64,000 nucleotides of DNA from Haloarcula laminariae. Its GTDB lineage: Archaea > Halobacteriota > Halobacteria > Halobacteriales > Haloarculaceae. The notes beneath the pieces were generated by a model. The model did not search any database, was not told the origin of the DNA, and worked only from the letters and a program-made list of their open reading frames with translations. The translations under genes were made by a program, and so were the position numbers. Positions 1-64,000 of the stretch are shown here, one piece after another; the first letter of the stretch is position 1; the number at the start of each line of letters is the position of its first letter. Where the stretch lies: contig NZ_JAMZFY010000001.1 of the NCBI RefSeq assembly GCF_025457605.1, forward strand, positions 1,178,001 to 1,242,000. The letters are read 5' to 3'.

Positions 1-2
1 CA

Positions 3-668
3 TCAGAGATCGAAGAATTGGAAGTATCTGTCGCTGCTGCCGAGGAAGAACTGAGCGAAGAGCTCACCGACATCAAAGCAACGCTTCAAACGAAAGAACG
101 AGAGCTAGACGCTCAGCGGTCCCGGCTGCAGGAACTACAGGAGTTACATGCAGATGCAGCGACACTACGAGAGGATATTGAGGCACTCGATGACGAGATT
201 GCACGGCTCCGAAACCGGAAGACAAAGAAACAGTGGGAACTGAAAGAAGAGTTCGATACGGCTATGGCGGCAGCTATCGACCGCTTTGCCCCTGGATTCG
301 ATGGTGCACGTCTCGATGTAAAGACAACCCCAGAAAACGAGATAGACTCGTTCGAACTGGTTATCGCTCGCGACGGTCGCGAGACGACTATCCAGAACCT
401 GAGTGAGGGGGAGCGAGAACTAGTGGGCATCGTCGTCGCGGTGGCTGGATACCGGACGTTTGACGTGGCCGATCGCGTTCCGCTTATACTGCTCGATGGC
501 ATCAGTCAGCTGTCTGCGGCTAATCTCCGCTCGTTAATAGAGTATCTCAGCGACGCAAGCGAGCTCCTTGTGACGACAGCATATCCCGAGGCCGGGACGT
601 TCGATGGCCACCACATCTCACCGAACCAGTGGGACACCGTTTCCGACGAGGAGACACCGACCGCCTGA
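3..668 (+). CDS. Sph3-like archaeal SMC-related protein, C-terminal part (5' end outside window)
   Basis: The frame is open from the left edge, so only the last 221 or so residues are present. They form the end of a long Glu/Arg-rich coiled coil (about residues 1-85 of the visible part) and then an ABC/SMC-type ATPase tail with the signature-like LSEGERELVG and a Walker-B-like hydrophobic run ending LILLDG. The tail aligns by eye with the end of the complete Sph3-like protein at 44304-46262 (LSESEREVTG, FMLLDS). In Haloferax volcanii Sph3 takes part in rod-cell formation with RdfA. No rdfA follows here; one could lie upstream outside the window. Where the second copy has an acidic residue two places after LLDS, this copy reads LLDGIS, so ATP hydrolysis may differ. 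The family call is solid; the function of this paralog is inference. Confidence 0.8.
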   Translation, partial: SEIEELEVSVAAAEEELSEELTDIKATLQTKERELDAQRSRLQELQELHADAATLREDIEALDDEIARLRNRKTKKQWELKEEFDTAMAAAIDRFAPGFDGARLDVKTTPENEIDSFELVIARDGRETTIQNLSEGERELVGIVVAVAGYRTFDVADRVPLILLDGISQLSAANLRSLIEYLSDASELLVTTAYPEAGTFDGHHISPNQWDTVSDEETPTA

Positions 669-1278
669 GGGGGCACATCTGGACAGTTTCGACTTCCGCG
701 AACGTTTTGGTGCTCGTACTCCGGACATAGGTGCCGACAAGAGATGCCGTCTCAAGGTGCTTGTTATCTTACCACGTCCTATGGAAAATTCAACCGCTCA
801 CCCGTCACCTTAGACTGCTGCCGCTCGCTTATGTTCGGCAGAGAACGACAGTAATCGTCCCACGCAACCACTCTTGTTGACCACGCCAGCGTTCACTGAT
901 AGTCACCTAGAAGCAAAACACGAGAAAATGACCGTAAAGCCTACAAAATTAGCTAGATGGGAAGAAACATAACACGTTCTGCGCGAGTCAGCATGCTTTT
1001 AATGATACATGCGTAAAATCCAAATGGCAACACGAGGGGACATCTATCGGGAGTGGTACGACTACCGTTGTACATCCCAGAGAGCCGTCTCACCGATGTC
1101 GCCCCGTGATCTTAGTTGCCCTCACCGGGAACTCCGGACCAACTAACTATGAACACAACGAGCCAAGTCACAAACCGTACCGTATCAGCCACCAATCAAC
1201 CCTCACATACCTTCGGCCTCTCATCAACCCCTGACTGGGAGATGTCCTGTCTAAGCCGAGCCAACGCGGAGGATACCG
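669..1278. other. Intergenic region, possible 40-codon ORF
   Basis: About 600 bases without a convincing gene. A short frame at 1024-1146 (+), MATRGDIYREWYDYR and so on to a TAA, has a TATA-like CTTTTAATGATA about 25 bases upstream. I recognise no family, and it could be a gene remnant. A GGAGGA stretch just before position 1279 is a plausible Shine-Dalgarno sequence for the next gene. Confidence 0.4.
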
Positions 1279-2202
1279 ATGACTGATGTCGTCGTGCTCC
1301 GGCACAAGATACACGGATTATCGGTCGAGGATTACGCGGAGACGCTGCAGGCGGCCCTTCCAGAACTGGAGGTCACGCTGGCAAAGACAGCTGCCGAAGA
1401 GACGGAACTGCTTGCCGAGGCAACGGTGGCGACGGGATACAATATCTCGGCCGAACAGGTCGAAGCCGCTGACGGACTCGAGCTGTTCGTCTGTACGTTC
1501 GCCGGCACCGGCCACCTCCCCACCGAGACACTCGAAGCGAACGATGTGGCACTTGAGAGCGCGTCCGGTGTTCACGGCCCCAACATTGCCGAACAGGTAC
1601 TCGGCTATCTCCTCAGTTTCGTCTGTCGCTTGGACCGGGCGTGGGAACAAAAAGGGCGCAGCGAGTGGAACCACTTCCAGACCGGTGAACTCAGCGGATC
1701 GACGGCTACTGTCGTCGGCATGGGCCCCATCGGCCAGACTATTATTGACCGACTGAATGCTTTCGATGTCCACACTATCGGTGTCAGGTATACCCCATCG
1801 AAGGGGGGGCCTGCCGACGAGGTCATCGGCTTCGACGACGCCGATATGGATGACGCGTTCTCTCGATCCGACTCCCTCATTCTCGCCTGTCCGCTGACGG
1901 ACCTCACCGAAGGACTCGTCGACGAGGACACGCTGCTCTCGCTTCCGATAGATGCGATTGTCGTCAACATCGCTCGCGGGCAAGTCATCGAAACCGATGC
2001 CCTAGTCGCAGCATTGCAGACTAACATGATCCGCGGTGCGGCACTAGACGTTACAGACCCCGAGCCACTCCCGCAGGACAGCCCGCTCTGGGAATTACAG
2101 AACTGTTACATCACCCCACACAACGCCGGTCATACGCCCCAGTATTGGGACCGCTGTGCCAATATCCTCTCCGAGGCCCTGCAGGAACATAACATCAGTT
2201 GA
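1279..2202 (+). CDS. D-2-hydroxyacid dehydrogenase
   Basis: A 307-residue NAD(P)-dependent D-isomer-specific 2-hydroxyacid dehydrogenase that reversibly reduces 2-oxoacids to D-2-hydroxyacids in the cytoplasm. The Rossmann motif VVGMGPIG lies near residue 145. The catalytic triad is visible as Arg in VNIARGQ (about 233), Glu in DVTDPEPL (about 262) and His in TPHNAGH (about 281). The length is normal for the family. A GGAGGATA element sits before the ATG. It is the first gene of the nitrogen-compound catabolic island, and a role in disposing of 2-oxoacids released from amino acids by that pathway is inference. The substrate cannot be read from sequence; phosphoglycerate or glyoxylate/hydroxypyruvate activity is also possible. 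Confidence 0.9.
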   Translation: MTDVVVLRHKIHGLSVEDYAETLQAALPELEVTLAKTAAEETELLAEATVATGYNISAEQVEAADGLELFVCTFAGTGHLPTETLEANDVALESASGVHGPNIAEQVLGYLLSFVCRLDRAWEQKGRSEWNHFQTGELSGSTATVVGMGPIGQTIIDRLNAFDVHTIGVRYTPSKGGPADEVIGFDDADMDDAFSRSDSLILACPLTDLTEGLVDEDTLLSLPIDAIVVNIARGQVIETDALVAALQTNMIRGAALDVTDPEPLPQDSPLWELQNCYITPHNAGHTPQYWDRCANILSEALQEHNIS

Positions 2203-2437
2203 AATCGGGCTGGGCGACGACGCCTGTCGCCGCTTCTGCTGTGTCCGCGATACGTAATGTTGCCCACTATGTTTGGACCGACGAGTGCAAGCCTAAACTG
2301 GTGGCGGAGACAGAAACCTGTGTCACCTCACTGCTCGTTCCAGGCCCTATAATTTACCAGCATATCTCGTCGAGCGCTGACTACGTCGCTGACCTTCTGG
2401 GCAGCACAGTCGGGGATAGAGGGGCAGAAATCTGACC

Positions 2438-4000
2438 CTATTTTTTAATGGCCGTACCGGGTGTCGCACCAGTCGACTCGCCGTCGCGGACGATGAACTC
2501 GCCGTTGACCAAGACGTGGGGCATGCCATCGGGGAACTGCCGTGGGTTGTCGTAAGTGCCGGGATCGTAGACGTGATGTGGGTCGAAAGCGACGAGGTCA
2601 GCGTCCATCCCCGGACTGATGATGCCTTTGTCGTGAAGGCCCGCGATACGGGCCGGGAGCGAAGTCATCATGCGGACGGCTTCCTCGACCGAGAACAGGT
2701 TCTCGTCACGAGCGTAGTGGCCCAGCACACGTGGATAGGTTCCGTACGTCCGTGGATGGGGTTCACCGCCGAGCAGTGCATCCGTGGCGACCGCCGTCCG
2801 TTCGTGTTGGAGGATTTCCTGTACGTCTTCCTCGGCCACGAAGTGGTAGATGCGTTCCACTTCGAGTTCCTCCTCTAAGAGGAGGTTCATCACCGCCACG
2901 GCAGGGTCCTCGATAAGTTCTTCAGCGATATCTTCCATGTTCATCCCGATGAGCCGCTGGTTGGCCTCACTGGCGACGCTCGTGATGACGATGTTCTCCC
3001 AGTCCGAGATCTCGCGTTCGAGGTGTTCCCGTATCGCCTCCCGGTTGTTCTTGAGATGATCGAGAGTCGCCTCAGGGCCTTCGGACCGGGCCCACGATGG
3101 CAAGTCAGCCGCAAGCATCGTGCTGCCGGCCGTGTAAGGATATTGGTCGGCCGTGATATCGACCCCGCGGTCGCGGGCACTTTCGAGGAATCCGATGGCG
3201 CGGTCTGCTTGCCCGTGCTGGGGCCGGTGCATCAGCTTGAAATGTGAGAGGTGCAGCGGGATGTCTTCCTCCTTCCCGATGTCGATGAACTCGTCAAGGG
3301 CGTTCCAGATGTCGTTGCTCTGATTCCGGATATGGGCGACGAAGGGGCGTCCGTAGTCGCTCAAGCGACCGGCGAGTGTCTGGAGTTCGTGGGTGTCACA
3401 GACGACCTGTGGCATGTAGTCCAGTCCCGTCGAAAAGCCGACCGCGCCGTCTTCAAGGGCCTCGGTAACAAGATCTGCCATCTCTTCGAGTTCGGCCTCG
3501 CTCGGGGCCCGGTCATCCATCCCCATGACGTTGTATCGGACCGTCCCGTGCCCGACGAGCGTTGCCACATTGGGCGCGACACCGCTTTTCTCGATGGCAT
3601 CGAAATAGTCGGCGATGCTCCCCCATGTCCATTCACGCTCGGGCCGTCCGTCGAGGCCGCTCAGGTGGTCCTCCCACTCCTCGGGGCCTCCCTGACGGTA
3701 CATCGGCGCCATTGAGAACCCGTCCTGGCCGAGGAGTTCGGTCGTGACGCCCTGCCTTGTTTTTGGCGGAAGGTTGGAGTCGGCAAAGAGGCGCAGGTCC
3801 GAGTGCGAGTGGAGGTCGATAAATCCCGGTGCGAGGATCAATCCCTCCATATCGACCGTCTCCCTCGCGTCGGGTGCAACATCTGCCTCACGATGGACGG
3901 CCTCGATCTGGTCGTCCTCAATCGCGACCGCCCCGTTGAACCACGGGGCGCCTGTCCCATCAACTATTCTACAGTTCTTCAGCAGCAGGTCTAGTGACAT
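2438..4000 (-). CDS. N-acyl-D-amino-acid deacylase (D-aminoacylase) family amidohydrolase
   Basis: A 520-residue amidohydrolase of the D-aminoacylase/N-acyl-D-glutamate deacylase group, which hydrolyses N-acyl-D-amino acids to D-amino acid and carboxylate. The ATG at 4000 is chosen because family homology starts with MSLDLLLKN; a longer reading adds 16 unlikely residues. Metal-site motifs include PGFIDLHSHSD near residue 65, HFKLMHR near 255, a following DQYPYTAGST, and ATDALLGGEPHPRTYGT near 425. In the classical enzyme a metal-ligand Cys sits in the segment read here as ELLGQDG, with Asp instead, as in the GQDG subgroup. An AT-rich promoter-like stretch (TATAAAAGATAATA) lies about 60 bases upstream, so the gene may be transcribed separately from the hydantoinase gene behind it. 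Confidence 0.88.
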   Translation of the reverse strand: MSLDLLLKNCRIVDGTGAPWFNGAVAIEDDQIEAVHREADVAPDARETVDMEGLILAPGFIDLHSHSDLRLFADSNLPPKTRQGVTTELLGQDGFSMAPMYRQGGPEEWEDHLSGLDGRPEREWTWGSIADYFDAIEKSGVAPNVATLVGHGTVRYNVMGMDDRAPSEAELEEMADLVTEALEDGAVGFSTGLDYMPQVVCDTHELQTLAGRLSDYGRPFVAHIRNQSNDIWNALDEFIDIGKEEDIPLHLSHFKLMHRPQHGQADRAIGFLESARDRGVDITADQYPYTAGSTMLAADLPSWARSEGPEATLDHLKNNREAIREHLEREISDWENIVITSVASEANQRLIGMNMEDIAEELIEDPAVAVMNLLLEEELEVERIYHFVAEEDVQEILQHERTAVATDALLGGEPHPRTYGTYPRVLGHYARDENLFSVEEAVRMMTSLPARIAGLHDKGIISPGMDADLVAFDPHHVYDPGTYDNPRQFPDGMPHVLVNGEFIVRDGESTGATPGTAIKK

Positions 4001-4168
4001 ATACTGTAATCGTCTCGCTGGTCGATTTTCTGTGACACTATACTCCAATTTGGGTTATTATCTTTTATATTTGGTCGTTCAAGCCAAATATTCGAGTGTA
4101 TCGGTGGAGTTTGGCTATATTAGTGAACGGTAGCCTCTCAGGCAACGCCACACGCCGCGCCCGGCTGG

Positions 4169-5539
4169 TTACGACCAGTCGGGTACCTCCCGGCTGAGCA
4201 CGTTCCCGTATCCGGAGTCAGCAATTATCTCTCCGCCATCCGCGACGAGTTCCCCTCTGACAAACGTTTTCTCGACGCGTCCGGTCACCGTGCGGTCCTG
4301 GTAAATCGAGAAATCCGCTTTCGAGAGGTTGTCCTCGGCCGTTATCGTGTACGTCTCGTCAGTGTCAAAGAGGACAATGTCGGCGTCGGCACCGGGTTGT
4401 ATCCGCCCCTTGTTCGGCATGCCGAAGGTGCGGGCCGGCCGTCGACATTTCAGCTGAACGAGCTCAGGATACGAGAGTCCCCGTTTATTGACGGCCTCGT
4501 CATGGAACACTGGCAGACCGGTCTGGAGACTGTTGACTCCCTTATGACAGTCCCACCACGCATCGCCCCGTTTCCGGGCTTCGGTAGTGGCAACGTGATC
4601 GGAGGAGACAACCGACAGGGTTCCGTCCCGGATGCCATCATACATGGCGTCAACATCGCCAGCCGCTCGAAGCGGCGGTGACATTATTGCTGTGTTACCG
4701 AGCTGGTCGTACACAGACCGGTCGAACACCGTGTAGTGGGTGCAGGTCTCAGCGCGGACGTTCGATCCATCCGTCCGATGTGTCTCGATAGCGTCGACAG
4801 CAGCTTCTGATGTCGTGTGCACTCCGTAGTACTTCGCATCGGCCTCGACGGCCAGCCGCACGAGGGTATCAGCTGCCATCGCTTCCGCGTAATCGGGCCG
4901 GGAGTCCGGATACACGGTCGGGTCGGGCGAATCACGCAGCTGTTCGGTCTTGCTCGTACAGACGGCGTGGTCCTCGGTATGTGCCATCCCGACGGCCCCA
5001 TGTTCCGAAAGGTGCTCGAACAGTTCGCCGATGAACCCGTGAGATAGCCGGATGCTGTCGGTCGTGAATATCTTGAACGACGTGATGCCAGCCGCAACGA
5101 GTTCGGGTAGTTCCTCGAACACGCTCGGGTCCTCGCGTGTAACAACCGGATGGAAGCCAACGTCGATAAGCGCCTCGTCGGCGCGATCCCGATGGCGCTC
5201 AACAGCATCGGTCAGCGTGCCGCCCGCCTCGAACTCGCCAGCCTCCGGACGCCATCCCTGCCAGGCGAAGTTCACGAGGGTGGTCACGCCACCAGCTGCG
5301 GCGGCAGCAGTGCCGGACTCGTAGGTGTCGAGGGTGTTGTAGCCGGCCAGGTGGACGTGTGGGTCCACGATGCCGGGCATCACTAGCAGGCCACTCGCAT
5401 CGATCCGGTGGTCGGCCGCTGGGAGCGCTTTTTCCTCCCCGACACCGACGATGGTCCCGTCGTCGATGGCGACGGCTGCCTCGAACATTGCATCGCCCGT
5501 CACAACTGTTCCACCCGCGATAAGTGTCTCAACCGCCAT
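4169..5539 (-). CDS. Dihydropyrimidinase / hydantoinase family cyclic amidase
   Basis: A 456-residue cytoplasmic zinc amidohydrolase that hydrolytically opens cyclic ureides (dihydropyrimidines, hydantoins or allantoin) to N-carbamoyl compounds. The metal motif GIVDPHVHLAG is near residue 60. The bridging lysine, normally carboxylated, is in SFKIFT near 155. Later His ligands are in GMAHTEDH and VHTTSEA, and the Asp is in VVSSDHV near 320. The C-terminal strand region (PGADADIVLFD) is typical. It lies 56 bases after the carbamoylase gene on the same strand, so the two should be co-transcribed and form a hydantoinase-carbamoylase pair. Hydantoinase, dihydropyrimidinase and allantoinase cannot be told apart by eye. 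Confidence 0.88.
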   Translation of the reverse strand: MAVETLIAGGTVVTGDAMFEAAVAIDDGTIVGVGEEKALPAADHRIDASGLLVMPGIVDPHVHLAGYNTLDTYESGTAAAAAGGVTTLVNFAWQGWRPEAGEFEAGGTLTDAVERHRDRADEALIDVGFHPVVTREDPSVFEELPELVAAGITSFKIFTTDSIRLSHGFIGELFEHLSEHGAVGMAHTEDHAVCTSKTEQLRDSPDPTVYPDSRPDYAEAMAADTLVRLAVEADAKYYGVHTTSEAAVDAIETHRTDGSNVRAETCTHYTVFDRSVYDQLGNTAIMSPPLRAAGDVDAMYDGIRDGTLSVVSSDHVATTEARKRGDAWWDCHKGVNSLQTGLPVFHDEAVNKRGLSYPELVQLKCRRPARTFGMPNKGRIQPGADADIVLFDTDETYTITAEDNLSKADFSIYQDRTVTGRVEKTFVRGELVADGGEIIADSGYGNVLSREVPDWS

Positions 5540-5595
5540 CCGCTACGCCTCCGTCAGTGACTGCCACAGTCCACCGAGAGGAGTTCATACCGAGG

Positions 5596-6825
5596 TCACT
5601 CCGCCAGATTGAGTACAGCGTTTGCCAGCGTGTTCGCCGCGCTGTAACAGTCGTCCCAAGAGGTGTACTCCTCCTCGGTGTGGCTCTTGCCGTCCTCGCT
5701 GACCGAAAACACCATCGCGGTGTCACAGACGGTCCCAACCTTCGCGGCGTCGTGGACGGCCCCGCTAAACACGTCCAACGAGTCGTATCCGAGCGCTTGG
5801 GCGGCATCTCCGATAGCTGTGACTGGCCTCTCGGGAAACCGGATACTTGAGGAGCGCGCCCGGTCCTCCCACTCGTAGTTGACACCCTCCCGGTCAGCAA
5901 TCGCGGCTGCCTCTTCAAGGACGCGTTCGCGTCCCTCTTCGACGACATCATCACTGGGGTCGCGAATCCCCCACGTCACGGTGACTTCCTCGGGGACGAT
6001 ATTGATTGAGTTGGGCGAGACATCGGCACGGCCGACGCTTGCGACCGTTTCCTTCCCCAAGGTCCCGCCGAGCCGTCGAACCGCCGTGATAAAATCGGCG
6101 GCCGCGACGAGCGCGTCCTGCCGATCATGCATCGGCGTTGTGCCGGTGTGTTCAGCCGCACCGTAGAACGTGACCGCTCCCCACGTCAGCCCGACCACGC
6201 CGGTGACAACACCGAGATCTTTCTCGTTGTTCTCCAGTTTTGGCCCTTGTTCGATATGCAGTTCGAGCGAGGAATCGTACTCAGTGGTCGGTTCGGCAGG
6301 TACGTCACCCTTGTACCCGATGCGTTCGAGTTCATCCTCAAATCGGACGCCCTCGGCGTCGGTCTTGTTGTACTCCGTCTCCAAGTCGAGTTCACCCGTC
6401 CAGACACCGCTTCCCTGCATCGCCGGTTGGAATCGGGACCCTTCCTCGTTTGTCCAGTTGACGATTTCGATAGGATGGCTCGTTTCGATGCCCTCGTCGT
6501 TGAACGTCCGGATGCATTCGAGGGCTGCGACGACGCCGAGTGCGCCGTCGTAGATGCCACCAAAGGGCTGGGAATCTAGATGCGAGCCCAGCAAGACTGG
6601 GTCAGCACTTGAATCCGTCCCCGACCGCCTACCGAACATATTACCCATCCGGTCGACGCGCGTCTCCAGTCCTGCATCTTCCATCGCTTCAAGGAACCAG
6701 TCCCGGACCGCTTTATCCGCATCCGACAGCGCCAACCGGTGGAGGCCACCGTCCTCGGTGCCACCGATGTCGGCTTGTGTCTCCATCGTCTCGATAAGTC
6801 TCTCTCTGTCAATCTGGATGCTCAC
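5596..6825 (-). CDS. N-carbamoyl-L-amino-acid hydrolase (M20 hydantoinase/carbamoylase family)
   Basis: A binuclear-metal amidohydrolase of about 409 residues that splits N-carbamoyl-amino acids (or allantoate or beta-ureidopropionate) into amino acid, CO2 and ammonia. Motifs in order: LLGSHLDSQPFGGIYDGALG near residue 80 (His and Asp ligands), NEEGSRF near 125 (Glu pair), LHIEQGPKLE near 190, and HDAAKVGTVC near 355 (C-terminal His). I chose the GTG at 6825: family similarity begins just after it (IDRERLIETM), and a TATA-like CTATTTTTA lies about 27 bases upstream, fitting a leaderless message. A longer reading to 6984 adds 53 residues that look non-coding. It is first in a two-gene unit with the hydantoinase gene. 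Confidence 0.87.
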   Translation of the reverse strand: MSIQIDRERLIETMETQADIGGTEDGGLHRLALSDADKAVRDWFLEAMEDAGLETRVDRMGNMFGRRSGTDSSADPVLLGSHLDSQPFGGIYDGALGVVAALECIRTFNDEGIETSHPIEIVNWTNEEGSRFQPAMQGSGVWTGELDLETEYNKTDAEGVRFEDELERIGYKGDVPAEPTTEYDSSLELHIEQGPKLENNEKDLGVVTGVVGLTWGAVTFYGAAEHTGTTPMHDRQDALVAAADFITAVRRLGGTLGKETVASVGRADVSPNSINIVPEEVTVTWGIRDPSDDVVEEGRERVLEEAAAIADREGVNYEWEDRARSSSIRFPERPVTAIGDAAQALGYDSLDVFSGAVHDAAKVGTVCDTAMVFSVSEDGKSHTEEEYTSWDDCYSAANTLANAVLNLAE

Positions 6826-6848
6826 AGCTAACGATTTCACGTCTTGGT

Positions 6849-6857
6849 AAAAATAGT
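6849..6857 (-). promoter_or_regulatory. TATA box for the carbamoylase-hydantoinase unit
   Basis: The minus-strand CTATTTTTA is centred about 27 bases before the GTG at 6825, the usual haloarchaeal spacing for a leaderless transcript, and it supports the short start. The rest of the 6826-7183 gap shows no gene. Confidence 0.5.
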
Positions 6858-7183
6858 TCCTAATCACGCAGTTCTTAACGCTTTCATCGGTTGGAAATTT
6901 TGAAATAGTATGCCTAACAGCGGAATAGGTATACATCCCGGGAGCGCTGTGGCTGTCGGTGATTGCTGTCGATGCAAGCTCCAAACCGACAAGTAACTTC
7001 TAACCCTAGATGAGAGGAACCCAATCTGTCGGGAGCCCCGCCGTCTGTTGGTGGCAAGCGGTGTCGGCCAACGGGCCGACAGTTCTTACTCCCGTGATCT
7101 ATCTGTTCGCCAGTAACCCCGCCGGTGGAACCGTCTGAACCGAGGCAGAGTGAGACGACTGCGAATCCGTCGGTACCTGACTA

Positions 7184-7906
7184 TTATTCTTCCCTATCGA
7201 CTTTGAGGTACGCCTCGCGTATCTCCGGTCGGTCAAGTATGTTCGCTGCGTTGTCGTCGAACCGCGTCTGTCCATTTTCGAGAACAAACACGTGGTCGGA
7301 GTGGTTGACGCCGGTTTTGACGTTCTGTTCTATCATCAAGACCGTGACACCGCGGTCGTTTATCTCCTCGACCTTCTCAAAGATCATGTCGACGGCCTTC
7401 GGCGCGAGACCGGCCGTCGGTTCGTCGAGCATGAGAAGGTCAGGGTCAAGCATCAACCCCCTGCCGAGTTCAATCATCTGTTGTTGGCCGCCGCTGAGGT
7501 TCCCCGCTGGAGTGTCCGCGTACTCTCGGAGTGCCGGGAAGATATCGAACACCTCATCGATAGCGGCTTCAGTATCGTGGTTGCGGTCAGCGACGTGCGC
7601 GCCCAGTTCGAGGTTATCCCTGACACTCATCTCCGGGAACGCGGCATTGCGTTGAAGGACATAGGAGATTCCGGAACGAAGCAAGTCCTTTTGACCTTGA
7701 TCGGTTATCTCCTCACCGTCGTAGCTAATGGCGCCTTGATTCGGAGACACTAGCCCGTAGATGGTTTTGAACAACGTCGACTTGCCCGCTCCATTGGGGC
7801 CGATGACACAGACGATTTCTCCTTCATCGACGGTGAGCGATGCGCCCTTGAGGACAAGGAAGTCCTCGTACCCCGCGTGTACGTCTTCGACTGATAGTAG
7901 GGTCAT
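7184..7906 (-). CDS. livF: Branched-chain/amide ABC transporter ATP-binding protein LivF
   Basis: A 240-residue ABC ATPase of the HAAT family (LivF type), which powers import through LivH/LivM on the cytoplasmic face of the membrane. The Walker A GPNGAGKST is near residue 37, the signature LSGGQQQM near 138, and the Walker B MLDEPTAGL near 160, followed by the H-loop region. It begins 5 bases after livG and is the last gene of the five-gene importer operon. Nothing is missing from the family pattern. The import substrate is inferred from the neighbouring hydantoin/ureide enzymes, not seen. Confidence 0.93.
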   Translation of the reverse strand: MTLLSVEDVHAGYEDFLVLKGASLTVDEGEIVCVIGPNGAGKSTLFKTIYGLVSPNQGAISYDGEEITDQGQKDLLRSGISYVLQRNAAFPEMSVRDNLELGAHVADRNHDTEAAIDEVFDIFPALREYADTPAGNLSGGQQQMIELGRGLMLDPDLLMLDEPTAGLAPKAVDMIFEKVEEINDRGVTVLMIEQNVKTGVNHSDHVFVLENGQTRFDDNAANILDRPEIREAYLKVDREE

Positions 7907-7911
7907 TGGTT

Positions 7912-8676
7912 TTACTCTCCGAAGTACGCCTCCAAGACATCTGGATCATCAAGTGCGACCGACGGCGGTCCCTGAGTAAGGTTTGTTCCGTTGTTGAGCA
8001 CGTAGACGTAGTCGCTCAGCGCGTGAACGACATCCATATCGTGTTCGATGATACAGAAAGTCGCCCCTGCCTCATTTAGTTCGAGGATAGTGTTGATGAT
8101 GTCGTCGACCAGGTTCGGGTTGACACCAGCGGTCGGTTCATCAAGCATGACTATCTCCGGATCCTGCATGAGCGCCGCTGCGATGGTGAGCAGTTTCTTC
8201 TGTCCGGTCGAGAGTTCGCCGGCTTTCCGGTCTCGGAGCTCCCAGAGTCCGACCTGGTTTATGAGGTCGTTCATCCGCTCGGTTGTCTCGGCACTGCTGA
8301 ACAGCGTTCCCAGCAGGTTCTCGTCCTCGTGGTCCCGGTTTGCGACCATATTCTCACGGACCGACAGCTCGGGGAACACCCGGGCCCGCTGGAACGCGCG
8401 GGAAACGCCCTTGCGAACGATCCGGGACGTAAACTCGCCGGTGATATCCGTATCGCCAAGGGTCACCTGTCCGTCCGTCGGTTCATGGACGCCCATTATG
8501 CAATTAAACAGCGTTGACTTCCCCGCGCCGTTCGGTCCGATAATTCCCACGATCTCGCTGTCCCGCACTTCGAGTGAAACCCCGTCGACGGCAACGACTC
8601 CGGGGAATTCCTTCCGGAGTCCGTTGATTTTCAGTACGGGTTCGGCCGTGGTCCGTCGGGTTTCGGTTTCAGTCAT
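7912..8676 (-). CDS. livG: Branched-chain/amide ABC transporter ATP-binding protein LivG
   Basis: An ABC ATPase of about 254 residues (LivG type), partner of LivF. The Walker A GPNGAGKST is near residue 45, followed by the LivG-typical TRIVRKGVSRAFQ region, the signature LSTGQKKL and the Walker B MLDEPTAGV. The start is one of two adjacent ATGs (8679 or 8676), overlapping the end of livM by a few bases; a longer reading to 8763 would add 29 residues inside livM. Overlap with livM and the 5-base gap to livF indicate translational coupling. Confidence 0.92.
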   Translation of the reverse strand: MTETETRRTTAEPVLKINGLRKEFPGVVAVDGVSLEVRDSEIVGIIGPNGAGKSTLFNCIMGVHEPTDGQVTLGDTDITGEFTSRIVRKGVSRAFQRARVFPELSVRENMVANRDHEDENLLGTLFSSAETTERMNDLINQVGLWELRDRKAGELSTGQKKLLTIAAALMQDPEIVMLDEPTAGVNPNLVDDIINTILELNEAGATFCIIEHDMDVVHALSDYVYVLNNGTNLTQGPPSVALDDPDVLEAYFGE

Positions 8677-9721
8677 CATCTGCCTCACTCCCTGCGGATA
8701 CCGTCGAAGTTTCCTTGTGTTCGTTGCTATCTTTGATAACCGGTCGTCGCCGTATGAGACCACTCGGTCTGTACATGGATATCAAGATCAGTACCGTCCC
8801 GAAGATGACCCAACTGAGACCGGTTTGGGTGCCGCCCAAGAGCGTGCGGGTGTATTCTCGCGTGAAGATGTAGATCGCCGCTCCCACAATGGGTCCGAGT
8901 ACGGTCCCGAGACCACCAATCACTGGAATCAACACGAACTCGACGTTCCGGATTAACTCCAACAGTATTCGTGGCTCGACGTACAGTACATACTGAGCGA
9001 ACAGTCCGCCGCCGATACCTGCGATGAACGAACTGAGCCCCATCGCATACATCTTGTACCAGAACGCACTGATTCCGGCGTTTTCGGCGAGTTCCTGATC
9101 GATATCTATCGCCTTCAAATAGATACCGAGCTTCGAGGTGTGGAGCCGATAGACCAGTACGGTCGTCCCCAAGGCGAACGCCCACATCACGTAGAAATAC
9201 ATCTGCCGACTATCGAACATGAGCGAAAGCGAGTCGCCGATCTGGGCAATCGGGTACTCTAGCCCGACGGCGCCACCGATCCAGTCCCACTGAAGAGCGA
9301 TGACATATATTCCAAGCGTCGCAGCGAGCGTAGCGATCGAGAAGTAATGATACCGAAGCCGGAACGTGAGTGCGCCGAGCGAAAGGCCAACGGCAGCGGC
9401 GAGGAGGCCAGCGACAATCAGTCCGAGGTACGGCGTTATGCCGTAATAGATGAACAGGATAGCCGTCGTGTACGCGCCGGTTGCGAACATCACGGCGTGA
9501 CCGAGCGAGATTTGTCCGGCGTACCCGCCGATGATATTCCAGGACTGCCCCAGGCCGACGAACAGCAACGCGTATATCAAGGTATTAATAAAAAAGTAGC
9601 TGGTGCCGAGATATGGCAACGCAAGAGCCCCAATAAAAATCGCCGGAATCAGATACGCGAGGGGAATCGACTGCAGGTCGACGCCCTCCCTGAGCTCCTC
9701 GGCGGTTTTGGAGAGACTCAT
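8669..9721 (-). CDS. livM: Branched-chain/amide ABC transporter permease LivM
   Basis: A 350-residue polytopic membrane protein of the LivM type with about ten hydrophobic segments starting near residue 22. The family signature region SWNIIGGYAGQISLGHA is near residue 60, and the EAA-like loop ELAENAGI lies around 210. It forms the transmembrane pathway with LivH. Its ATG overlaps the livH stop as ATGA. The C-terminal tail is hydrophilic and Asp-rich, normal for a halophile. Confidence 0.92.
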   Translation of the reverse strand: MSLSKTAEELREGVDLQSIPLAYLIPAIFIGALALPYLGTSYFFINTLIYALLFVGLGQSWNIIGGYAGQISLGHAVMFATGAYTTAILFIYYGITPYLGLIVAGLLAAAVGLSLGALTFRLRYHYFSIATLAATLGIYVIALQWDWIGGAVGLEYPIAQIGDSLSLMFDSRQMYFYVMWAFALGTTVLVYRLHTSKLGIYLKAIDIDQELAENAGISAFWYKMYAMGLSSFIAGIGGGLFAQYVLYVEPRILLELIRNVEFVLIPVIGGLGTVLGPIVGAAIYIFTREYTRTLLGGTQTGLSWVIFGTVLILISMYRPSGLIRRRPVIKDSNEHKETSTVSAGSEADDD

Positions 9722-10614
9722 CGGTCGGTCACCCAGTTGAGGATGTCCTCACGCTGGTACAGCAACGCACCGATGAGGACGATATAGACGTACAGTTGCT
9801 GATACGATGGGTCGAGGAAGGTCGCACCGACATTCTGCACGAGACCGATAACGATGCCACCAATCACCGCACCGAAGATACTGCCCAACCCGCCAAGCGC
9901 GACGGCTGCGAACGACGCAATCGTCCATACCCCCGGCGTCGAACTGGGCTGAATGGGGAAGTAGGTTGCAATCATCGTTCCAGCGATGCCCGTGGCTGCA
10001 AGGCCGATACCCCACGAGACCGCATAGATACGATCGGTTTTGATGCCGAGTACCTGTGCAGCCTGCTTGTCCTGGGCCGTCGCACGAATCGCTTTGCCTA
10101 TCGATGTCCGCTCCAACAGGAAATAGAGCAGAACGATAGTTACAATACTCACAACTGCCGTGAGCACTGCCGGATACGATATCGAGATTCCGTACGCGGT
10201 AGTACTGCCATCGAAGGCGAAGTCACTTACCGTTCTCGTCGACGGACCGACGAGATAGATGATGCCGTATCGGATTGCTAATAGGAGCCCGAACGTACAG
10301 AGAACCTGGCCAAGAACCGGGCCGTCCATCGTCCGTTTGATTATGAAGACGTAGGTTGCGTATCCTACGACGAACATGAGGACAGCGTTGACCGGCAGGA
10401 GGAGCAGGGGGCTGACGCTCAGCTCCGCGGTCACCAACAGCGTGACATACATTGCGATGAGCATGTGTTCACCATGCGCAAAGTTGACGATATCCATGAC
10501 TCCCCAGATCAGTCCGAGGCCTGCTGCGACGAGTCCGTACGCAAGGCCGATCATCAATCCGTCAGCCACAGCCCCTAGTACGAGTGGTATCATGTAGTTC
10601 AGCGCTCCGACCAA
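9718..10614 (-). CDS. livH: Branched-chain/amide ABC transporter permease LivH
   Basis: A 298-residue LivH-type permease with about eight membrane segments. Typical features are LIWGVMDIVNFAHGEH near residue 35 and the cytoplasmic coupling loop RATAQDKQAAQVLGI around 180. The 10614 ATG overlaps the binding-protein gene by 16 bases. A second ATG at 10593 (MIPLVLG) would start 6 bases after that gene and is also credible. It overlaps livM by 4 bases. It is part of the livKHMGF operon. Confidence 0.92.
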   Translation of the reverse strand: MVGALNYMIPLVLGAVADGLMIGLAYGLVAAGLGLIWGVMDIVNFAHGEHMLIAMYVTLLVTAELSVSPLLLLPVNAVLMFVVGYATYVFIIKRTMDGPVLGQVLCTFGLLLAIRYGIIYLVGPSTRTVSDFAFDGSTTAYGISISYPAVLTAVVSIVTIVLLYFLLERTSIGKAIRATAQDKQAAQVLGIKTDRIYAVSWGIGLAATGIAGTMIATYFPIQPSSTPGVWTIASFAAVALGGLGSIFGAVIGGIVIGLVQNVGATFLDPSYQQLYVYIVLIGALLYQREDILNWVTDR

Positions 10615-11903
10615 TCGGGAACAGGGTAGGTCATTGCGTCGTCTTGTGCCTGGTCGAACGGCCAGACGGTTTCGATCTCGCCATCATCGGCTTGGACGAC
10701 GAAACTGAACGCCTCCGTGTTGTAGCCCTTGTCGTTGAATTCAACGGGATACGGAAGTCCGGAGACGTACGGGTCGAGACTCAGCGAATTCAGGCTACTC
10801 TGGAGGTCTCCCGGGTCGAGGCTGTCGGCTCGGCTGGCCGCCGCAATGGCGGTGAAAAATTCACCCCATGCGTAGATGTTGCTCCCGTCAAAGGGCGTTC
10901 CGGAATTCTCCTCGGCGTAGCTGTTGTAATCGCCCATGGGCGGATGGATATCATACATGTCATTGGAGAAGTCAGAGCCCGAGAAGACGTGCTCTGAGAC
11001 GCTCTCTTCGAGCACCGACGGGTCAAGATAGGCCGATCCCGGCGTCAGCATCATCTCGGGATAGTATTCCTCCGTCTTCATATCTTCCAGCATAATCAAT
11101 GCGTCTCGCACGTTAGCCGCGTGGACGATGATATCGGCATCGGCGTCCCGTATCGTTTGTATCTGTGGTGAGAGCGAAGTCACTGACGACGCGTTGTACG
11201 AAATCGTCTCGGGGGCCTGTTCGAACTCGTCGCTGTTCTCGATGACGCCTACCATCGAATTGGCAACTTCCGTACCGAAAGTACCGTCTTGATGGATAAT
11301 CGCAACCCGTTCCAAGTCGGCATCGTATTCGGAGTTCATGTCGCTGGCAAAGTTGAACATAGACTCGCCTTTGACACCAGTGTGGGGCGGCACCTGCCAG
11401 AACCAGTCTAACCCACGCTCGGTAAGTCCTTCTCCAATGGCAGTCCCACAAATGTGTGGGACGCCTTCTCGTTCAGCGACTTGGCTGACAGCTTTCGTCG
11501 AACCGCTGTAGTAACACCCAGTGAGTATGTCGGCACCTTCGTCAAGTACCAGACTCTCAGCTTCGCTACGGGCCACGTCTGAGTCGCCCTGATGATCTCG
11601 CCAGAGCACTTCGACCGTTGCACCATCCTGTCCCTGTATCCCTTCGCCTTCGGCACCAGCCAGCGGGGAGAGGTCCGAACCTTCGTTTACCGCCTGTACG
11701 CCTGCACCAACGACATCCTGGAATCGAGTCCCCATCTCGGCTGCATCGCCCGAGAGTGGGTGGAGCGCGCCGATGGTAAGGGTATCCCCGCCACTGGCAC
11801 CTCCACCCTGACATCCAGCCAAACTGAATGCAGCCGCCGCACCAGTGATTTTCAAGACGTTTCTTCGCGAAGCTACTCGCCCATCTGCTGACTTTTCGGT
11901 CAT
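10599..11903 (-). CDS. Branched-chain/amide-type ABC transporter substrate-binding lipoprotein
   Basis: A 434-residue periplasmic-binding-protein-like type 1 protein (LivK/Peripla_BP_6 group). The N-terminus has a twin-arginine motif (SRRNVLK) and a lipobox ending LAGC at about residue 30, so it should be exported folded by Tat and anchored by lipid outside the cell. After a short Gly/Ser linker the ligand-binding fold begins with LTIGALHPLSGDAAEMG; later segments (ILTGCYYSGSTKAV, VAIIHQDGTFGTEV) match the family. It is first in the operon and overlaps livH. The ligand is unknown; the adjacent hydantoinase and carbamoylase suggest a ureide, amide or amino-acid derivative. Confidence 0.9.
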   Translation of the reverse strand: MTEKSADGRVASRRNVLKITGAAAAFSLAGCQGGGASGGDTLTIGALHPLSGDAAEMGTRFQDVVGAGVQAVNEGSDLSPLAGAEGEGIQGQDGATVEVLWRDHQGDSDVARSEAESLVLDEGADILTGCYYSGSTKAVSQVAEREGVPHICGTAIGEGLTERGLDWFWQVPPHTGVKGESMFNFASDMNSEYDADLERVAIIHQDGTFGTEVANSMVGVIENSDEFEQAPETISYNASSVTSLSPQIQTIRDADADIIVHAANVRDALIMLEDMKTEEYYPEMMLTPGSAYLDPSVLEESVSEHVFSGSDFSNDMYDIHPPMGDYNSYAEENSGTPFDGSNIYAWGEFFTAIAAASRADSLDPGDLQSSLNSLSLDPYVSGLPYPVEFNDKGYNTEAFSFVVQADDGEIETVWPFDQAQDDAMTYPVPDWSER

Positions 11904-11925
11904 ACGGATACTTCTTCAACCAGAT

Positions 11926-11940
11926 TGCTATTTAGGTTTT
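11926..11940 (-). promoter_or_regulatory. Probable promoter of the liv operon
   Basis: The minus-strand AAACCTAAATAGC lies about 28 bases before the binding-protein ATG at 11903, suiting a TATA/BRE element of a leaderless transcript. The remaining divergent spacer to 12180 holds the promoter of the deaminase-like gene and no other recognisable feature. Confidence 0.4.
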
Positions 11941-12180
11941 TTCATCGAATCGGGTGATATTCTATATCTTCTTGGTATCTGTGAGGTATTCCTTATACAG
12001 AGTGGTGGTTTCTGTGGCAAAAAGAAAATAATCCGGATAACCCATTGTGTGCTGCCTCAGGAGTTGCAACACCACAATATAGATAGGAGAGAAGCAGAAG
12101 TTTGTCCAATTTTGACCAGTATCCCGAAAATATCACTAGCTATCCCAATAGATTTCTATCAAGAGCACCCATACAAGGTC

Positions 12181-13458
12181 GTGACAGACTACCTGGTGCG
12201 GAACGCCACTGACAGGTCAGGGAGCCATATCGATGTAGCGATAACTGACGGCAAAATCAGCAACATCTGTTCCGCCGGCGAAGAGGAACCGACCCGATTC
12301 GCACCGGATTCACAGTTCGACGCTGAGGGTTCGCTGGTCACGCCGACGTTCTCCGAGCCACACACGCACCTCGACACGGCGATGACGGTCGAGAAGGCTC
12401 GGATCAACGACTCCGGGACAGTCGAGGAAGGCTGGGATGTCTGGGCCTCGGTCCGTGAGGATTTGACAAAATCGGGTGTCAAGCGGCGAGCGAGAACAAA
12501 CCTCGAATGGTTTCTCAGCAACGGCGTCACCCGAGTCAGAACACACGCGGATGTCACGGCGTCTGACTGGACGGCAATCGAAGCGCTGCTTGAACTCCGT
12601 GAGGAATTCGATCCCATCAACGTCGATATCGTCGCGTTCCCCATCGACTCCGTAGTAGACGATTCGGAGACTCTAGACCAAGTCCAGCAGGCGTTAGACA
12701 TGGGTGTCGATATTGTCGGTGGACTTCCACATAAAGAACGGACGCGCGAACGCGGTGTCGAACACGTTCGAAAGCTCGTCTCCCTAGCCGACAAAAACAG
12801 CACGCGGATGGATTTTCATATCGACGAAACCGACGATCCACAGTGTCGGTTCACGGAGGTCCTGGTGGACGAAACCCGCCGGCGCGGCATCAGTTCCCAG
12901 GCAACCGCGAGCCACGCGACAGCCCTTCACTCGTATCCAAACACCTACGCCAGTAAACTCATCTACGAAATCGGCCAGAGTGACCTCTCGGTCGTCACGA
13001 ACCCCTTGGCGAACGCTACCCTCCAGGGTCGATACGATGACTACCCGAAACGCCGCGGCATCACGCGGGTGGAAGAACTTCGTGAGGCTGGAGTAACCGT
13101 CGGTATCGGTCAGGATAGCTTGCTGGATTCAACCTACCAGTACGGCGATGGCGACCCGCTGACGGCCGCGCATATGCTTGTTCACTTCGCTCATATGAAT
13201 CTCAGGCGGGATATCGATGACATCTGGGATATGCTCACCTACGGGAACGCAGACGTGTTCGGTGCAGAAAATTACGGACTAACTGAAGGTGACGAAGGAT
13301 CACTCATCGTCTTCGGCAGTTCTGATCCTTTCACCGCGCTTCGCACTCGGCGGCCCCGGAAACTCGTACTCAGCGACGGAAAGCCGGTAGCGAAAGGGCG
13401 CCGCTCCGTGAGCGTCCGGTCGGACAGTTCATGGGACGAGCTGACGTTAGACCTGTAG
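12181..13458 (+). CDS. Cytosine-deaminase-like metal-dependent amidohydrolase
   Basis: A protein of about 425 residues from the CodA-like amidohydrolase group, which deaminates cytosine, isoguanine or creatinine-like rings. Motifs: FSEPHTHLDTAMT (metal HxH and Asp) near residue 60, FHIDETDD near 215 (metal His and proton-shuttling Glu), TASHATAL near 245 (metal His), and GIGQDSLLD near 315 (metal Asp). The GTG at 12181 (MTDYLVRN when initiated) is chosen because the reading frame upstream to 11845 runs back over the liv promoter and looks non-coding. It is divergent from the liv operon and is followed by the IclR gene on the same strand. Deamination feeding the hydantoinase is inference. Confidence 0.82.
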   Translation: MTDYLVRNATDRSGSHIDVAITDGKISNICSAGEEEPTRFAPDSQFDAEGSLVTPTFSEPHTHLDTAMTVEKARINDSGTVEEGWDVWASVREDLTKSGVKRRARTNLEWFLSNGVTRVRTHADVTASDWTAIEALLELREEFDPINVDIVAFPIDSVVDDSETLDQVQQALDMGVDIVGGLPHKERTRERGVEHVRKLVSLADKNSTRMDFHIDETDDPQCRFTEVLVDETRRRGISSQATASHATALHSYPNTYASKLIYEIGQSDLSVVTNPLANATLQGRYDDYPKRRGITRVEELREAGVTVGIGQDSLLDSTYQYGDGDPLTAAHMLVHFAHMNLRRDIDDIWDMLTYGNADVFGAENYGLTEGDEGSLIVFGSSDPFTALRTRRPRKLVLSDGKPVAKGRRSVSVRSDSSWDELTLDL

Positions 13459-13514
13459 TCGGGAGGCGATTGAGAGAGGGGGACTCAAATGGTGTGATCT
13501 GCCCAACGCCACAA

Positions 13515-13527
13515 ACTATATATTATT
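13515..13527 (+). promoter_or_regulatory. TATA box of the IclR regulator gene
   Basis: ACTATATATTATT lies about 25-30 bases before the ATG at 13546, giving a classical haloarchaeal leaderless promoter and fixing that start. Confidence 0.6.
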
Positions 13528-13545
13528 CATGCAGTATTTTCACGT

Positions 13546-14340
13546 ATGGAGAAAGCAGACGATTCCTCTTGGCGAACCTTGCAAACGGTTGAGCGAGCGA
13601 GTGAGATCATCCAGACACTCGCAGAGTTGGACGGTGCTGGCGTCTCAGCAGTCGCCGAGCGTCTCGACATTTCGGTCAGTTCGGCACACTCGCATCTCGC
13701 CACGCTCCATGAAACCGGTTTTTTACTCCAGCAAGACGGACAGTACCACCTCTCCTACCGGTTTCTCCATCTCGGTGAGTACGTCCGGAACAGTAGCGAC
13801 CTCTACCGGTGCGGTCGTTCGGAGGCCGACAAATTGGCCGACAAAACTGGTCACTACGTCCACCTCTTCACCGAAGAGAACGGCATGGGCATCAACCTCT
13901 ATGAGGCACGAGGGGAACACGCAGAGGAGTACGACTACCAGTCACTGAAGTTGCAACGGGGTGAACCACTCCACATCAGTGCTTCAGGCAAAGCGGTTCT
14001 GGCAACGCTCCCGGAGGAGGAAGTTCGGGCCCACATCCGTCAGCACGGGTTGGAGTCGTACACTGCCAACACCATCACGGAAGAAACGGCGCTCTTCGAA
14101 GAACTGAACCGGACTCGAGAGCGGGGCTACGCTGTCAACGATGAGGAAGAGATTGTGGGATACTGCGCAGTTGCGGCTCCCATCCAAACCGAGGGTGACG
14201 CGGCTATCGGTTCAATAAGTGTAGCCGGTCCCACACGGTTTTTCGATAGTGACGCAGACATCGAGGAGATTGCAGACAAGGTCATGACCGCAGCGAACAT
14301 GACTCAGGTTAACATCAATATGTCCACTCAGGTGGACTAA
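13546..14340 (+). CDS. IclR family transcriptional regulator
   Basis: A 264-residue IclR-type regulator. The N-terminal winged helix-turn-helix spans about residues 10-70 (GVSAVAERLDISVSSAHSHLATL). The C-terminal IclR effector-binding domain follows, with PLHISASGKAVLATLPEEEV near 140 and the typical ERGYAVNDEEEIVGYCAVAAPI near 195. IclR proteins in haloarchaea commonly control adjacent catabolic operons, so the likely targets are the deaminase, liv, hydantoinase and FAH genes around it. The inducer is unknown. Start supported by a strong TATA box. Confidence 0.92.
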   Translation: MEKADDSSWRTLQTVERASEIIQTLAELDGAGVSAVAERLDISVSSAHSHLATLHETGFLLQQDGQYHLSYRFLHLGEYVRNSSDLYRCGRSEADKLADKTGHYVHLFTEENGMGINLYEARGEHAEEYDYQSLKLQRGEPLHISASGKAVLATLPEEEVRAHIRQHGLESYTANTITEETALFEELNRTRERGYAVNDEEEIVGYCAVAAPIQTEGDAAIGSISVAGPTRFFDSDADIEEIADKVMTAANMTQVNINMSTQVD

Positions 14341-14621
14341 TGAGCCAATACTGATTTCTCGATATGTGAAAAACAGCTATCGGAGCATAAATGAAACACC
14401 CTTACTGTGTTTCAAAATATCGGTCATAGCCCCTGGAGACCCAGCTTCAAGAGATAAAAGTTCACCAAGCCGAGCAAATCATGAAATCTCTATTCTCGAA
14501 ATGAGAATTAGCAATGGTGACTACTCCCGCTGAGGGAACATCTCGAAGTATATTGTGTTGCGAATTGATTACGTACCTGAGAACACGTCCGGAAACAGTG
14601 AACGCTGAATAAGCGAAATCG

Positions 14622-15344
14622 TCAGTTTTGCGGCGCAACGACATCGTTGGACAGTGTCCCGACGCCGTCGTATGTGATTTCTATCGTGTCGCCAGGAGAT
14701 ACCGTGCCGGGATTTGCGGGACTCCCGAACGCGATGGCATCGCCCGGCCTAAGTGTGAATCGTTTTGAGAGATATGAGATGATCTCGTGGGGGCTGAAAA
14801 GCATCTGTGCCGTCCTCGCGGATTGTCTTGTTTCACCATTGATGACAGTCTCCATCTCAATATCATGTGGATTGAGGTCTGTCTCAATCCACGGGCCCAA
14901 TGGCGCGGAGGTATCGAAGGCCTTGCGTGCCGTCCGACCCTGTTGGTCCAGCGCGTCAATATCGTTCATCACCGTGTATCCGCGAACAATATCTGGTACC
15001 TTGTCAGGGGCCACGCTATGACATCGCTGGTCAATCACCGCGACGAGCTCCCCTGCATAGGTGAGCTCATCGGACCACTCTGGATACACCACGGGTTGTC
15101 CGGGACCGACCAGTGCAGCTGGTGGCTTGAGAAAGAAGTCCGGTTCCTCCGGTCGTTCGTAGTCCATCTGATCAAGAGTCTCAGCGAAGTTCCGACCCAC
15201 ACAGTACAACGCTGACGGGGAACATGGATACGTCAGTGAGCCATCTCGGCCTATGATATATTCCCCGCTATCAGTAGTCAGAATACCATCCTTGTACTGC
15301 CCACTGACGACACCCTGGGGGGTTTGCATTCGTGCTAGTTTCAT
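14622..15344 (-). CDS. Fumarylacetoacetate hydrolase (FAH) family protein
   Basis: A 240-residue FAH-fold protein. The family usually hydrolyses or decarboxylates acyl-pyruvate-like or oxalocrotonate-like substrates with a bound Mg or Ca ion. Seen: YCVGRNFAETL near residue 45, FFLKPPAALVGPGQPV near 70, the metal loop region TYAGELVAVI near 95, GYTVMNDIDALDQ near 125, and GDAIAFGSPANPG near 210. The usual ExE metal pair reads AxE here, so one metal ligand appears replaced by Ala. The ATG at 15344 (MKLARMQT) is chosen over a longer frame to 15368. It lies in the catabolic island next to ridA; its substrate is unknown. Confidence 0.85.
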   Translation of the reverse strand: MKLARMQTPQGVVSGQYKDGILTTDSGEYIIGRDGSLTYPCSPSALYCVGRNFAETLDQMDYERPEEPDFFLKPPAALVGPGQPVVYPEWSDELTYAGELVAVIDQRCHSVAPDKVPDIVRGYTVMNDIDALDQQGRTARKAFDTSAPLGPWIETDLNPHDIEMETVINGETRQSARTAQMLFSPHEIISYLSKRFTLRPGDAIAFGSPANPGTVSPGDTIEITYDGVGTLSNDVVAPQN

Positions 15345-15503
15345 ACAGGTCTTCCAGCAGGGAGGCAAAAAGGTCTAGCGGATTGGAAATAAAATGGGGC
15401 GTTATTAGTTCCGTATAGCCAAGCAGTGATGTGGTTGACACCTGCTCTGGCTTATTCTCGAGAGCGCGCTGTTCGTTTCCTTTACTGAGATGAACCTAAC
15501 CGA

Positions 15504-15887
15504 TTACTCGGTTTCTACTTCAGCGATTACCTCAATTTCGACATCGAATGGCCCAGGCAGTTCGCCGACTTCAACCGCACTTCGAGCAGGGTATGGGCTA
15601 CTCATATATTGGCCGTATACTTCGTTGACAGCATCGTAATTATCCATATCGGTCACGAAAACGGTGGCTTTGACTACATCGTCAAGCGAGGCGCCACCGG
15701 CTTCAAGAATGGCTGCAACGTTCTCAAGCGTGCGCTCAGTCTGTTCGCCAATATCCGCCGAGACAACCTTGCCCGTGTCCGGGTCAAGCGGCCCCTGTCC
15801 AGACACATAAATCCGATCGCCATCGCGGATACCTTGGGAGTACGGACCGATACTTTCCGGTGCATCGCTCGTGGACAATTCGTCCAT
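15504..15887 (-). CDS. RidA family (reactive intermediate/imine deaminase) protein
   Basis: A 127-residue RidA/YjgF-type protein, normal length. Members form trimers that hydrolyse reactive enamines and imines made by amino-acid-handling PLP or oxidase enzymes. The motifs GPYSQGI near residue 14, YVSGQGPLDP near 30, NVAAILEAGGASLDDVVK near 55 and the substrate-binding Arg in PARSAVEVGELP near 100 are all present. It sits at the end of the nitrogen-compound catabolic island, where an imine deaminase would fit amino acid oxidation products (inference). Confidence 0.93.
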   Translation of the reverse strand: MDELSTSDAPESIGPYSQGIRDGDRIYVSGQGPLDPDTGKVVSADIGEQTERTLENVAAILEAGGASLDDVVKATVFVTDMDNYDAVNEVYGQYMSSPYPARSAVEVGELPGPFDVEIEVIAEVETE

Positions 15888-16124
15888 ACACTGAACACTG
15901 GCTAGTTGTATGAAAGTCTATCGGATTATTTTCTGTTCCAAGTGGAAATATACCGAAAAGGAACATTGATTGCAACAAAATCCGATAACTAATCAGCATT
16001 TGCCAATATCCACACAGCTGCATTTCAACAGACACATTGGAAGGAATCACACAGCTGGCCGGTGAAAAGAGGAATAGAACACACCATCTCGCTATCGTTG
16101 CTGCCCAAAACGAACATAGGGCAA

Positions 16125-16232
16125 TCAGGCTCCACTCTGTTCCCCTTCGATTGAAGGATTTTCGTTTGTCAGTCTGCTGCCGGCGCTGGTGAATCCGACA
16201 TAGACGATACCCACAAGCGCCATGTACAGCAT
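16125..16232 (-). pseudogene. Possible C-terminal membrane segment of a truncated gene (35 codons)
   Basis: A short minus-strand frame reads a hydrophobic stretch (MLYMALVGIVYVGFT) and then a polar tail to a stop. It resembles the last membrane helix of a transporter and abuts the IS6-type remnant, so it could be the leftover of a gene cut by the element. It could equally be a small membrane protein or chance. No more can be said from 35 residues. Confidence 0.25.
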
Positions 16233-16249
16233 ATTCAGACATATGTGAG

Positions 16250-16768
16250 AAACTATTACTTTCAAATACAATCTATATTTTTGATAACCTGGGCGTCCAA
16301 CGCTCTCAAAAAGCAGTCCATAATTGGGTGCAGAAAGCTCATTTACAGCCAGTCAACGGCAAATCTCCGAATCAAATTGCCGTAGACGAAACCATGATTC
16401 AAATCAATGACCAGCACTTCTGTCGGTATGCTACCGCTAATCCGAAAATGAGTAAATCCTCGATATACGCCTTTTCGACCGCTAGAACCGCAATCTCTGA
16501 AATGTCTTTCAAAGAACTGTGGCAAAAACACGATGTCGAAACCGCCGCTTTTCTCGTCGATAGCGCGAAACATCTCCAAGCTGCACTGCAACGATCAGAG
16601 CTCCGATTTCAGATAGAACACCACGGAAATCAAAACAGCATTCAACATGTCTTCTGAAAAGTAAAACGATAAACCTTCTATTTTCTAAACTGTTCTTGTC
16701 ACGTTGAACCAACCACAGCTAAAAATCAACTCCGGGGTTTCGTTCACTGGCACAATGCTCTAAACTAA
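16250..16768 (+). pseudogene. IS6-family (haloarchaeal ISH type) transposase remnant
   Basis: A single continuous frame matches by eye the haloarchaeal IS6-type DDE transposase from LSNTIYIFDNLGVQ, through AVHNWVQKAHLQP and QIAVDETMIQIND (first Asp) and AAFLVDSAKHL (second Asp), to the C-terminal CHVEPTTAK and FVHWHNALN. It is interrupted by in-frame TGA at 16655 and TAA at 16670, both where the family has Arg. The catalytic Glu of NSVER is Gln here (NSIQH). The N-terminal part and terminal inverted repeats were not found. The element is dead; the point-mutation pattern without frameshifts suggests fairly slow decay. Confidence 0.8.
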
Positions 16769-16815
16769 ACACCATCCACCGAGAAGAGAACACGCGCACT
16801 ATAGAATGATCCCTA

Positions 16816-17178
16816 CTATTGATGCCGTTGAATCTCATCGCGAACGACAGTCCGGATCTCCTGCCCGGAGAGAATTGTATCAGCGGGGATATCCGGTTCC
16901 AGTTGGCCTTGTTCGGCTGGAGGAAAAACCGACTCAATACACAGATACGCCGCATCCTGTCACGACCTCCTAGCCGGTCACCCGCCACAGACAGCCTCAA
17001 TTCTCATAAACCCCCCGTCCGACCGTGGTTCAAACTCGATTTTCCGCTTGAGACCACGCACCGGCTCGTACACGAACCAACGAGCGTCAACGACGCTGCA
17101 TGCCCCGACAACTGGCGGCGACCGTCGGCGAGTTCGCCGACACGTAGACCGGACCAGCCACGCTACATGGTTAACCAA
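16816..17178 (-). pseudogene. Frameshifted remnant of an unidentified haloarchaeal gene
   Basis: Two minus-strand reading frames together look like one old gene. An upstream part (17178 to about 16978) carries FVYEPVRGLKRKIEFEP. A downstream part in another frame reads AYLCIESVFPPAEQGQLEP and then ILSGQEIRTVVRDEIQRHQ to a TAG at 16816. Both parts have protein-like composition and lie in order, so a frameshift plus deletion is likely. I do not recognise the family. It adjoins the IS6 remnant and completes a short decay zone. Confidence 0.4.
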
Positions 17179-17352
17179 CAGAATCGGGTGAGAATGGCCG
17201 AAGGTTGGTTAAGAAGCTAGGTGAGGCTCCTAATCGGTCAGTACCGGCTGTGAAACTATCATCTGCTGAGGGGTTCAACAGAGCCTATCAGCTAATGTCT
17301 ATTTTACCGATATGTGAAATTACATAGGCAAGCTACGAAAGTGAATCCACAT

Positions 17353-18567
17353 ATGGACCGGAGGACATTCGTATCGACAGCGGCAATCGCTATGAGTATA
17401 TTCTCAGGTTGCCTCTCGATGTTCTCATCATCAGACTCGGACACATCTATTCCAAACATTCCAACAGGAGCGTGGACACAATACGGAGCCGACGGAGCGA
17501 ATACATTCACCCCGAACGCCTCCGCTCCATCGAGTGGGAATCTCGCCTGGACATCAGATGCGTTCACGCGCTGGCAGCCCGTGGTATCTGACGGGACTGT
17601 GTATATGACGAACTTCGATCCGAGCAACGATGGGAGCGTGATCGGACTTGACGCACAGGATGGCAGTGAAGAGTGGCGAACTACCCTCAATGCCAGTGGA
17701 GATAACGGGACTGTCATCGTCGACAATCGAGTTATCGTGGCATACGATTCGGAACTTGTTGCACTTGACTCCCAGTCAGGCGAGCAGATATGGACGGAAC
17801 CGATAAATCGATTCGACTTTTCGGAGCTGCTTGTCGTAGATGAAGCTACTAGGACTGTACTCGTGGCTTCTCGCGCCGGTATTGAAGCATTTAACGCAGC
17901 GAACGGGGAGAAACTGTGGGAGATCAACACGGTACGCCAAATTGCTCGTGCGCCCGCAATATACGACGGAGAGGGTTTCGTTGTTGGGTACATAGATGGT
18001 ACGCCGTTCCTCGTTGCTTTCTCGCTAGAGGATGGTTCGGAACTCTGGCGAAGCGAACTCACATCTATATCTGAATCTACCCCGCCAGTTGTGACCCAAG
18101 AAAGAGTGTTTGTCTCCGAGAGTCGAGTGCTTGTTGCTTACAATAGGGAAACCGGTGACCGGTACCGTGAACTTCATTCGTTCTCGTACGACGAGGGTAA
18201 GTATGAGATCAATGGTATTGCTGCTACTGATAGTGTCGTATTCGCTACTAGCCACGATGGCGTCGTCGCAATCGATAGCGAATCTGGAACCGAACGATGG
18301 CACCGTGACGCGGTAGCTGGACACTCGGGGATTTGTGTTGGAACTGAAACGGTTGTACTCCCACTCAGAGATCCCGAATTCGCACCTAATGAGGAGACAA
18401 TCAGCGCACTTGATCGTGAATCGGGAGAGATGTATTGGTACTACACATTCGATTCAAGCCCTAACGTGATGGTACCACCAGTACTGGTTGATGGAGCTGT
18501 GTTCTTCACAGCCAGCAATATGGATGGTCTCGGAGCTCTTGGTGACGTGTCCGCACAGGATAGTTGA
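17353..18567 (+). CDS. PQQ-like beta-propeller repeat lipoprotein
   Basis: A protein of about 404 residues with an N-terminal signal carrying RR and a lipobox (IFSGC near residue 20), so it is probably exported and lipid-anchored. The rest is a run of PQQ/pyrrolo-quinoline-type blades, each with a pattern like ALDxxSGexxW: VIGLDAQDGSEEW, LVALDSQSGEQIW, IEAFNAANGEKLW, LVAFSLEDGSELW, VVAIDSESGTERW, ISALDRESGEMYW. Such haloarchaeal proteins usually lack PQQ enzymes and may act as assembly or surface-binding scaffolds. The ATG at 17353 is chosen because the signal peptide starts there. No operon partner is evident; function unknown. Confidence 0.85.
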   Translation: MDRRTFVSTAAIAMSIFSGCLSMFSSSDSDTSIPNIPTGAWTQYGADGANTFTPNASAPSSGNLAWTSDAFTRWQPVVSDGTVYMTNFDPSNDGSVIGLDAQDGSEEWRTTLNASGDNGTVIVDNRVIVAYDSELVALDSQSGEQIWTEPINRFDFSELLVVDEATRTVLVASRAGIEAFNAANGEKLWEINTVRQIARAPAIYDGEGFVVGYIDGTPFLVAFSLEDGSELWRSELTSISESTPPVVTQERVFVSESRVLVAYNRETGDRYRELHSFSYDEGKYEINGIAATDSVVFATSHDGVVAIDSESGTERWHRDAVAGHSGICVGTETVVLPLRDPEFAPNEETISALDRESGEMYWYYTFDSSPNVMVPPVLVDGAVFFTASNMDGLGALGDVSAQDS

Positions 18568-19048
18568 ATGATAGGGACAATGCTCCCAACTTCATACCTA
18601 CAAGATCTACCGGTTAAGTAATCGTAACCGGGTCGGTCCGGTCACTGTGCATACCTACTTACCGGCTGTTTCACTGCAGATGGTAGTAATCAAGCGGTTT
18701 CTACAGAGTCGGAAAGGCTCTGGATTCCGAAGCGGCCAGATCCACCTTCGAGTGTGTCGAGCGAACTCAGGAAGAACAGTGTACAGCGTGAGCACGTCGA
18801 TCAGCGAACGGTTCAGTGAACACAGTACGATGAGTTCGAATCCAGTAGTCGTCGGGCTCGACGTACGCCGACGAGAGGGGTATGTCGTTCACAGAGTCTT
18901 TTGCGTGAATGACCCCGAGATAGTTGAGTGCGAGTTGTGATGTCGGTCACAGCGCTTAGCTCCTCACGCCCACTTGTCACCCTCGCCACCCATCCAGCGG
19001 AACATGTCCGGGAACAGGATTACCAGTAGCGGTTGGGATGGATGCTAC
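18568..19048. other. Intergenic region without recognisable gene
   Basis: A 480-base spacer. One open frame here has no family resemblance and no good promoter. A GTTCGAATCC string near 18833 resembles a tRNA T-loop but has no matching stem. Confidence 0.4.
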
Positions 19049-19630
19049 ATGTTTGGACTCCGAAAACTGCTCGGTCTCGAAGGAGGCGGGGACAACTTCG
19101 ACGGCTACGACGAGTACGTCCCGTCCACGTTACCCGGGCCGGGGTGGTTCCTCTCGGGCCACGACGTGTTGGTCGGCGACGAACATGTGCAGTTTCACCG
19201 GACGACGCGGGACATATTCGAGGAGCGGGAGTTGTACGACGTGTCCTTCGATTACAATATGGCGCGGCTGAATCTGGATACGCGTCACCCGAACGCCGGG
19301 TTTCGATACGCCGTGGAAGCCGGGTCCCCGTCCGTGCTGCGGGCTGAGTTGACGCCCAAGACGGAGTTTTGCCCACAGACCCTCACTATAACGAAAGGCG
19401 CGTTTCGAGCGTGGAACGGGGTTTCGGAGTCCCACGAGTACGACCTCGTCCGAATCCGCGTAGACCGGATGCACTACAAGGCTGATGCAATCAACGACAT
19501 CCTTCGCCAGCAGGAGGAGTCGTATCTCCAATTCACGGGCGGACCGGACAGCCCCAGCGGAGAGCCGTCGGCTGAAACGGAGGGTACCAGCGGGGCGGCG
19601 GAACCGACCCGTTCAGAACCGCCGTTTTGA
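19049..19630 (+). CDS. Haloarchaeal conserved protein, possible MIP18/DUF59-like Fe-S assembly fold (paralog A)
   Basis: A 193-residue soluble protein, homologous along most of its length to the product of 32774-33391. Shared blocks are YDEYVPs, FLSGHDVL, HVQFHR, DYNMARLNLDTRH, NAGFRYAVE, LTPKTEFCPQT, FRAWNG, and HEYDLVRIR followed by a helix. The order of an FTPT-x-x-x-C segment, then a VDVR-like strand, a His, and a basic/acidic helix recalls MIP18/PaaD (DUF59) proteins, where that Cys takes part in iron-sulfur cluster delivery. That is inference. A Ser/Glu/Pro-rich linker ends in the tail SEPPF. The ATG at 19049 matches the paralog's start. The downstream neighbours (Cys-rich protein, hemerythrin, rhodanese) fit a redox or sulfur theme. 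Confidence 0.6.
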   Translation: MFGLRKLLGLEGGGDNFDGYDEYVPSTLPGPGWFLSGHDVLVGDEHVQFHRTTRDIFEERELYDVSFDYNMARLNLDTRHPNAGFRYAVEAGSPSVLRAELTPKTEFCPQTLTITKGAFRAWNGVSESHEYDLVRIRVDRMHYKADAINDILRQQEESYLQFTGGPDSPSGEPSAETEGTSGAAEPTRSEPPF

Positions 19631-19809
19631 GGTCTCACGGGTCACTGTGTCGCCCCGTCCCGGCTGCTGGTGCGTCCCCGTAGGTTTGGAACCATTTCAC
19701 CCGCCGCCCCCGGCTGGGAACGGGCTTTGTTACTCTCTGAGAGCAATCGGACCCGGAAAGTATTGTGAGCGGCGACGGCTATAGGCGGCCACTTACCCCA
19801 TCACAACCC

Positions 19810-20127
19810 GTGACAACGTCAGTTCGACACGTCGACAGGGGCGCTTGGCTCAGTGTCGACGGGACCCGAGAGCTCGGTGTCAGTGAGCTCCGCCAATTGG
19901 CGGCCCCTGGGTTCTGTAGGTGTGACGTGACCGACTTCGTCACGGAGGGGTTCGTCGAAATCGGGGTCGACGGTCGAGCCGTCGAAGCGCGGCTCGAGGG
20001 CAGCTGTATTCGGTGCGGGACGGAGGGGACGACCGGCTGGGTAACGCTGGGGCGCATAGTCGACGGCAATGGGATGCAGTTCTACTCCGTTGACCGCGAC
20101 GCCGTACAGTTCGTTCCCCGCCGGTGA
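19810..20127 (+). CDS. Small conserved protein with CxC and CxxC motifs
   Basis: About 105 residues starting at a GTG (MTTSVRHVDRG); a GTG at 19765 would give 120. It has FCRCDVTDF near residue 38 and SCIRCGTEG near 68, so four Cys could bind a metal ion. The rest is short beta-strand-like segments (WLSVDGTRELG, GFVEIGVDGRAVEARL, GWVTLGRI). I do not recognise the family. The plus-strand frame is preferred over the antisense frame because its spacing and composition are protein-like. It lies between the MIP18-like gene and the hemerythrin gene. Confidence 0.5.
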   Translation: MTTSVRHVDRGAWLSVDGTRELGVSELRQLAAPGFCRCDVTDFVTEGFVEIGVDGRAVEARLEGSCIRCGTEGTTGWVTLGRIVDGNGMQFYSVDRDAVQFVPRR

Positions 20128-20410
20128 CGGGTTCGGCCGGGGGGTTCTCGGGCGGGCAGCGGTATGCGGAGCGGACCGCAGCACATGTCTTCATATCGGA
20201 CGGAGAGGCGGGTTTGTTCGAACGTTCCGCCGTATTTGCGGAATCTTTTGCTTGAACGAGGGAGCGACCGGGGCATAAGCGCGGAGACAGACGTGTTCGG
20301 TCCGTATATGGATAGAGACGGCAGTCGCGGGTCACCGAAGCGTCATAGACAAGGTGAAAATAGTCCGTCAGCGGAACGCTAACCCCCGGACATCGCGAAT
20401 AGACTCCTGC

Positions 20411-20920
20411 ATGACTGCCACCAGAGAGCGAGTCATCGAGACGTTCCAGGAAGAGCACCGCCAGACCAGAGACAAATGTCTCGAACTCTCGGATGCGATA
20501 GAGGCGGGGGACCTGGACCGGGCCGAGGAGTTGGTTCGCGAGATCGATGCGGCCGCCGGGCCACACTTCCAGTACGAGGAAGACGCACTGTACCCCGCAC
20601 TGATACCCTTCTTCGGCGAGGAGAAGGTCAAGGAACTGGTCGCCGAACACGACGAGGCTATCGAGGCGGCCGAGACGCTGGCCGAGCTAACCGGTCAGGA
20701 CTCGCTGAGCGAGGGCGAGAAACAGGAGGCGCTGCGGGCGCTCCCAAACATTATGGTCCACGTCAGCGACTGTGACGGCCTGACCGTCTACTTGGAGAAG
20801 GCCGACGACGCGGTCTTCGAGGGCATCGCCCAGAGCATGGACGAGGCCAGCGAGCAGGGGCTGACGCTCACCGAGTACGACCGGACGGTTCGGCCGAGCC
20901 CCGAAGAGATAGTCGCCTGA
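20411..20920 (+). CDS. Hemerythrin HHE domain protein
   Basis: A 169-residue all-helical protein of the hemerythrin-like superfamily, which binds a diiron centre that senses or handles O2 or NO. Candidate ligands are His16 (EEHRQTRD), His52 with Glu56 (HFQYEEDALYP), His80 (AEHDEAIE) and His117 (MVHVSDCDGL). The ATG at 20411 is chosen over a longer frame because the HHE homology begins at TRERVIETFQEEH. It is monocistronic or grouped with the small Cys protein and the rhodanese on the same strand. DUF2249 and HHE proteins often co-occur in nitrosative-stress settings, and a DUF2249 gene is 13 kb away. Confidence 0.85.
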   Translation: MTATRERVIETFQEEHRQTRDKCLELSDAIEAGDLDRAEELVREIDAAAGPHFQYEEDALYPALIPFFGEEKVKELVAEHDEAIEAAETLAELTGQDSLSEGEKQEALRALPNIMVHVSDCDGLTVYLEKADDAVFEGIAQSMDEASEQGLTLTEYDRTVRPSPEEIVA

Positions 20921-21015
20921 ACAGCCCCTCAGCTCTCACTTGCGGGGTTAGAGGCGTTGCAGATAGGAGCGGAAACGGCGAGCGACCACCACCCGATTCA
21001 GACCGATAACTCAGC

Positions 21016-21792
21016 ATGACCGAGATATTTGTTTCACCCCAGCGTGTCTCGGCGCGGGACGATTTGACCGTGGTTGACGTCCGTCGAGAGTGGGACTACG
21101 CGAACGACCACATCCCCGGTGCGGTCCACGTCCCGTTCGAGCGGTTCCGCGATTCCGGCGACGCGATGGAGGGGACGCTCCCGACGCCGACAGCGTTCGG
21201 GTCGCTACTGGGCGGGGCGGGCATCGAACCCCGCGACCGAATCGTGGCCTACGACGGCGGTCGCGGCGTCTACGCGTCGCGCCTGCTCGTCACGGCGGAA
21301 GTTCTCGGACACGACCCCGACAGGCTACATCTCATGGACGGTGACATCCGAGCGTGGCGCCGGAATCACGAGACGACCGACGCCGTTCCGGACACGGAAA
21401 CGGCGGAATACGTCTGTGAGCCGCGGGCCGACGGAGCGCTCATAGGCGCGGATGAACTCGAAGACGCACTGGACAGTGACGCCGTCGTCGTGGACACGCG
21501 GGACCCGGTCGAGTACGATACGGTCCACCTCCCGGGGGCCGTGAACCTCCAGTGGCGGACACTCGTCGACGACGAGACACGGCGGCTCAGGCCCCGCGAC
21601 GAGCTCGAATCGATCCTGCAGGCCCACGGATTGCACCCCGACAGGCCGGTCAGACTCTACTGCAACACGGGTCGCCGGCTGAGTTTCGTCTATACGGTGT
21701 TGCTGGAACTGGGCTACGAGGACATCGGTTTTTACGAGGGCGGTATCGAGGCGTGGGCGGAGCACGGCGGTCCGGTCGAGACGACATCGTAG
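21016..21792 (+). CDS. Thiosulfate/3-mercaptopyruvate sulfurtransferase (tandem rhodanese)
   Basis: A 258-residue protein with two rhodanese domains. The N-terminal one (about 1-125) has DVRREWDYANDHIPGAVHVPF but Asp where the active Cys should be (AYDGGRG). The C-terminal one (about 140-255) has DTRDPVEYDTVHLPGAVNL and the catalytic loop YCNTGRR with Cys at about residue 216. It transfers sulfane sulfur from thiosulfate or mercaptopyruvate to acceptors in the cytoplasm. This inactive/active layout is normal for the family. It closes the plus-strand group with hemerythrin. Confidence 0.92.
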   Translation: MTEIFVSPQRVSARDDLTVVDVRREWDYANDHIPGAVHVPFERFRDSGDAMEGTLPTPTAFGSLLGGAGIEPRDRIVAYDGGRGVYASRLLVTAEVLGHDPDRLHLMDGDIRAWRRNHETTDAVPDTETAEYVCEPRADGALIGADELEDALDSDAVVVDTRDPVEYDTVHLPGAVNLQWRTLVDDETRRLRPRDELESILQAHGLHPDRPVRLYCNTGRRLSFVYTVLLELGYEDIGFYEGGIEAWAEHGGPVETTS

Positions 21793-21985
21793 AGCATCTC
21801 GACGTATCGGCGGCGCTCACTCGCCCGCGGTGTGAGGATACCCACTGGACGCTGTCCTCGGCCACCTACGGGGAGACTGCGATGGTGACGGACGGCGGGA
21901 TGCCGCCTGCGGCGACGGTCGGGCCGCGGTCTGCCCGCAGGCGGGCATCGGTTCCGGGTCGTTCGCCCGTATCCGACTCGTTCCG

Positions 21986-22867
21986 TCACTGGGGGCCGGA
22001 ATCACCCGCTCCAGCCCGCCTGTAATTGACCGCGACGAGTCCGGACAACACCGTCAATACGAGGAGCTTGAACGCGATGAGATGACCGACCCGGGAGCCG
22101 AGCAGTGCCGACGGGGCGAGCCCGACGAGACGGTCGGTCTGATACGCGCCGCTGGCCACCAAGAGGACGATGATAGCGGGGAGGTGACGACGGAACCTCC
22201 GGGCCTGCGACTTGACCGGGCCCGCGGCAGCAGGGCGGGCTCGTACCGCGGGGAGGACGACGAGGTTGTGCCAGACGGCCCCGCCGACCCACAGCGAGAA
22301 CGCCCCGACGTGAGCGACCCGCACTATCCAGTCGAGGGGCGATGTTCCCGTTTCGAGCCACGCAAAGCCGCCGAGCGAGACGGAAGCGAGGACCAGCAGC
22401 CCGGTCCTGAGCGCGGTCTGCCGGCGGGGAGACGCGTCGGTCGGCCACCGGATGGCGACCCAGAGAGCCACGGCACAGACGAGCCCGGAAGCGAGTGTCA
22501 CGCCGCCGATGCCGAACGAGCCGTCGCGCACGTCGAGGGCGAGATACGCAATTCCGGAGAGGAACACGCCCCAGACCGCCGTCGCTTCGATTCGTTCCCA
22601 GCGGTCCCCGACGTATCGACAGTATTCGGAGTGTTCGAACTCGCCTCGGTCAAAGAGCGCGACCCGCCAGTAGAGCCCCCCGACGAGCAGCCCGACTGAA
22701 ACGACGAGTAGCCACGTAACGGCCCGGTTCACTGGAGAGTCGGTAACGTGAGTGATCCAGGTACCGGTGAAAGAGCCGCCCAACAGCAGCCCGAGAACGG
22801 CTCGCGGTTGTATCCCTTTCGCGGGGAGGCCCCTCCTCAACTGCGAGAGCCGACCGTTTTCATCCAT
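21986..22867 (-). CDS. CopD-like multi-pass membrane protein
   Basis: A protein of about 293 residues with roughly eight membrane segments. The C-terminal half fits the copper resistance D domain (HVGAFSLWVGGAVWHN near 205, SRVGHLIAFKLLVLT near 265), with conserved His residues that may bind copper or haem-like ligands. The ATG at 22867 (MDENGRLSQL) is selected since the longer frame runs through an operator and promoter. A TTTAGG-CCCC-CCTAAA site lies 16 bases upstream, between the TATA-like element and the start, so metal-dependent repression is likely. It is divergent from the DtxR-type gene. Copper transport is suggested by family only. Confidence 0.7.
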   Translation of the reverse strand: MDENGRLSQLRRGLPAKGIQPRAVLGLLLGGSFTGTWITHVTDSPVNRAVTWLLVVSVGLLVGGLYWRVALFDRGEFEHSEYCRYVGDRWERIEATAVWGVFLSGIAYLALDVRDGSFGIGGVTLASGLVCAVALWVAIRWPTDASPRRQTALRTGLLVLASVSLGGFAWLETGTSPLDWIVRVAHVGAFSLWVGGAVWHNLVVLPAVRARPAAAGPVKSQARRFRRHLPAIIVLLVASGAYQTDRLVGLAPSALLGSRVGHLIAFKLLVLTVLSGLVAVNYRRAGAGDSGPQ

Positions 22868-22882
22868 ATCTGTGGGCGGATG

Positions 22883-22898
22883 TTTAGGCCCCCCTAAA
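22883..22898. promoter_or_regulatory. DtxR/SirR-type operator, TTTAGG-N4-CCTAAA
   Basis: A perfect inverted repeat (TTTAGGCCCCCCTAAA) just upstream of the CopD-like start, in the spacer shared with the divergent DtxR-type gene. The same 6-4-6 geometry occurs at 41065, 61895 and 61931. Haloarchaeal iron-responsive DtxR-family repressors bind sites of this type (family knowledge); which regulator binds here is inference. Confidence 0.7.
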
Positions 22899-22998
22899 CT
22901 AAATGATGCAGGCGGACATCTTCGGCTGGCGAGTAGCCGACGACGGGGCGAAGGAGTTCGGGCATACGTTTTCAAAGGTAGGTGACAAATAGAGCGAT

Positions 22999-23466
22999 AT
23001 GTCCTCAGAACCGGACCCGAGACCCTCGGCGTCGCGTCCGCAGTCGCTGGCGGACACCGAGCGGGGCATAGCGCGCTACCTCTTTGCGATTTCCGTCCTT
23101 TCCGGGCCCGACTCGGACAGGGTCACGACCGGCGAGCTACAGGAGTATCTGAACGTGGCCCCGGCTAGCGCCACCGAGATGGTAGCGAAGCTCGACGAGC
23201 GAGGGTTAGTCGAGTACGAGAAGTACCAAGGGGTGCAGCTCACAGACCGAGGGGGAGCACTCGCGTCAGCGGCCGGCTGGCGGTTTTGCGTCGTTTCGAC
23301 CTTTTTCGAATCGGTGCTGGATATGACGGTGGCCGACCAGACGGCGTTCGATATCGGATACGCGCTACCGAAAGACGGCGTGTCCCGCCTCCGGGCCCTC
23401 GTCGATTCGGCCTGTCTCGAACTCTGTCCGACGGCAGACGACGGCTCGGAACCGTGTGTAGCCTGA
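22999..23466 (+). CDS. DtxR/MntR-type winged-helix regulator lacking histidine metal ligands
   Basis: A 155-residue protein whose N-terminal part (ARYLFAISVL, RVTTGELQEYLNVAPASATEMVAKLDERGLVEYEKYQGVQLTDRG split over residues 26-88) clearly matches the DtxR/SirR winged helix. The C-terminal metal-binding and dimerisation part is degenerate: the protein contains no histidine, so the usual His ligands are absent, while several Cys occur (FCVV, ACLELCP, EPCVA at the end). It may sense something other than Fe or Mn, possibly through thiols, or act without metal. It is divergent from the CopD-like gene, and a DtxR-type operator lies about 100 bases upstream. Confidence 0.8.
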   Translation: MSSEPDPRPSASRPQSLADTERGIARYLFAISVLSGPDSDRVTTGELQEYLNVAPASATEMVAKLDERGLVEYEKYQGVQLTDRGGALASAAGWRFCVVSTFFESVLDMTVADQTAFDIGYALPKDGVSRLRALVDSACLELCPTADDGSEPCVA

Positions 23467-23785
23467 GTTGGGCGATTTCCTAGTCGGGACACCGTTATCC
23501 ACCGACCGAACGACTATCCTGCCGACCAGTCTGTCGAGACGTGCGACTCGACTGCTGACCGCTCTACAGTCTTTCCGGAACTCCCAAGAACAACGGGGTT
23601 ACCTGGAACAGAACCACACGATGGCGGCTGAATCGGTAAAAGAGACGGGCCGTAGCTTCGCAGTTTCCGGAAAGCACCCAGCCACCAGCAATATACCGTT
23701 CTTGACACCCAATCGACTGAGCACTCCATGATGGTTGAGCACTGGGGCGAAATGTACGGCCGGAGTTTCTGCGACCCAATCTGTT
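23467..23785. other. Intergenic region without recognisable gene
   Basis: A 319-base spacer between convergent genes. No frame with protein-like character or clear terminator hairpin was seen. Confidence 0.4.
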
Positions 23786-26002
23786 TCAGCCCCACTCGCG
23801 TTCCAGTGTATGATACGATTCTTTGAGCCGCTCCGTATACGCAGATTCGGACCACGTCTCCCAGCTATATTCGGAGGTATTCAGCTCACCACTCGTTAGC
23901 CCCGGGATTGCGTGGGTGATGTTTGTCTCCCCAGAAACGCCCTGTGCCTGTCCGTCTCCATCCGGACGGTACGTAGCAGCGCCGACAGTAACCGATTCGA
24001 ACGACACCGTGGCAAGCCCATCCTCCCAGTCCGAGGCAATGCGCTGTTTCGTTGATGGATCAGCGACGTTCAGCAGCACCCACGGGAGTCTGACCTCAAT
24101 TGTTCGCGCTGAGTGGTCCACATGGACATCCGTTAGCGAATCGTATACCGCTGCAGAAGGATCCCCGTTTCCGTAGGTGAGCTGTCCGGTTTCGACTGAC
24201 TCGAACGGGACTTCTTCGCCGGTTGGCGGAACTGTGTAGCCGAGATTAATCGGTTCCCGAACGGGAACGAAACCAGCGTTTCCGTTTTGATAGTCCGCAA
24301 TCGGAAGGCCGGCGGGGGTACCGAATTCACGGGCGAAGGCGTCGTACGAGGACTCTACTAACATTCTGGAGTTAGATTCGCCGGCCAAGTGGACCACGAA
24401 ATCGGCGACTGCCGTCGCAGCCGTATGTAACGGCAGTGGAGTCGATTCGCCGCGGAGCCCGACCGTAAGCAGGAGATTCACTTGGTCCCACGCAACCGGT
24501 TCGGACATCTCTTGGAGCATGAGCCGTAGTTCCAGCCCTTCTGCGCTGTGAGAAACACGCAGCTCTTCGAGCTGTCTGACAGGGTCAACACCCGCGGTTG
24601 TCGCCGGCTCACTGACTGCTGCATCGCTCCACTCCGACGCGTTGCCGGACAGCGAAATGGCGTTATCGGGGTCGAACGCGAGCAGTCCGAACCGCTGTTC
24701 GGGCGTTTGGATATTCGACCAGTAGGGCCGCCGGCCCGGAACCGACCGGGCGTCGAGATTCCACGTGCGTTTGAACCACTCGTTTTGCCACGTGAACGCG
24801 ATACCACCGGCGGTATCTGCTTCGATGATGTCCTCATACATCGCCGAAACGATCTCGCCTTGGGCCTGTTCTGTGTGCTGGCCCTGGTCGCGGCCGTGTA
24901 CATCGCGGTGGGCGATACCACGGGAACTGGGCACGCCGAACTCGGCGATCAGGAGCGGCAGATCGGTCGCGCTGGCGAGGTCGTTCAGGTAGCCAGCGTA
25001 GCTATTCGCCTCGCCGCGGTGGTCGACGTAGTTGACGTACTCCGGTGTCTCGTTGAGCAAGTCCGGATAATACGGGTAGACGTGGTAAGCTGCGAACGTG
25101 CCGGGCGTAAACGCGTCGGTCGTCGACACCGTATCCGGGTCGATACTGACGGCGTCTTCGGAGACGAACGGCTCGTAGGGGTGCTCCAGCGGGTCAGTCG
25201 TAACCCAGTTGACGAAGCCGACCGGCGACTGTGTGCCGTACGTTTCGGTTTCATGGGCGACGATGCTTTCTAACCGCTCGGTGAGCCACCGCTCGAACGC
25301 GCTCCCCTCGCTTTCGAGATAGGACCCGGCAAAGCTGCCAGCACCGATTGCTTCGTTCGTCGTACTGACAATGTCCGGCGGCCATTCGATACCGAACAGG
25401 TACCCGAGGAGTGCATCGTGAACGTCCGCGTCGTACGTTCCACTCGCGTGTCCACGCCGGTCCGGCAACGTCGCGTCGCCATGGACGACATCAACAGTCC
25501 GCTCGATTTCCTGATCGACCATCCCGGAGATAGCGGTCGCATCGCTCGCCTGAACCAACGGGTCGTGTGGCACCCACGTCCCTTGCAACAGATACAGTGG
25601 GTCAGTTGTCCCAGCGTTGTAGTCCGCCAGCGCGCGGTAGAACGCGGGCGGATGAATTGTATACGTCCGTATCACGTTAGCAATCGCCCCGATATGGGCG
25701 ATCCATCGGTCGTACTCGTCGCGGGTTATCGCGGCGGAGCCCGGAAAGTACCCAGGCTTTGCCATTCCAATATTCAAGCCGCGGGCGGTCAGGGACTCGT
25801 ATCCGTCGTCGGTACGGCGTTCGAACCCATCATCACGAACACGAAACACCGGCTGTTCGGTGTCGCCGGTCGAGCGACGTGACGACCGGTCACTGCCACT
25901 TGTCGTGCGAGCGGGTGTCCCGTCGCTATTGTCGCTCTGACAACCGGCACCCCCTACGGCTCCGGATACGCCCAGTGTTGCGAGAAATCGGCGCCGATGC
26001 AT
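23786..26002 (-). CDS. Secreted TIM-barrel glycosidase-like lipoprotein
   Basis: A protein of about 738 residues starting MHRRRFLATLGVSG with a twin-arginine motif and a lipobox (GGAGC near residue 20), hence Tat-exported and lipid-anchored. The middle (about 75-430) looks like a clan-A glycoside hydrolase barrel: ARGLNIGMAKPGYFP opening, VIRTYTIHPPAFYRAL, GYLFGIEWPP (candidate acid/base Glu), and LLIAEFGVPSSRG (candidate nucleophile Glu), then GGIAFTWQNEWFKRTW. The last 270 residues are beta-rich. The ATG at 26002 is chosen by the signal peptide. It is divergent from the response regulator/GT2 operon, which suggests processing of an exopolysaccharide made there (inference). The GH family number cannot be assigned by eye. 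Confidence 0.7.
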   Translation of the reverse strand: MHRRRFLATLGVSGAVGGAGCQSDNSDGTPARTTSGSDRSSRRSTGDTEQPVFRVRDDGFERRTDDGYESLTARGLNIGMAKPGYFPGSAAITRDEYDRWIAHIGAIANVIRTYTIHPPAFYRALADYNAGTTDPLYLLQGTWVPHDPLVQASDATAISGMVDQEIERTVDVVHGDATLPDRRGHASGTYDADVHDALLGYLFGIEWPPDIVSTTNEAIGAGSFAGSYLESEGSAFERWLTERLESIVAHETETYGTQSPVGFVNWVTTDPLEHPYEPFVSEDAVSIDPDTVSTTDAFTPGTFAAYHVYPYYPDLLNETPEYVNYVDHRGEANSYAGYLNDLASATDLPLLIAEFGVPSSRGIAHRDVHGRDQGQHTEQAQGEIVSAMYEDIIEADTAGGIAFTWQNEWFKRTWNLDARSVPGRRPYWSNIQTPEQRFGLLAFDPDNAISLSGNASEWSDAAVSEPATTAGVDPVRQLEELRVSHSAEGLELRLMLQEMSEPVAWDQVNLLLTVGLRGESTPLPLHTAATAVADFVVHLAGESNSRMLVESSYDAFAREFGTPAGLPIADYQNGNAGFVPVREPINLGYTVPPTGEEVPFESVETGQLTYGNGDPSAAVYDSLTDVHVDHSARTIEVRLPWVLLNVADPSTKQRIASDWEDGLATVSFESVTVGAATYRPDGDGQAQGVSGETNITHAIPGLTSGELNTSEYSWETWSESAYTERLKESYHTLEREWG

Positions 26003-26117
26003 ACTGGTTTTCTGGGTTCTGTAGTGATTACTTTGTTGCCAATCAATATCTGGCTTGATAGATGGCAACTACTCATCAGATGCATTTTTACGCTGTGCCA
26101 CTCTTTATTTACTAAAG

Positions 26118-26495
26118 ATGGGCGGGGAGATACTCGTTGTCGATGACGACGAAGTAATTCGACAGTTACTCTCCCACCGGTTGCGCAGCGCCGGATACGA
26201 TGTTCGGGTCTGTGAGGACGGTCGTGCCGCCGCAGATCTATTCGATGACGGATACGAGCCCTCGCTGGCGATATTCGACGTTATGATGCCGCGTCTCGAC
26301 GGAACCCGGTTGTTGCGGATGGTACGGTCGGGCGAGTTGGCCGTGCGCTCGGACCTGCCGGTGGTGATGCTCACCTCCCGTGGCCAGGAAGAGCATGTAT
26401 TAGAAGGATTTGATTCCGGCGCAGACGATTACGTAACGAAGCCGTTTCGAGCACAGGAACTGCTTGCACGTGTCCGGAGACACGCGGATGGGTGA
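26118..26495 (+). CDS. Stand-alone response regulator receiver protein
   Basis: A 125-residue CheY-like receiver with nothing C-terminal to it. The acidic pair is in LVVDDDEVI near residue 8, the phospho-acceptor Asp in AIFDVMMPRLDG near 54, the Thr in VVMLTSRGQ near 88, and the Lys in DDYVTKPFRAQELL near 110. It probably acts by protein contact since no DNA-binding or enzymatic output domain exists. It starts an apparent four-gene operon with a HEAT protein, GT2 synthase and histidine kinase. Start chosen at 26118 because homology begins at GGEILVVDDD. Confidence 0.93.
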   Translation: MGGEILVVDDDEVIRQLLSHRLRSAGYDVRVCEDGRAAADLFDDGYEPSLAIFDVMMPRLDGTRLLRMVRSGELAVRSDLPVVMLTSRGQEEHVLEGFDSGADDYVTKPFRAQELLARVRRHADG

Positions 26496-26501
26496 CCCTG
26501 G

Positions 26502-27635
26502 GTGATGATGATGCAGGGCAACGTGGCCCTATTTGGCCAGACGGTTCCAGTGACGGTTATCTTGACTGTCTTGGGGTTGCTCGTGGGAATCGGGTTAGTC
26601 GTCTCGTTCGCGCTCACCATGGGCCTGTCCAGTTATCTCGCCTTCGTTGCCGACCGACGTGAAGACGTGCGGTCTGATCTCCAGTCAGAGCTGCTCAACC
26701 GCGCATTTGGGGAAGATCCAGACTGGGACGGCTGGGTCGACAGCCTCTCCGACCGGGAGCGCCACGTCGTGACAGAGCTACTGGGAGAGTATCTTCGGGA
26801 GTTAAACGGTAGCGAGGCCGAGCCCCTCAGAGATCTCGGGACCGTCCTCGGTCTCCCCAAACAGGCACAGCGGGATCTTGAACGCGGACACATGTATGAG
26901 CGACTCCAAGCGCTCACCTGGCTGATACGGCTGAAACAGCCGGAACCGTACTTTGCTGCGTCGTACGAACCGTCGACACCTGCCGAACAAGCCGCTGTCG
27001 CACGCCTGCTATACGAGACCGACGCACTTGCTAGCCCGGCAGAGGGCTTGGAGATACTGCTGGCTGAGGCAAGCCAGGAATTCAGTGTCTTCGGGCAGGA
27101 TACGCTATTTCGGCTCGCCAGCGAGGCGCCGGACGAGATGTTTGCCCTCGCTATCGAACGGTATCAGACGTGGTCGCCGGCACTGTTAGCACAGGTACTG
27201 CTCGTCTGTGGCCAGCTTGGGACCAGCATTCGGGCCGGAGATATTGCGTGGGTGACGGCCAGCCTGGACCACGAGGACGAAGGCGTGAGAGCCGCGGCGG
27301 CGCGCGCACTGGGCAGCTTCGGCTGGAAGCCACAGCTTAGGGACTCGATGTTTCTTGCTCGGTCGACTGCTGACCCGTCGTCACGTGTTCGTGGGGCGGT
27401 ATACGAGATGTTGGGCGAGTGGGGGGATGAAGAAGCACTGACAGTCCTCCTCTATGCCCTCGTCTCGGAGGACGATCCCCGCGCACTGGTTCGGGGGACA
27501 AACGCACTCGTCCGCCGACGGGACCGAATCGATACCGGTGCGCCGGCAATCCTCGGTCCCGCATGGGCCTGGAGTAGCGAGCAAGCATCGTACGATACCG
27601 TCGCACGGGGCCGGACAGGGACTGTGGAGGGATAA
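26502..27635 (+). CDS. Membrane-anchored HEAT-repeat protein
   Basis: About 375 residues. The start is a GTG at 26502 or one of three following ATGs. One N-terminal membrane helix (TVILTVLGLLVGIGLVVSFA) is followed by a soluble helical region. The C-terminal part has HEAT-like repeats, clearest in HEDEGVRAAAARALGSFG near 260 and PSSRVRGAVYEMLGEWGDEEAL near 300. Such repeats usually scaffold protein contacts. The gene sits 6 bases after the receiver gene and 5 before the GT2 gene, so it could link the regulator to the membrane-bound synthase (inference). No enzyme motif is visible. Confidence 0.75.
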   Translation: MMMMQGNVALFGQTVPVTVILTVLGLLVGIGLVVSFALTMGLSSYLAFVADRREDVRSDLQSELLNRAFGEDPDWDGWVDSLSDRERHVVTELLGEYLRELNGSEAEPLRDLGTVLGLPKQAQRDLERGHMYERLQALTWLIRLKQPEPYFAASYEPSTPAEQAAVARLLYETDALASPAEGLEILLAEASQEFSVFGQDTLFRLASEAPDEMFALAIERYQTWSPALLAQVLLVCGQLGTSIRAGDIAWVTASLDHEDEGVRAAAARALGSFGWKPQLRDSMFLARSTADPSSRVRGAVYEMLGEWGDEEALTVLLYALVSEDDPRALVRGTNALVRRRDRIDTGAPAILGPAWAWSSEQASYDTVARGRTGTVEG

Positions 27636-27640
27636 TCGAA

Positions 27641-29077
27641 ATGCACTCGCCCGCCCATATCGTGGTTCAACTGCTCGGCGCCACGGGTGTGTTCGTCCTC
27701 GGATACTACGCACTCGTCAACGCCTATTACCTCTGTATCCACATTTTAGCGCTCTTCGAACTACGCGATAACGTCCGTGAAGCGAGCTGGGAGCAGCCGT
27801 TCAGACGGTTTTCGAGCCCGTTCTACCCCGGCATCGCACTCGTCGTTCCGGCCTACAACGAGGAAGCGACGATTCGGGAGAGCGTCCAATCGATGCTGTC
27901 ACTGAACTACCCGGAGCTGGAGGTCGTCGTCGTCAACGACGGTTCGACCGATGCAACGCTCGATCGACTAATCGAGCGGTTCGACTTAGAACCACTCGAC
28001 GCCGAGGTTCCGTTCGACGTGCCGGCCGAGGAGATACACGAGACGTACCGGTCGACACGCTACGAGGAACTCTTCGTCGTGGACAAGGCAAATGGCGGGA
28101 AAAGCGACGCGCTCAATGCCGGAATCTGGCTCACCGAGATGCCGTTGTTCTGTGCCGTCGATTCGGACACCCTCATCGACCGGGACGCACTTCTCCAAAT
28201 TGTCAAACCGTTTGTCAAGCGGCCGGGGACAACGGTAGCGACTGGGGGGGTAATCCGGGTTGCAAATAACTGTATCGTCGAAGATGGCCTCGTGAAGGAA
28301 GTAAACCTCCCCAAGACGGGACTGCCGGGACTACAGGTCATGGAATATCTCCGAGCGTTCTATTCGGGCCGGCTAGGTCTCAACCGAATCAATGGGCTTA
28401 TCCTCATCTCCGGCGCGTTTGGCCTGTTCCGGACCGATGTCGTCCGTGAAATCGGCGGATATCGGCACGATACGATCACGGAGGATTTCGATATCATCGT
28501 TAGACTCCACCGATATCTCACTGACGAGGACCGAGAGTACACGGTCGATTTCGTACCCGAACCCGTCGCTTGGACCGAAGTCCCGGCTAGCCGGCAGATG
28601 CTGGGTCGACAGCGTCGCCGCTGGTTCCGCGGCATGGTCGAAACCGTAGTGACGAACCGAAAGATGCTGTTCAGACGAAAGTACGGGCGGGTCGGGACAA
28701 TCATCTTTCCGTTCTTCGTCGCCGCCGAGATGTTCGGCCCGCTCATCGAAGGACTAGGATACATTATTCTCCCGATTGCGGTGTACTTTGACGTACTGCA
28801 GATCGAGTTTTTCATTATGTTTTTCCTCTTGACGACTGGGTTCGGTATCTTCCTCTCGTGGTTCGGTGTGTTCAGCGAGGTGTGGAGCTTTAACCGCTAC
28901 AAGGAGCCCAGACAGGTCCTTCGGTTGCTCTGGTACGGTGTATTGGAGAACTTCGGGTACCGGCAGTGGAAGACCGTCGTCGCATGGCAGGGACTGTTCG
29001 AGTACCTTCGCGGCGTCGACAGCTGGGGAGTCATGGAGCGTGGTGGGTTCAGTTCTGAAAGCGAGGAAGATATTTGA
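27641..29077 (+). CDS. Processive GT2 glycosyltransferase (NodC/hyaluronan-synthase/PgaC-like)
   Basis: A 478-residue membrane glycosyltransferase. An N-terminal helix (about 8-35) is followed by the GT-A domain: ALVVPAYNEEATIRESV near 68, VVVVNDGSTDATL near 90, FCAVDSDTLI near 168 (DxD), TEDFDIIVRLH near 283 (TED), and LGRQRRRWFRG near 323 (QxxRW), the pattern of processive beta-glycan synthases. About three C-terminal helices follow. It should polymerise and extrude an exopolysaccharide from a UDP-sugar. The gene is between the HEAT protein and histidine kinase genes in one transcription unit. The polymer type cannot be told from sequence. Confidence 0.88.
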   Translation: MHSPAHIVVQLLGATGVFVLGYYALVNAYYLCIHILALFELRDNVREASWEQPFRRFSSPFYPGIALVVPAYNEEATIRESVQSMLSLNYPELEVVVVNDGSTDATLDRLIERFDLEPLDAEVPFDVPAEEIHETYRSTRYEELFVVDKANGGKSDALNAGIWLTEMPLFCAVDSDTLIDRDALLQIVKPFVKRPGTTVATGGVIRVANNCIVEDGLVKEVNLPKTGLPGLQVMEYLRAFYSGRLGLNRINGLILISGAFGLFRTDVVREIGGYRHDTITEDFDIIVRLHRYLTDEDREYTVDFVPEPVAWTEVPASRQMLGRQRRRWFRGMVETVVTNRKMLFRRKYGRVGTIIFPFFVAAEMFGPLIEGLGYIILPIAVYFDVLQIEFFIMFFLLTTGFGIFLSWFGVFSEVWSFNRYKEPRQVLRLLWYGVLENFGYRQWKTVVAWQGLFEYLRGVDSWGVMERGGFSSESEEDI

Positions 29078-29099
29078 GACACGAGGTGTTTTCGTAATT

Positions 29100-30242
29100 A
29101 TGGCACAGAACTCCAGCGGGTATTTTCAGGACCTATATGAGGTAGGGGCTGACCGGTCCCTGTCGCTCGAGGAGAAGATCGAACGAGCGATAACGATCGG
29201 ACGGGACCGGCTGGACCTGGCTTACGGAGTGCTTTCGTACACCGCTGCAGGCGAGTACGAAGTGGTCGACTCGACGATTGAGAGCGGCGAGTACGCTGCT
29301 GGGACAGTGTACGAGCTGGAAGAGACGTGGTGTCGACACGTCGTAGAGAACCGTGAGATCCTCGTGGTTTCGGATGCGGATGCGTCCCGATATGCCGAAG
29401 ATATCGCCCGAAAGTCTACGGGATTGCAGTGCTACATCGGGGCGCCAATCCTCGTTGATGGCGAAACATACGGTACGCTCTGTTACTCGGACGAGACACC
29501 GCGTAACCGGGACTTCGACGAAAACGAACAGCAGTTTGTCCAGCTTCTCACCCAGTGGATCGGCTACGAAATCGAACGCGAGAAACACTACCAGACAGTC
29601 GAGTCGCAAAACGAGCGACTCGACGAATTCGCCGGCGTACTTGCCCACGACATTCGGAATCCGCTCACTGCCGCCATTGGCTATACCGAGTATGCTATGG
29701 AAACAGCGCCCGACCGAATCGAGACGCACTTAGAGACAGTGTTACAGTCGCTTGACCGAATCGAGACCCTCATCACCAACACCCTTTCGCTGGCTCGCGA
29801 GGGGGCCGATGTCGGTGAACGCGAGCCAGTTAAACTCGAAACCGTTGCGCAGGAAGCCTGGGACATGGTCTCACCAGCGAACGCCACGCTGTCAGTGGTC
29901 GATACGTACACACTCATGGCGGACGAGTCACGGCTGAGACAGTTATTCGAGAACCTGTTTCGAAACGTTGCGGAACACTGTGGCGACGACGTGACGGTCA
30001 CTGTACGCGGAACGGACACCGGGTTCGAAGTTAGCAACGACGGCCCCGAGATGCCCGAATCGGTCACAGAGTCGCTTTTCGGTGGCTCGTTTGGAGCGGA
30101 CCGCATCGGACTCGGCCTGCTCATTGTAGAGCGAGTTGTCTCCGGTCACGGGTGGGGCGGGACGATAGAATCGACACCCGAAGAGACACGATTTATTTTT
30201 TCGGGCGTGGGTGAAGCGACGAGCGCGGGGGAAGTTGTTTAG
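29100..30242 (+). CDS. GAF-domain sensor histidine kinase
   Basis: A 380-residue soluble kinase. The N-terminal half has a GAF-type sensor domain (about 25-165; CYIGAPILVDGETYGTLCY near 115). It is followed by the HisKA dimerisation helix with phospho-acceptor His in FAGVLAHDIRNPL near 185, then an ATP-binding domain with the N box LFENLFRNVAEHC near 285 and the G box DRIGLGLLIVERVV near 335. No membrane segment. The ATG at 29100 is used; longer frames overlap the GT2 gene. It lies 22 bases after GT2 and is the obvious partner of the stand-alone receiver at the head of the operon (inference). Confidence 0.9.
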   Translation: MAQNSSGYFQDLYEVGADRSLSLEEKIERAITIGRDRLDLAYGVLSYTAAGEYEVVDSTIESGEYAAGTVYELEETWCRHVVENREILVVSDADASRYAEDIARKSTGLQCYIGAPILVDGETYGTLCYSDETPRNRDFDENEQQFVQLLTQWIGYEIEREKHYQTVESQNERLDEFAGVLAHDIRNPLTAAIGYTEYAMETAPDRIETHLETVLQSLDRIETLITNTLSLAREGADVGEREPVKLETVAQEAWDMVSPANATLSVVDTYTLMADESRLRQLFENLFRNVAEHCGDDVTVTVRGTDTGFEVSNDGPEMPESVTESLFGGSFGADRIGLGLLIVERVVSGHGWGGTIESTPEETRFIFSGVGEATSAGEVV

Positions 30243-30489
30243 TAGCTTTCCGGCGGCCGTTCGAGAATCTCAAATATTTCCTTTGTACGATACTCTCGAT
30301 TCCGATTCCAACCGGTCACTTCCCCGAAGACACCATCGTCTGGCCTGATTCAACCGCTCGATATGCGGTCGATTGTTCGACATCGAACTGCTCGGCGACC
30401 GTCCGGGCAATCACAGATGGCTGGTCGAAGAGCCAGTAGGCGAGTCTATCTGTCCCGTCGCCGGTTCCAACACACATCCGTCGTCATTG
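30239..30489 (-). pseudogene. Frameshifted C-terminal winged-helix remnant of a Fic-type protein
   Basis: Reading the minus strand, one frame gives DRLAYWLFDQPSVIARTVAE and QFDVEQSTAYRAV. A second frame continues DDGVFGEVTGWNRNREY and then KEIFEILERPPESY to a TAA at 30239. Joined, they match the C-terminal winged helix typical of haloarchaeal Fic/DOC proteins (YRAV, then DDGVL-x-EVTG, R-x-REY, ILERPP). A frameshift near 30350 breaks it and the catalytic Fic core is absent. Its stop overlaps the histidine kinase stop from the other strand. Family assignment is by pattern only. Confidence 0.5.
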
Positions 30490-30548
30490 CTGCAAGCGCT
30501 CGCAAAAGTGGAGATACATTAACGGATAAGCAGCGGGAACGTACTCGT

Positions 30549-31973
30549 ATGAGTACCGGACCGAGTGGGACCAACCTCGAGGGGGAGGCTCCCGTCGCCG
30601 AATCTGTCGTCGAAACCGACGAGGCGACGATCACCGACGACGCCGAACTCGAACGGACACTCGGAATCGTCGGCGGTCTCGCGATCGGCATCGGGACGAT
30701 GATAGGAGCCGGTATCTTCGTGTTTCCCGGCCTCGCGGGCGCGGAGGGCGGGACGGCCGCGACGGCCTCGTTTGCGGTCAGCGGCGTCGTGGCGTTGCTC
30801 GTCGCGTTACCCACCTCCGAGCTGGCGACGGCGATGCCCAAAAGCGGCGGCGGCTACTATTTCATCTCCCGCGGGCTCGGTACGCTCGCCGGGACTGTCG
30901 TCGGGCTTTCGCTCTGGCTCGGTCTTGTGTTCGCCACGGCCTTCTACCTGGTCGGCCTGGGGTTTTACGCACTCGATGCCCTGGCTCTGGTCGGGATAGG
31001 CGTCGGGGCAAATCCCGGTGGCATCGTCTCCGCACTCGCTGTGGTGGCCGGTATCGGGTTCACCGTGTTGAACGTCACCGGGACGGAGAACGCGGCGAAG
31101 CTCCAGAACGGGATAGTCGCGCTGCTGTTGTCGATGCTCGTGGCCTTCCTCGCCCTCGGGCTGTTCGACGTACTCGGTGTCACCGGCGCCGCGCCGTCCG
31201 GCGGAACCGAGGCCGACCGATGGGCGGCGCTACCGATTCTGTCCACGGCCGCGCTCGTGTTCACCTCGTACCTGGGGTTCGCGCAGGTCGCGACTGTCGC
31301 CGGGGAAATCAAACGCCCCGGTCGGAACCTCCCGCTGGCGATGATCGGGTCCGTCCTGATTGTCACGGTCATGTACGTGGTGACTATCTTCGTCGCGACG
31401 AGTGTCTTCGACCGGACCCAGCTCGGAACGTTCGGCGAGACGGCAATGGTCGAAATCGGCCGCGAGTTGCTCGGTCTGCCCGGGGCGTTCGTCATCGTCG
31501 TCGGCGGACTGCTGGCGACGATGTCCTCGGCTAACGCCTCGATTCTGAGTACGTCCCGGGCGATCTACGGCGTCTCGAAGGACGCGCTCCTGCCACGGTG
31601 GGCGAGCCGGATCAACCTCCGGTACGGAACGCCACACGTGGCGCTGGGGATGGCCGGCGGGCCGGTTATCGTCCTGGCGGCGACCCGCGAGGTCCAGTTG
31701 CTCGCGGAAGTCGCCTCGTTTCTGCACCTTATCATGTACGGGTTGATCTGTGTCGCCCTGGTAGCGATTCGCCGGGACGAACCCGAGTGGTACGAGCCGG
31801 AGTTCCGTGTGCCCGGCGGACCGGTCATCCCCGTCGTGGGCGCCGTTGCGAGCTTCGGCCTCATCGCGTTCATGGACCCCGCCTCCATCGTCGTCGGCGG
31901 GTTCGTCATCCTGGCGACCGCCGGGTGGTATCTCTATTACGCTCGGGACGTGACGTTGAGGGGGGCACTGTAA
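30549..31973 (+). CDS. APC family amino acid permease
   Basis: A 474-residue secondary transporter with about twelve membrane helices. The first helix has the APC signature GIGTMIGAGIFVFPG near residue 50, and the consensus SANASILSTSRAIYGVSKDALLP lies around 325. The N-terminal 35 residues are acidic and hydrophilic. The ATG at 30549 is chosen; upstream frame sequence overlaps the Fic remnant. The stop codon shares a base with the ATG of the following universal stress protein gene (TAATG), a common haloarchaeal pairing in which the Usp protein may regulate the permease. The amino acid specificity is unknown. Confidence 0.9.
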   Translation: MSTGPSGTNLEGEAPVAESVVETDEATITDDAELERTLGIVGGLAIGIGTMIGAGIFVFPGLAGAEGGTAATASFAVSGVVALLVALPTSELATAMPKSGGGYYFISRGLGTLAGTVVGLSLWLGLVFATAFYLVGLGFYALDALALVGIGVGANPGGIVSALAVVAGIGFTVLNVTGTENAAKLQNGIVALLLSMLVAFLALGLFDVLGVTGAAPSGGTEADRWAALPILSTAALVFTSYLGFAQVATVAGEIKRPGRNLPLAMIGSVLIVTVMYVVTIFVATSVFDRTQLGTFGETAMVEIGRELLGLPGAFVIVVGGLLATMSSANASILSTSRAIYGVSKDALLPRWASRINLRYGTPHVALGMAGGPVIVLAATREVQLLAEVASFLHLIMYGLICVALVAIRRDEPEWYEPEFRVPGGPVIPVVGAVASFGLIAFMDPASIVVGGFVILATAGWYLYYARDVTLRGAL

Positions 31974-32671
31974 TGACTCGCGTACTCGTTCCCGTCGCCG
32001 TGCTCGAAGGGGAGTCGGTCTCCCCCGGGTTGGTAGACCTGCTCGGGACCGTTGACGTGACCGTGCTCGGGTATCACGTACTGCCCGAGCAGACGCCGCC
32101 CGACCAGGCCCGGCTCCAGTACGAGGACCGCGCGACGGACGCGCTGGAAGATTTGAGCGACGCGTTTCGGACGGCCGGCGGTGCAGCCGATCACCGGCTC
32201 GTGTTCACGCACGACCGGCAACAGAGCATCGACCGAATCGCGGACGAGGTCGACGCAAAGGCCCTGGCGGTCCCGGGGATAACCGGCGACGTGGAGCGGG
32301 TTCTGGTGTCGCTATCCGGCGACGTCGCCGTTGACCGTATCCTGTCGTTCCTGACGGAGCTCGTCGGGGACCGTGATATCGGCGTGACGTTGCTTTTCGC
32401 CGCCGACACCGAGGACGCGGCCGCCGAACGACTCGATACGGCGGCAGAGCAGCTCCGAAGTAGCGGAATCGACGTGACGACGACCAGTGTCGTCGGAACC
32501 GGGCCGTCTGCGGCCCTCATCGAGGAGGCATCTAGCCACGACGCGATCGTGATGAGCGAACGGGCGCCGTCGTTCAGCTCACTCATATTCGGGGAGGAGT
32601 CAGACCGCATCGCGGCAGCGTCGGTCGGGCCCGTTCTCGTCGTTCGATACGAGGAAGGGCTCGACACGTAG
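31973..32671 (+). CDS. Universal stress protein family protein
   Basis: A 232-residue protein that looks like two degenerate Usp domains: the first opens MTRVLVPVAVLEG, the second begins VERVLVSLSGDVA near residue 105 and ends with SVGPVLVVRYEE. The ATP-binding glycine loop (G-x2-G-x9-G(S/T)) is not clearly conserved. Its start overlaps the permease stop by one base, so the pair is translationally coupled and the protein probably acts on the APC transporter (inference from the common gene order). Confidence 0.8.
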   Translation: MTRVLVPVAVLEGESVSPGLVDLLGTVDVTVLGYHVLPEQTPPDQARLQYEDRATDALEDLSDAFRTAGGAADHRLVFTHDRQQSIDRIADEVDAKALAVPGITGDVERVLVSLSGDVAVDRILSFLTELVGDRDIGVTLLFAADTEDAAAERLDTAAEQLRSSGIDVTTTSVVGTGPSAALIEEASSHDAIVMSERAPSFSSLIFGEESDRIAAASVGPVLVVRYEEGLDT

Positions 32672-32773
32672 GTATCGGCGTTCGACGACGGCGATTCGAC
32701 AACCCCGTCCGCGTCGAGGGAGACCGGCGAGCCGGACGGGGACCGCTAGAGACGGTTGCCGGGCAGTGGCGGT

Positions 32774-33391
32774 TCAGAACGGAGTGTCCGGGGACCCGCG
32801 GCTCGCCGTCTCGTTTTGCATCGTCCGCTCCATCGGGTTCGACCCTACGTCGGCGCTCTCTTCGGGGTCTACGGTGACATCGTCGGTCTCTAGGTACTTC
32901 CGTTCGAGCTCCGCGAGCTGCTCGCTGATGGCCTCGCACTGCTGGTGCATCGGCGCGGGACGGACCCGAACGAGGTCGTACTCGTGGCGGTCGGAGAGCC
33001 CGTTCCAGGCCCGAAACGAGCCGATGGTTAACGTGTGGGTCTGCGGGCAAAACGGCGTGGTCGGCGTGAACTCCGCCCGGAGGACGCGGTCCACGTCCGC
33101 ATCGTCGATAGCGTCCGCCCCGCTCTGCTCGACCGCGTAGCGAAAGCCCGCGTTCTTGTGTCGAGTGTCGAGGTTCAGCCGTGCGAGGTTGTAGTCGAAC
33201 GTCATATCGTACACCGTCCGTTCTTCGAACAGCTCCCGGGTCAGGCGATGGAAGGCGACGTGGTCACTCCCCGCCAGTACGTCGTGCCCTTCCAGGAACC
33301 TGCCCGGCACCGGGTTGTGATTCGGGACGAACTCGTCGTAGCTATCGAACAGCGAGTCGTCGTTCCCGAACGGCGACGGAAAACTGGGCAT
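32774..33391 (-). CDS. Haloarchaeal conserved protein, possible MIP18/DUF59-like Fe-S assembly fold (paralog B)
   Basis: A protein of about 205 residues, homologous to the product of 19049-19630. Shared blocks include SYDEFVPN, FLEGHDVL, DYNLARLNLDTRH and NAGFRYAVE, then a 14-residue insertion (SGADAIDDADVDRV), EFTPTTPFCPQT, SFRAWNGL, HEYDLVRVR and a C-terminal helix. The FTPT-x-x-x-C segment and the later strand-His-helix order recall MIP18/PaaD proteins. The tail after a polar linker reads SPDTPF. The ATG at 33391 aligns with the paralog; one at 33418 is possible. It lies 63 bases after the DUF2249 gene on the same strand, probably one operon. Confidence 0.6.
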   Translation of the reverse strand: MPSFPSPFGNDDSLFDSYDEFVPNHNPVPGRFLEGHDVLAGSDHVAFHRLTRELFEERTVYDMTFDYNLARLNLDTRHKNAGFRYAVEQSGADAIDDADVDRVLRAEFTPTTPFCPQTHTLTIGSFRAWNGLSDRHEYDLVRVRPAPMHQQCEAISEQLAELERKYLETDDVTVDPEESADVGSNPMERTMQNETASRGSPDTPF

Positions 33392-33454
33392 ATCGGTTCC
33401 TTCGCCGTCGACCACCATACATCAACGGCCGAATATATTCAGCAGTCGGGAGCG

Positions 33455-34510
33455 TCAGAACGGGGCTTCGGGTTGCTCGCCGCCGTCGCTATCAGTGGGG
33501 TCCTCCGCCTTCCCGATGAGGACTCTGAACTCGTCCGGTTCGCGCTGGCGGTACGCCCACCGGAACTCCGGGCCAGCCTCGGCATCGAACTGATGATACA
33601 ACGGCTTCGGGTCGTGGTCGTTCACCAGCACGAACCCCGTGCCAGTGTCTAACTCGCTGTAGGCCTCGAAGATGCGCTCGTGGCGCTGTGCCGGCGGGAG
33701 CTCCCTGACGTCGTGTTCCGCGACGATTTCGATGCGCTCCTCGTCCGACGGCGACGCCGCCACGTCGTCGGTGTCGGTTTGCTCTGCGGCTTCCTCGACG
33801 TTTTCGTCGTTCGTGATGTGGACGCGGCAGCGCCCCGGTTCCGATTCGACGACTTCCCAGGTGAACGAGTCGCCGTACCGCTGGCGGAACTCCTGATGGA
33901 GCGGCTTCGGTTCGTGGGGAGCGACGAGCTCTAACGTCACGCCCTCGGGGAGCATTCCGTACCGGTGGTGGATTGTGGGGTGACGTTCCGGCTTCGGAAT
34001 GTCGCGGACGTCGTACCGCGTGACGATGTCATCGTCGGTGTCCGCAGAATCGCCGGTCTTGACGACCTCTACCCGCCACTCCCCGGACCCGCGACTCGCG
34101 TACTCCCACTCGACGACGTCGCCGTGCATCGAACGCAGTTCGTGGTAGAGGGGCTTCGGGTCGTGGTCGTTCACCAGTACGAACCCTTCACTTACGTCCA
34201 AGTTGTCGAAGATTCCGAGGAGGGCCTCGTGTCGGCGCTGTGGCTTCAGGTCGCGGACATCGATAGTCGCGAGCGACCCGTCGAGGGACCCCTCGACAGT
34301 CACCTGTACCTCTCTCGGTTCCGCGTCGGGGTCCGCGTACTCCCAGTCGACGGCTCGGTCCCGTTCGAGCTGGTAGCGGACGAGGTGTGTGTCGATGTCC
34401 TTGTCGGCCACGACGGCGAACCCGCGGCCCGATTCAGTTTCGTCCAGCGCGTCGAAGAGTGGAGTCCGAAGTGTCTCCGACCGGTCACGCAGATCGAGTG
34501 TATCGGTCAT
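33455..34510 (-). CDS. Four-repeat DUF2249 protein
   Basis: A 351-residue cytoplasmic protein made of four DUF2249 units: about 1-85 (with ETLRTPLFDALDE), 90-175 (DVRDLKPQRRHEALLGIFDNL), 180-265 (DVRDIPKPERHPTIHHRYGML) and 275-345 (DVRELPPAQRHERIFEAYSEL). Units 2 and 4 share GFVLVNDHDPKPLYH. DUF2249 is a SirA/TusA-related fold found near denitrification and hemerythrin genes; its biochemical role is not settled. The start at 34510 (MTDTLDLRDRSE) fits the first repeat, and longer frames look non-coding. The C-terminus is PEAPF, like the tails of the two MIP18-like proteins. Probably co-transcribed with paralog B. Confidence 0.85.
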   Translation of the reverse strand: MTDTLDLRDRSETLRTPLFDALDETESGRGFAVVADKDIDTHLVRYQLERDRAVDWEYADPDAEPREVQVTVEGSLDGSLATIDVRDLKPQRRHEALLGIFDNLDVSEGFVLVNDHDPKPLYHELRSMHGDVVEWEYASRGSGEWRVEVVKTGDSADTDDDIVTRYDVRDIPKPERHPTIHHRYGMLPEGVTLELVAPHEPKPLHQEFRQRYGDSFTWEVVESEPGRCRVHITNDENVEEAAEQTDTDDVAASPSDEERIEIVAEHDVRELPPAQRHERIFEAYSELDTGTGFVLVNDHDPKPLYHQFDAEAGPEFRWAYRQREPDEFRVLIGKAEDPTDSDGGEQPEAPF

Positions 34511-34824
34511 CGAGTAGAGCGTGTCGTAGCTGACGGATGGGCCCTGTGCCGAAGATATTCGGACTGGTACTGCCGTGCAGACGGGAGCGTCGCCCGCCCC
34601 GGAGCGGCAGCCGGCTCGTCGCCGGCGATTCTCGCGACGCGATAGGCGCGTTGTCGTCATCCCGAACCACACCGGTATGAGCTGCATTACTTATCCAGAA
34701 TATTGGCCCATAACGGGCCGATATACCTGAATTCGGCAGATACATCCCTCTCGTGACGAGGCTTCAGACCGATGGGAACGGGCTCTCGTAGCCGACGGGT
34801 ATCGCTAGCTCAGCAGCGGCGGCT

Positions 34825-36060
34825 GTGGAGGGGGGTGACCGCGTGGCGTCAATTGCTGTCGTCCTCTCGATAGCACTCCTTGCGGCCCTGTTTATGTCCT
34901 TCACCGTCGGGGCAAACAGCAACTCGGCCCCCGTCGCGCCCGCCGTCGGGGCGAACGCGCTCTCGGTCCTGAAGGCGGCCCTCCTCGTCGGGCTCGTCGC
35001 CGGGCTCGGCGCAATCCTCCAGGGCGGGAGCATCTCGGAGACCATCGGCAAGGACCTCATCACGGGCGTTGCCATCACGCCGCTCGCAGCGGCGGCGGCC
35101 CTGCTGACGGCCGCGACGCTCATCACTATCGGAAACACGTACGGGTATCCCATCCCGTCCGCGTTCACCGTCACCGGGGCGATGATCGGGTCGGGCATCG
35201 CTCTCGGCGGTGGGTTCGCTGTCCACGAGTACGTCGTCATCCTCGGATTCTGGTTCGCGATTCCCATCGTCGAGGGCGTTCTCGCGTACGGGCTCGCCCG
35301 TGGGCTCCGAAGCGATGCCGTCCCCGAGGTTGTCGGCATCCCGCTCCTCGGTGGGACGGTCGGCTATGCGTTGGCCAACATCCAGCTTACTATCATCCCG
35401 ACTGCGAGCGGCACACAGGGGTCAGTCGCTCAGTATCTCGCCACCACGTACCAGTTTCTGCCGACGGTCATCGGCGGCTCTTACACGCTGGGAATGGTTG
35501 TCGTGAGTGTGCTCAGCGGGCTCGTTGCGCTCGTCGGGACGCGCGCGTTACTCCGCCGCGACGAGACCGCCGGTATCAATCAGTTCCTCATCGCGCTGGG
35601 ACTCGTCGTCGTGTTCACAAGCGGCGGGACGCAGGTGGGGCTGGCGACCGGCCCGCTGGAGGCCGTCTTCGAGACGGACCTGCAGCTCCCGTCCATCTAC
35701 CTGCTCGCACTCGGCGGCGGCGGGATTCTCCTCGGAGCGTGGATCAGGGGGCCCCGGCTCGTCCATGCCGTCTCGAACGAATACGCGTCGCTCGGCCCGA
35801 GACGGTCGATTGCGGCCCTGATTCCGGCCTTTCTGGTCGCACAGCTCGCTATCGTACTGGGAATCCCGATATCGTTTAACAAGGTGATGATTGCGAGTAT
35901 CGTCGGCAGCGGGCTGGCCGCCAGTTCGTCGGGCGGGAGCGGCATCTCGCTGCGAAAAGTCGGTATCACTATCGGGTCGTGGGTCGGCTCGATGCTCGGC
36001 GCGGGTATCGTCAGTTACGGCCTGTACAGCGTCTTGAACGCGTTCCCGGGCGTGGCATAA
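34825..36060 (+). CDS. PiT-type inorganic phosphate transporter
   Basis: A 411-residue low-affinity phosphate permease (PHO4 family) with about ten to twelve helices. The two signature repeats are FMSFTVGANSNSAPVAPAVG near residue 25 and ISFNKVMIASIVGSGLA near 350; the loop between contains the usual small hydrophilic stretch. Start codon is GTG at 34825, with a second GTG at 34843 (MASIAVVL) almost as likely. It stands alone between the DUF2249 gene (divergent) and a small protein gene (convergent). Confidence 0.88.
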   Translation: MEGGDRVASIAVVLSIALLAALFMSFTVGANSNSAPVAPAVGANALSVLKAALLVGLVAGLGAILQGGSISETIGKDLITGVAITPLAAAAALLTAATLITIGNTYGYPIPSAFTVTGAMIGSGIALGGGFAVHEYVVILGFWFAIPIVEGVLAYGLARGLRSDAVPEVVGIPLLGGTVGYALANIQLTIIPTASGTQGSVAQYLATTYQFLPTVIGGSYTLGMVVVSVLSGLVALVGTRALLRRDETAGINQFLIALGLVVVFTSGGTQVGLATGPLEAVFETDLQLPSIYLLALGGGGILLGAWIRGPRLVHAVSNEYASLGPRRSIAALIPAFLVAQLAIVLGIPISFNKVMIASIVGSGLAASSSGGSGISLRKVGITIGSWVGSMLGAGIVSYGLYSVLNAFPGVA

Positions 36061-36384
36061 TCACGAGACTATCTGGTCGATGATGTCCTCCTCTGCGGCC
36101 TGGGTCTTCATCCCCTCCCACGTCTCGAACTCCGTGGTGTCGTCGATATACTCGTTGAGCCGGTCACGGGAGATATCCTGTACGTCGCTAATCCCGTCGA
36201 GGTCCCACGGACTTTGGGCACAGAAGGCTCCGAACGAGTCGAACTCGGTGTGGTCGCCCATAAACCGCCTGGAGAAGAACGTTTCCGACTGGACTCGGGT
36301 GCCGGCTTGCAGTTCGCCGATTCGTTCGAGCGCGTCCCCGACTTTCTCTTCGAGGTCTTCCAACCCAGCGACCTGAAGATCCAT
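36061..36384 (-). CDS. Small conserved acidic protein of unknown function
   Basis: About 107 residues from MDLQVAGLEDLEEKVGD; a longer frame starts at 36426. Features: an N-terminal helix (VGDALERIGELQAG), the block VQSETFFSRRFMGDHTEFDSF near 32, FCAQSPWDLDGI, and an acidic C-terminal helix. Its composition is strongly haloarchaeal and it abuts the PiT stop codon tail to tail, so it is likely real. I do not recognise the family, and no catalytic motif is visible. Confidence 0.6.
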   Translation of the reverse strand: MDLQVAGLEDLEEKVGDALERIGELQAGTRVQSETFFSRRFMGDHTEFDSFGAFCAQSPWDLDGISDVQDISRDRLNEYIDDTTEFETWEGMKTQAAEEDIIDQIVS

Positions 36385-36474
36385 ACCCCCAAGTGAACTC
36401 TCGACGCTGGTAAAAGCCACGACCATCGTGCTGGCGGGTCTCTCCGGGGACCCGAGTTCGCCGTCGGTCGTCTC

Positions 36475-37941
36475 TCAGTCGTCGACTGTCGCCACCTCGA
36501 GTTCCTCCTCCAAGTCGGACTCCCCGACACTCGTGGGCTCTCGGACGTCACCGTCACGCCAGGTTCCGCGACGGAACCACAGCCAGGCGATGGTCGCGCC
36601 GGCGATGTTCGAGATGAAGAACGCGATCCAGATGCCGCGAACGCCGAAGACGAGGTCGGCGTACGGTATCGGCAGGCGGTACTGCGAGGCGACGTAGGCG
36701 ATGGGGAGTCTGATGACGGCGAGCGTCAGGACCGAGATGGCGGCGGCGACGAGCGTCTTCCCCGCGCCGCGGAACCCACCGGTGAACGCCCGCATGATGC
36801 CGATGAAGCCGAACGACAGCGAGACGTACCGCAGGAACGTTGCCCCCTCGGCGATAACGGCGGGGTCGTCGGTAAACACGGCGACGATGGGCTCGGGCAG
36901 CAGGAAGATGCCCACGCCCATGAGCGCGAGGATGACAAAGAGCCCCTTCGCTGCGAGGTAGTTTGCCTCCTCGGCGCGGTCGTATTTGCCGGCCCCGATG
37001 TTCTGTCCGCTCATCGTCTCGACCCCGCGGGCGACGGCGATAGCGGGCAGGAAGATGACCGAGAAGACGCGGGTCCCGATACCGAACGCCGCGACGACCG
37101 TCGTCGAGAACATTCCGACGACGAGGAGCAACGCGTTGATAGAGAGCGCTCGCCCCGTCCCCTCGACGCTCGCCGGGACGCCGATTTCGAGAATCTTTCG
37201 CAGATACGTGAAGTCGGGAACGAGGTCCGAGATGTGGACCTGGATTCCCCGGGTTCCCGAGAGCATAATCGCGAGGCCGACGACCATCGCCAGGCTCCGG
37301 GAGAAGACCGTCGCAATAGCCGCCCCCTCAATGCCCAGCTGGGGGACGGCAATCGGGCCGATGTCCCAGCCGTTGATCAGGAACGGGTCGAGGATGACGT
37401 TGAGGATGACGGTTCCCAGCATCACCAGCATCGGCGTGATGGTGTCGCCGGCCCCGCGCATCAGCGAGATGAACACGAAGAAGCCGAACATGAACGGCAG
37501 ACCGAGGGCGATTACCTGCATGTAGGCCGTCGCCCCGGGGAGCACGTCCGGTGAGGCCCCGAGGAAGTCCAGGAACAGCCGGATGAACGGGTACGATGCC
37601 AGTCCGAGTATCAGCGACGCGGCGAAAGCGAACGTGAACGTCTGGGAGGCCGCGTACTCGGCTTGTTCCGTCTCGTCCGCACCCGTGTGCTGTGCGACGA
37701 GGACGCTTCCGGCGACCGACAGGCCCATGCCCAGCGAGATGAGCAGGAAGACCATCGGGAACCCGAAGGAAACCGCGGCCAGCGCCTCCGTTGAGTAGCG
37801 GCCGAGCCAGAACGTGTCCGCGAGGTTGTAGGCCGTCTGCAACAGGTTCGTGACGACGATTGGCAGCGAGAGATACACCAGCGGTTTGAGGATGTCACCG
37901 TCGGTAAGCTGGAGTTCGTCTTGCCCCTTGAACAGCTTCAT
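36475..37941 (-). CDS. MATE family multidrug efflux transporter
   Basis: A 488-residue protein with twelve membrane helices arranged as two six-helix halves. The N-terminal half starts with LSLPIVVTNLLQTAYNLADTFWLGR near 22, the usual MATE helix 1, and the C-terminal half with VGMFSTTVVAAFGIGTRVFS near 270. It exports cationic drugs or metabolites with Na or H. The ATG at 37941 overlaps the TetR stop as ATGA, so it is translated with its regulator; a frame to 37992 lies within TetR. The operon is probably autorepressed through the operators at 38539-38581. Confidence 0.92.
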   Translation of the reverse strand: MKLFKGQDELQLTDGDILKPLVYLSLPIVVTNLLQTAYNLADTFWLGRYSTEALAAVSFGFPMVFLLISLGMGLSVAGSVLVAQHTGADETEQAEYAASQTFTFAFAASLILGLASYPFIRLFLDFLGASPDVLPGATAYMQVIALGLPFMFGFFVFISLMRGAGDTITPMLVMLGTVILNVILDPFLINGWDIGPIAVPQLGIEGAAIATVFSRSLAMVVGLAIMLSGTRGIQVHISDLVPDFTYLRKILEIGVPASVEGTGRALSINALLLVVGMFSTTVVAAFGIGTRVFSVIFLPAIAVARGVETMSGQNIGAGKYDRAEEANYLAAKGLFVILALMGVGIFLLPEPIVAVFTDDPAVIAEGATFLRYVSLSFGFIGIMRAFTGGFRGAGKTLVAAAISVLTLAVIRLPIAYVASQYRLPIPYADLVFGVRGIWIAFFISNIAGATIAWLWFRRGTWRDGDVREPTSVGESDLEEELEVATVDD

Positions 37942-38528
37942 GCCCTCACCTCCGAACCGGGCTGCCAGCCCAGATACAGCGCCAGCGTCCACTCGATAGC
38001 CTCGCGGGTCCGGGTGGTCTCCTCGCCGAGCGCGACCGACCGGACGTGTGCGCCGTTCATCATCGTCGCGACCAGCCGTGCCACCTGCTCGGGGTCGGCG
38101 TCGTCGAAGTGTCCGTCCTCGATACCGTCCCGAACGGCCGTCGCCACCACGTCCTGGACCACGCTGTCGAGCTCGACGAACCGGTCCCGGAAGACGTCGT
38201 GATAGGGCGCCTGCGCCTTCAGCTCCATCATCGCGACCGGAAAGTCGTCGTGGTCGGAGGAGGGCTCTTCGAAGACGGCGTCGAGAAATTCGTTCAGTCG
38301 CTCGCGCGGGTCGCGGGCTTCGCAGGCCAGTCGCGACTCGAAGCGGTCGAGCAAGTCATCGAGAAAGGCGTTCAGTAACTCCTCTTTGGTATCGAAATGG
38401 TAGTGAATCGCGGCCGAAGTGACGGAGGACTCGGCGGCGATCCGCTGCATCGTGAGGTCGGCGTAGCCGTGCTCGCAGAGCGCACGCCCCGTCGCCTCGA
38501 TGATTTCGGCAGTGCTCTCAGAACTCAT
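37938..38528 (-). CDS. TetR family regulator of the MATE operon
   Basis: A 196-residue TetR/AcrR-type repressor. The N-terminal helix-turn-helix lies at about 10-55 (CEHGYADLTMQRIAAESSVTSAAIHYHF split around the recognition helix). The C-terminal ligand domain is variable, with a HARS-like MMNGAHVRS segment near 155. It is the first gene of a two-gene operon with the MATE pump, overlapping it by 4 bases. Two perfect palindromes lie just upstream of its start, which argues for autoregulation. The inducer should be a pump substrate. Confidence 0.92.
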   Translation of the reverse strand: MSSESTAEIIEATGRALCEHGYADLTMQRIAAESSVTSAAIHYHFDTKEELLNAFLDDLLDRFESRLACEARDPRERLNEFLDAVFEEPSSDHDDFPVAMMELKAQAPYHDVFRDRFVELDSVVQDVVATAVRDGIEDGHFDDADPEQVARLVATMMNGAHVRSVALGEETTRTREAIEWTLALYLGWQPGSEVRA

Positions 38529-38538
38529 GCTACCGGAC

Positions 38539-38556
38539 TTACTGACTAGTCAGTAA
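38539..38556. promoter_or_regulatory. TetR operator, site 1
   Basis: A perfect 18-base palindrome, TTACTGACTAGTCAGTAA, 11 bases upstream of the TetR start. It shares its 14-base core with site 2, with 27 bases between centres. Confidence 0.75.
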
Positions 38557-38567
38557 AGAAGGTTTTG

Positions 38568-38581
38568 ACTGACTAGTCAGT
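38568..38581. promoter_or_regulatory. TetR operator, site 2
   Basis: A perfect palindrome, ACTGACTAGTCAGT, identical to the core of site 1. Centre spacing of 27 bases (about two and a half helical turns) suggests two repressor dimers at the tetR-MATE promoter. Confidence 0.75.
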
Positions 38582-38670
38582 TAGATTGGCGCCGCTTCTG
38601 TGCGACGACCCGCAACACCGACACCGTCCGTGAGAGTGCTTATAAGTGAATCCGGGCCAAAGTCCGTAGT

Positions 38671-39663
38671 GTGAATCATCGACCGCTCGGAAACACCGGC
38701 TTTTCCGTGACGGAGATAGGGCTCGGAACGTGGGAAATCGGCGCTGATTGGGGCGACGTGCCCGAGGAGACCGGGTACGAGGCCGTATCGACGGCCTTCG
38801 ACGCGGGCGTCGACTTCCTCGATACGGCCGACGTGTACGGCGACGGCCGGAGCGAACGGCTGATTCGCCGCGTGCTCGACGAGGAGGACATCGACGAGGA
38901 CGATGTCGTCGTCGCCACGAAGGCCGGCCGTCGGTTGGACCCGCACACGGCCGACGGCTACACCCGGGACAACCTCGAACGGTTCATCGACCGGTCGCGG
39001 GAGAACCTCGGCGTCGAGACCGTCGACCTCCTGCAGTTGCACTGTCCACCGAACGAGGTGTACTACCAGCCGGAAACGTTCGAGGCACTGGCGGCTATCA
39101 GAGCGGCCGGCAAGATCTCCCACTACGGCGTCAGCGTCGAAAAGGTCGAACAGGCGCTCAAGGCTATCGAATACCCGGGCGTCGAGACGGTCCAGATAAT
39201 CTTCAATCCGTTCCGCCAGCGTCCGAGCGAACGGCTGTTCGAAGCGGCACGCAAGCGGGACGTCGGCATCATCGTACGGGTCCCGCTGGCATCGGGGTTG
39301 CTGACGAACGCCCTGGACCACGAGACCGAGTTCTCGGCGGATGACCACCGGAAGTTCAACCGCGACGGGTCGGCGTTCGACCGCGGCGAGACGTTCGCCG
39401 GACTGTCCTACGACGATGCGCTCGAAGCGGTCGACGAGCTGGAGCCACACGTCCCGGCGGACATGACGATGGCCCAGCTCACTCTCCGGTGGATTCTCGA
39501 CCACGACGCCGTGTCGACGGTTATCCCAGGCTCGACCTCCCCCGCTCATATCCAGGACAACGTCGCAGCCAGCGACTTTGCGCCGCTCTCCCACGAGCTA
39601 CACGGCGTGATTCGGGACATATACGAGTCACACGTCTACGACGACGTCCATCACCGCTGGTGA
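38671..39663 (+). CDS. Aldo/keto reductase
   Basis: A 330-residue NADPH-dependent oxidoreductase with a TIM-barrel fold, reducing aldehydes or ketones. The catalytic tetrad can be seen: Asp and Tyr in FLDTADVYGDGRSE near 50, Lys in VVVATKAGRR near 87, and His in DLLQLHCPP near 125. The C-terminal part AQLTLRWILDHDAVSTVIPG near 275 is family-typical. It starts with GTG (MNHRPLGNTGFSV when initiated). It is divergent from the tetR-MATE operon and may share the operator region. Substrate unknown. Confidence 0.92.
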   Translation: MNHRPLGNTGFSVTEIGLGTWEIGADWGDVPEETGYEAVSTAFDAGVDFLDTADVYGDGRSERLIRRVLDEEDIDEDDVVVATKAGRRLDPHTADGYTRDNLERFIDRSRENLGVETVDLLQLHCPPNEVYYQPETFEALAAIRAAGKISHYGVSVEKVEQALKAIEYPGVETVQIIFNPFRQRPSERLFEAARKRDVGIIVRVPLASGLLTNALDHETEFSADDHRKFNRDGSAFDRGETFAGLSYDDALEAVDELEPHVPADMTMAQLTLRWILDHDAVSTVIPGSTSPAHIQDNVAASDFAPLSHELHGVIRDIYESHVYDDVHHRW

Positions 39664-39940
39664 GTTCCGGTCGCTTTGCTGCGTACCACCCGTCCGTCTG
39701 CGACCGCTGTCCGTGGATTCGGAATCGGTCTCTCCCAGACTCGCAGTTGAGGAGCAAGTCCTGACAAGCAGGGCCCTCATCACTGAGCTTCGCGATGAGT
39801 CCTCGGTCAGGCGCCGCGAAGTCAAGTCAGGCAACGAGTGAGTCACCGCACCGACCCGATGAGATTCGGCGGCAGACCGCCGCCCAAACGCGGGCCCTCG
39901 CGAATATTGGGTGGACTGGCGCCGTGATTGGCCGGTGTTC

Positions 39941-41053
39941 TCAGACGTCTCCAGAGACGATTTCCGCGATGCGCTCGCGGTCGAACAGCGTCGCATCGGC
40001 AAACGCGTCGGGATAGATGTCCTTTGCCGCTTTGTCAGTATGGTAGAAGTTGATTATCGGTCCCTGGTCGAGGTATCCGGCGTTGTAGACGGCGTCGTTC
40101 TGTACCGCCTGCATATTGCTCGTGACGGAATGTTCCGCTAGCGGTTCAACGACGCTTTTCCTGAATTCGGCTTCGGATGCACCGCCGTAGTTGCGTACCA
40201 GTAACGCTTCGGGGTCAATTTCGAGGAGGGCCTCCGGGCCGAGCGTCCCGTCGTCGGAGTAACTGTAGTGGCCAACGTCAGTCTCGGCGAGCGCATCACT
40301 TAGGCCGAGATTACGCCACTGTTTGGTGCTGACCCCGCCATCGTCGATTCGGAATGGGTAGAACGAGGTCCCCGTCTTGCCGGCTGGGAAGACGAGCATC
40401 ACGGTCGGTCGCTGGTCGGCCGGTGGCAATCGCTCGTCGATCGTGTCCAGCATTTGTTCGTGGAGCTCAACGAACGCTTGGTACCGATTGCGGGCCTGGA
40501 AAACATCGGCCATCAGATCGAAGGCCTCGTAGAGGTCGTAGTAGCGATAGTCGTGCCAGTCGTCGCTGTGACGACGGATGAAGCTCCCGAAGAAGGGACC
40601 CAGGCTGGTCCTGACTTCGTCGATATCGGCCTGGCTCCAGTCATACCAGAGGTCCAATATATTCGGGTCGATGAAGTGGGTATCGGCGTTCATATCATAG
40701 AACAGTTCCTTGTCGACATTGCCGCTGACGAGCTCGACAATCTCGTCTCGGTCATGCGAAACGCCTGGCAGTGCGTCAAAGGCTTCGGCGGCGTAGCGGT
40801 CGTGGTTCTGAATGCCCAGTGTTTGGCCGCCACCGAGTGCGAACGCCATGTCCGCAAAGGTCGGCAACAGGGCGGTCCATTGCTCCGGTGGTCCATCGAA
40901 CTCGACTTCACCGACTGGTTCGATATCGACAGTATACGTGCCAGCACTCGCTTCCTGGTCTGAACTAGAAGCAGTACATCCCGCAAAGAGCATACTGCCA
41001 ATCACACCACTCGTCCCCAAGAACTCCCGTCGCGTTGATTCGACACGTCGCAT
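39941..41053 (-). CDS. Iron-siderophore-type ABC substrate-binding lipoprotein
   Basis: A 370-residue periplasmic-binding protein of the FecB/BtuF-like group. The N-terminus has STRREFLGTSG (twin-arginine) and a lipobox FAGC near residue 26, so it is Tat-exported and lipid-anchored. The body has two lobes joined by a helix; typical segments are PTFADMAFALGGGQTLG near 70 and LLEIDPEALLVRNYGG near 285. A perfect DtxR-type operator lies 12-27 bases before the ATG, overlapping the probable transcription start, which supports iron regulation. No permease or ATPase gene is next to it, so it must share a transporter encoded elsewhere. The ligand (siderophore, haem or cobalamin) is unresolved. Confidence 0.85.
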   Translation of the reverse strand: MRRVESTRREFLGTSGVIGSMLFAGCTASSSDQEASAGTYTVDIEPVGEVEFDGPPEQWTALLPTFADMAFALGGGQTLGIQNHDRYAAEAFDALPGVSHDRDEIVELVSGNVDKELFYDMNADTHFIDPNILDLWYDWSQADIDEVRTSLGPFFGSFIRRHSDDWHDYRYYDLYEAFDLMADVFQARNRYQAFVELHEQMLDTIDERLPPADQRPTVMLVFPAGKTGTSFYPFRIDDGGVSTKQWRNLGLSDALAETDVGHYSYSDDGTLGPEALLEIDPEALLVRNYGGASEAEFRKSVVEPLAEHSVTSNMQAVQNDAVYNAGYLDQGPIINFYHTDKAAKDIYPDAFADATLFDRERIAEIVSGDV

Positions 41054-41064
41054 ACTCCCTAGAA

Positions 41065-41080
41065 TTTAGGGTGGCCTAAA
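41065..41080. promoter_or_regulatory. DtxR/SirR-type operator, TTTAGG-N4-CCTAAA
   Basis: A perfect inverted repeat (TTTAGGGTGGCCTAAA) between a TATA-like TAAAGTATTTTTA and the ATG of the binding-protein gene on the minus strand; occupation would block transcription. Same geometry as the sites at 22883, 61895 and 61931. Confidence 0.78.
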
Positions 41081-41311
41081 AATACTTTATGCAATCCGAT
41101 GGTGGCTGCTACAGCATGGGACCTTGCCATCGAAGCGACAACCTCGACTCGGGCTGGAAGTTCAAAGTACGCTCGTCAGGTCTACTGCTAGTAGCGGCCA
41201 CAAAGCGCAACTGAGCGGGCTTGGGACGATGGGAAACGAACGGTCACCCTGCGCGAGGTCTTTCGAGCCAGATATAAGGACTGGCGTGGTCCGGCGCCAG
41301 CGTCGACGGCG

Positions 41312-41845
41312 CTATGCGGGGTGTTCGGCCAGAGCGTCCACCAGAACGCGGCAGTAATCGGGGATGTCCGCGACGACGCGTCCCCAGACGATGTTACCGT
41401 CGCGGAACGCCGGTTCGTCGACCCAGGTCGCGCCGGCGTTAACCAGGTCGTCCTTGATGCCCAGCGAACCCGTAGCGTCCGAGCCCTCGACGATGCCGGC
41501 GGAGATGCCGACCAGCCCGGCGTGACAGATCATCCCGACGATTTTGTCGTCCTCGTAGATGTCCCGGACGAGGTCGAGTACCGACTGGTCGCGACGGATC
41601 TTGTCGGGCGTCCAGCCACCGGGAACCAGGACCGCGTCGACCGCCGCCGGGTCGACCTCCTCGGCCGCGAGTTCGCTCTCGGCGGTGAGTCCACCGCTCT
41701 TTCCCGTGTACTCCACGCCGGCGTCCACACCGACGACATCGAGCTGTGCCCCTTCCTCTTCCAGGCGCATGTAGACGGCCCAGAACTCGAGGTCCTCGAA
41801 TCCGGGTCCGACCAACATGGCGATTCGTTTGTCTTCCAGTTTCAT
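41312..41845 (-). CDS. DJ-1/PfpI family protein
   Basis: A 177-residue protein of the PfpI/DJ-1 superfamily (protease, glyoxalase-like deglycase or chaperone). It opens KRIAMLVGPGFEDLEFW with the conserved Glu, and the nucleophile Cys is in GMICHAGLVGISAG near 105. The position after Cys-His reads Ala-Gly where most PfpI proteins have Gly-Pro. The C-terminal block DDLVNAGATWVDEPAFRDGNIVWGR is standard. Likely cytoplasmic and monocistronic. Actual activity cannot be deduced. Confidence 0.88.
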   Translation of the reverse strand: MKLEDKRIAMLVGPGFEDLEFWAVYMRLEEEGAQLDVVGVDAGVEYTGKSGGLTAESELAAEEVDPAAVDAVLVPGGWTPDKIRRDQSVLDLVRDIYEDDKIVGMICHAGLVGISAGIVEGSDATGSLGIKDDLVNAGATWVDEPAFRDGNIVWGRVVADIPDYCRVLVDALAEHPA

Positions 41846-42488
41846 GTCTCATCACTGTTGGGAGCGCAAACCGGATGCGCCGGATGTACCTCTCCCGTAT
41901 CGGCCCGCACCGGTCGCTTCCCAACCGTGTATCCGCATAGGCCCCGTTTCGGGATAGTCTTTTATTCTGGTGTTGCGAGAGGATGTCGAACTGGTTTGAA
42001 AATCAGAAAATCACCGTTTTATCCCACAAACGACACGTGAAAGACCGACGGCAGCGTACATCGATAGCTGTCAAACTCACCCTCTTTGCGCATATTTCTT
42101 ACACGACCCTGGGAGTGATTAACAGCTGACTAGAAGGCAGGTATGTGGGCCGACGTTGTCGAAGCGTTCCCCACGAGTAGCCCCAGGATGTTCTCAGTCT
42201 TCCGCCCCAATGGTCGAATGCGAAATCCATTTCGACTAGTTCATCGATCACAACATTTTCTCGGGGGTAGACGAGTTTCACAGCCAACTCTCAGTCGGGA
42301 AAGCGTGGACACCAGAGTGGACAGGACGTGATTCCCTTTCACCCGCTGTTATCCCAGCTTTCACCGGCTAACTCGTTCTGTTGACCCATCTGAGACGTTG
42401 CAGACTATGGTCAGTTAGCAGGTGCTAGAAGCGCCAAGTAGTGAGGGCAGACCGTAGTTATAAGAACACTTGGAATGAACGTAAATTT
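41846..42488. other. Intergenic region, possible short remnant
   Basis: About 640 bases. A minus-strand frame near 42120-42287 (AVKLVYPRENVVIDELVEMD) has protein-like character but no recognised family and could be a gene fragment. A TATA-like GTTATAAGA near 42455 probably serves the universal stress protein gene at 42489. Confidence 0.35.
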
Positions 42489-42887
42489 ATGGTACGAGTG
42501 CTGCTAGCCCTTGACGATGATTTAGCACAGACAAAGGCCCAGGTTGCGGCCATCGAGGACATGGTGGAAACGGCCGACGACGCGGAGGTGTTTATCCTAC
42601 ACGTCTTCGAGAAGAACCCTGAGGGAGCGTCTGTGCACCAGGTAGAAGCGGTCAGAGAGGCGAAGAAACGCCTCGAAGCGGCGGGCGTCACAGTCGAACT
42701 CCTCGAAGCCAGCGGTGACCCGGGAGAGGAGATACTCGAACGCGCGAAGGAGCAGGACGTCGATCAGATCTGTGTCAGCGGCCGGAAGCGCAGTCCTGCG
42801 GGGAAAGCGCTGTTCGGGAGCGTCACACAGGACGTGATTCTCGGAACCAACCGCCCGGTGCTGGTCTGTGGCAACTCGGAGGAGTAA
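42489..42887 (+). CDS. Universal stress protein (single domain)
   Basis: A 132-residue Usp-fold protein, likely a cytoplasmic dimer. It opens MVRVLLALDDDLAQ and has the ATP-loop region QICVSGRKRSPAGKALFGSVTQDVI near 95-118, close to the consensus G-x2-G-x9-G(S/T), then VLGTNRPVLVCG-like ending (ILGTNRPVLVCG). The ATG at 42489 is chosen because the family begins there and a TATA-like element lies about 30 bases upstream. It stands alone. Confidence 0.88.
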   Translation: MVRVLLALDDDLAQTKAQVAAIEDMVETADDAEVFILHVFEKNPEGASVHQVEAVREAKKRLEAAGVTVELLEASGDPGEEILERAKEQDVDQICVSGRKRSPAGKALFGSVTQDVILGTNRPVLVCGNSEE

Positions 42888-43030
42888 CCACGCCACCGGT
42901 CCGCCGTGGTTTCGGGAACTCGTTTGCCAGCAGGAGGAGCCCAGCGCTCCTGCCCCGGCCACTCCGACACAGCAGTGGAGGTAAGCGTAGTCGCTCTTTC
43001 CCCGCTGAAGACGGCCACGCCTCGTCTCGC

Positions 43031-43477
43031 TCACTGTTCGTCGGCTCGTCGCCGGACCATCGCGGTCGCCGCGTAGGAGATAATCAGCTCGTCGTCTTGA
43101 TTCAGCCCCTGGTGGCGGGTCGTCACGACACCGCAGCTGGTGTCACTCTCGGAGATCCGTTTATCGATTATCTCGGTTTCCAACCGTAGTTCGTCACCCG
43201 GCCGGAGCGGCCGATGCCACCGGAGGTCATCCACACCGAGGCCGGCCTGTGTCGCCATGTCTTCGCTGCTCTCGACGTAGAGGCGCATACTGACGGCGGC
43301 TGTCTGCCAGCCGGAAGCGACCAGGCCACCGAAGACGGAGTCCTTGGCCGCTTCCTCGTCCGTATGGAACGGCTGTGGGTCGTACTTTTCGCCGAACTCG
43401 ATGATATCCTCCTTGGAGAGTTGATATCCGTCCGAGTGGTGCGTGTCGCCCACCGAGATATCCTCGTAGAAGCGCAT
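43031..43477 (-). CDS. MaoC-like (R)-hydratase family protein
   Basis: A 148-residue hot-dog-fold protein of the MaoC dehydratase group, which hydrates or dehydrates 2-enoyl-CoA thioesters. The catalytic hydratase motif is YDPQPFHTDEEAAKDSVFGG near residue 31, with Asp and His in the usual places, followed by LVASGWQTA. A C-terminal WHRPLRPGDELRLETEI segment is typical. It is monocistronic in this window. Substrate chain length is unknown; a role in acyl-CoA or polyhydroxyalkanoate metabolism is possible. Confidence 0.9.
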   Translation of the reverse strand: MRFYEDISVGDTHHSDGYQLSKEDIIEFGEKYDPQPFHTDEEAAKDSVFGGLVASGWQTAAVSMRLYVESSEDMATQAGLGVDDLRWHRPLRPGDELRLETEIIDKRISESDTSCGVVTTRHQGLNQDDELIISYAATAMVRRRADEQ

Positions 43478-44303
43478 GGATGTTTTACCGCGGCGGGCGA
43501 ATAAAAAACCGACGCGAACACCCGCAAGCGAAGGCCTACAACGCGATTACCGAATTTTATTTCACCCGGAAGTCCACCACTGTAAGGGCGAAACCACCAC
43601 GGGTTTCTCGCTCTTCAAGTACTGCAGCTCTCGGCCGTGCATATTCTGGAATGGGTCAGTAAATGTGTCTCCGGGGCGGCTGCTCAGCCGGGCTCGGCCC
43701 AACAGGCCCAAAGTAATCCTAGAAATACAAAAACATCATCACCTTTAGAATTTGATATGATTTCGAGATATTCCACTCCTCTCCTGAATCGGGAGTATTT
43801 GACTGAAGCAAATCTAGGAGGGAGCTCTCCTCCCCGGAAAACGACTCGGTAGACTGATTTCAGAATTTCCCAATATCACCACCTATAAGCCGCGATAATT
43901 GTAGCTTATACGGATTATTTCGCTTTTTGTTCGAATAGGCGCTCGGTACTACCCTGTATCGGTCATAGTCAGAAGCCTGTTTCTTTATTTGTTGATTTGC
44001 GTCTGCGACCAATCCCTACGTAGCCGGGGGTCGGTTTGCAATATTCGTCGTGACCTCTTCTGGAGCTTTCTGAAGGAAATTCTATTAGAAAAGCACATAA
44101 CATAGAATATTATAATATCGGCATAGCTATTCGGACTCCAGACACTCACATTCGAGCCCGTCTATGGCGTACAGTAAATACGTCAATACAGATGAAAGAT
44201 AGTCCAATATCAAGTGCGTTGATTACCAACCGTCCGTTTCAGTTTTGTGGCCCCGTGGGTATCATATTAACTCTTATATATCTCTCGGAATAACAATCGT
44301 CAA
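43478..44303. other. AT-rich intergenic region with the Sph3 promoter
   Basis: About 825 bases of markedly lower GC than the surroundings, with no convincing gene. CTCTTATATATC at 44271-44282 lies about 25-30 bases before the ATG at 44304 and is a good leaderless TATA box. A GGAGGGAGCTCTCCTCC hairpin-like sequence near 43822 has no clear role. Confidence 0.5.
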
Positions 44304-46262
44304 ATGCCGACATCCAAAGAAACTTCAAAAACTGCTACGTTCGGCGTAAAAAATATCGGTGGGATAAACAGTACTGAGATCTCGATTTCACCCGGCGTGA
44401 CTGTCCTTACTGGCAAGAACGCGACAAATCGAACCTCTTTTCTCCAGGCGATTATGGCGGTTATGGGTAGCGACCGTGCGTCACTCAAGGCTGACGCGGA
44501 CGAGGGACACGTCAAATTGGACCTCGGCGACGAGACGTACACACGGACGCTCACGCAGGCCGGAGACACGGTCAGAGCCGAGGGCGACCCCTACCTCGAC
44601 GACCCGGAAGTCGCTGATCTGTTCGCGTTTCTGTTGGAGACAAACGAGGCCCGACAGGCTGTAGCCCGCGGCGACGACCTCCGGGAGATCATCATGCGGC
44701 CGGTCGATACTGACTCGATTAAACGCGAAATCCGGCGTCTAGAGGAGAGGAAAGACGATATCGATGCGGAGCTCTCGACGATTGAGTCCCGGCAGCGCGA
44801 CCTCACCGACCTCGAACAGCGACGGAACTCACTGCGGGAGGAAATCGGTGAAAAGCGGGAGGAACTCGCCGCCAAAGAGGAGGAAATCGATCAGAGTAGT
44901 CGTGATATAGAGGAGGGCCGGAAGGAACAGGAGCAGTTCGAGCAGAAACTCAAAGAGCTCCAATCAACACGGTCGAGTCTAGAGTCCATACGGAACAAGA
45001 TCGAGTCACAGGAAGCGAGCATCAGTTCGCTGAAACAGGAACGGAATCAGATACAGAACGAGATCGACGAGCTGCCGGAAGTCCCAGCGGGAGATCGCGA
45101 TCAAATTGACGCGGAAATCGATCAGTTGCGAAGCGAACGACAGGCGCTGAATTCGGAGATCTCTAACCTGCAAAGCCTCATCCAGTACAACGAACAGCGG
45201 CTCGAGGAGGAGGACTACGAGATCGCCCAGACACTTGCGGAAGATACAGAAGGGGGCCCGTCAGACACCGTCACTGACCAGCTACTGGATGACGACGAGG
45301 GTATTGTCTGTTGGACGTGTGGGTCGAACGTCGACCGGAAACAGATCGAAGACACCGTTTCCCGCCTCCAGGATCTCCGCAGAGACAAAGCGCAGAAAAG
45401 AAGCGAGCTGAAGTCGAAGATAGACGATATAAAGTCCGAGAAGCGAGCAATCGAGGAGAAGCGAAACCGGCGTCAACAGGCCACCCGGAGACTGGAGAAG
45501 GTAGAGGCCGAATTAGACGAGCGCGATAGTAAGATCACGGCTCTCAAGCAGGAGCGAAAGGAGTTGACAGAAACGGTCGAGACGCTCGAGACGGAAGTCA
45601 AAGAGCTCGAATCCGAAGACTTCGAGGGCATTCTATCGCTACACAAGGAGGCCAATCAACTCGAATTCGAGATCGACAGTCTCGAATCGGACCTCGAAAG
45701 CGTGACCCAGGAGATCGAAGAGATAGAAGAGCTGGTCGCACAGGAGGATACACTCCGCGACCAGCGCGAGCAGGTCGAAGATGAACTCGCCGACAAGCGG
45801 ACGAAAATCGACCAGATAGAGGCGGATTCGGTCGAGGAGTTCAACGAGCACATGGACGCTATCCTCGAAATTCTGGAATATGGCAATTTAGAACGGATCT
45901 GGATCGAGCGGGTCGAGAAATCCGTCCGAGAAGGGCGAAAGAAAGTCGAGAGAACGAAGTTCGAACTGCATATCGTTCGGACCACCGAGAACGGGGCCGC
46001 TTATGAGGACACCATCGACCACCTGAGCGAGAGTGAGCGGGAGGTGACGGGCCTCATCTTCGCGCTGGCCGGCTATCTCGTTCACGATCTCCACCGGGGC
46101 GTTCCGTTCATGCTGTTGGACTCACTCGAGGCGATTGATAGCGACCGAATCGCGACGCTGACCGATTACTTCTCCGACTACGTCGAGTATCTCGTCGTGG
46201 CGCTCCTGCCTGAAGACGCCCAGGCGCTGGACGACTCGTTCGACAGAGTTACCTCAATCTGA
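44304..46262 (+). CDS. Sph3-like archaeal SMC-related ATPase
   Basis: A 652-residue SMC/Rad50-like protein. The N-terminal ATPase half (about 1-120) has a non-standard Walker A region, LTGKNATNRTSFLQ, where NRTS replaces the usual GKS/T. A long coiled coil (about 145-520) is broken near residue 337 by CWTCG, a CxxC resembling a Rad50-type zinc hook. The C-terminal half has LSESEREVTGLIFALAGY (signature) and VPFMLLDSLEAIDSDRI (Walker B with Asp and acidic follow-up). In Haloferax volcanii the Sph3-rdfA pair is needed for rod cells. Here rdfA follows 194 bases later on the same strand. A TATA box at 44271 supports the start. The weak P-loop raises the question of nucleotide hydrolysis. Confidence 0.87.
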   Translation: MPTSKETSKTATFGVKNIGGINSTEISISPGVTVLTGKNATNRTSFLQAIMAVMGSDRASLKADADEGHVKLDLGDETYTRTLTQAGDTVRAEGDPYLDDPEVADLFAFLLETNEARQAVARGDDLREIIMRPVDTDSIKREIRRLEERKDDIDAELSTIESRQRDLTDLEQRRNSLREEIGEKREELAAKEEEIDQSSRDIEEGRKEQEQFEQKLKELQSTRSSLESIRNKIESQEASISSLKQERNQIQNEIDELPEVPAGDRDQIDAEIDQLRSERQALNSEISNLQSLIQYNEQRLEEEDYEIAQTLAEDTEGGPSDTVTDQLLDDDEGIVCWTCGSNVDRKQIEDTVSRLQDLRRDKAQKRSELKSKIDDIKSEKRAIEEKRNRRQQATRRLEKVEAELDERDSKITALKQERKELTETVETLETEVKELESEDFEGILSLHKEANQLEFEIDSLESDLESVTQEIEEIEELVAQEDTLRDQREQVEDELADKRTKIDQIEADSVEEFNEHMDAILEILEYGNLERIWIERVEKSVREGRKKVERTKFELHIVRTTENGAAYEDTIDHLSESEREVTGLIFALAGYLVHDLHRGVPFMLLDSLEAIDSDRIATLTDYFSDYVEYLVVALLPEDAQALDDSFDRVTSI

Positions 46263-46455
46263 AAGGCGTTATCGGGGCCGTATCCCGCGATTGTACGGCG
46301 TCCTATCGGGCTATCTGAACCGACGGGCAGTAGCGGACGGATAGCATTTGATTACGCATGTACCCCCGTAAAAGACGACCCGCCTCGGAATAGACGGGAC
46401 AACCGGCGTTCCGTTATAGAAATGCATTTCAAACTCGTATTACTATGTATTCTCA

Positions 46456-47100
46456 ATGGCTGAACAAAAATCCGAGAGCCAGGAACCGGCCTGTGGCTGT
46501 AAACTCGGCCGAGTCGCCGCGAAATACGACCTACGAGATATCGACGAGAAGTTAGTCGAGTACTGGACTCACGACGGCGATGAACAACGCAGTACGCGGG
46601 AACTCGCGACGTACGTGAACCAGCGAACACTGGAGGCGGCAGTTACGAACGCCGGTATCTCGCACAAGGAGGGGGAAATCGAAAACACGTATCGACTGCT
46701 CACGAGCGACGACGTAACGAGCGGCACGCGAACGGAGACGCGGAACGAACTCGAACAAGACGGCGTCCCGATCGACGCCGTCGAATCCGACTTCGTCTCC
46801 CATCAGACGGTGTACAATCACCTGACTAAGTGCCTCGAAGCGTCGATCAAGCCCCCTAGCGATGAGGAAATACTCGAGAAGAGCGAGGAGAAGTTGGGTG
46901 CGCTCCAAAGCAGGACGGTAGCAGTGACCACGGATACGGTCGAGAAACTTGACCGCGATGGAATCCTCGATATCGGTGAGTTCAACGTACACGTCTCCGT
47001 GACGGTAACCTGTGAGGACTGCTTCCGGGAATACACTGTCCAGGACCTCCTTGAGCAGCGGCGCTGTGAGTGCCAGGAGTCGGACGACGGTGAACAATAG
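46456..47100 (+). CDS. rdfA: Rod-determining factor RdfA
   Basis: A 214-residue protein matching haloarchaeal RdfA in length and layout: KLGRVAAKYDLRDIDEKLVEYW near residue 17 with the preceding CGC, a RSTRELATYVNQRTLEAA segment near 48, EVESDFVSHQTVYNHL-like region (VESDFVSHQTVYNHLTKCL) near 112, and a C-terminal CEDCFREYTVQDLLEQRRCEC that looks like a small Cys cluster. RdfA is required for rod formation in H. volcanii and is genetically coupled to Sph3, the neighbour here. A TATA-like GTATTACTATG lies upstream, so it may also have its own promoter. Biochemical action is unknown. Confidence 0.88.
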   Translation: MAEQKSESQEPACGCKLGRVAAKYDLRDIDEKLVEYWTHDGDEQRSTRELATYVNQRTLEAAVTNAGISHKEGEIENTYRLLTSDDVTSGTRTETRNELEQDGVPIDAVESDFVSHQTVYNHLTKCLEASIKPPSDEEILEKSEEKLGALQSRTVAVTTDTVEKLDRDGILDIGEFNVHVSVTVTCEDCFREYTVQDLLEQRRCECQESDDGEQ

Positions 47101-48037
47101 GTATCTGCCACCCCGTTGGCTCTCTCGTTTTGGGCTTTGTAACTCAGACTCACCAACAAATATGACAGATTCCACACCATAATGCTGAATACTCAATATA
47201 AAGATATTAAATGAGCTCTCGCCGGCTCGTTCTATACACTCCACAAAGCTGTTCAAGAAAGATACAGCCAGAGATACACTCAGATAGGACACGTATCAAA
47301 ATAAGTTCCGTGTTTGGAAGGCACTGAGGGCCGAGAGCATACGTTGCCACAGTTTCTCGAGAACGATTTCGGAGAGCTCGGTGGTATAGTCGGGAGTACT
47401 CGCATTCGAAGAGTATGACCGGCCGGCTGATTCATCACGGTGTGCAGCCAGAGCGACATACCAGAGCGTGAAGCAGGGCTCGTCGATTGCGATACGATTC
47501 AGTTGGTTATCGCTGACAGGCTGTAACCTGGCCTTCTGAGTCTAATCGTGAAGGGCGTTCCAAGATTATAGGGCCCAAAATATCAGAAATATGAGTTGTA
47601 TTTGAAATTGATGGTTTTTTGCGGTGCCAGAGAACCCACCCTCCTCTCGGGAGTCCGCTGTCGCTCCGGGAGCCCAGATGTTCGACCGCGACTCAGGCGA
47701 GACGGGTGGTTTCTGCCATCAAATCCGAGCGATTCCCCAGTTTATGTTCGCACGTGTCTGAACACCGGCTCGCAAGCGTCCGGCTGAGTTCGCTGGTAAA
47801 AGTTTAGGAAACGCCATTACCATTGCTAATTGCAAATGGTATAGAGAGGCGTAGTACAATCAATACAGACCGTGTCACGTGAAAAGATTGGATTTCGGTG
47901 AACAAGCGTCCAATCACCGTTTACGACGTAGCGGTCGAGAAAACGCCGGACTGGCGGTGAAAATGCGGAGACGGCTTAGTGACCAGCACAGAATATGGAG
48001 GTCTCCTCGGTGAGAACTGGATAGGGCTATCGACGAC
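47101..48037. other. Long intergenic region with a possible gene remnant and a palindrome
   Basis: About 940 bases. A minus-strand frame at 47296-47533, open for nearly 80 codons but with no start codon at its head (RIAIDEPCFTLWYVALAAH, then TTELSEIVLEKLWQRML), looks like the C-terminal end of a decayed gene of unknown family. An imperfect palindrome, TACCATT-N10-AATGGTA at 47818-47841, could be an operator. Nothing else recognisable. Confidence 0.4.
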
Positions 48038-48292
48038 CTACAGCTCGTCGCGGTGGTCCGCATAATGTGCCCGACCCTCGTCAGTAATCCAGTAGATGAC
48101 AGTTCTCTCACCGGGCTTTTTTCGGTCCAGGAGACCTGCCTCGACCATCCCGTTGAGCCAATTTCTCGCTGTCTCGCCTTCTACGTCGAACTTTTCAGCT
48201 ATCTCTTTGGTGATGAATGCGGGGTCCGGAGAGACGACGAACTCTTCGAGGACGCGTTCGCGGCTAACCGCTGGATCGGGTCCGCGCGACAC
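48038..48292 (-). CDS. Small winged-helix DNA-binding protein
   Basis: An 84-residue single-domain winged helix-turn-helix protein: SRERVLEEFVVSPDPAFITKE then IAEKFDVEGETARNWLNGMVEAGLL (the recognition helix), with a wing ERTVIYWITDEGRAHY. It is probably a local transcription regulator or antitoxin-like DNA binder; partner genes are not evident. The full frame is used from the ATG at 48292. Confidence 0.75.
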   Translation of the reverse strand: MSRGPDPAVSRERVLEEFVVSPDPAFITKEIAEKFDVEGETARNWLNGMVEAGLLDRKKPGERTVIYWITDEGRAHYADHRDEL

Positions 48293-48605
48293 ATGTGTCC
48301 GTGACCCCGGGGCGTATTCAATCCAACTAAGATATACTGCTGTCTATTACCAAATAATAAGCGCCCGTAGAAGAACACAGTAGGGACCCACCCATGGCGG
48401 TCGGTTTGTGTCCATCATCGGTTGCCACGGGGCAATCGCCAGCCGCGTCCACCTACAGCTGAGACACATACCGTCGGCGGTCAGTATCTACACGGGACTC
48501 TCGGGCGGTAGTCGTTCGAATCCAGCCAGTACCCACCCGAATACACTCAAATCCCAGTTTGAGTCATCCCAACTGATAGGGTATATCCGGGTAACGTCTA
48601 GTCCG
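48293..48605. other. Intergenic region
   Basis: A 313-base divergent spacer between the winged-helix gene and the lipoprotein gene. It should hold both promoters, but I could not pick a clear TATA box for the plus-strand gene. Confidence 0.35.
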
Positions 48606-49733
48606 ATGACACACAGATTACTCGTCTTAGTTGTACTCTCCTCGGTACTGGTAGCGGGATGTGCCGGTTTTCAAGGGGCCGAGACGCCGACAGCGGAGAC
48701 GCCAACGGCAGAAACGCCGACTCCAAGCCCGACCGGTCCTGAGACCAGCGCTGTCGCCGGTGTCTCGAACGAAACGCTGACGAACGCCTCGGCGCTTATC
48801 GCGTCTAACGAAGCGGCCATCACAGAACACGGAGCGAGAATCAGTATCGACCAGGCCGGGCCCGAAACGAAGCGGGAATCGCAGTTGACGGTCGGGGCAG
48901 ACGGGACGTTCGAACGTACGATGACAGCCACCGCCAGTAGCGGCCAATCCGGGTCGTCGGCCTACTACAGCAACGGCTCAGCGACCTACGTTCGGGTGCA
49001 ATCCGAAAACGGAACGAGCTACCGCGTCGTCGAGCAGGGGGACAACACCTGGGCTGGCTTCAGTTCGTCCCTCGAAACCGTCCTCGCCGCCGGAACGTTC
49101 ACCGTTGCTACCGATTCGAGCGACTCGGAAAGGGTCGTGTTAACCGCCGACGAGTTCCACACGGAGGGGACTCACGGCGTTCTCGGCGACGCAATGGCAC
49201 TGGACGGCCGACTCGTCCTCGACCGGAACGGTCAGATACAGAACCTCACGGTAACCGGGGACGAGAACGGTGAAGCGGTGGCCTACACCTATGAACTCCG
49301 AGAGTCGTCCGTAGAACGTGCGTCCCCACCAGCGTGGATTGCCGACGTTCCGCCGAGCGCGAGTCTACACCCCGACCTCTCCACGACGGTAGAAAACGAC
49401 TCGTTCCTTCGCATCGACCACCGCGGCGGTGACGCAGTGCCGCGGAACGCGACGCTCTCCTTCTCGGCAAACAACACCGCTGGCACCGTCACGTTCGACG
49501 CCGCACTCGAATCCGGGGAGACCCGCTACGCCTACTTCACGGCGAGCGACGGGTCGCTTGTCTTGACATCCGAACAGCCCGCTTCCGGGGAAGCTGCGGC
49601 TATCGAGAGTCCGGCCACCGTCACGATCTCGGTCGGTGACAGTGTAACGCTCCACAGCGTCGGTATGGGCTGGGGTTCCGAAATGACCAGCGAGCCCGCC
49701 GAAGCTGAGGCCAGTCAGGATACCGGGCCGTAG
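48606..49733 (+). CDS. Secreted lipoprotein of unknown function with Thr/Pro repeat linker
   Basis: A 375-residue protein with a classical (Sec-type) signal peptide, MTHRLLVLVVLSSVLVAGC, the last Cys being a lipobox cysteine. Next comes a short tandem repeat linker (AETPT repeated three times, then PSPTGPE). The body (about 50-370) is beta-rich with Asn-Gly-Ser/Thr sites suited to N-glycosylation, and has LVLDRNGQIQNLTVTG near 200. The fold resembles the haloarchaeal LolA/outer-membrane-lipoprotein-like DUF families only loosely. No enzyme motif. The start at 48606 is fixed by the signal peptide; longer frames read through the promoter. Confidence 0.75.
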   Translation: MTHRLLVLVVLSSVLVAGCAGFQGAETPTAETPTAETPTPSPTGPETSAVAGVSNETLTNASALIASNEAAITEHGARISIDQAGPETKRESQLTVGADGTFERTMTATASSGQSGSSAYYSNGSATYVRVQSENGTSYRVVEQGDNTWAGFSSSLETVLAAGTFTVATDSSDSERVVLTADEFHTEGTHGVLGDAMALDGRLVLDRNGQIQNLTVTGDENGEAVAYTYELRESSVERASPPAWIADVPPSASLHPDLSTTVENDSFLRIDHRGGDAVPRNATLSFSANNTAGTVTFDAALESGETRYAYFTASDGSLVLTSEQPASGEAAAIESPATVTISVGDSVTLHSVGMGWGSEMTSEPAEAEASQDTGP

Positions 49734-49831
49734 ACGACTTCGGCAGACAGACATTCGGAGGGAGTCCCTGGCCGGCAGCACCCTCGGCTACTAGACGGAA
49801 AGCCGACACACAACAGTAGCCACGATGATAG

Positions 49832-49930
49832 TCACTCAGCGCCCCGGAACGTCCGGATTAAGATAGCCAGAGTCAGCAGCAGTACGACGGTAAAGCTGAC
49901 TGCGATGATGAGTGTGCCCGTCCCAACCAT
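49832..49930 (-). CDS. 32-residue single-pass membrane protein
   Basis: A very short minus-strand frame: MVGTGTLIIAVSFTVVLLLT, continuing LAILIRTFRGAE. It is one membrane helix followed by a short positive tail, a layout consistent with the positive-inside rule. It begins with ATG and sits in an otherwise empty spacer. It is too short for homology by eye and could be a small membrane regulator. Confidence 0.4.
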   Translation of the reverse strand: MVGTGTLIIAVSFTVVLLLTLAILIRTFRGAE

Positions 49931-50095
49931 ACGCCATGCCCGGTAGTAAATCGGAAGAAGATTCTGCTTTGGAACTCCCTGCCAGGCCGAATCCTGAGCA
50001 AGTACCGGCACCGGCCCCGAGAGCCCAAACGGGCGAGTCCGTGGCGGCAGAACAGCCCCTACAGTATTATACGCGACAGACGACAGTGTCCCCTG

Positions 50096-50536
50096 ATGCC
50101 CTCCAGACGACAGGTCCTAACCACGATTGGTGGAAGTACAGCAGTTGCGACGGCCGGCTGTGCCGGGTTATTCTCGTCGGACGACGACAGCGTACCCGGT
50201 CCGGAGTATCCGGGCGGAACGCTGTGGATATACAACACGGCCAAATCGGACCTCGCGGTGACGGTCAAAACGGTCGATTACTCCCCGTCAGCAACCCTCC
50301 AGAAAGTGGTTCCATCGGGGGATACCGAGATTCGGGAAGCGTTCGTCTCAGCGCCCGCCGGCACCAGCGTCACGCTGAAAGCGCGTGTCGAGTCGTTCGC
50401 CGAAGAGTGGCTCTCCTTCACGTTCCTGCCGAGCGGGGGCGGCACTGAGACTGCGACGCCACCGCAGTACGCCCGGCTCCATATCCCCGGCACCGACGGC
50501 GAGGTCAACTGGCAGACGCGGGAAGCCAGCGAGTAG
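50096..50536 (+). CDS. Tat lipoprotein of unknown function
   Basis: A 146-residue exported protein. The N-terminus SRRQVLTTIGGSTAVATAGC contains a twin-arginine motif and a lipobox Cys at about residue 22, followed by a short Ser/Asp linker. The rest is a small beta-sandwich-like domain (LWIYNTAKSDLAVTVKTVD, GTSVTLKARVE, YARLHIPGTDGEVNW) with no Cys or obvious ligand. Such small beta lipoproteins are common in haloarchaea and unassigned. The start is set by the signal peptide. Confidence 0.75.
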   Translation: MPSRRQVLTTIGGSTAVATAGCAGLFSSDDDSVPGPEYPGGTLWIYNTAKSDLAVTVKTVDYSPSATLQKVVPSGDTEIREAFVSAPAGTSVTLKARVESFAEEWLSFTFLPSGGGTETATPPQYARLHIPGTDGEVNWQTREASE

Positions 50537-50643
50537 CGCCGAGTCGAGATGTACCGGGCGGTCACAGCGATAGGTTCACCCGCGGATTGAGCGGCGGTAC
50601 CTCAGGCCAAGACACATGTAGCAGATGGGAAAAGTCACACAGC

Positions 50644-50805
50644 ATGGACGATGCTGCCGCCCGGAAGAACGATATTATGCGTATGATTATCGGGCTGCAG
50701 CTCACTGTGCTCGGAGCGGCCGTCGACGAGTTGGTTCTCCTTCTCGCTGTTGGCCCGCTTTTGACGTTCGCTGTGTACACGAACGAACTGCGGCGACGCA
50801 GGTGA
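50644..50805 (+). CDS. 53-residue small membrane protein
   Basis: Starts MDDAAARKNDIMRMIIGLQL and continues with two hydrophobic helices separated by VDELV, ending in a positive tail (TNELRRRR). The tail and helix pattern suit a small two-helix membrane protein. No family recognised; a longer frame from 50587 adds a polar 19-residue N-terminus. Confidence 0.5.
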   Translation: MDDAAARKNDIMRMIIGLQLTVLGAAVDELVLLLAVGPLLTFAVYTNELRRRR

Positions 50806-51157
50806 GTTTTGCATCCGTACTGTCCAGACCAACCCGGAGACACCAGCGGCCGTGGAGACGTGGTCCTAACCGGAGATAGACCTCTAGAGACGAAGTGACT
50901 GGCGCGAAGGGCCAGCCGAGTTCGGTGCCTCTGACAGCCCGTGTACGGCAGCGACTTTCGGGGCCAGGGACGGATAAACATCCCAGTAACGTCGGTGATA
51001 CTACACCTACCGACCAGCCAGACCGAGGGATGCCTGCTCTCCCCTGACGGGACTTCACGGGACGGGACCCCGCACCCGCTGATACCGCGCGTCGGCGGCG
51101 TCCAATCGGTTTGTTCCCGCATCGGGAAGCATACATTTTTTACCCGACCGGCGGGAG
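50806..51157. other. Intergenic region without recognisable gene
   Basis: A 352-base spacer between two small membrane-protein genes. No frame or repeat stands out. Confidence 0.4.
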
Positions 51158-51352
51158 ATGAGCCCGATGGACGAAACGGCCACGCGAGTAGCGAAACTGG
51201 GCGTCCTAGTGAGCGTCGCAGGCGTGTTTCTGGCAGTCGGTCTGTGGGTGTATCTCGGCCTCGACCTCAGCCTCGGCCTCGCCGGTCCGGTGTTCGGCCT
51301 GGTGCTGTTGTTCTACGTCACCAACGACGTGTACACGACGCTCAGCGGCTGA
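51158..51352 (+). CDS. 64-residue two-helix membrane protein
   Basis: Reads MSPMDETATRVAKLGVLVSV and then a Gly/Leu-rich second helix (LAGPVFGLVLLFYVTNDVY). A start at 51167 (MDETATRVAK) is equally possible. Two membrane helices with a short acidic N-terminus; probably an integral membrane protein of unknown role. Composition and codon use match the neighbourhood. Confidence 0.55.
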   Translation: MSPMDETATRVAKLGVLVSVAGVFLAVGLWVYLGLDLSLGLAGPVFGLVLLFYVTNDVYTTLSG

Positions 51353-51380
51353 TTCTTTCCGCCGGGACGTAGCTGTCCCG

Positions 51381-51694
51381 GTGACTCCGCAGGTTCCGTT
51401 GTTGTTCACCGTGAAGGCTGCCGCCGACGGGACCGTCGCGGCGGCGGAGCGTCTCGACGACGGATTCGGCGTCATCAACGACATCTCGGAGTTCACGCCG
51501 CCGTCCCCCGACGCCGCCGCGCCGATCGAGGAGGCACAGGTCGCCTTGCGGGAGATTGGCTTCGACGACGTGGTCCGCGTCGTGGCCGAGGGGACGAACG
51601 CCGTCACCGAGAACGCCTTCCAGCGTCGGTCCCGGGCGGCTACGCGGGCAAGACCGCATCGACGGTGGCCGAGGCCGAACAGAAACTGGCGTAG
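51381..51694 (+). pseudogene. Frameshifted small gene of unknown family
   Basis: From the GTG at 51381 the frame encodes TPQVPLLFTVKAAADGTVAA and continues to NAVTENAFQ near 51620, then becomes Arg-rich and non-protein-like. Shifting frame there recovers SVPGGYAGKTASTVAEAEQK and a TAG at 51692, giving about 103 sensible residues in all. A single frameshift (real or a sequencing error) therefore breaks an otherwise intact gene. I do not recognise the family. Confidence 0.5.
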
Positions 51695-51865
51695 GCGGCG
51701 CCGTGAGTCCGGTCGGCTACCGCCGCGGCGGCCGGACGACGAGTCGAGTACCACCCTGATTTTTCGGCGACGGCGGCGGCGGGTACTCCCCAGTCCGGAC
51801 CGCTTTGTTACCACGTATAAATATAAGGTGACATCACTATCCGTTCGGACAGTCAACAGGAAGGC

Positions 51866-52093
51866 ATGGATGGACAAACTATGGCGGAGTCACTCTCGAA
51901 ACAGGAACTCGCACAGCGAGTCGTCAAACTGGAGGAACGGCTCGACTGTCTCGAGACGACGCTGACGGCCGTGACCGACGAGATAGACGGGGTCTCCCTC
52001 TCCAGTCAGTGCGGCCACTGCGAGAAGTCGCTGTTGCTCGTCAAGGACGAGACGCTGTATTGCCCGCACTGCAGCAACGGACATCCCCTGTAG
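51866..52093 (+). CDS. Small coiled-coil and zinc-ribbon protein
   Basis: A 75-residue protein. The N-terminal 45 residues form a helix/coiled coil (LSKQELAQRVVKLEERLDCL). The C-terminus has CGHCEKSLLLVKDETLYCPHC, a two-CxxC zinc ribbon, which may bind nucleic acid or protein. The start may be 51866 or the ATG at 51881 (MAESLSKQ). Probably real given its compact motif; function unknown. Confidence 0.65.
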   Translation: MDGQTMAESLSKQELAQRVVKLEERLDCLETTLTAVTDEIDGVSLSSQCGHCEKSLLLVKDETLYCPHCSNGHPL

Positions 52094-52246
52094 CGGATGT
52101 CCTGACACATCTGGCGGGTACGGCGGTATGGAGCCTCCCAATCACGAGTGACGACCGAGAGCGGTCGGTGGGGGTGTCGAGTTCGCTCGGCTCCGGATTG
52201 AACGGTAGAACAGACGAAGCCGCCCAGCGGCGGACGGCTGCTCGCC

Positions 52247-53032
52247 TCACCGGGGCCGGCCGTCGCCGTCGGTCGCGACCGGTCGCTGAGTCTCAGCCAG
52301 CGTCGCCTCGAACGAGGCGACCGATGCGGACGCCCCGTCGAGGGCGCGCTGTTTCTCTATCTCGGCCGCGATGGCGTCGGTGACGCCCGGGTGGTCGAGC
52401 AGGGGGTCGGCGTAGGCCATACCGCCCCGGTCGAGTTCGAGCGCTTCGGGAATCCGCCGCTCGGTCGCCTCGCTACGGCCCAGGAACAGCGGGACCGCGA
52501 CCGCGGAGTCGGTCGGGACGGTGTAGCGGGCGCACTCGACGGCCGGGTTCTGGAGGAGGTAACAGGTCACCACCGCCTCGTAGTCGGACTGGGCTTCCAG
52601 CCGGCTCGCGTGGTAGTCGGTCGTCTGTCGCTGGTAGGGGTCGGAGCTACTGCCGAAGCTCACCAGCACGAGCGACGCGTCGCCGTCGGGCTCGACCTCC
52701 GCTCCGGCCCGCTGTGCGAGTACGTCGGTTATCGCCGGGCTCTGGCCCGGCGGCTCGCAGTAGTGGACGGTGCCCGCGACGGCAGAGAGCGCGGCCGGAA
52801 TCTCGTTTGTCGTGTCCCGCGTGTGCGCGGCGACCATCGGGACGGCGTACACCGTCTCGGCCGTCAGTGATTCGAGCTGGGGGGTGAGCTCGCGTACCGG
52901 CTCGTCCTCGTAGGTCGCTACTGCCACGGAGTCGACGTCGGTACGCGCGCGCAGTCTCGCCGCGTGTGTCTCCAGTAGGTCGTCGGAACCGGCCGCGTGC
53001 CGACCCACGAGGAGTATCGATTCGGTCGTCAT
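52247..53032 (-). CDS. cbiX: Sirohydrochlorin cobaltochelatase CbiX
   Basis: A 261-residue CbiX-type chelatase that inserts Co2+ into sirohydrochlorin at the entry of the anaerobic cobalamin pathway. Two related halves are visible: the first starts ESILLVGRHAAGSDDLLETHAAR-like at residue 4, the second has LVLVSFGSSSDPYQRQ near 145. VYAVPMVAAHTRDTTNEIP near 62 contains the likely catalytic His region. It is on the same strand as cobN-cbiC-cbiE but 138 bases after cbiE, and has its own promoter-like region with a GTTGTACAAC palindrome 12 bases upstream of the ATG. Part of the cobalamin block. Confidence 0.85.
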   Translation of the reverse strand: MTTESILLVGRHAAGSDDLLETHAARLRARTDVDSVAVATYEDEPVRELTPQLESLTAETVYAVPMVAAHTRDTTNEIPAALSAVAGTVHYCEPPGQSPAITDVLAQRAGAEVEPDGDASLVLVSFGSSSDPYQRQTTDYHASRLEAQSDYEAVVTCYLLQNPAVECARYTVPTDSAVAVPLFLGRSEATERRIPEALELDRGGMAYADPLLDHPGVTDAIAAEIEKQRALDGASASVASFEATLAETQRPVATDGDGRPR

Positions 53033-53043
53033 GCCGTCGTCCC

Positions 53044-53053
53044 GTTGTACAAC
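53044..53053. promoter_or_regulatory. Palindrome at the cbiX promoter, GTTGTACAAC
   Basis: A perfect 10-base palindrome 12 bases before the cbiX ATG. The GTTGT/ACAAC arms are the same as those of the inverted repeat between cobN and the ChlID-type gene, though without the 7-base spacer. It may be a cobalamin-pathway operator variant. Confidence 0.4.
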
Positions 53054-53170
53054 TTCATTTGGTTTACCCCAACTACTCTTGGGCTAGACGATGGTGGGGT
53101 CCGTCAAATAGGTTGCGGTGGGTCACCCCCGACAGGACTATGCCCGGACAGACGGAGACGGAGAGCGCGG

Positions 53171-53938
53171 TCAGTCCGGACCGTCGGTACGTACGGCGAG
53201 TACCGACAGGTCCGAGTAGGGCGTGTCGTCCCGACCGTCGCCACCGGCCGACGCCGCGAGGTCCCCCAGCGTCGTGCGGGTTATCGACTCGTCGTCGTGG
53301 GTGAGGCGTTCGAGGACGAGTGCCGAGAGCGACGGGTCCGCGCCGGAGTCGACCAGGTCGGCCGCGATATCGCCAGGCATCCAGTCGAACGGTCGCGGAA
53401 GCACGAGCAGATTCCGCTTGCCGGCGTGCTCGCGGAGGCGAGCGAGGTCCGACTCGACGGGGCCGCTCTTGTGCAGCGTCACGAACTCGGTGGCCTCCAT
53501 CGGCGTCCGCGCGCGACTCGCCGCCACCTGCAGCGAGGAGATGCCCGGAATCACCCGAACCGGTCCGTCGACGGCCCGCTCTACCTTCCCGAGGAACTGA
53601 TAGCCCGAGTGGTTCGGGTCGCCCATCAGCACCGCCGTCCCTCGCTCGCCGTCGGCGACCCGCTCGCCGAAGGCCGCAAGCGTCTCGCCCTCGTCGCGGT
53701 AGCCGCAGGTGAGCAGGTCTGCGTCGGTCTCGTCACGGACGAACTCGACGACGGTCTCGAAGCCGACGACGACGTCGGCCTCGGCGATGGCACGGCGCCC
53801 GCATCCGGTCAGGTACTCGACGTTCCCGGGGCCGATGCCGACGGCGTAGACCGGGTCGGTGGCGTCCGGCGGTTCAGGCGCCGCTGCGGCGAGGGTCGCG
53901 GGGTCTGGCCCCTCGTCGAGATCGTAGTCGTCGCTCAT
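53171..53938 (-). CDS. cbiE: Cobalt-precorrin-7 C5-methyltransferase CbiE
   Basis: A 255-residue SAM-dependent methyltransferase of the tetrapyrrole methylase fold, acting at C-5 of the corrin ring. After an acidic N-terminal 28 residues, the motif YAVGIGPGNVEYLT near 31 opens the domain; further landmarks are VLMGDPNHSGYQFLGKV near 103, RVIPGISSLQVAASR near 126 and LVLPRPFDWMPGDIA near 175. It overlaps cbiC by 4 bases (ATGA), so translation is coupled. Length is slightly above the CbiE norm because of the acidic extension. Confidence 0.88.
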   Translation of the reverse strand: MSDDYDLDEGPDPATLAAAAPEPPDATDPVYAVGIGPGNVEYLTGCGRRAIAEADVVVGFETVVEFVRDETDADLLTCGYRDEGETLAAFGERVADGERGTAVLMGDPNHSGYQFLGKVERAVDGPVRVIPGISSLQVAASRARTPMEATEFVTLHKSGPVESDLARLREHAGKRNLLVLPRPFDWMPGDIAADLVDSGADPSLSALVLERLTHDDESITRTTLGDLAASAGGDGRDDTPYSDLSVLAVRTDGPD

Positions 53939-54681
53939 GGGTCGGTGGCCGCGGCTGTCCCGTCGGTTCCGAGGGCGACCGCGCCGTCGCGGGCGTCGCT
54001 CGCGACGTGGACGAGTTCGTTCGTCAGCCCCGCCGCGAGCCCGCTGCCGCCGCGGCGGCCGACGGTCGTGACGGCGGGGACGCCGTACTCGTCGGTGACT
54101 TCACGGACGCGCTCGCGGCTCTCGGCGGCCTTCACGAAGCCCACTGGCGTGGCGACGACGGCGGCGGGCCGGGTGCCGTCCTCGATGCAGTCAGCGAGCG
54201 CGAGCGCGGCGGTCGGCGCGTTGCCGACGACCGCGATGGCCCCGTCGTAGACGCCCATCTTGTCGAGTTCCAGCACCGAGGCGGCGGTGCGTGTCATCCC
54301 CGTCTCCGCGGCCAGCTCGGCCCCGTTGCCGATAGCCTTGCGCACCTCGCAGTCGTGTCCCCGGCCGGTGATACCCGCCTTGACCATCGTAATGTCGGTG
54401 ACGATAGGCTGTTCGTCGCGCACGGCGCGGGCGCCGGCCCGGACGACGGCCGACGGCTCGGTTCCCGAGAACCGCACCAGATGTTGGAACTCCGGGTCCC
54501 CGGTGGCGTGGACCGACTTCTGGCGGATGCGGTCGGCCAGCGTCTCGTCGGGGACGAGTTCGCGCACGCGGTCCATGCTCGTCTCCGCGATGTCCATCGC
54601 GTCGCTCGTGGTCGCGCCGAGGTCGGCGTACTCCTCGAAATCATCGTCAGTCGCCGACGCGGCTTCACCGTCAGTCGTCAT
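53935..54681 (-). CDS. cbiC: Cobalt-precorrin-8 methylmutase CbiC
   Basis: A 248-residue isomerase that moves a methyl group from C-11 to C-12 of cobalt-precorrin-8. Landmarks: HATGDPEFQHLVRF near 58, PIVTDITMVKAGI near 92 and GNAPTAAL near 150, followed by TPVGFVKAAESRERV near 178 and GRRGGSGLAAG near 208, including the catalytic His (in SVHATGD). The ATG at 54681 (MTTDGEAAS) is preferred to a frame beginning at 54717. It overlaps the 3' end of cobN by 11 bases and cbiE by 4. Confidence 0.9.
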   Translation of the reverse strand: MTTDGEAASATDDDFEEYADLGATTSDAMDIAETSMDRVRELVPDETLADRIRQKSVHATGDPEFQHLVRFSGTEPSAVVRAGARAVRDEQPIVTDITMVKAGITGRGHDCEVRKAIGNGAELAAETGMTRTAASVLELDKMGVYDGAIAVVGNAPTAALALADCIEDGTRPAAVVATPVGFVKAAESRERVREVTDEYGVPAVTTVGRRGGSGLAAGLTNELVHVASDARDGAVALGTDGTAAATDP

Positions 54682-57600
54682 CGCTGGACACCCCCTGCGG
54701 GTCGGCGGCGCCGGCACGCGCCTCCAGGTCGCCGTCGACGGAGAGGTTCACGTCGCGGATGGCGTCCCGCATCTCGTCGCTGGCGTCCCAGAGCCCGCGG
54801 TCGATGGCCTCCAGCAGCGTGTCGGTGATGCTCTCCAGGGCCCACGGGTTCACGTCCGTGAGCCACTCCTGGCGGTCCTCGTCCAGCGCGTACCGCTCGG
54901 CCACGTCCTCCCAGAGCCGGTCGCTGACGACGCCCGTGGTCGCGTCCCACCCGAGCACCACGTCGACCGTCGTCGAGAGGTCGCCGGCGCCCTTGTAGTC
55001 GTGTTCCTCCATCGAGTCGAGCCACTCGGGGTTGAGCACGCGGGCCCGCATCGCCTTCCGGACCTTCTCCTCGTTGGTGTAGACGTCGACGTTGTCGGGG
55101 TCCGAGGAGTCGCCGACGTAGGAGGCCGGTTCGGTGCCCGATATCTCCGAGACGGCGCTGATGAAGCCGCCGTGGAACGCGTACCAGTCCGAAGAGTCGA
55201 ACTCGTCCTGTTCGGCCGTGTCCTCGATTTTGACCGTCGCCTCCACGCTCCCGAGCCGGCGCTCGAAGGCCTCGTGGGCCTCGCTGACTTTCCCGCGGGA
55301 GCCCATGGCGTAACCGCCCCACTGGACGTACACGTCGGCGAGATCCGAGCGGTCGTCCCAGTTGCCCTCGTCGACGGCCTTGTTCGTCCCCGCGCCGTAG
55401 CCGCCGGGGCGCGTGGTGAACACGCGGGCTTTCGCCGCGCTCTCGGCGTCGCCCTCGTCCATGCCGTCGGCGACGAGGTCCTCGGTCTCCTCTTCGACGT
55501 GTTTCTTGACGTAGTTCATCTCGTGGGGCTCGTCGAGGTCGACCACGGCGTCGACGGCGTCGTGGACGACGCTCGCCGCGGCGGGGAAGGCGTCACGGAA
55601 GAGCCCGGAGACCCGCGTCGTCACGTCGATGCGCGGCCGGCCGAGTTCGTCGAGCGGAATCGGCTCCACGTCCTCGACGCGGCCGGCGTCGCTCCACACC
55701 GGTTCGACGCCCATCAGCGCCAGCACCTGTGCGATGGTCTCCCCGCGCGTGCGAACGGTAGGGGTCCCCCAGACGACGACGCCGATTTCCTCCGGGTAGT
55801 CCCCTTCGTCAGTCTCGTGGCGTTCAAGCACGCCCTCGGCCACCTCGCTGCCCACGTCCCAGGCGGTCTTGGCCGGCACCTTCCGCGGGTCCAGCGTGTA
55901 GAAGTTCCGGGCCGTCGGCAGCAGGTCGACGCCCCCTCTGGTGGGAGCGCCGGAGCCGCCCGGTGGGACGTACTCGCCGTTGAGCGCCTCGGCGGTGCGC
56001 GGTATCTCGTCCGCCGCGCCCGCGACTCGCGGCGCGGCCTCCTCGCAGATGTACGCGAGCGCCTCGCGTAGCCGGTCGTGGGCGCCCGAGGCCGCGCGGG
56101 CGTCCCCGAGCGGGTCGATATCGACCACGAGCAGGTTCATGTTGACTTCGCTACTGCTGTCTTCGAGTTCGCTCTCGGGCACGTCGAAGTCGTACTCGGC
56201 GAGCGTCTCGACCAGGTCGAGGCTCGTCTCGTGGACGCGGTCGGCGGCCTCGGCGTAGGTCATCCCGAGCGCCTCGTCGTACTCGCCGGGGGCGTTCCGG
56301 AGTTTGTCGTAGTCGACGCCGAGCACGCCGGCGACGCTCTCCCGCAGTGAGGGCGCGCCGGGGTTCTCCAGCCGGGTGAGCGCGACCAGATAGTCGACCA
56401 GGCGGTCCTCTGCGGGCGGCTCGCCCATCGTGTGGAGCCCCTTGCGAATCTGGGTGGTCTTCACGTCCGTGAGGTACTCGTGGACGCGCTCTACGAGCGT
56501 GTCGATGTCCACGTCGTCGCCGTCGACCTCGCCCTCCGCCAGCGTCGAGCCGGCTTCGTCCGGGCCGCGCACGTCCGCTTTCTCGTCGATGTCGCCGGCG
56601 ACGCCGAGTTCGACGGCCAGGTCCATCTCGTCGACGACCTTGCGGATTCGCTCCGCGAGGTGCTCGCCGTCGTCGGTCCGGGCGTCCTCCATGCCGGCCT
56701 CGCGGTAGCGGTCCGCGAGTTCCTCCAGGTCGGCCAGGTCGTCGTAGGTGCCGGCGTTGGCCATCACCGGCGTCAGGTAGTCGACGATAGCGGCGTAGGA
56801 CCGACGCTTGGCCTGGGTCCCCTCGCCGGGGTTGTTGACGATGTAGGGGTAGACGTTCGGGATGTCGTCGATGAGCTGGTCGGGCGCGCTCTCGCCGTCC
56901 AGCCCGACGGTCTTGCCCGGCAGCCACTCCAGGCTGCCGTGGGTGCCCAGGTGGACCACCGCGTCGGCCTCGTAGCCGTTGCGGAGCCAGCGGTAGAAGG
57001 CGACGTAGTCGTGGGGCGGCTGGAGGTCAGAGTCGTGGTACACCTTCGAGGGGTCCATCCCGAAGCCCCGGGGCGGTTGGACCGTGACGAGCACGTTCCC
57101 GAACTCGACGCCCGGGATGGCGAAGGGGCGCTCGGGCGGGTCGCCCCACTCCTCGACGACGTTCTCCCGGAAGCCCGCATCGAGCGCGTCGAACCACTCG
57201 CCGTACTGCGCCGGCGAGACGGTGTCGACGCTCAGCTCGCGCACGTCCTCGGGGGCGACCCAGCGGTCCTCAAGGGTGAGCTGTGCGGTCAGGCGCTCGA
57301 CGAGGGACTGCCCGCTGTCGGGCATCGTCGGGCCGGTGCTGTAGCCGCGGGCGTCCAGTTCCTCCAGCAGGTTCACCGTGCTCTCGGGCGAGTCCAGCCC
57401 GAAGGCGGTGCCGATGCCGTCGTCGCTTGGCGGGTAGTTGTGGAGGACGACGGCCACCTGCTTGTCCTCGTTGGGCGTGTGTCTCAGTTCGGCCCAGTTG
57501 ACCGCCAGACGGGCCGCGTGGTCGACCCGGTCGTCGATGGGGAAGTGCTGTTTGGGGGCGCTCCCGATGTCGGCGGCGTCCTCGGTGCGTTCCTTCCCAG

Positions 57601-58558
57601 AAATCGGATGGGTGATGACGTTGCCGTCGAACTCCGGCAGAGCGACCGACAAGGCGAGTTCGAACCCCATTACGCCGGTGTCACTCGAATCGTACCGCGA
57701 GCGCGAGCGCATCGTCGTCACGGTCTGGATGACCGGGACGCCCAGCTTATCCAGGAACACGTCCTCGGCGCTCTGGCCCTCGTCGTCGGCGTCGCGGCCG
57801 CGCTCGTCCATCGACAGCGAGAACATGAACGATGAGCAGACGGCGTCCACGGTCGGGTTGCCGTCGGCGTCGATAAGCCACTCCTCGGTCACTTGCTCGG
57901 CGTTCCACTGGCCCTCGGCGTCGGTCGCCGGCTCGCAGAAGATAGGTAGGGCGTTTGCCCCCTGGGCCTCGATGGCCCGGACCTGCGCGTCGACGTAGCG
58001 GGTGTTCTCGTGTGTCCAGTGGGACTCGTAGAACCACACCGCGACGGTCGGTTTGGCGGGGTCGAACGTCGAACGCAGCTCCTCGTAGCTCGCGCCGGGG
58101 TGGTCGGGGTGGTAGACCCCTTCGGTCGGGAGCGCGACGGGGTCGTCGTAGCCCGGGTCGGCGTCGCCGTACTCGCCGACGAGATAGCGCAGGCAGTTCG
58201 CCACGTTGCTCGCGCCCCCCTTCTCCAGGTAGTCGTAGACGGTCTCCCGGTGTTCCTCGGGGACCGACGTGTCCTCGTAGGCGAAGGCGTCGCCGGTGGC
58301 TTTGACCACGAGCGGGACGCCGGCCTCGCGCAGGCGTTCGACGGCCCGCTCGTAGCCGGGCATGCTGTCCTCGGCCCCGTGGAGCCAGAGGACAACGGCG
58401 GTCGCGTCCGTCAGTTCCTCGACGAACGACTCGACTGCGGGTTCGTCGTCGAGGTCGCTCTCCGAGCGGACGACGAGGTCGGCGTCGACCTCGCCCGCCG
58501 CCCGCTGGACGGCCCCGAGTTCGTTCTCCGTCGCGGTGTAGAGTCCGAGCTGTGGCAT
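54671..58558 (-). CDS. cobN: Cobaltochelatase large subunit CobN
   Basis: A 1295-residue protein, normal for CobN/BchH-type chelatase large subunits, which with AAA/VWA subunits insert cobalt into the corrin ring. Landmarks: KPTVAVWFYESHWTHENTRY near 168, VLHNYPPSDDGIGTAFGLDSP near 370, HLGTHGSLEWLPGK near 540, VYPYIVNNPGEGTQAKRRSY near 570, TYAEAADRVHETSLDL near 770, and a C-terminal half rich in conserved Trp and Asp (ESITDTLLEAI near 1240). It starts the cobN-cbiC-cbiE set and is divergent from the ChlID-type subunit with only 35 bases between the starts. Confidence 0.93.
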   Translation of the reverse strand: MPQLGLYTATENELGAVQRAAGEVDADLVVRSESDLDDEPAVESFVEELTDATAVVLWLHGAEDSMPGYERAVERLREAGVPLVVKATGDAFAYEDTSVPEEHRETVYDYLEKGGASNVANCLRYLVGEYGDADPGYDDPVALPTEGVYHPDHPGASYEELRSTFDPAKPTVAVWFYESHWTHENTRYVDAQVRAIEAQGANALPIFCEPATDAEGQWNAEQVTEEWLIDADGNPTVDAVCSSFMFSLSMDERGRDADDEGQSAEDVFLDKLGVPVIQTVTTMRSRSRYDSSDTGVMGFELALSVALPEFDGNVITHPISGKERTEDAADIGSAPKQHFPIDDRVDHAARLAVNWAELRHTPNEDKQVAVVLHNYPPSDDGIGTAFGLDSPESTVNLLEELDARGYSTGPTMPDSGQSLVERLTAQLTLEDRWVAPEDVRELSVDTVSPAQYGEWFDALDAGFRENVVEEWGDPPERPFAIPGVEFGNVLVTVQPPRGFGMDPSKVYHDSDLQPPHDYVAFYRWLRNGYEADAVVHLGTHGSLEWLPGKTVGLDGESAPDQLIDDIPNVYPYIVNNPGEGTQAKRRSYAAIVDYLTPVMANAGTYDDLADLEELADRYREAGMEDARTDDGEHLAERIRKVVDEMDLAVELGVAGDIDEKADVRGPDEAGSTLAEGEVDGDDVDIDTLVERVHEYLTDVKTTQIRKGLHTMGEPPAEDRLVDYLVALTRLENPGAPSLRESVAGVLGVDYDKLRNAPGEYDEALGMTYAEAADRVHETSLDLVETLAEYDFDVPESELEDSSSEVNMNLLVVDIDPLGDARAASGAHDRLREALAYICEEAAPRVAGAADEIPRTAEALNGEYVPPGGSGAPTRGGVDLLPTARNFYTLDPRKVPAKTAWDVGSEVAEGVLERHETDEGDYPEEIGVVVWGTPTVRTRGETIAQVLALMGVEPVWSDAGRVEDVEPIPLDELGRPRIDVTTRVSGLFRDAFPAAASVVHDAVDAVVDLDEPHEMNYVKKHVEEETEDLVADGMDEGDAESAAKARVFTTRPGGYGAGTNKAVDEGNWDDRSDLADVYVQWGGYAMGSRGKVSEAHEAFERRLGSVEATVKIEDTAEQDEFDSSDWYAFHGGFISAVSEISGTEPASYVGDSSDPDNVDVYTNEEKVRKAMRARVLNPEWLDSMEEHDYKGAGDLSTTVDVVLGWDATTGVVSDRLWEDVAERYALDEDRQEWLTDVNPWALESITDTLLEAIDRGLWDASDEMRDAIRDVNLSVDGDLEARAGAADPQGVSSDDD

Positions 58559-58575
58559 AAGGTTATTAAAACTCC

Positions 58576-58592
58576 GTTGTGGCTAGTACAAC
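58576..58592. promoter_or_regulatory. Inverted repeat between cobN and chlID, GTTGT-N7-ACAAC
   Basis: GTTGTGGCTAGTACAAC occupies most of the 35-base divergent spacer, ending 1 base before the ATG at 58594. The repeat at 60767-60785 before cbtB has the same TTGT-N7-ACAA core. It probably binds one shared regulator controlling both directions. Confidence 0.5.
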
Positions 58593-58593
58593 T

Positions 58594-60723
58594 ATGGTTG
58601 ATTTCGCTGCGGACAAAAAGGCTTCGGGCTTCCGGGGGGTGGTCGGCCAGCGCGACCTCAAGCAGGGGCTGCTCGCCGTCGCGGCCGACGACGACCTCGA
58701 CGGCCTGCTGATTCGCGGCGAGAAGGGGACCGCAAAGTCCACGGCGGTGCGCGGGCTGGCCGAAATGCTGCCCGACCAGCGGGCCGTCGCGGACTGCCCC
58801 TACGGCTGTCCGCCCGACGACCCCGACGCGCAGTGTTCGGACTGCCGGGGGCGGGCGGACCCGCCCGTCGAGACGCGCGCCGCGCCGCTCGTGACACTGC
58901 CCCTGGGCGCCACCCGGGACCGCGTCGTCGGGACCCTCTCGGTTTCGGACGCGATGGACGGCGAGGCGACGTTCGACCCCGGCTTGCTCGCCCGCGCCAA
59001 TCGCGGGATACTGTACGTCGACGAGGTGAACCTGCTCGACGACCACCTCGTCGACGTGTTGCTCGACGCCGCGGCCGGCGGCGTCAACCGCGTCGAGCGC
59101 GACGGGGTCACCGTCTCCCACCCCGCCGAGTTCACGCTCGTCGGCACGATGAACCCCGAGGAGGGGGACCTCCGGCCACAGCTCCGTGACCGCTTCGCCC
59201 TCCAGACCGAGGTCACGGCGTGTGACGACATCGAGGACCGCGTCGCCATCATCGACGGCGCGCTCGACGGGCGCGACGACGGCGGCCGGGAGTCTGAAGC
59301 GTCCGCGGGTCGCCCGGCGGAGGAGCGACTCGCCACGGCCAGGGAGCGGCTCCCCGAGGTGACGCTGGCCCGGGAGTTCCGCGAGGAGATAGCGGAGCTC
59401 TGCCGGGACGCCGGACTCGACGGCCACCGCGGCGACATCGCGACCGCCCGGGCAGCCCGCGCCTTCGCCGCGCTCGACGACCGGACCACCGTCCTCCAGT
59501 CGGACGTCGAGCGCGCCGCTGAGTTCGCGTTGCCCCACCGGCTCCAGTCCGAGCCCTTCGAGTCGCCCCCGGAGCTCGACGACGTGCTGGACGACCACTT
59601 CGAGGACGACAGCGACGAGACGGACGAGTCGGATGCGGAGAGCGGAGAGGAGGGAGACGAGGCGGACGGCGATGACGGGTCGGCCGAGGGTGAGGGAAAC
59701 GAGACCGGCGCAGACGGGGACGGAGAGGCCGAGCCTGGAGAGGGCGACGCCGAGCGCGACCAGTCGCCCGAGAGTGAGGGAGAAGCGCCCGACGCCGCCG
59801 AGGACGGCGACGCGGGAAACGGTCCGGCACCGGAGCCGGCCGAGGCGGGCGACGGGGAGACCGGTAACAGCGGCGGGGAGGACAGCGACGGGGAAAGCGA
59901 CGACGGCGACAGTGAGGATGGCAACGAGGACGCGACACCCCTGCTCCCTGGCCAGTCGCGGGCCGGTGTCGGTGACAGCGCGAGCCCGGAAGTCGAGCCT
60001 CCGGCGGTCGACGCCGACGGCGGCCCATCGAGCGGCCGCGCGACGGCCACCGGCACCACTCGCGGGGCCTCGGTCCGGACCGAGCGGGCGGGCCCCGACG
60101 ACGACGTGGACGCGGCGGCCTCGGTCAGAGCCGCCGCACAGCGGGGGGCCGACGAGGTCGGCTCACGGGACCTCCGCCAGTCCGTGCGGGCCGGCGACGC
60201 CGGCACGCTCGTCGTCTTCGCCGTCGACGCCAGCGCGTCGATGCGCCCGGCGATGCGAACGGCGAAAGGCTGCGTGCTGGAGCTGCTGAAAGACGCCTAC
60301 CAGGCCCGCGACGAGGTGGCGGTCGTCACGTTCGCGGGCGACGGCGCCGACGTGGTGCTCCCGCCGACGAACAGCGTCTCGCTCGCGGCGCGACACCTCA
60401 AGGAGCTCCCGACCGGGGACCGGACGCCCCTGCCCGCGGGACTGACGACCGCGGCCGAGGTGGTGACACAGGCGGACCCCGACGCCGCCGTCGCCGTCGT
60501 CGTCACCGACGGCCGGGCGAACGCGGCTGACGGGAGCCCGGTCGACGGAACCCGCGAGGCGGCTCGGCGGCTCGGCGCGGTCGCCGACCGGACCGTGGTC
60601 GTCGACGCCGGGACGGAGGAACGGGCCGCCCTCACCGGAGCCGTCGCCGAGGCCACCGACGGGTCTGTCGTCCCCCTGTCGGCGCTCAGCGCCGAGCGAA
60701 TCGACGCCGCCGCGGGGCAGTAA
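58594..60723 (+). CDS. ChlID-type cobaltochelatase subunit (AAA+ plus VWA)
   Basis: A 709-residue fusion of the two small subunits of Mg/Co-chelatase. N-terminal AAA+ domain (about 10-315): LIRGEKGTAKSTAVRG (Walker A) near 38, YVDEVNLLDDHLVDVLLDAAAGG near 142 (Walker B and following), and SHPAEFTLVGTMNPEEGDLRPQL-like sensor region near 175. A very acidic linker (about 335-460, runs of D, E, G and S) leads to a VWA domain with MIDAS motif DASAS near 545. Works with CobN on cobalt insertion. ATG at 58594 chosen; a GTG at 58579 would add 5 residues and overlap the inverted repeat. Confidence 0.87.
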   Translation: MVDFAADKKASGFRGVVGQRDLKQGLLAVAADDDLDGLLIRGEKGTAKSTAVRGLAEMLPDQRAVADCPYGCPPDDPDAQCSDCRGRADPPVETRAAPLVTLPLGATRDRVVGTLSVSDAMDGEATFDPGLLARANRGILYVDEVNLLDDHLVDVLLDAAAGGVNRVERDGVTVSHPAEFTLVGTMNPEEGDLRPQLRDRFALQTEVTACDDIEDRVAIIDGALDGRDDGGRESEASAGRPAEERLATARERLPEVTLAREFREEIAELCRDAGLDGHRGDIATARAARAFAALDDRTTVLQSDVERAAEFALPHRLQSEPFESPPELDDVLDDHFEDDSDETDESDAESGEEGDEADGDDGSAEGEGNETGADGDGEAEPGEGDAERDQSPESEGEAPDAAEDGDAGNGPAPEPAEAGDGETGNSGGEDSDGESDDGDSEDGNEDATPLLPGQSRAGVGDSASPEVEPPAVDADGGPSSGRATATGTTRGASVRTERAGPDDDVDAAASVRAAAQRGADEVGSRDLRQSVRAGDAGTLVVFAVDASASMRPAMRTAKGCVLELLKDAYQARDEVAVVTFAGDGADVVLPPTNSVSLAARHLKELPTGDRTPLPAGLTTAAEVVTQADPDAAVAVVVTDGRANAADGSPVDGTREAARRLGAVADRTVVVDAGTEERAALTGAVAEATDGSVVPLSALSAERIDAAAGQ

Positions 60724-60766
60724 GCGCCCCCGACCAAGCGCTGTGGGTCGCAAGTTTTACAATCTA

Positions 60767-60785
60767 ACTTGTTCAATAGACAAGT
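60767..60785. promoter_or_regulatory. Inverted repeat before cbtBA, ACTTGT-N7-ACAAGT
   Basis: A perfect 6-base-arm repeat, 9 bases before the cbtB ATG and just after a TATA-like GTTTTACAA near 60754. The TTGT-N7-ACAA core is shared with the cobN/chlID spacer. Its position would suit a repressor. Confidence 0.5.
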
Positions 60786-60794
60786 AGAATTTCA

Positions 60795-60983
60795 ATGCAG
60801 GCCGAGACTGACACCGTCCGTCGACGCGTCGACATCGCCACCAGCACCCTCTCGGGCACCCAGATGGCCCTCGGACTGGGCCTCCTGGCCGCTCTCGCGT
60901 TCACGCTCCTGTTCGTCCAGGACCCGATGGTCCACGACTCGCTCCACAACTTCAGGCACGGCGCCGGCATCACCTGCCACTGA
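60795..60983 (+). CDS. cbtB: Cobalt transporter subunit CbtB
   Basis: A 62-residue protein with one membrane helix (TQMALGLGLLAALAFTLLFV, about residues 22-41) and a C-terminal metal-binding tail HDSLHNFRHGAGITCH rich in His with one Cys, the hallmark of CbtB. It works with CbtA in cobalt uptake. The stop codon overlaps the cbtA ATG as TGATG. A candidate operator lies immediately upstream. Confidence 0.93.
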   Translation: MQAETDTVRRRVDIATSTLSGTQMALGLGLLAALAFTLLFVQDPMVHDSLHNFRHGAGITCH

Positions 60984-61693
60984 TGGCGACCGACTACCTC
61001 ACCCGCGGGGCGCTCTCGGGCGCGGCCGGCGGGCTGGTGTACGGCCTGTTCCAGGCGACCGTCGGTAACAGCTTCGTCGCCGGGCTGGAGACGTTCGAGT
61101 CGGGACACGGCCACGGCGCCGGCCCGGCCGTCGACGGCGTCACGACGGCGGCGGTCAGCGTCGGCGGCGGCGTCCTCTGGGGGCTGCTGTTCGGCATCGC
61201 GGTGTTCGGGGTGGGCTACTACTTCCTCGAACCCGCGCTCCCGGGGACGGGCGCGACGAAGCGGCTGGCGCTCGCGGCCGCCGGCTTTCTCACCGTCTCG
61301 GGCGCGCCGTGGCTCGTCCTCCCGCCCCAGCCCCCGGGGGTCGAGCAGGCGCTCCCGACCGAGACGCGCATGCTCTGGTACGGCGGCCTGATGGCGCTTG
61401 GCGCGCTCGTCGCCGGCCTGTGCGTGTCCTCATATCGACGAACCGGGGACCGACATCCGGCGATAACGGCCGTCGCAACGGCACTGCCGCTCGCTCTGCT
61501 CGCCGTCCCGGTCGCCCTCGCTCCGGCGAACCCCGTCACCGGCCCCGTGCCGGCGGCGCTGGCGACGGCGTACCGGTGGACCGTCGTCGTCGGCCAGATG
61601 GGACTGTGGGCGACTGTCGCCGCCGTCCACGCCCGGCTGGGCGACCCCGCGCTCGTCACCGACGGGACGGAGTTCGCGGCGACGGCCGACTGA
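60983..61693 (+). CDS. cbtA: Cobalt transporter subunit CbtA
   Basis: A 236-residue membrane protein with about five to six helices. It starts MATDYLTRGALSGAAGGLVY, has ESGHGHGAG near residue 35 (His pair that may bind metal), WLVLPPQPPGVEQALPTETR near 110 and a Trp-rich last helix (GQMGLWATVAAVHARLG near 210). It is translated with cbtB through the TGATG overlap. It supplies cobalt for the cobaltochelatase encoded upstream. The family call is by motif and gene pair. Confidence 0.9.
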   Translation: MATDYLTRGALSGAAGGLVYGLFQATVGNSFVAGLETFESGHGHGAGPAVDGVTTAAVSVGGGVLWGLLFGIAVFGVGYYFLEPALPGTGATKRLALAAAGFLTVSGAPWLVLPPQPPGVEQALPTETRMLWYGGLMALGALVAGLCVSSYRRTGDRHPAITAVATALPLALLAVPVALAPANPVTGPVPAALATAYRWTVVVGQMGLWATVAAVHARLGDPALVTDGTEFAATAD

Positions 61694-61894
61694 CCCGGCG
61701 TACCGAACCGTCGGGATTCGCGGTGACGCACCTCTTTTCCAGCTGATAGCCGCCGGTCTATGCTACTGAACGGGCGTGAGAGCCGCTCGCGGACAGGTAT
61801 CGGGTGATACCTGAGCCGCGACTGCGGCTGTCGGGCCGCCGTCGGTTCAGTCAGAACCGCCCCTGGGACGGCTGAAAGGGTCGCCACAGCTAGA

Positions 61895-61910
61895 TTTAGG
61901 GCCGCCTAAA
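61895..61910. promoter_or_regulatory. DtxR/SirR-type operator, distal site of the DUF5059 gene
   Basis: TTTAGGGCCGCCTAAA, a perfect 6-4-6 inverted repeat just upstream of the TATA-like TTTTTATT at 61920. Paired with the site at 61931 (36 bases between starts). Confidence 0.78.
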
Positions 61911-61930
61911 GTTCGACGGGTTTTTATTGT

Positions 61931-61946
61931 ATTAGGCTGGCCTAAA
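61931..61946. promoter_or_regulatory. DtxR/SirR-type operator, proximal site of the DUF5059 gene
   Basis: ATTAGGCTGGCCTAAA, one mismatch from the perfect repeat, lying between the TATA box and the ATG at 61951. With the distal site it brackets the promoter, the expected layout for tight repression. Confidence 0.75.
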
Positions 61947-61950
61947 ACAC

Positions 61951-64000
61951 ATGCGACCAACCAGACGGAAGCTGCTGACGGCGGCCGGGGCGGCGCTCAC
62001 CGGCGCCGTCGCCGGGTGTAGTAGCGGCGACGAAGAGACCACCGCGACGGGGACGGCCACCGGGACGCCGACCGGCGGGCAGACACAGGACGGCGCCTCG
62101 ATGAGCGCGTCCGTCGAGACAGCCGTCGCGGCCGAGTGGAACGCGATGCGGGCCCGCATCTGGGACGCCCACGCGGCGGGGCTCGCGGGTGCGACCGACT
62201 CTGGCGCGACCGTCGCCCAGTCGACCTTTGCCCGCTTCGAGAACGCCGGGGGCGAGTACGGGGCCCACGAGATGCTGGAGTCGACGAGCGAGCAGAGCTA
62301 CGAGGGCTTCGAGGAGGCGCTCGGGGCGCTGCGCGAGGGGCTCGAAGCGGGCGACATGGAAGCGGCCGGCGAGGCGGCGAACTCGGCGAGCACGCATCTG
62401 TCCAACGCCCAGTGGTCCCTGCTGAGCGGGGCGGCCGCGGAGCTGTTCGAACTGCAGTTGCTCGGCGCCACGGCGCAGAACGCCGGCTTCCTGGCGGCGT
62501 CGGGCAACCTAGACGCGGCGGGCACCGTCGCGTCGAACGTCGCGAGCCGGTTCGAGTCGTCGCCGGTGTACGACAGCCTCGAATCGGCCGAGGGCGACGC
62601 CTACGACCGCTTCGAGAGCGCCCTCTCGTCGGCCAGTTCAGCCGCCGACAGCGGCGACGCGGCGGCGGTCCAGTCGGCCGCCGACGACGCCTTCAGTGCG
62701 GCCATCGACGGGAGCTACGCCCTCGCCGGTGACGAAATCGTCGCCGGGACCGGCCACATGGCCACGCTCCAGGCCCGAGGGCGGGACGCCGCCACGGTCG
62801 GGTCGATGGGCGGCCCCTCGACCGACTACGCCCACGCGGCCGCGCTGACGATATACCGGGCGCGGGCCTACGACTGCCACTGGCTCGCCGCCCGCGGCGA
62901 GAGCGAGCAGGCGGCGACGATGGCCGGCGACATCTTCGCCCACTTCGAGGGCGCGAACGCACACGAAGCGCTCGAATCGGCCGACGAAGCGGCGTACGAG
63001 TCCTTCGAGACCGGGCTGTCGGAGCTCAAGACCGCAATCGAGAACGGGAACAGTTCGGCCGTCGACAGCGCGGTCGAAACCGTCGATTCGAGCCTCGTGA
63101 CTGGCGTCGAGGCGCTGGCCGGCGCCGACGCCCCCCTGCTGGAAGCGGCCTTCTTCCGGGCGCGCTTCGCCGACGCCTACGAGCTGTACCAGTTCGGGGA
63201 GAGCGACGTCGCCGCGACCGTCGCGGAGTCGCTGTTCCAGCGCTTCGAGCAGAACGAACTGGACTTCCACGAGACCGTCGAGGACACCAGCGAACAGCTC
63301 TACACCAGCTTCGAGGAGGAGCACCTCAGCGGCCTCATCGACGCCTTCGAGAACGCGAACGACGGCGACGTCGAGACCCACTACGAGGGCGTCAACTCGA
63401 CGCTGCTCTCGTTCGAGACGGAGGCCGGGACCGCGGCGACGGTCAGCGGGGCCGAGGGGGCCTACATGGCCGCCCGCGGCTCCGACGCCGCGGCGGTCGA
63501 CGCGCTCGGAGAGGACAGCCGCGCACAGGCCATCGCACAGAGCGCGTTCCAGCACTTCGAGGGCGGCGCCGGCGGCTTCCACGAGGCGCTGGAAGACGCC
63601 GACGAGTCGGTGTACGAGTCCTTCGAGACCGAACTCGGGGCAATCGGCACCGCGGCCGGCGACGGCGACGCCGTCTACCCCGCCGCGAAGTCGTTCAACG
63701 CAGAGGCGCTGTCGGCCATCTACGCGGTCGTCGGCGCCGGCGGCGGCACTCAGGGCGCGGCGGCCGCGGTGATGCAGGACGTGTTCGCCCACTTCGAGGC
63801 GGCGCGCGTCCACGAACTCATCGAGGACGCCGACCACAACGCCTACGAGACCTTCGAGGGCGGGCTCGACGCCTACATCACCGCACTGGAGGACGGGGGC
63901 GACGTCGAGGCGGCCGCGGACACGTTCGCCGACGGCGCCCAGTACGCGGAGTTCGCGCTCGTCGACAGCGTCGAATCGCTGCCGCTCGACCTCGACCTCG
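61951..64000 (+). CDS. DUF5059-type repeat lipoprotein (3' end outside window)
   Basis: The frame is open from the ATG to the right edge, giving at least 683 residues. The N-terminus MRPTRRKLLTAAGAALTGAV and AGC give a twin-arginine signal and lipobox, then a Thr/Gly linker. The body has at least six repeats of about 110 residues, each with FxxFE...(A/H)E(x)LE...AYExFExxL, for example at about residues 88-120, 280-340, 430-460 and 620-660. In known haloarchaeal proteins DUF5059 repeats often precede a halocyanin-like copper domain; that part would lie beyond the window. Two DtxR-type boxes flank the promoter, so it should respond to iron or a related metal. Function unproven. Confidence 0.82.
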   Translation, partial: MRPTRRKLLTAAGAALTGAVAGCSSGDEETTATGTATGTPTGGQTQDGASMSASVETAVAAEWNAMRARIWDAHAAGLAGATDSGATVAQSTFARFENAGGEYGAHEMLESTSEQSYEGFEEALGALREGLEAGDMEAAGEAANSASTHLSNAQWSLLSGAAAELFELQLLGATAQNAGFLAASGNLDAAGTVASNVASRFESSPVYDSLESAEGDAYDRFESALSSASSAADSGDAAAVQSAADDAFSAAIDGSYALAGDEIVAGTGHMATLQARGRDAATVGSMGGPSTDYAHAAALTIYRARAYDCHWLAARGESEQAATMAGDIFAHFEGANAHEALESADEAAYESFETGLSELKTAIENGNSSAVDSAVETVDSSLVTGVEALAGADAPLLEAAFFRARFADAYELYQFGESDVAATVAESLFQRFEQNELDFHETVEDTSEQLYTSFEEEHLSGLIDAFENANDGDVETHYEGVNSTLLSFETEAGTAATVSGAEGAYMAARGSDAAAVDALGEDSRAQAIAQSAFQHFEGGAGGFHEALEDADESVYESFETELGAIGTAAGDGDAVYPAAKSFNAEALSAIYAVVGAGGGTQGAAAAVMQDVFAHFEAARVHELIEDADHNAYETFEGGLDAYITALEDGGDVEAAADTFADGAQYAEFALVDSVESLPLDLDL

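Follow-up and report, generated by a model that had tools for sequence, protein, structure and literature searches.

A predicted tandem-dyad operator of the haloarchaeal B12 regulon and a DUF7839 winged-helix protein as its candidate regulator

The cobalt insertion and cobalt import genes found in a 64-kb stretch of the Haloarcula laminariae genome (64,000 nucleotides, hereafter the window) share a predicted operator. The repeated unit is a palindrome, TAANACAA-N6-TTGTNTTA; as a rule, two such dyads lie 20-21 bp from each other. Sequence comparison strongly supports both this operator and the regulon that it delimits. Taken as a whole, the element is probably the tandem-dyad operator of a haloarchaeal B12 regulon, with a DUF7839 protein as candidate regulator and with repression in response to B12. 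The position of the sites and the set of target genes point to B12 as the ligand and to repression as the sign of the regulation.

The preliminary description reported repeats at cobN/chlID, at cbtBA and before cbiX, and all of them are present. The cobN/chlID spacer (58559-58593, 35 bases), bounded by the cobN ATG (ending at 58558, minus strand) and by the ChlID ATG (58594), contains GTTGT-GGCTAGT-ACAAC at 58576-58592, as read directly from the letters. The cbtB promoter contains ACTTGT-TCAATAG-ACAAGT at 60767-60785, with the cbtB ATG (60795) ten bases on. The third repeat, GTTGTACAAC (53044-53053), precedes the cbiX ATG (53032, minus strand) by 12 bases. TTGT-N7-ACAA is found three times in the window for 0.18 expected. 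In the whole genome (3.69 Mb, 9 contigs), it is found at 10 places against 16 for the reversed control, i.e. without enrichment. Among relatives, the exact string is kept in 6/61 cobN/chlID spacers and in 18/60 cbtB promoters. TTGT-N7-ACAA was rejected as the unit because of this poor conservation and of the lack of genome-wide enrichment. The strings first noticed are real, but they were read in the wrong register: TTGT-N7-ACAA is the junction of two dyads in tandem, each of the form given above (Table 1).

Table 1. Operator dyads, genes and candidate regulator (positions refer to the window, or to its continuation in the adjoining stretch L142)
Feature	Coordinates	Strand	Sequence	Remarks
Dyad 1, cobN/chlID operator	58563..58584		TTATTAAA-ACTCCG-TTGTGGCT	Left arm coincides with the likely chlID TATA box; read directly
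Dyad 2, cobN/chlID operator	58584..58605		TAGTACAA-CTATGG-TTGATTTC	Extends over the ChlID ATG and the likely TATA box of cobN
Repeat first noticed at cobN/chlID	58576..58592		GTTGT-N7-ACAAC	Joint between dyads 1 and 2 rather than the unit
Dyad 1, cbtBA operator	60755..60776		TTTTACAA-TCTAAC-TTGTTCAA	Left arm coincides with the likely TATA box
Dyad 2 (weak), cbtBA operator	60776..60797		ATAGACAA-GTAGAA-TTTCAATG	21 bp from dyad 1; reaches the cbtB ATG
Repeat first noticed at cbtBA	60767..60785		ACTTGT-N7-ACAAGT	Junction of dyads 1 and 2
Dyad 1, cbiX operator	53045..53066	-	TAAACCAA-ATGAAG-TTGTACAA	Lies 13-34 bp before the cbiX ATG and differs from the consensus at 3 positions
Dyad 2 (weak), cbiX operator	53065..53086			20 bp from dyad 1
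cobN, cobaltochelatase large subunit	54671..58558	-		PF02514; TIGR02257 above cut-off
ChlID-type chelatase subunit (AAA + VWA)	58594..60723	+		Profile matches
cbtB	60795..60983	+		PF09489
cbtA	60983..61693	+		PF09490
cbiX	52247..53032	-		PF01903
Candidate regulator, 270 residues	73395-74207 (L142:11395-12207)			Window-equivalent position, 9.4 kb past the window end; divergent from cbiT

Conservation in close relatives was checked on 60 orthologous loci and holds for the corrected unit. The gene order cobN <- -> chlID-cbtB-cbtA is found in nearly all of them and the length of the cobN/chlID spacer is conserved (33-36 bp in most of the 60 relatives). CAA-N6-TTG is kept in 60/61 cobN/chlID spacers, none of which shows an N5 or N7 spacing. 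ACAA-N6-TTG is kept in 53/60 cbtB promoters (N5, none; N7, one), and TTTACAA and the TT of the right arm are invariant in the alignment of these promoters (n=47). In the chlID dyad, the TTG falls within the second and third codons of ChlID. In 61/61 rows, T is the last base of codon 2, despite a frequency of about 7% for T-ending Val codons in the same genes, which indicates a constraint on the DNA and not on the protein. The register of the operator is made plain by the spacers between cbiT and the regulator gene, where TAAAACAATTTTGGTTGTTTTA, whose arms are perfectly palindromic, recurs in many genomes. When the cbtB, cobN/chlID and cbiX promoters are re-read in this register, the same unit emerges. 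A second matrix match is found 20-21 bp from the first one in 53/61 cobN/chlID spacers and in 52/60 cbtB promoters (the matrix is described below). The dyad arms coincide with the likely TATA boxes of chlID, cobN, cbtB and cbiT.

The matrix was trained solely on sites of cbiT and of nrd (class I ribonucleotide reductase) genes; the nrd sites of L287-L289 were included and L290 was left out. Its three best matches in the 64 kb are at cbiX (53045-53066, 19.96), cobN/chlID (58584-58605, 19.39) and cbtB (60755-60776, 16.25), in agreement with the earlier proposal of one operator common to these three places. The fourth-best place in the window scores 7.9; for comparison, no score above 10.5 was reached in 30 Markov-random windows. 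An earlier sequence model (R1), built from 47 cbtB promoters, was searched in 32 genomes of the genus. Apart from cbtB and the cobN spacer, its matches are weak, and most are no farther than about 20 kb from the cob cluster. Those that were opened correspond to the start of a cbiH-type methylase operon, to cbiT, to the stretch preceding a cbiX-like gene and to the spacer between cbiT and the divergent regulator gene. R1 scores the cob sites other than cbtB weakly, yet it led to the cbiT and cbiH sites.

In the Haloarcula laminariae genome, the operator with at most three mismatches is found at 17 places (30 for the reversed control), 5 of which lie together in the cob region, in a stretch of 20 kb. 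Since this mismatch-tolerant pattern shows no genome-wide enrichment, the weight rests on its concentration in the cob region and on its conservation. The sites extend past the window, to cbiH and cbiT: the only perfect operator of the genome is at cbiH, and the spacer that separates cbiT from the regulator gene holds two that overlap in tandem. Genes for cobalt import and insertion belong to the regulon, as had been proposed, but the regulon is not limited to them. It also includes the cbiT and cbiH operons, the spacer of the candidate regulator in many genomes and the ribonucleotide reductase that works without B12, the latter in other species.

Some other features of these regions were recorded. 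Between cbiG and the cbiH operon, there is a small ORF for which Pfam gives no match (window-equivalent 69736-70029; L142:7736-8029), and the perfect operator lies at the start of this ORF; several Haloarcula genomes carry an SDR-type gene in its place. In the contig G022:C2 (247.6 kb), the start of the cbiH operon and the genes upstream are found twice, in near-identical form (about 22 kb, L153, and about 234 kb, L154), as are matches to the DUF7839 gene; either the region is duplicated or the replicon is circular and its assembled ends overlap. The window contains palindromes of the form TTAGGNNNNCCTAA at 22883-22898, 41065-41080, 61895-61910 and 61932-61945, the pair at 61895-61945 directly preceding a DUF5059 protein (61951). 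These resemble the operators of haloarchaeal DtxR/Idr-type iron regulators.

The operator is not restricted to the genus. Exact AANACAA-N6-TTGTNTTA is found in 82/293 Halobacteriales genomes, against only a handful of matches with the reversed control. In nearly all loci opened, the exact site precedes cob/cbi genes or B12-independent nrdA/nrdR. Fifteen larger loci were fetched, 14 of which were picked around an exact site; in 14/14, this site lies directly before the cbiT operon or nrdA/nrdR. Among the smaller loci, exact sites before other genes are found in L228, L230 and L233. In L228 (G228:C5, about 73 kb), the exact operator lies just before a gene encoding a 2-oxoacid dehydrogenase E2 (PF00198). 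Among 30 genomes sampled from other families, 13 carry cbiT, and 13/13 of these cbiT genes have the operator (L344 and L346 of this sample are one gene). In all 13 loci, the start of cbiT holds the best matrix match, with scores of 15.6-39.1, and in many of them another dyad follows 20 bp on; in those read in that orientation, the sites lie about 26 bp before the ATG.

The ribonucleotide reductase genes would give the regulon its B12 logic. The Haloarcula laminariae genome encodes the B12-dependent enzyme NrdJ (TIGR02504, above cut-off). In the genus, genomes with chlID mostly encode a single PF02867 protein (NrdJ only); G021 has a second, split one. Four complete genomes of the genus that lack chlID (G016, G018, G020, G023) encode a class I NrdA in addition, and each of the four nrdA genes has the operator upstream (1-3 mismatches). 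At the NrdJ loci, no comparable operator was found with the matrix (best of 26, 11.2). In bacteria, B12 riboswitches control the genes that make B12, those that transport cobalt and the B12-independent ribonucleotide reductase. Here, one operator is found on B12 synthesis and cobalt transport genes, and the B12-independent isozyme is included, as class I nrdA/nrdR carry it. A riboswitch was itself considered and rejected, since no Rfam RNA family, including the cobalamin riboswitch RF00174, matches in the window or in the adjoining stretch L142.

The protein that binds the operator is probably the DUF7839 winged-helix protein (or its paralog where this protein is missing), given its position, the operator in the shared spacer and its conserved recognition helix. 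It is encoded at C1:1251395-1252207 of the Haloarcula laminariae genome. Its N-terminus is a MarR-like winged helix (PF12802 MarR_2, 31.7 bits, cut-off 27) and its C-terminus a DUF7839 domain (PF25211, 3.7e-33, 114 bits, cut-off 27); the sequence of its ligand-binding region matched no solved structure. The spacer between cbiT and the DUF7839 gene carries the operator in Haloarculaceae and in families f4, f11, f12 and f13, the two genes being divergent in these four families also. Neither the window nor, in relatives, the 8 kb around chlID were found to hold a conserved regulator. A small HTH-like ORF (48038-48292), also considered as a regulator, has no Pfam match and was discarded.

DUF7839 proteins were sorted into two classes: class A is linked to the cob cluster, and class B is a paralog located elsewhere, about 42-52% identical to the Haloarcula laminariae protein. 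According to the coordinates read, some forty genomes have a class A gene at no more than 10-20 kb from chlID. In genomes without chlID, they adjoin nrdAB, cbiA or cbiP in the cases opened (exceptions: G001, G020, G065). The class B gene has neither cob neighbours nor an obvious operator of its own; in L192, L193, L195 and L203, it adjoins a conserved metallophosphoesterase-like gene and not B12 genes. In many Haloarcula genomes and in genus g15, operators are kept and only the class B paralog is present. As the recognition helices of classes A and B are near-identical (TSQAVSDY / TSQAVSEY), class B may serve as regulator where class A is missing.

The signal could be cobalt or another metal instead of a corrinoid, with the same operator and the same DUF7839 regulator. 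Such a signal would suit cbtBA and the chelatase genes, which are among the targets, and the winged helix of the candidate weakly resembles DtxR-type metal regulators (SloR, 2e-5). It is nevertheless unlikely: the operator is found at class I nrdA, whose product takes the place of a B12 enzyme and does not require cobalt, also in genomes without chlID; the DUF7839 gene lies by cbiA, cbiP or nrdAB in such genomes; and no invariant Cys or His was found in the protein alignment. It is likewise rather improbable that another transcription factor reads the operator, the DUF7839 gene being a mere target or neighbour. In several families, the DUF7839 gene is linked to the cluster and divergent from cbiT, with the operator between the two genes, the linkage with nrdAB, cbiA or cbiP persists where chlID is missing, and the two DUF7839 classes share almost the same recognition helix. 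On the other side, DUF7839 proteins are present in 293/293 genomes searched (and in M. jannaschii and M. acetivorans), so that presence or absence cannot identify the regulator, and the genomes with only the paralog keep operators without a cluster-linked copy.

Two further readings would do without a B12 operator. If the conservation reflected only the overlapping BRE/TATA elements of leaderless divergent genes, the match of the arms to the likely TATA boxes at chlID, cobN, cbtB and cbiT would be expected. The fixed N6 spacing, the perfect 22-bp palindromes in distant families, the restriction of the sites to cob and nrd genes and the T-ending codon 2 inside the ChlID coding sequence all speak against it, and this reading is strongly disfavoured as very improbable. 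The element could also be taken for an NrdR box, as some sites precede nrdR-nrdA. The nrdR gene is absent from 31/32 genomes of the genus (that of Haloarcula laminariae and 30 others) and sites are found on cob genes; the absence from the genome under study refutes this reading for its cob genes, and its probability is negligible.

The dyads cover the likely TATA boxes and starts of cobN/chlID, cbtBA and cbiX and, further along, those of the cbiT and cbiH operons. Under the preferred reading, that of a B12-responsive operator bound by DUF7839, this protein would most likely bind when B12 is plentiful; as the dyads are two helical turns apart, two dimers could sit on one face of the DNA. The bound protein would block TBP/TFB, and B12 synthesis and cobalt import would be shut off. 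In species with the B12-independent NrdAB, this enzyme would be shut off too, leaving the B12-dependent NrdJ. Modelling in Halobacterium salinarum suggested that the second regulator of the cob genes, besides TrmB, is an activator and not a repressor (PMC3794607), which counts against the sign proposed here. The regulator is most likely the protein counterpart of the bacterial B12 riboswitch, i.e. a B12-responsive repressor. Chances are about even that DUF7839 is a new class of protein corrinoid sensor with a riboswitch-like role across Halobacteriales, perhaps also in methanogens (M. jannaschii, M. acetivorans). If so, DUF7839 would switch B12 synthesis and cobalt import, and it would also decide which ribonucleotide reductase is used, the B12-dependent or the B12-independent one. 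The analysis yields an exact operator, a list of targets spanning the order and a single candidate gene family, and one DNA site links the class of ribonucleotide reductase that a genome carries with the loss of its B12 synthesis.

Among known systems, TrmB of Halobacterium salinarum acts on cob/cbi genes through the motif TACT-N7-8-GAGTA and answers glucose; a TrmB-dependent second regulator of the cob genes was inferred in the same study (PMC3794607, 2013). The element conserved here, TAANACAA-N6-TTGTNTTA, differs from this motif. Riboswitches are known from few archaea. The targets of the haloarchaeal operator resemble those of the bacterial cobalamin riboswitch regulons (RF00174); the haloarchaeal element is a DNA dyad over the core promoter with a candidate protein, whereas the riboswitch is an RNA aptamer. 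The papers searched mention neither DUF7839 nor a CBL-box. Rodionov et al. (2003) reportedly predicted, for some archaea, a CBL-box read by a hypothetical B12 regulator; the regulator protein itself was reportedly not identified. This prediction makes doubtful the earlier remark that no archaeal cobalamin operator of this form had been described, and the idea of an archaeal B12 operator is not itself new. The CBL-box, a predicted DNA operator on archaeal B12 genes, is possibly the same element as the one described here. The apparent novelty lies in the exact tandem operator and its occurrence across the order, in the nrd genes among its targets and in the protein proposed to bind it.
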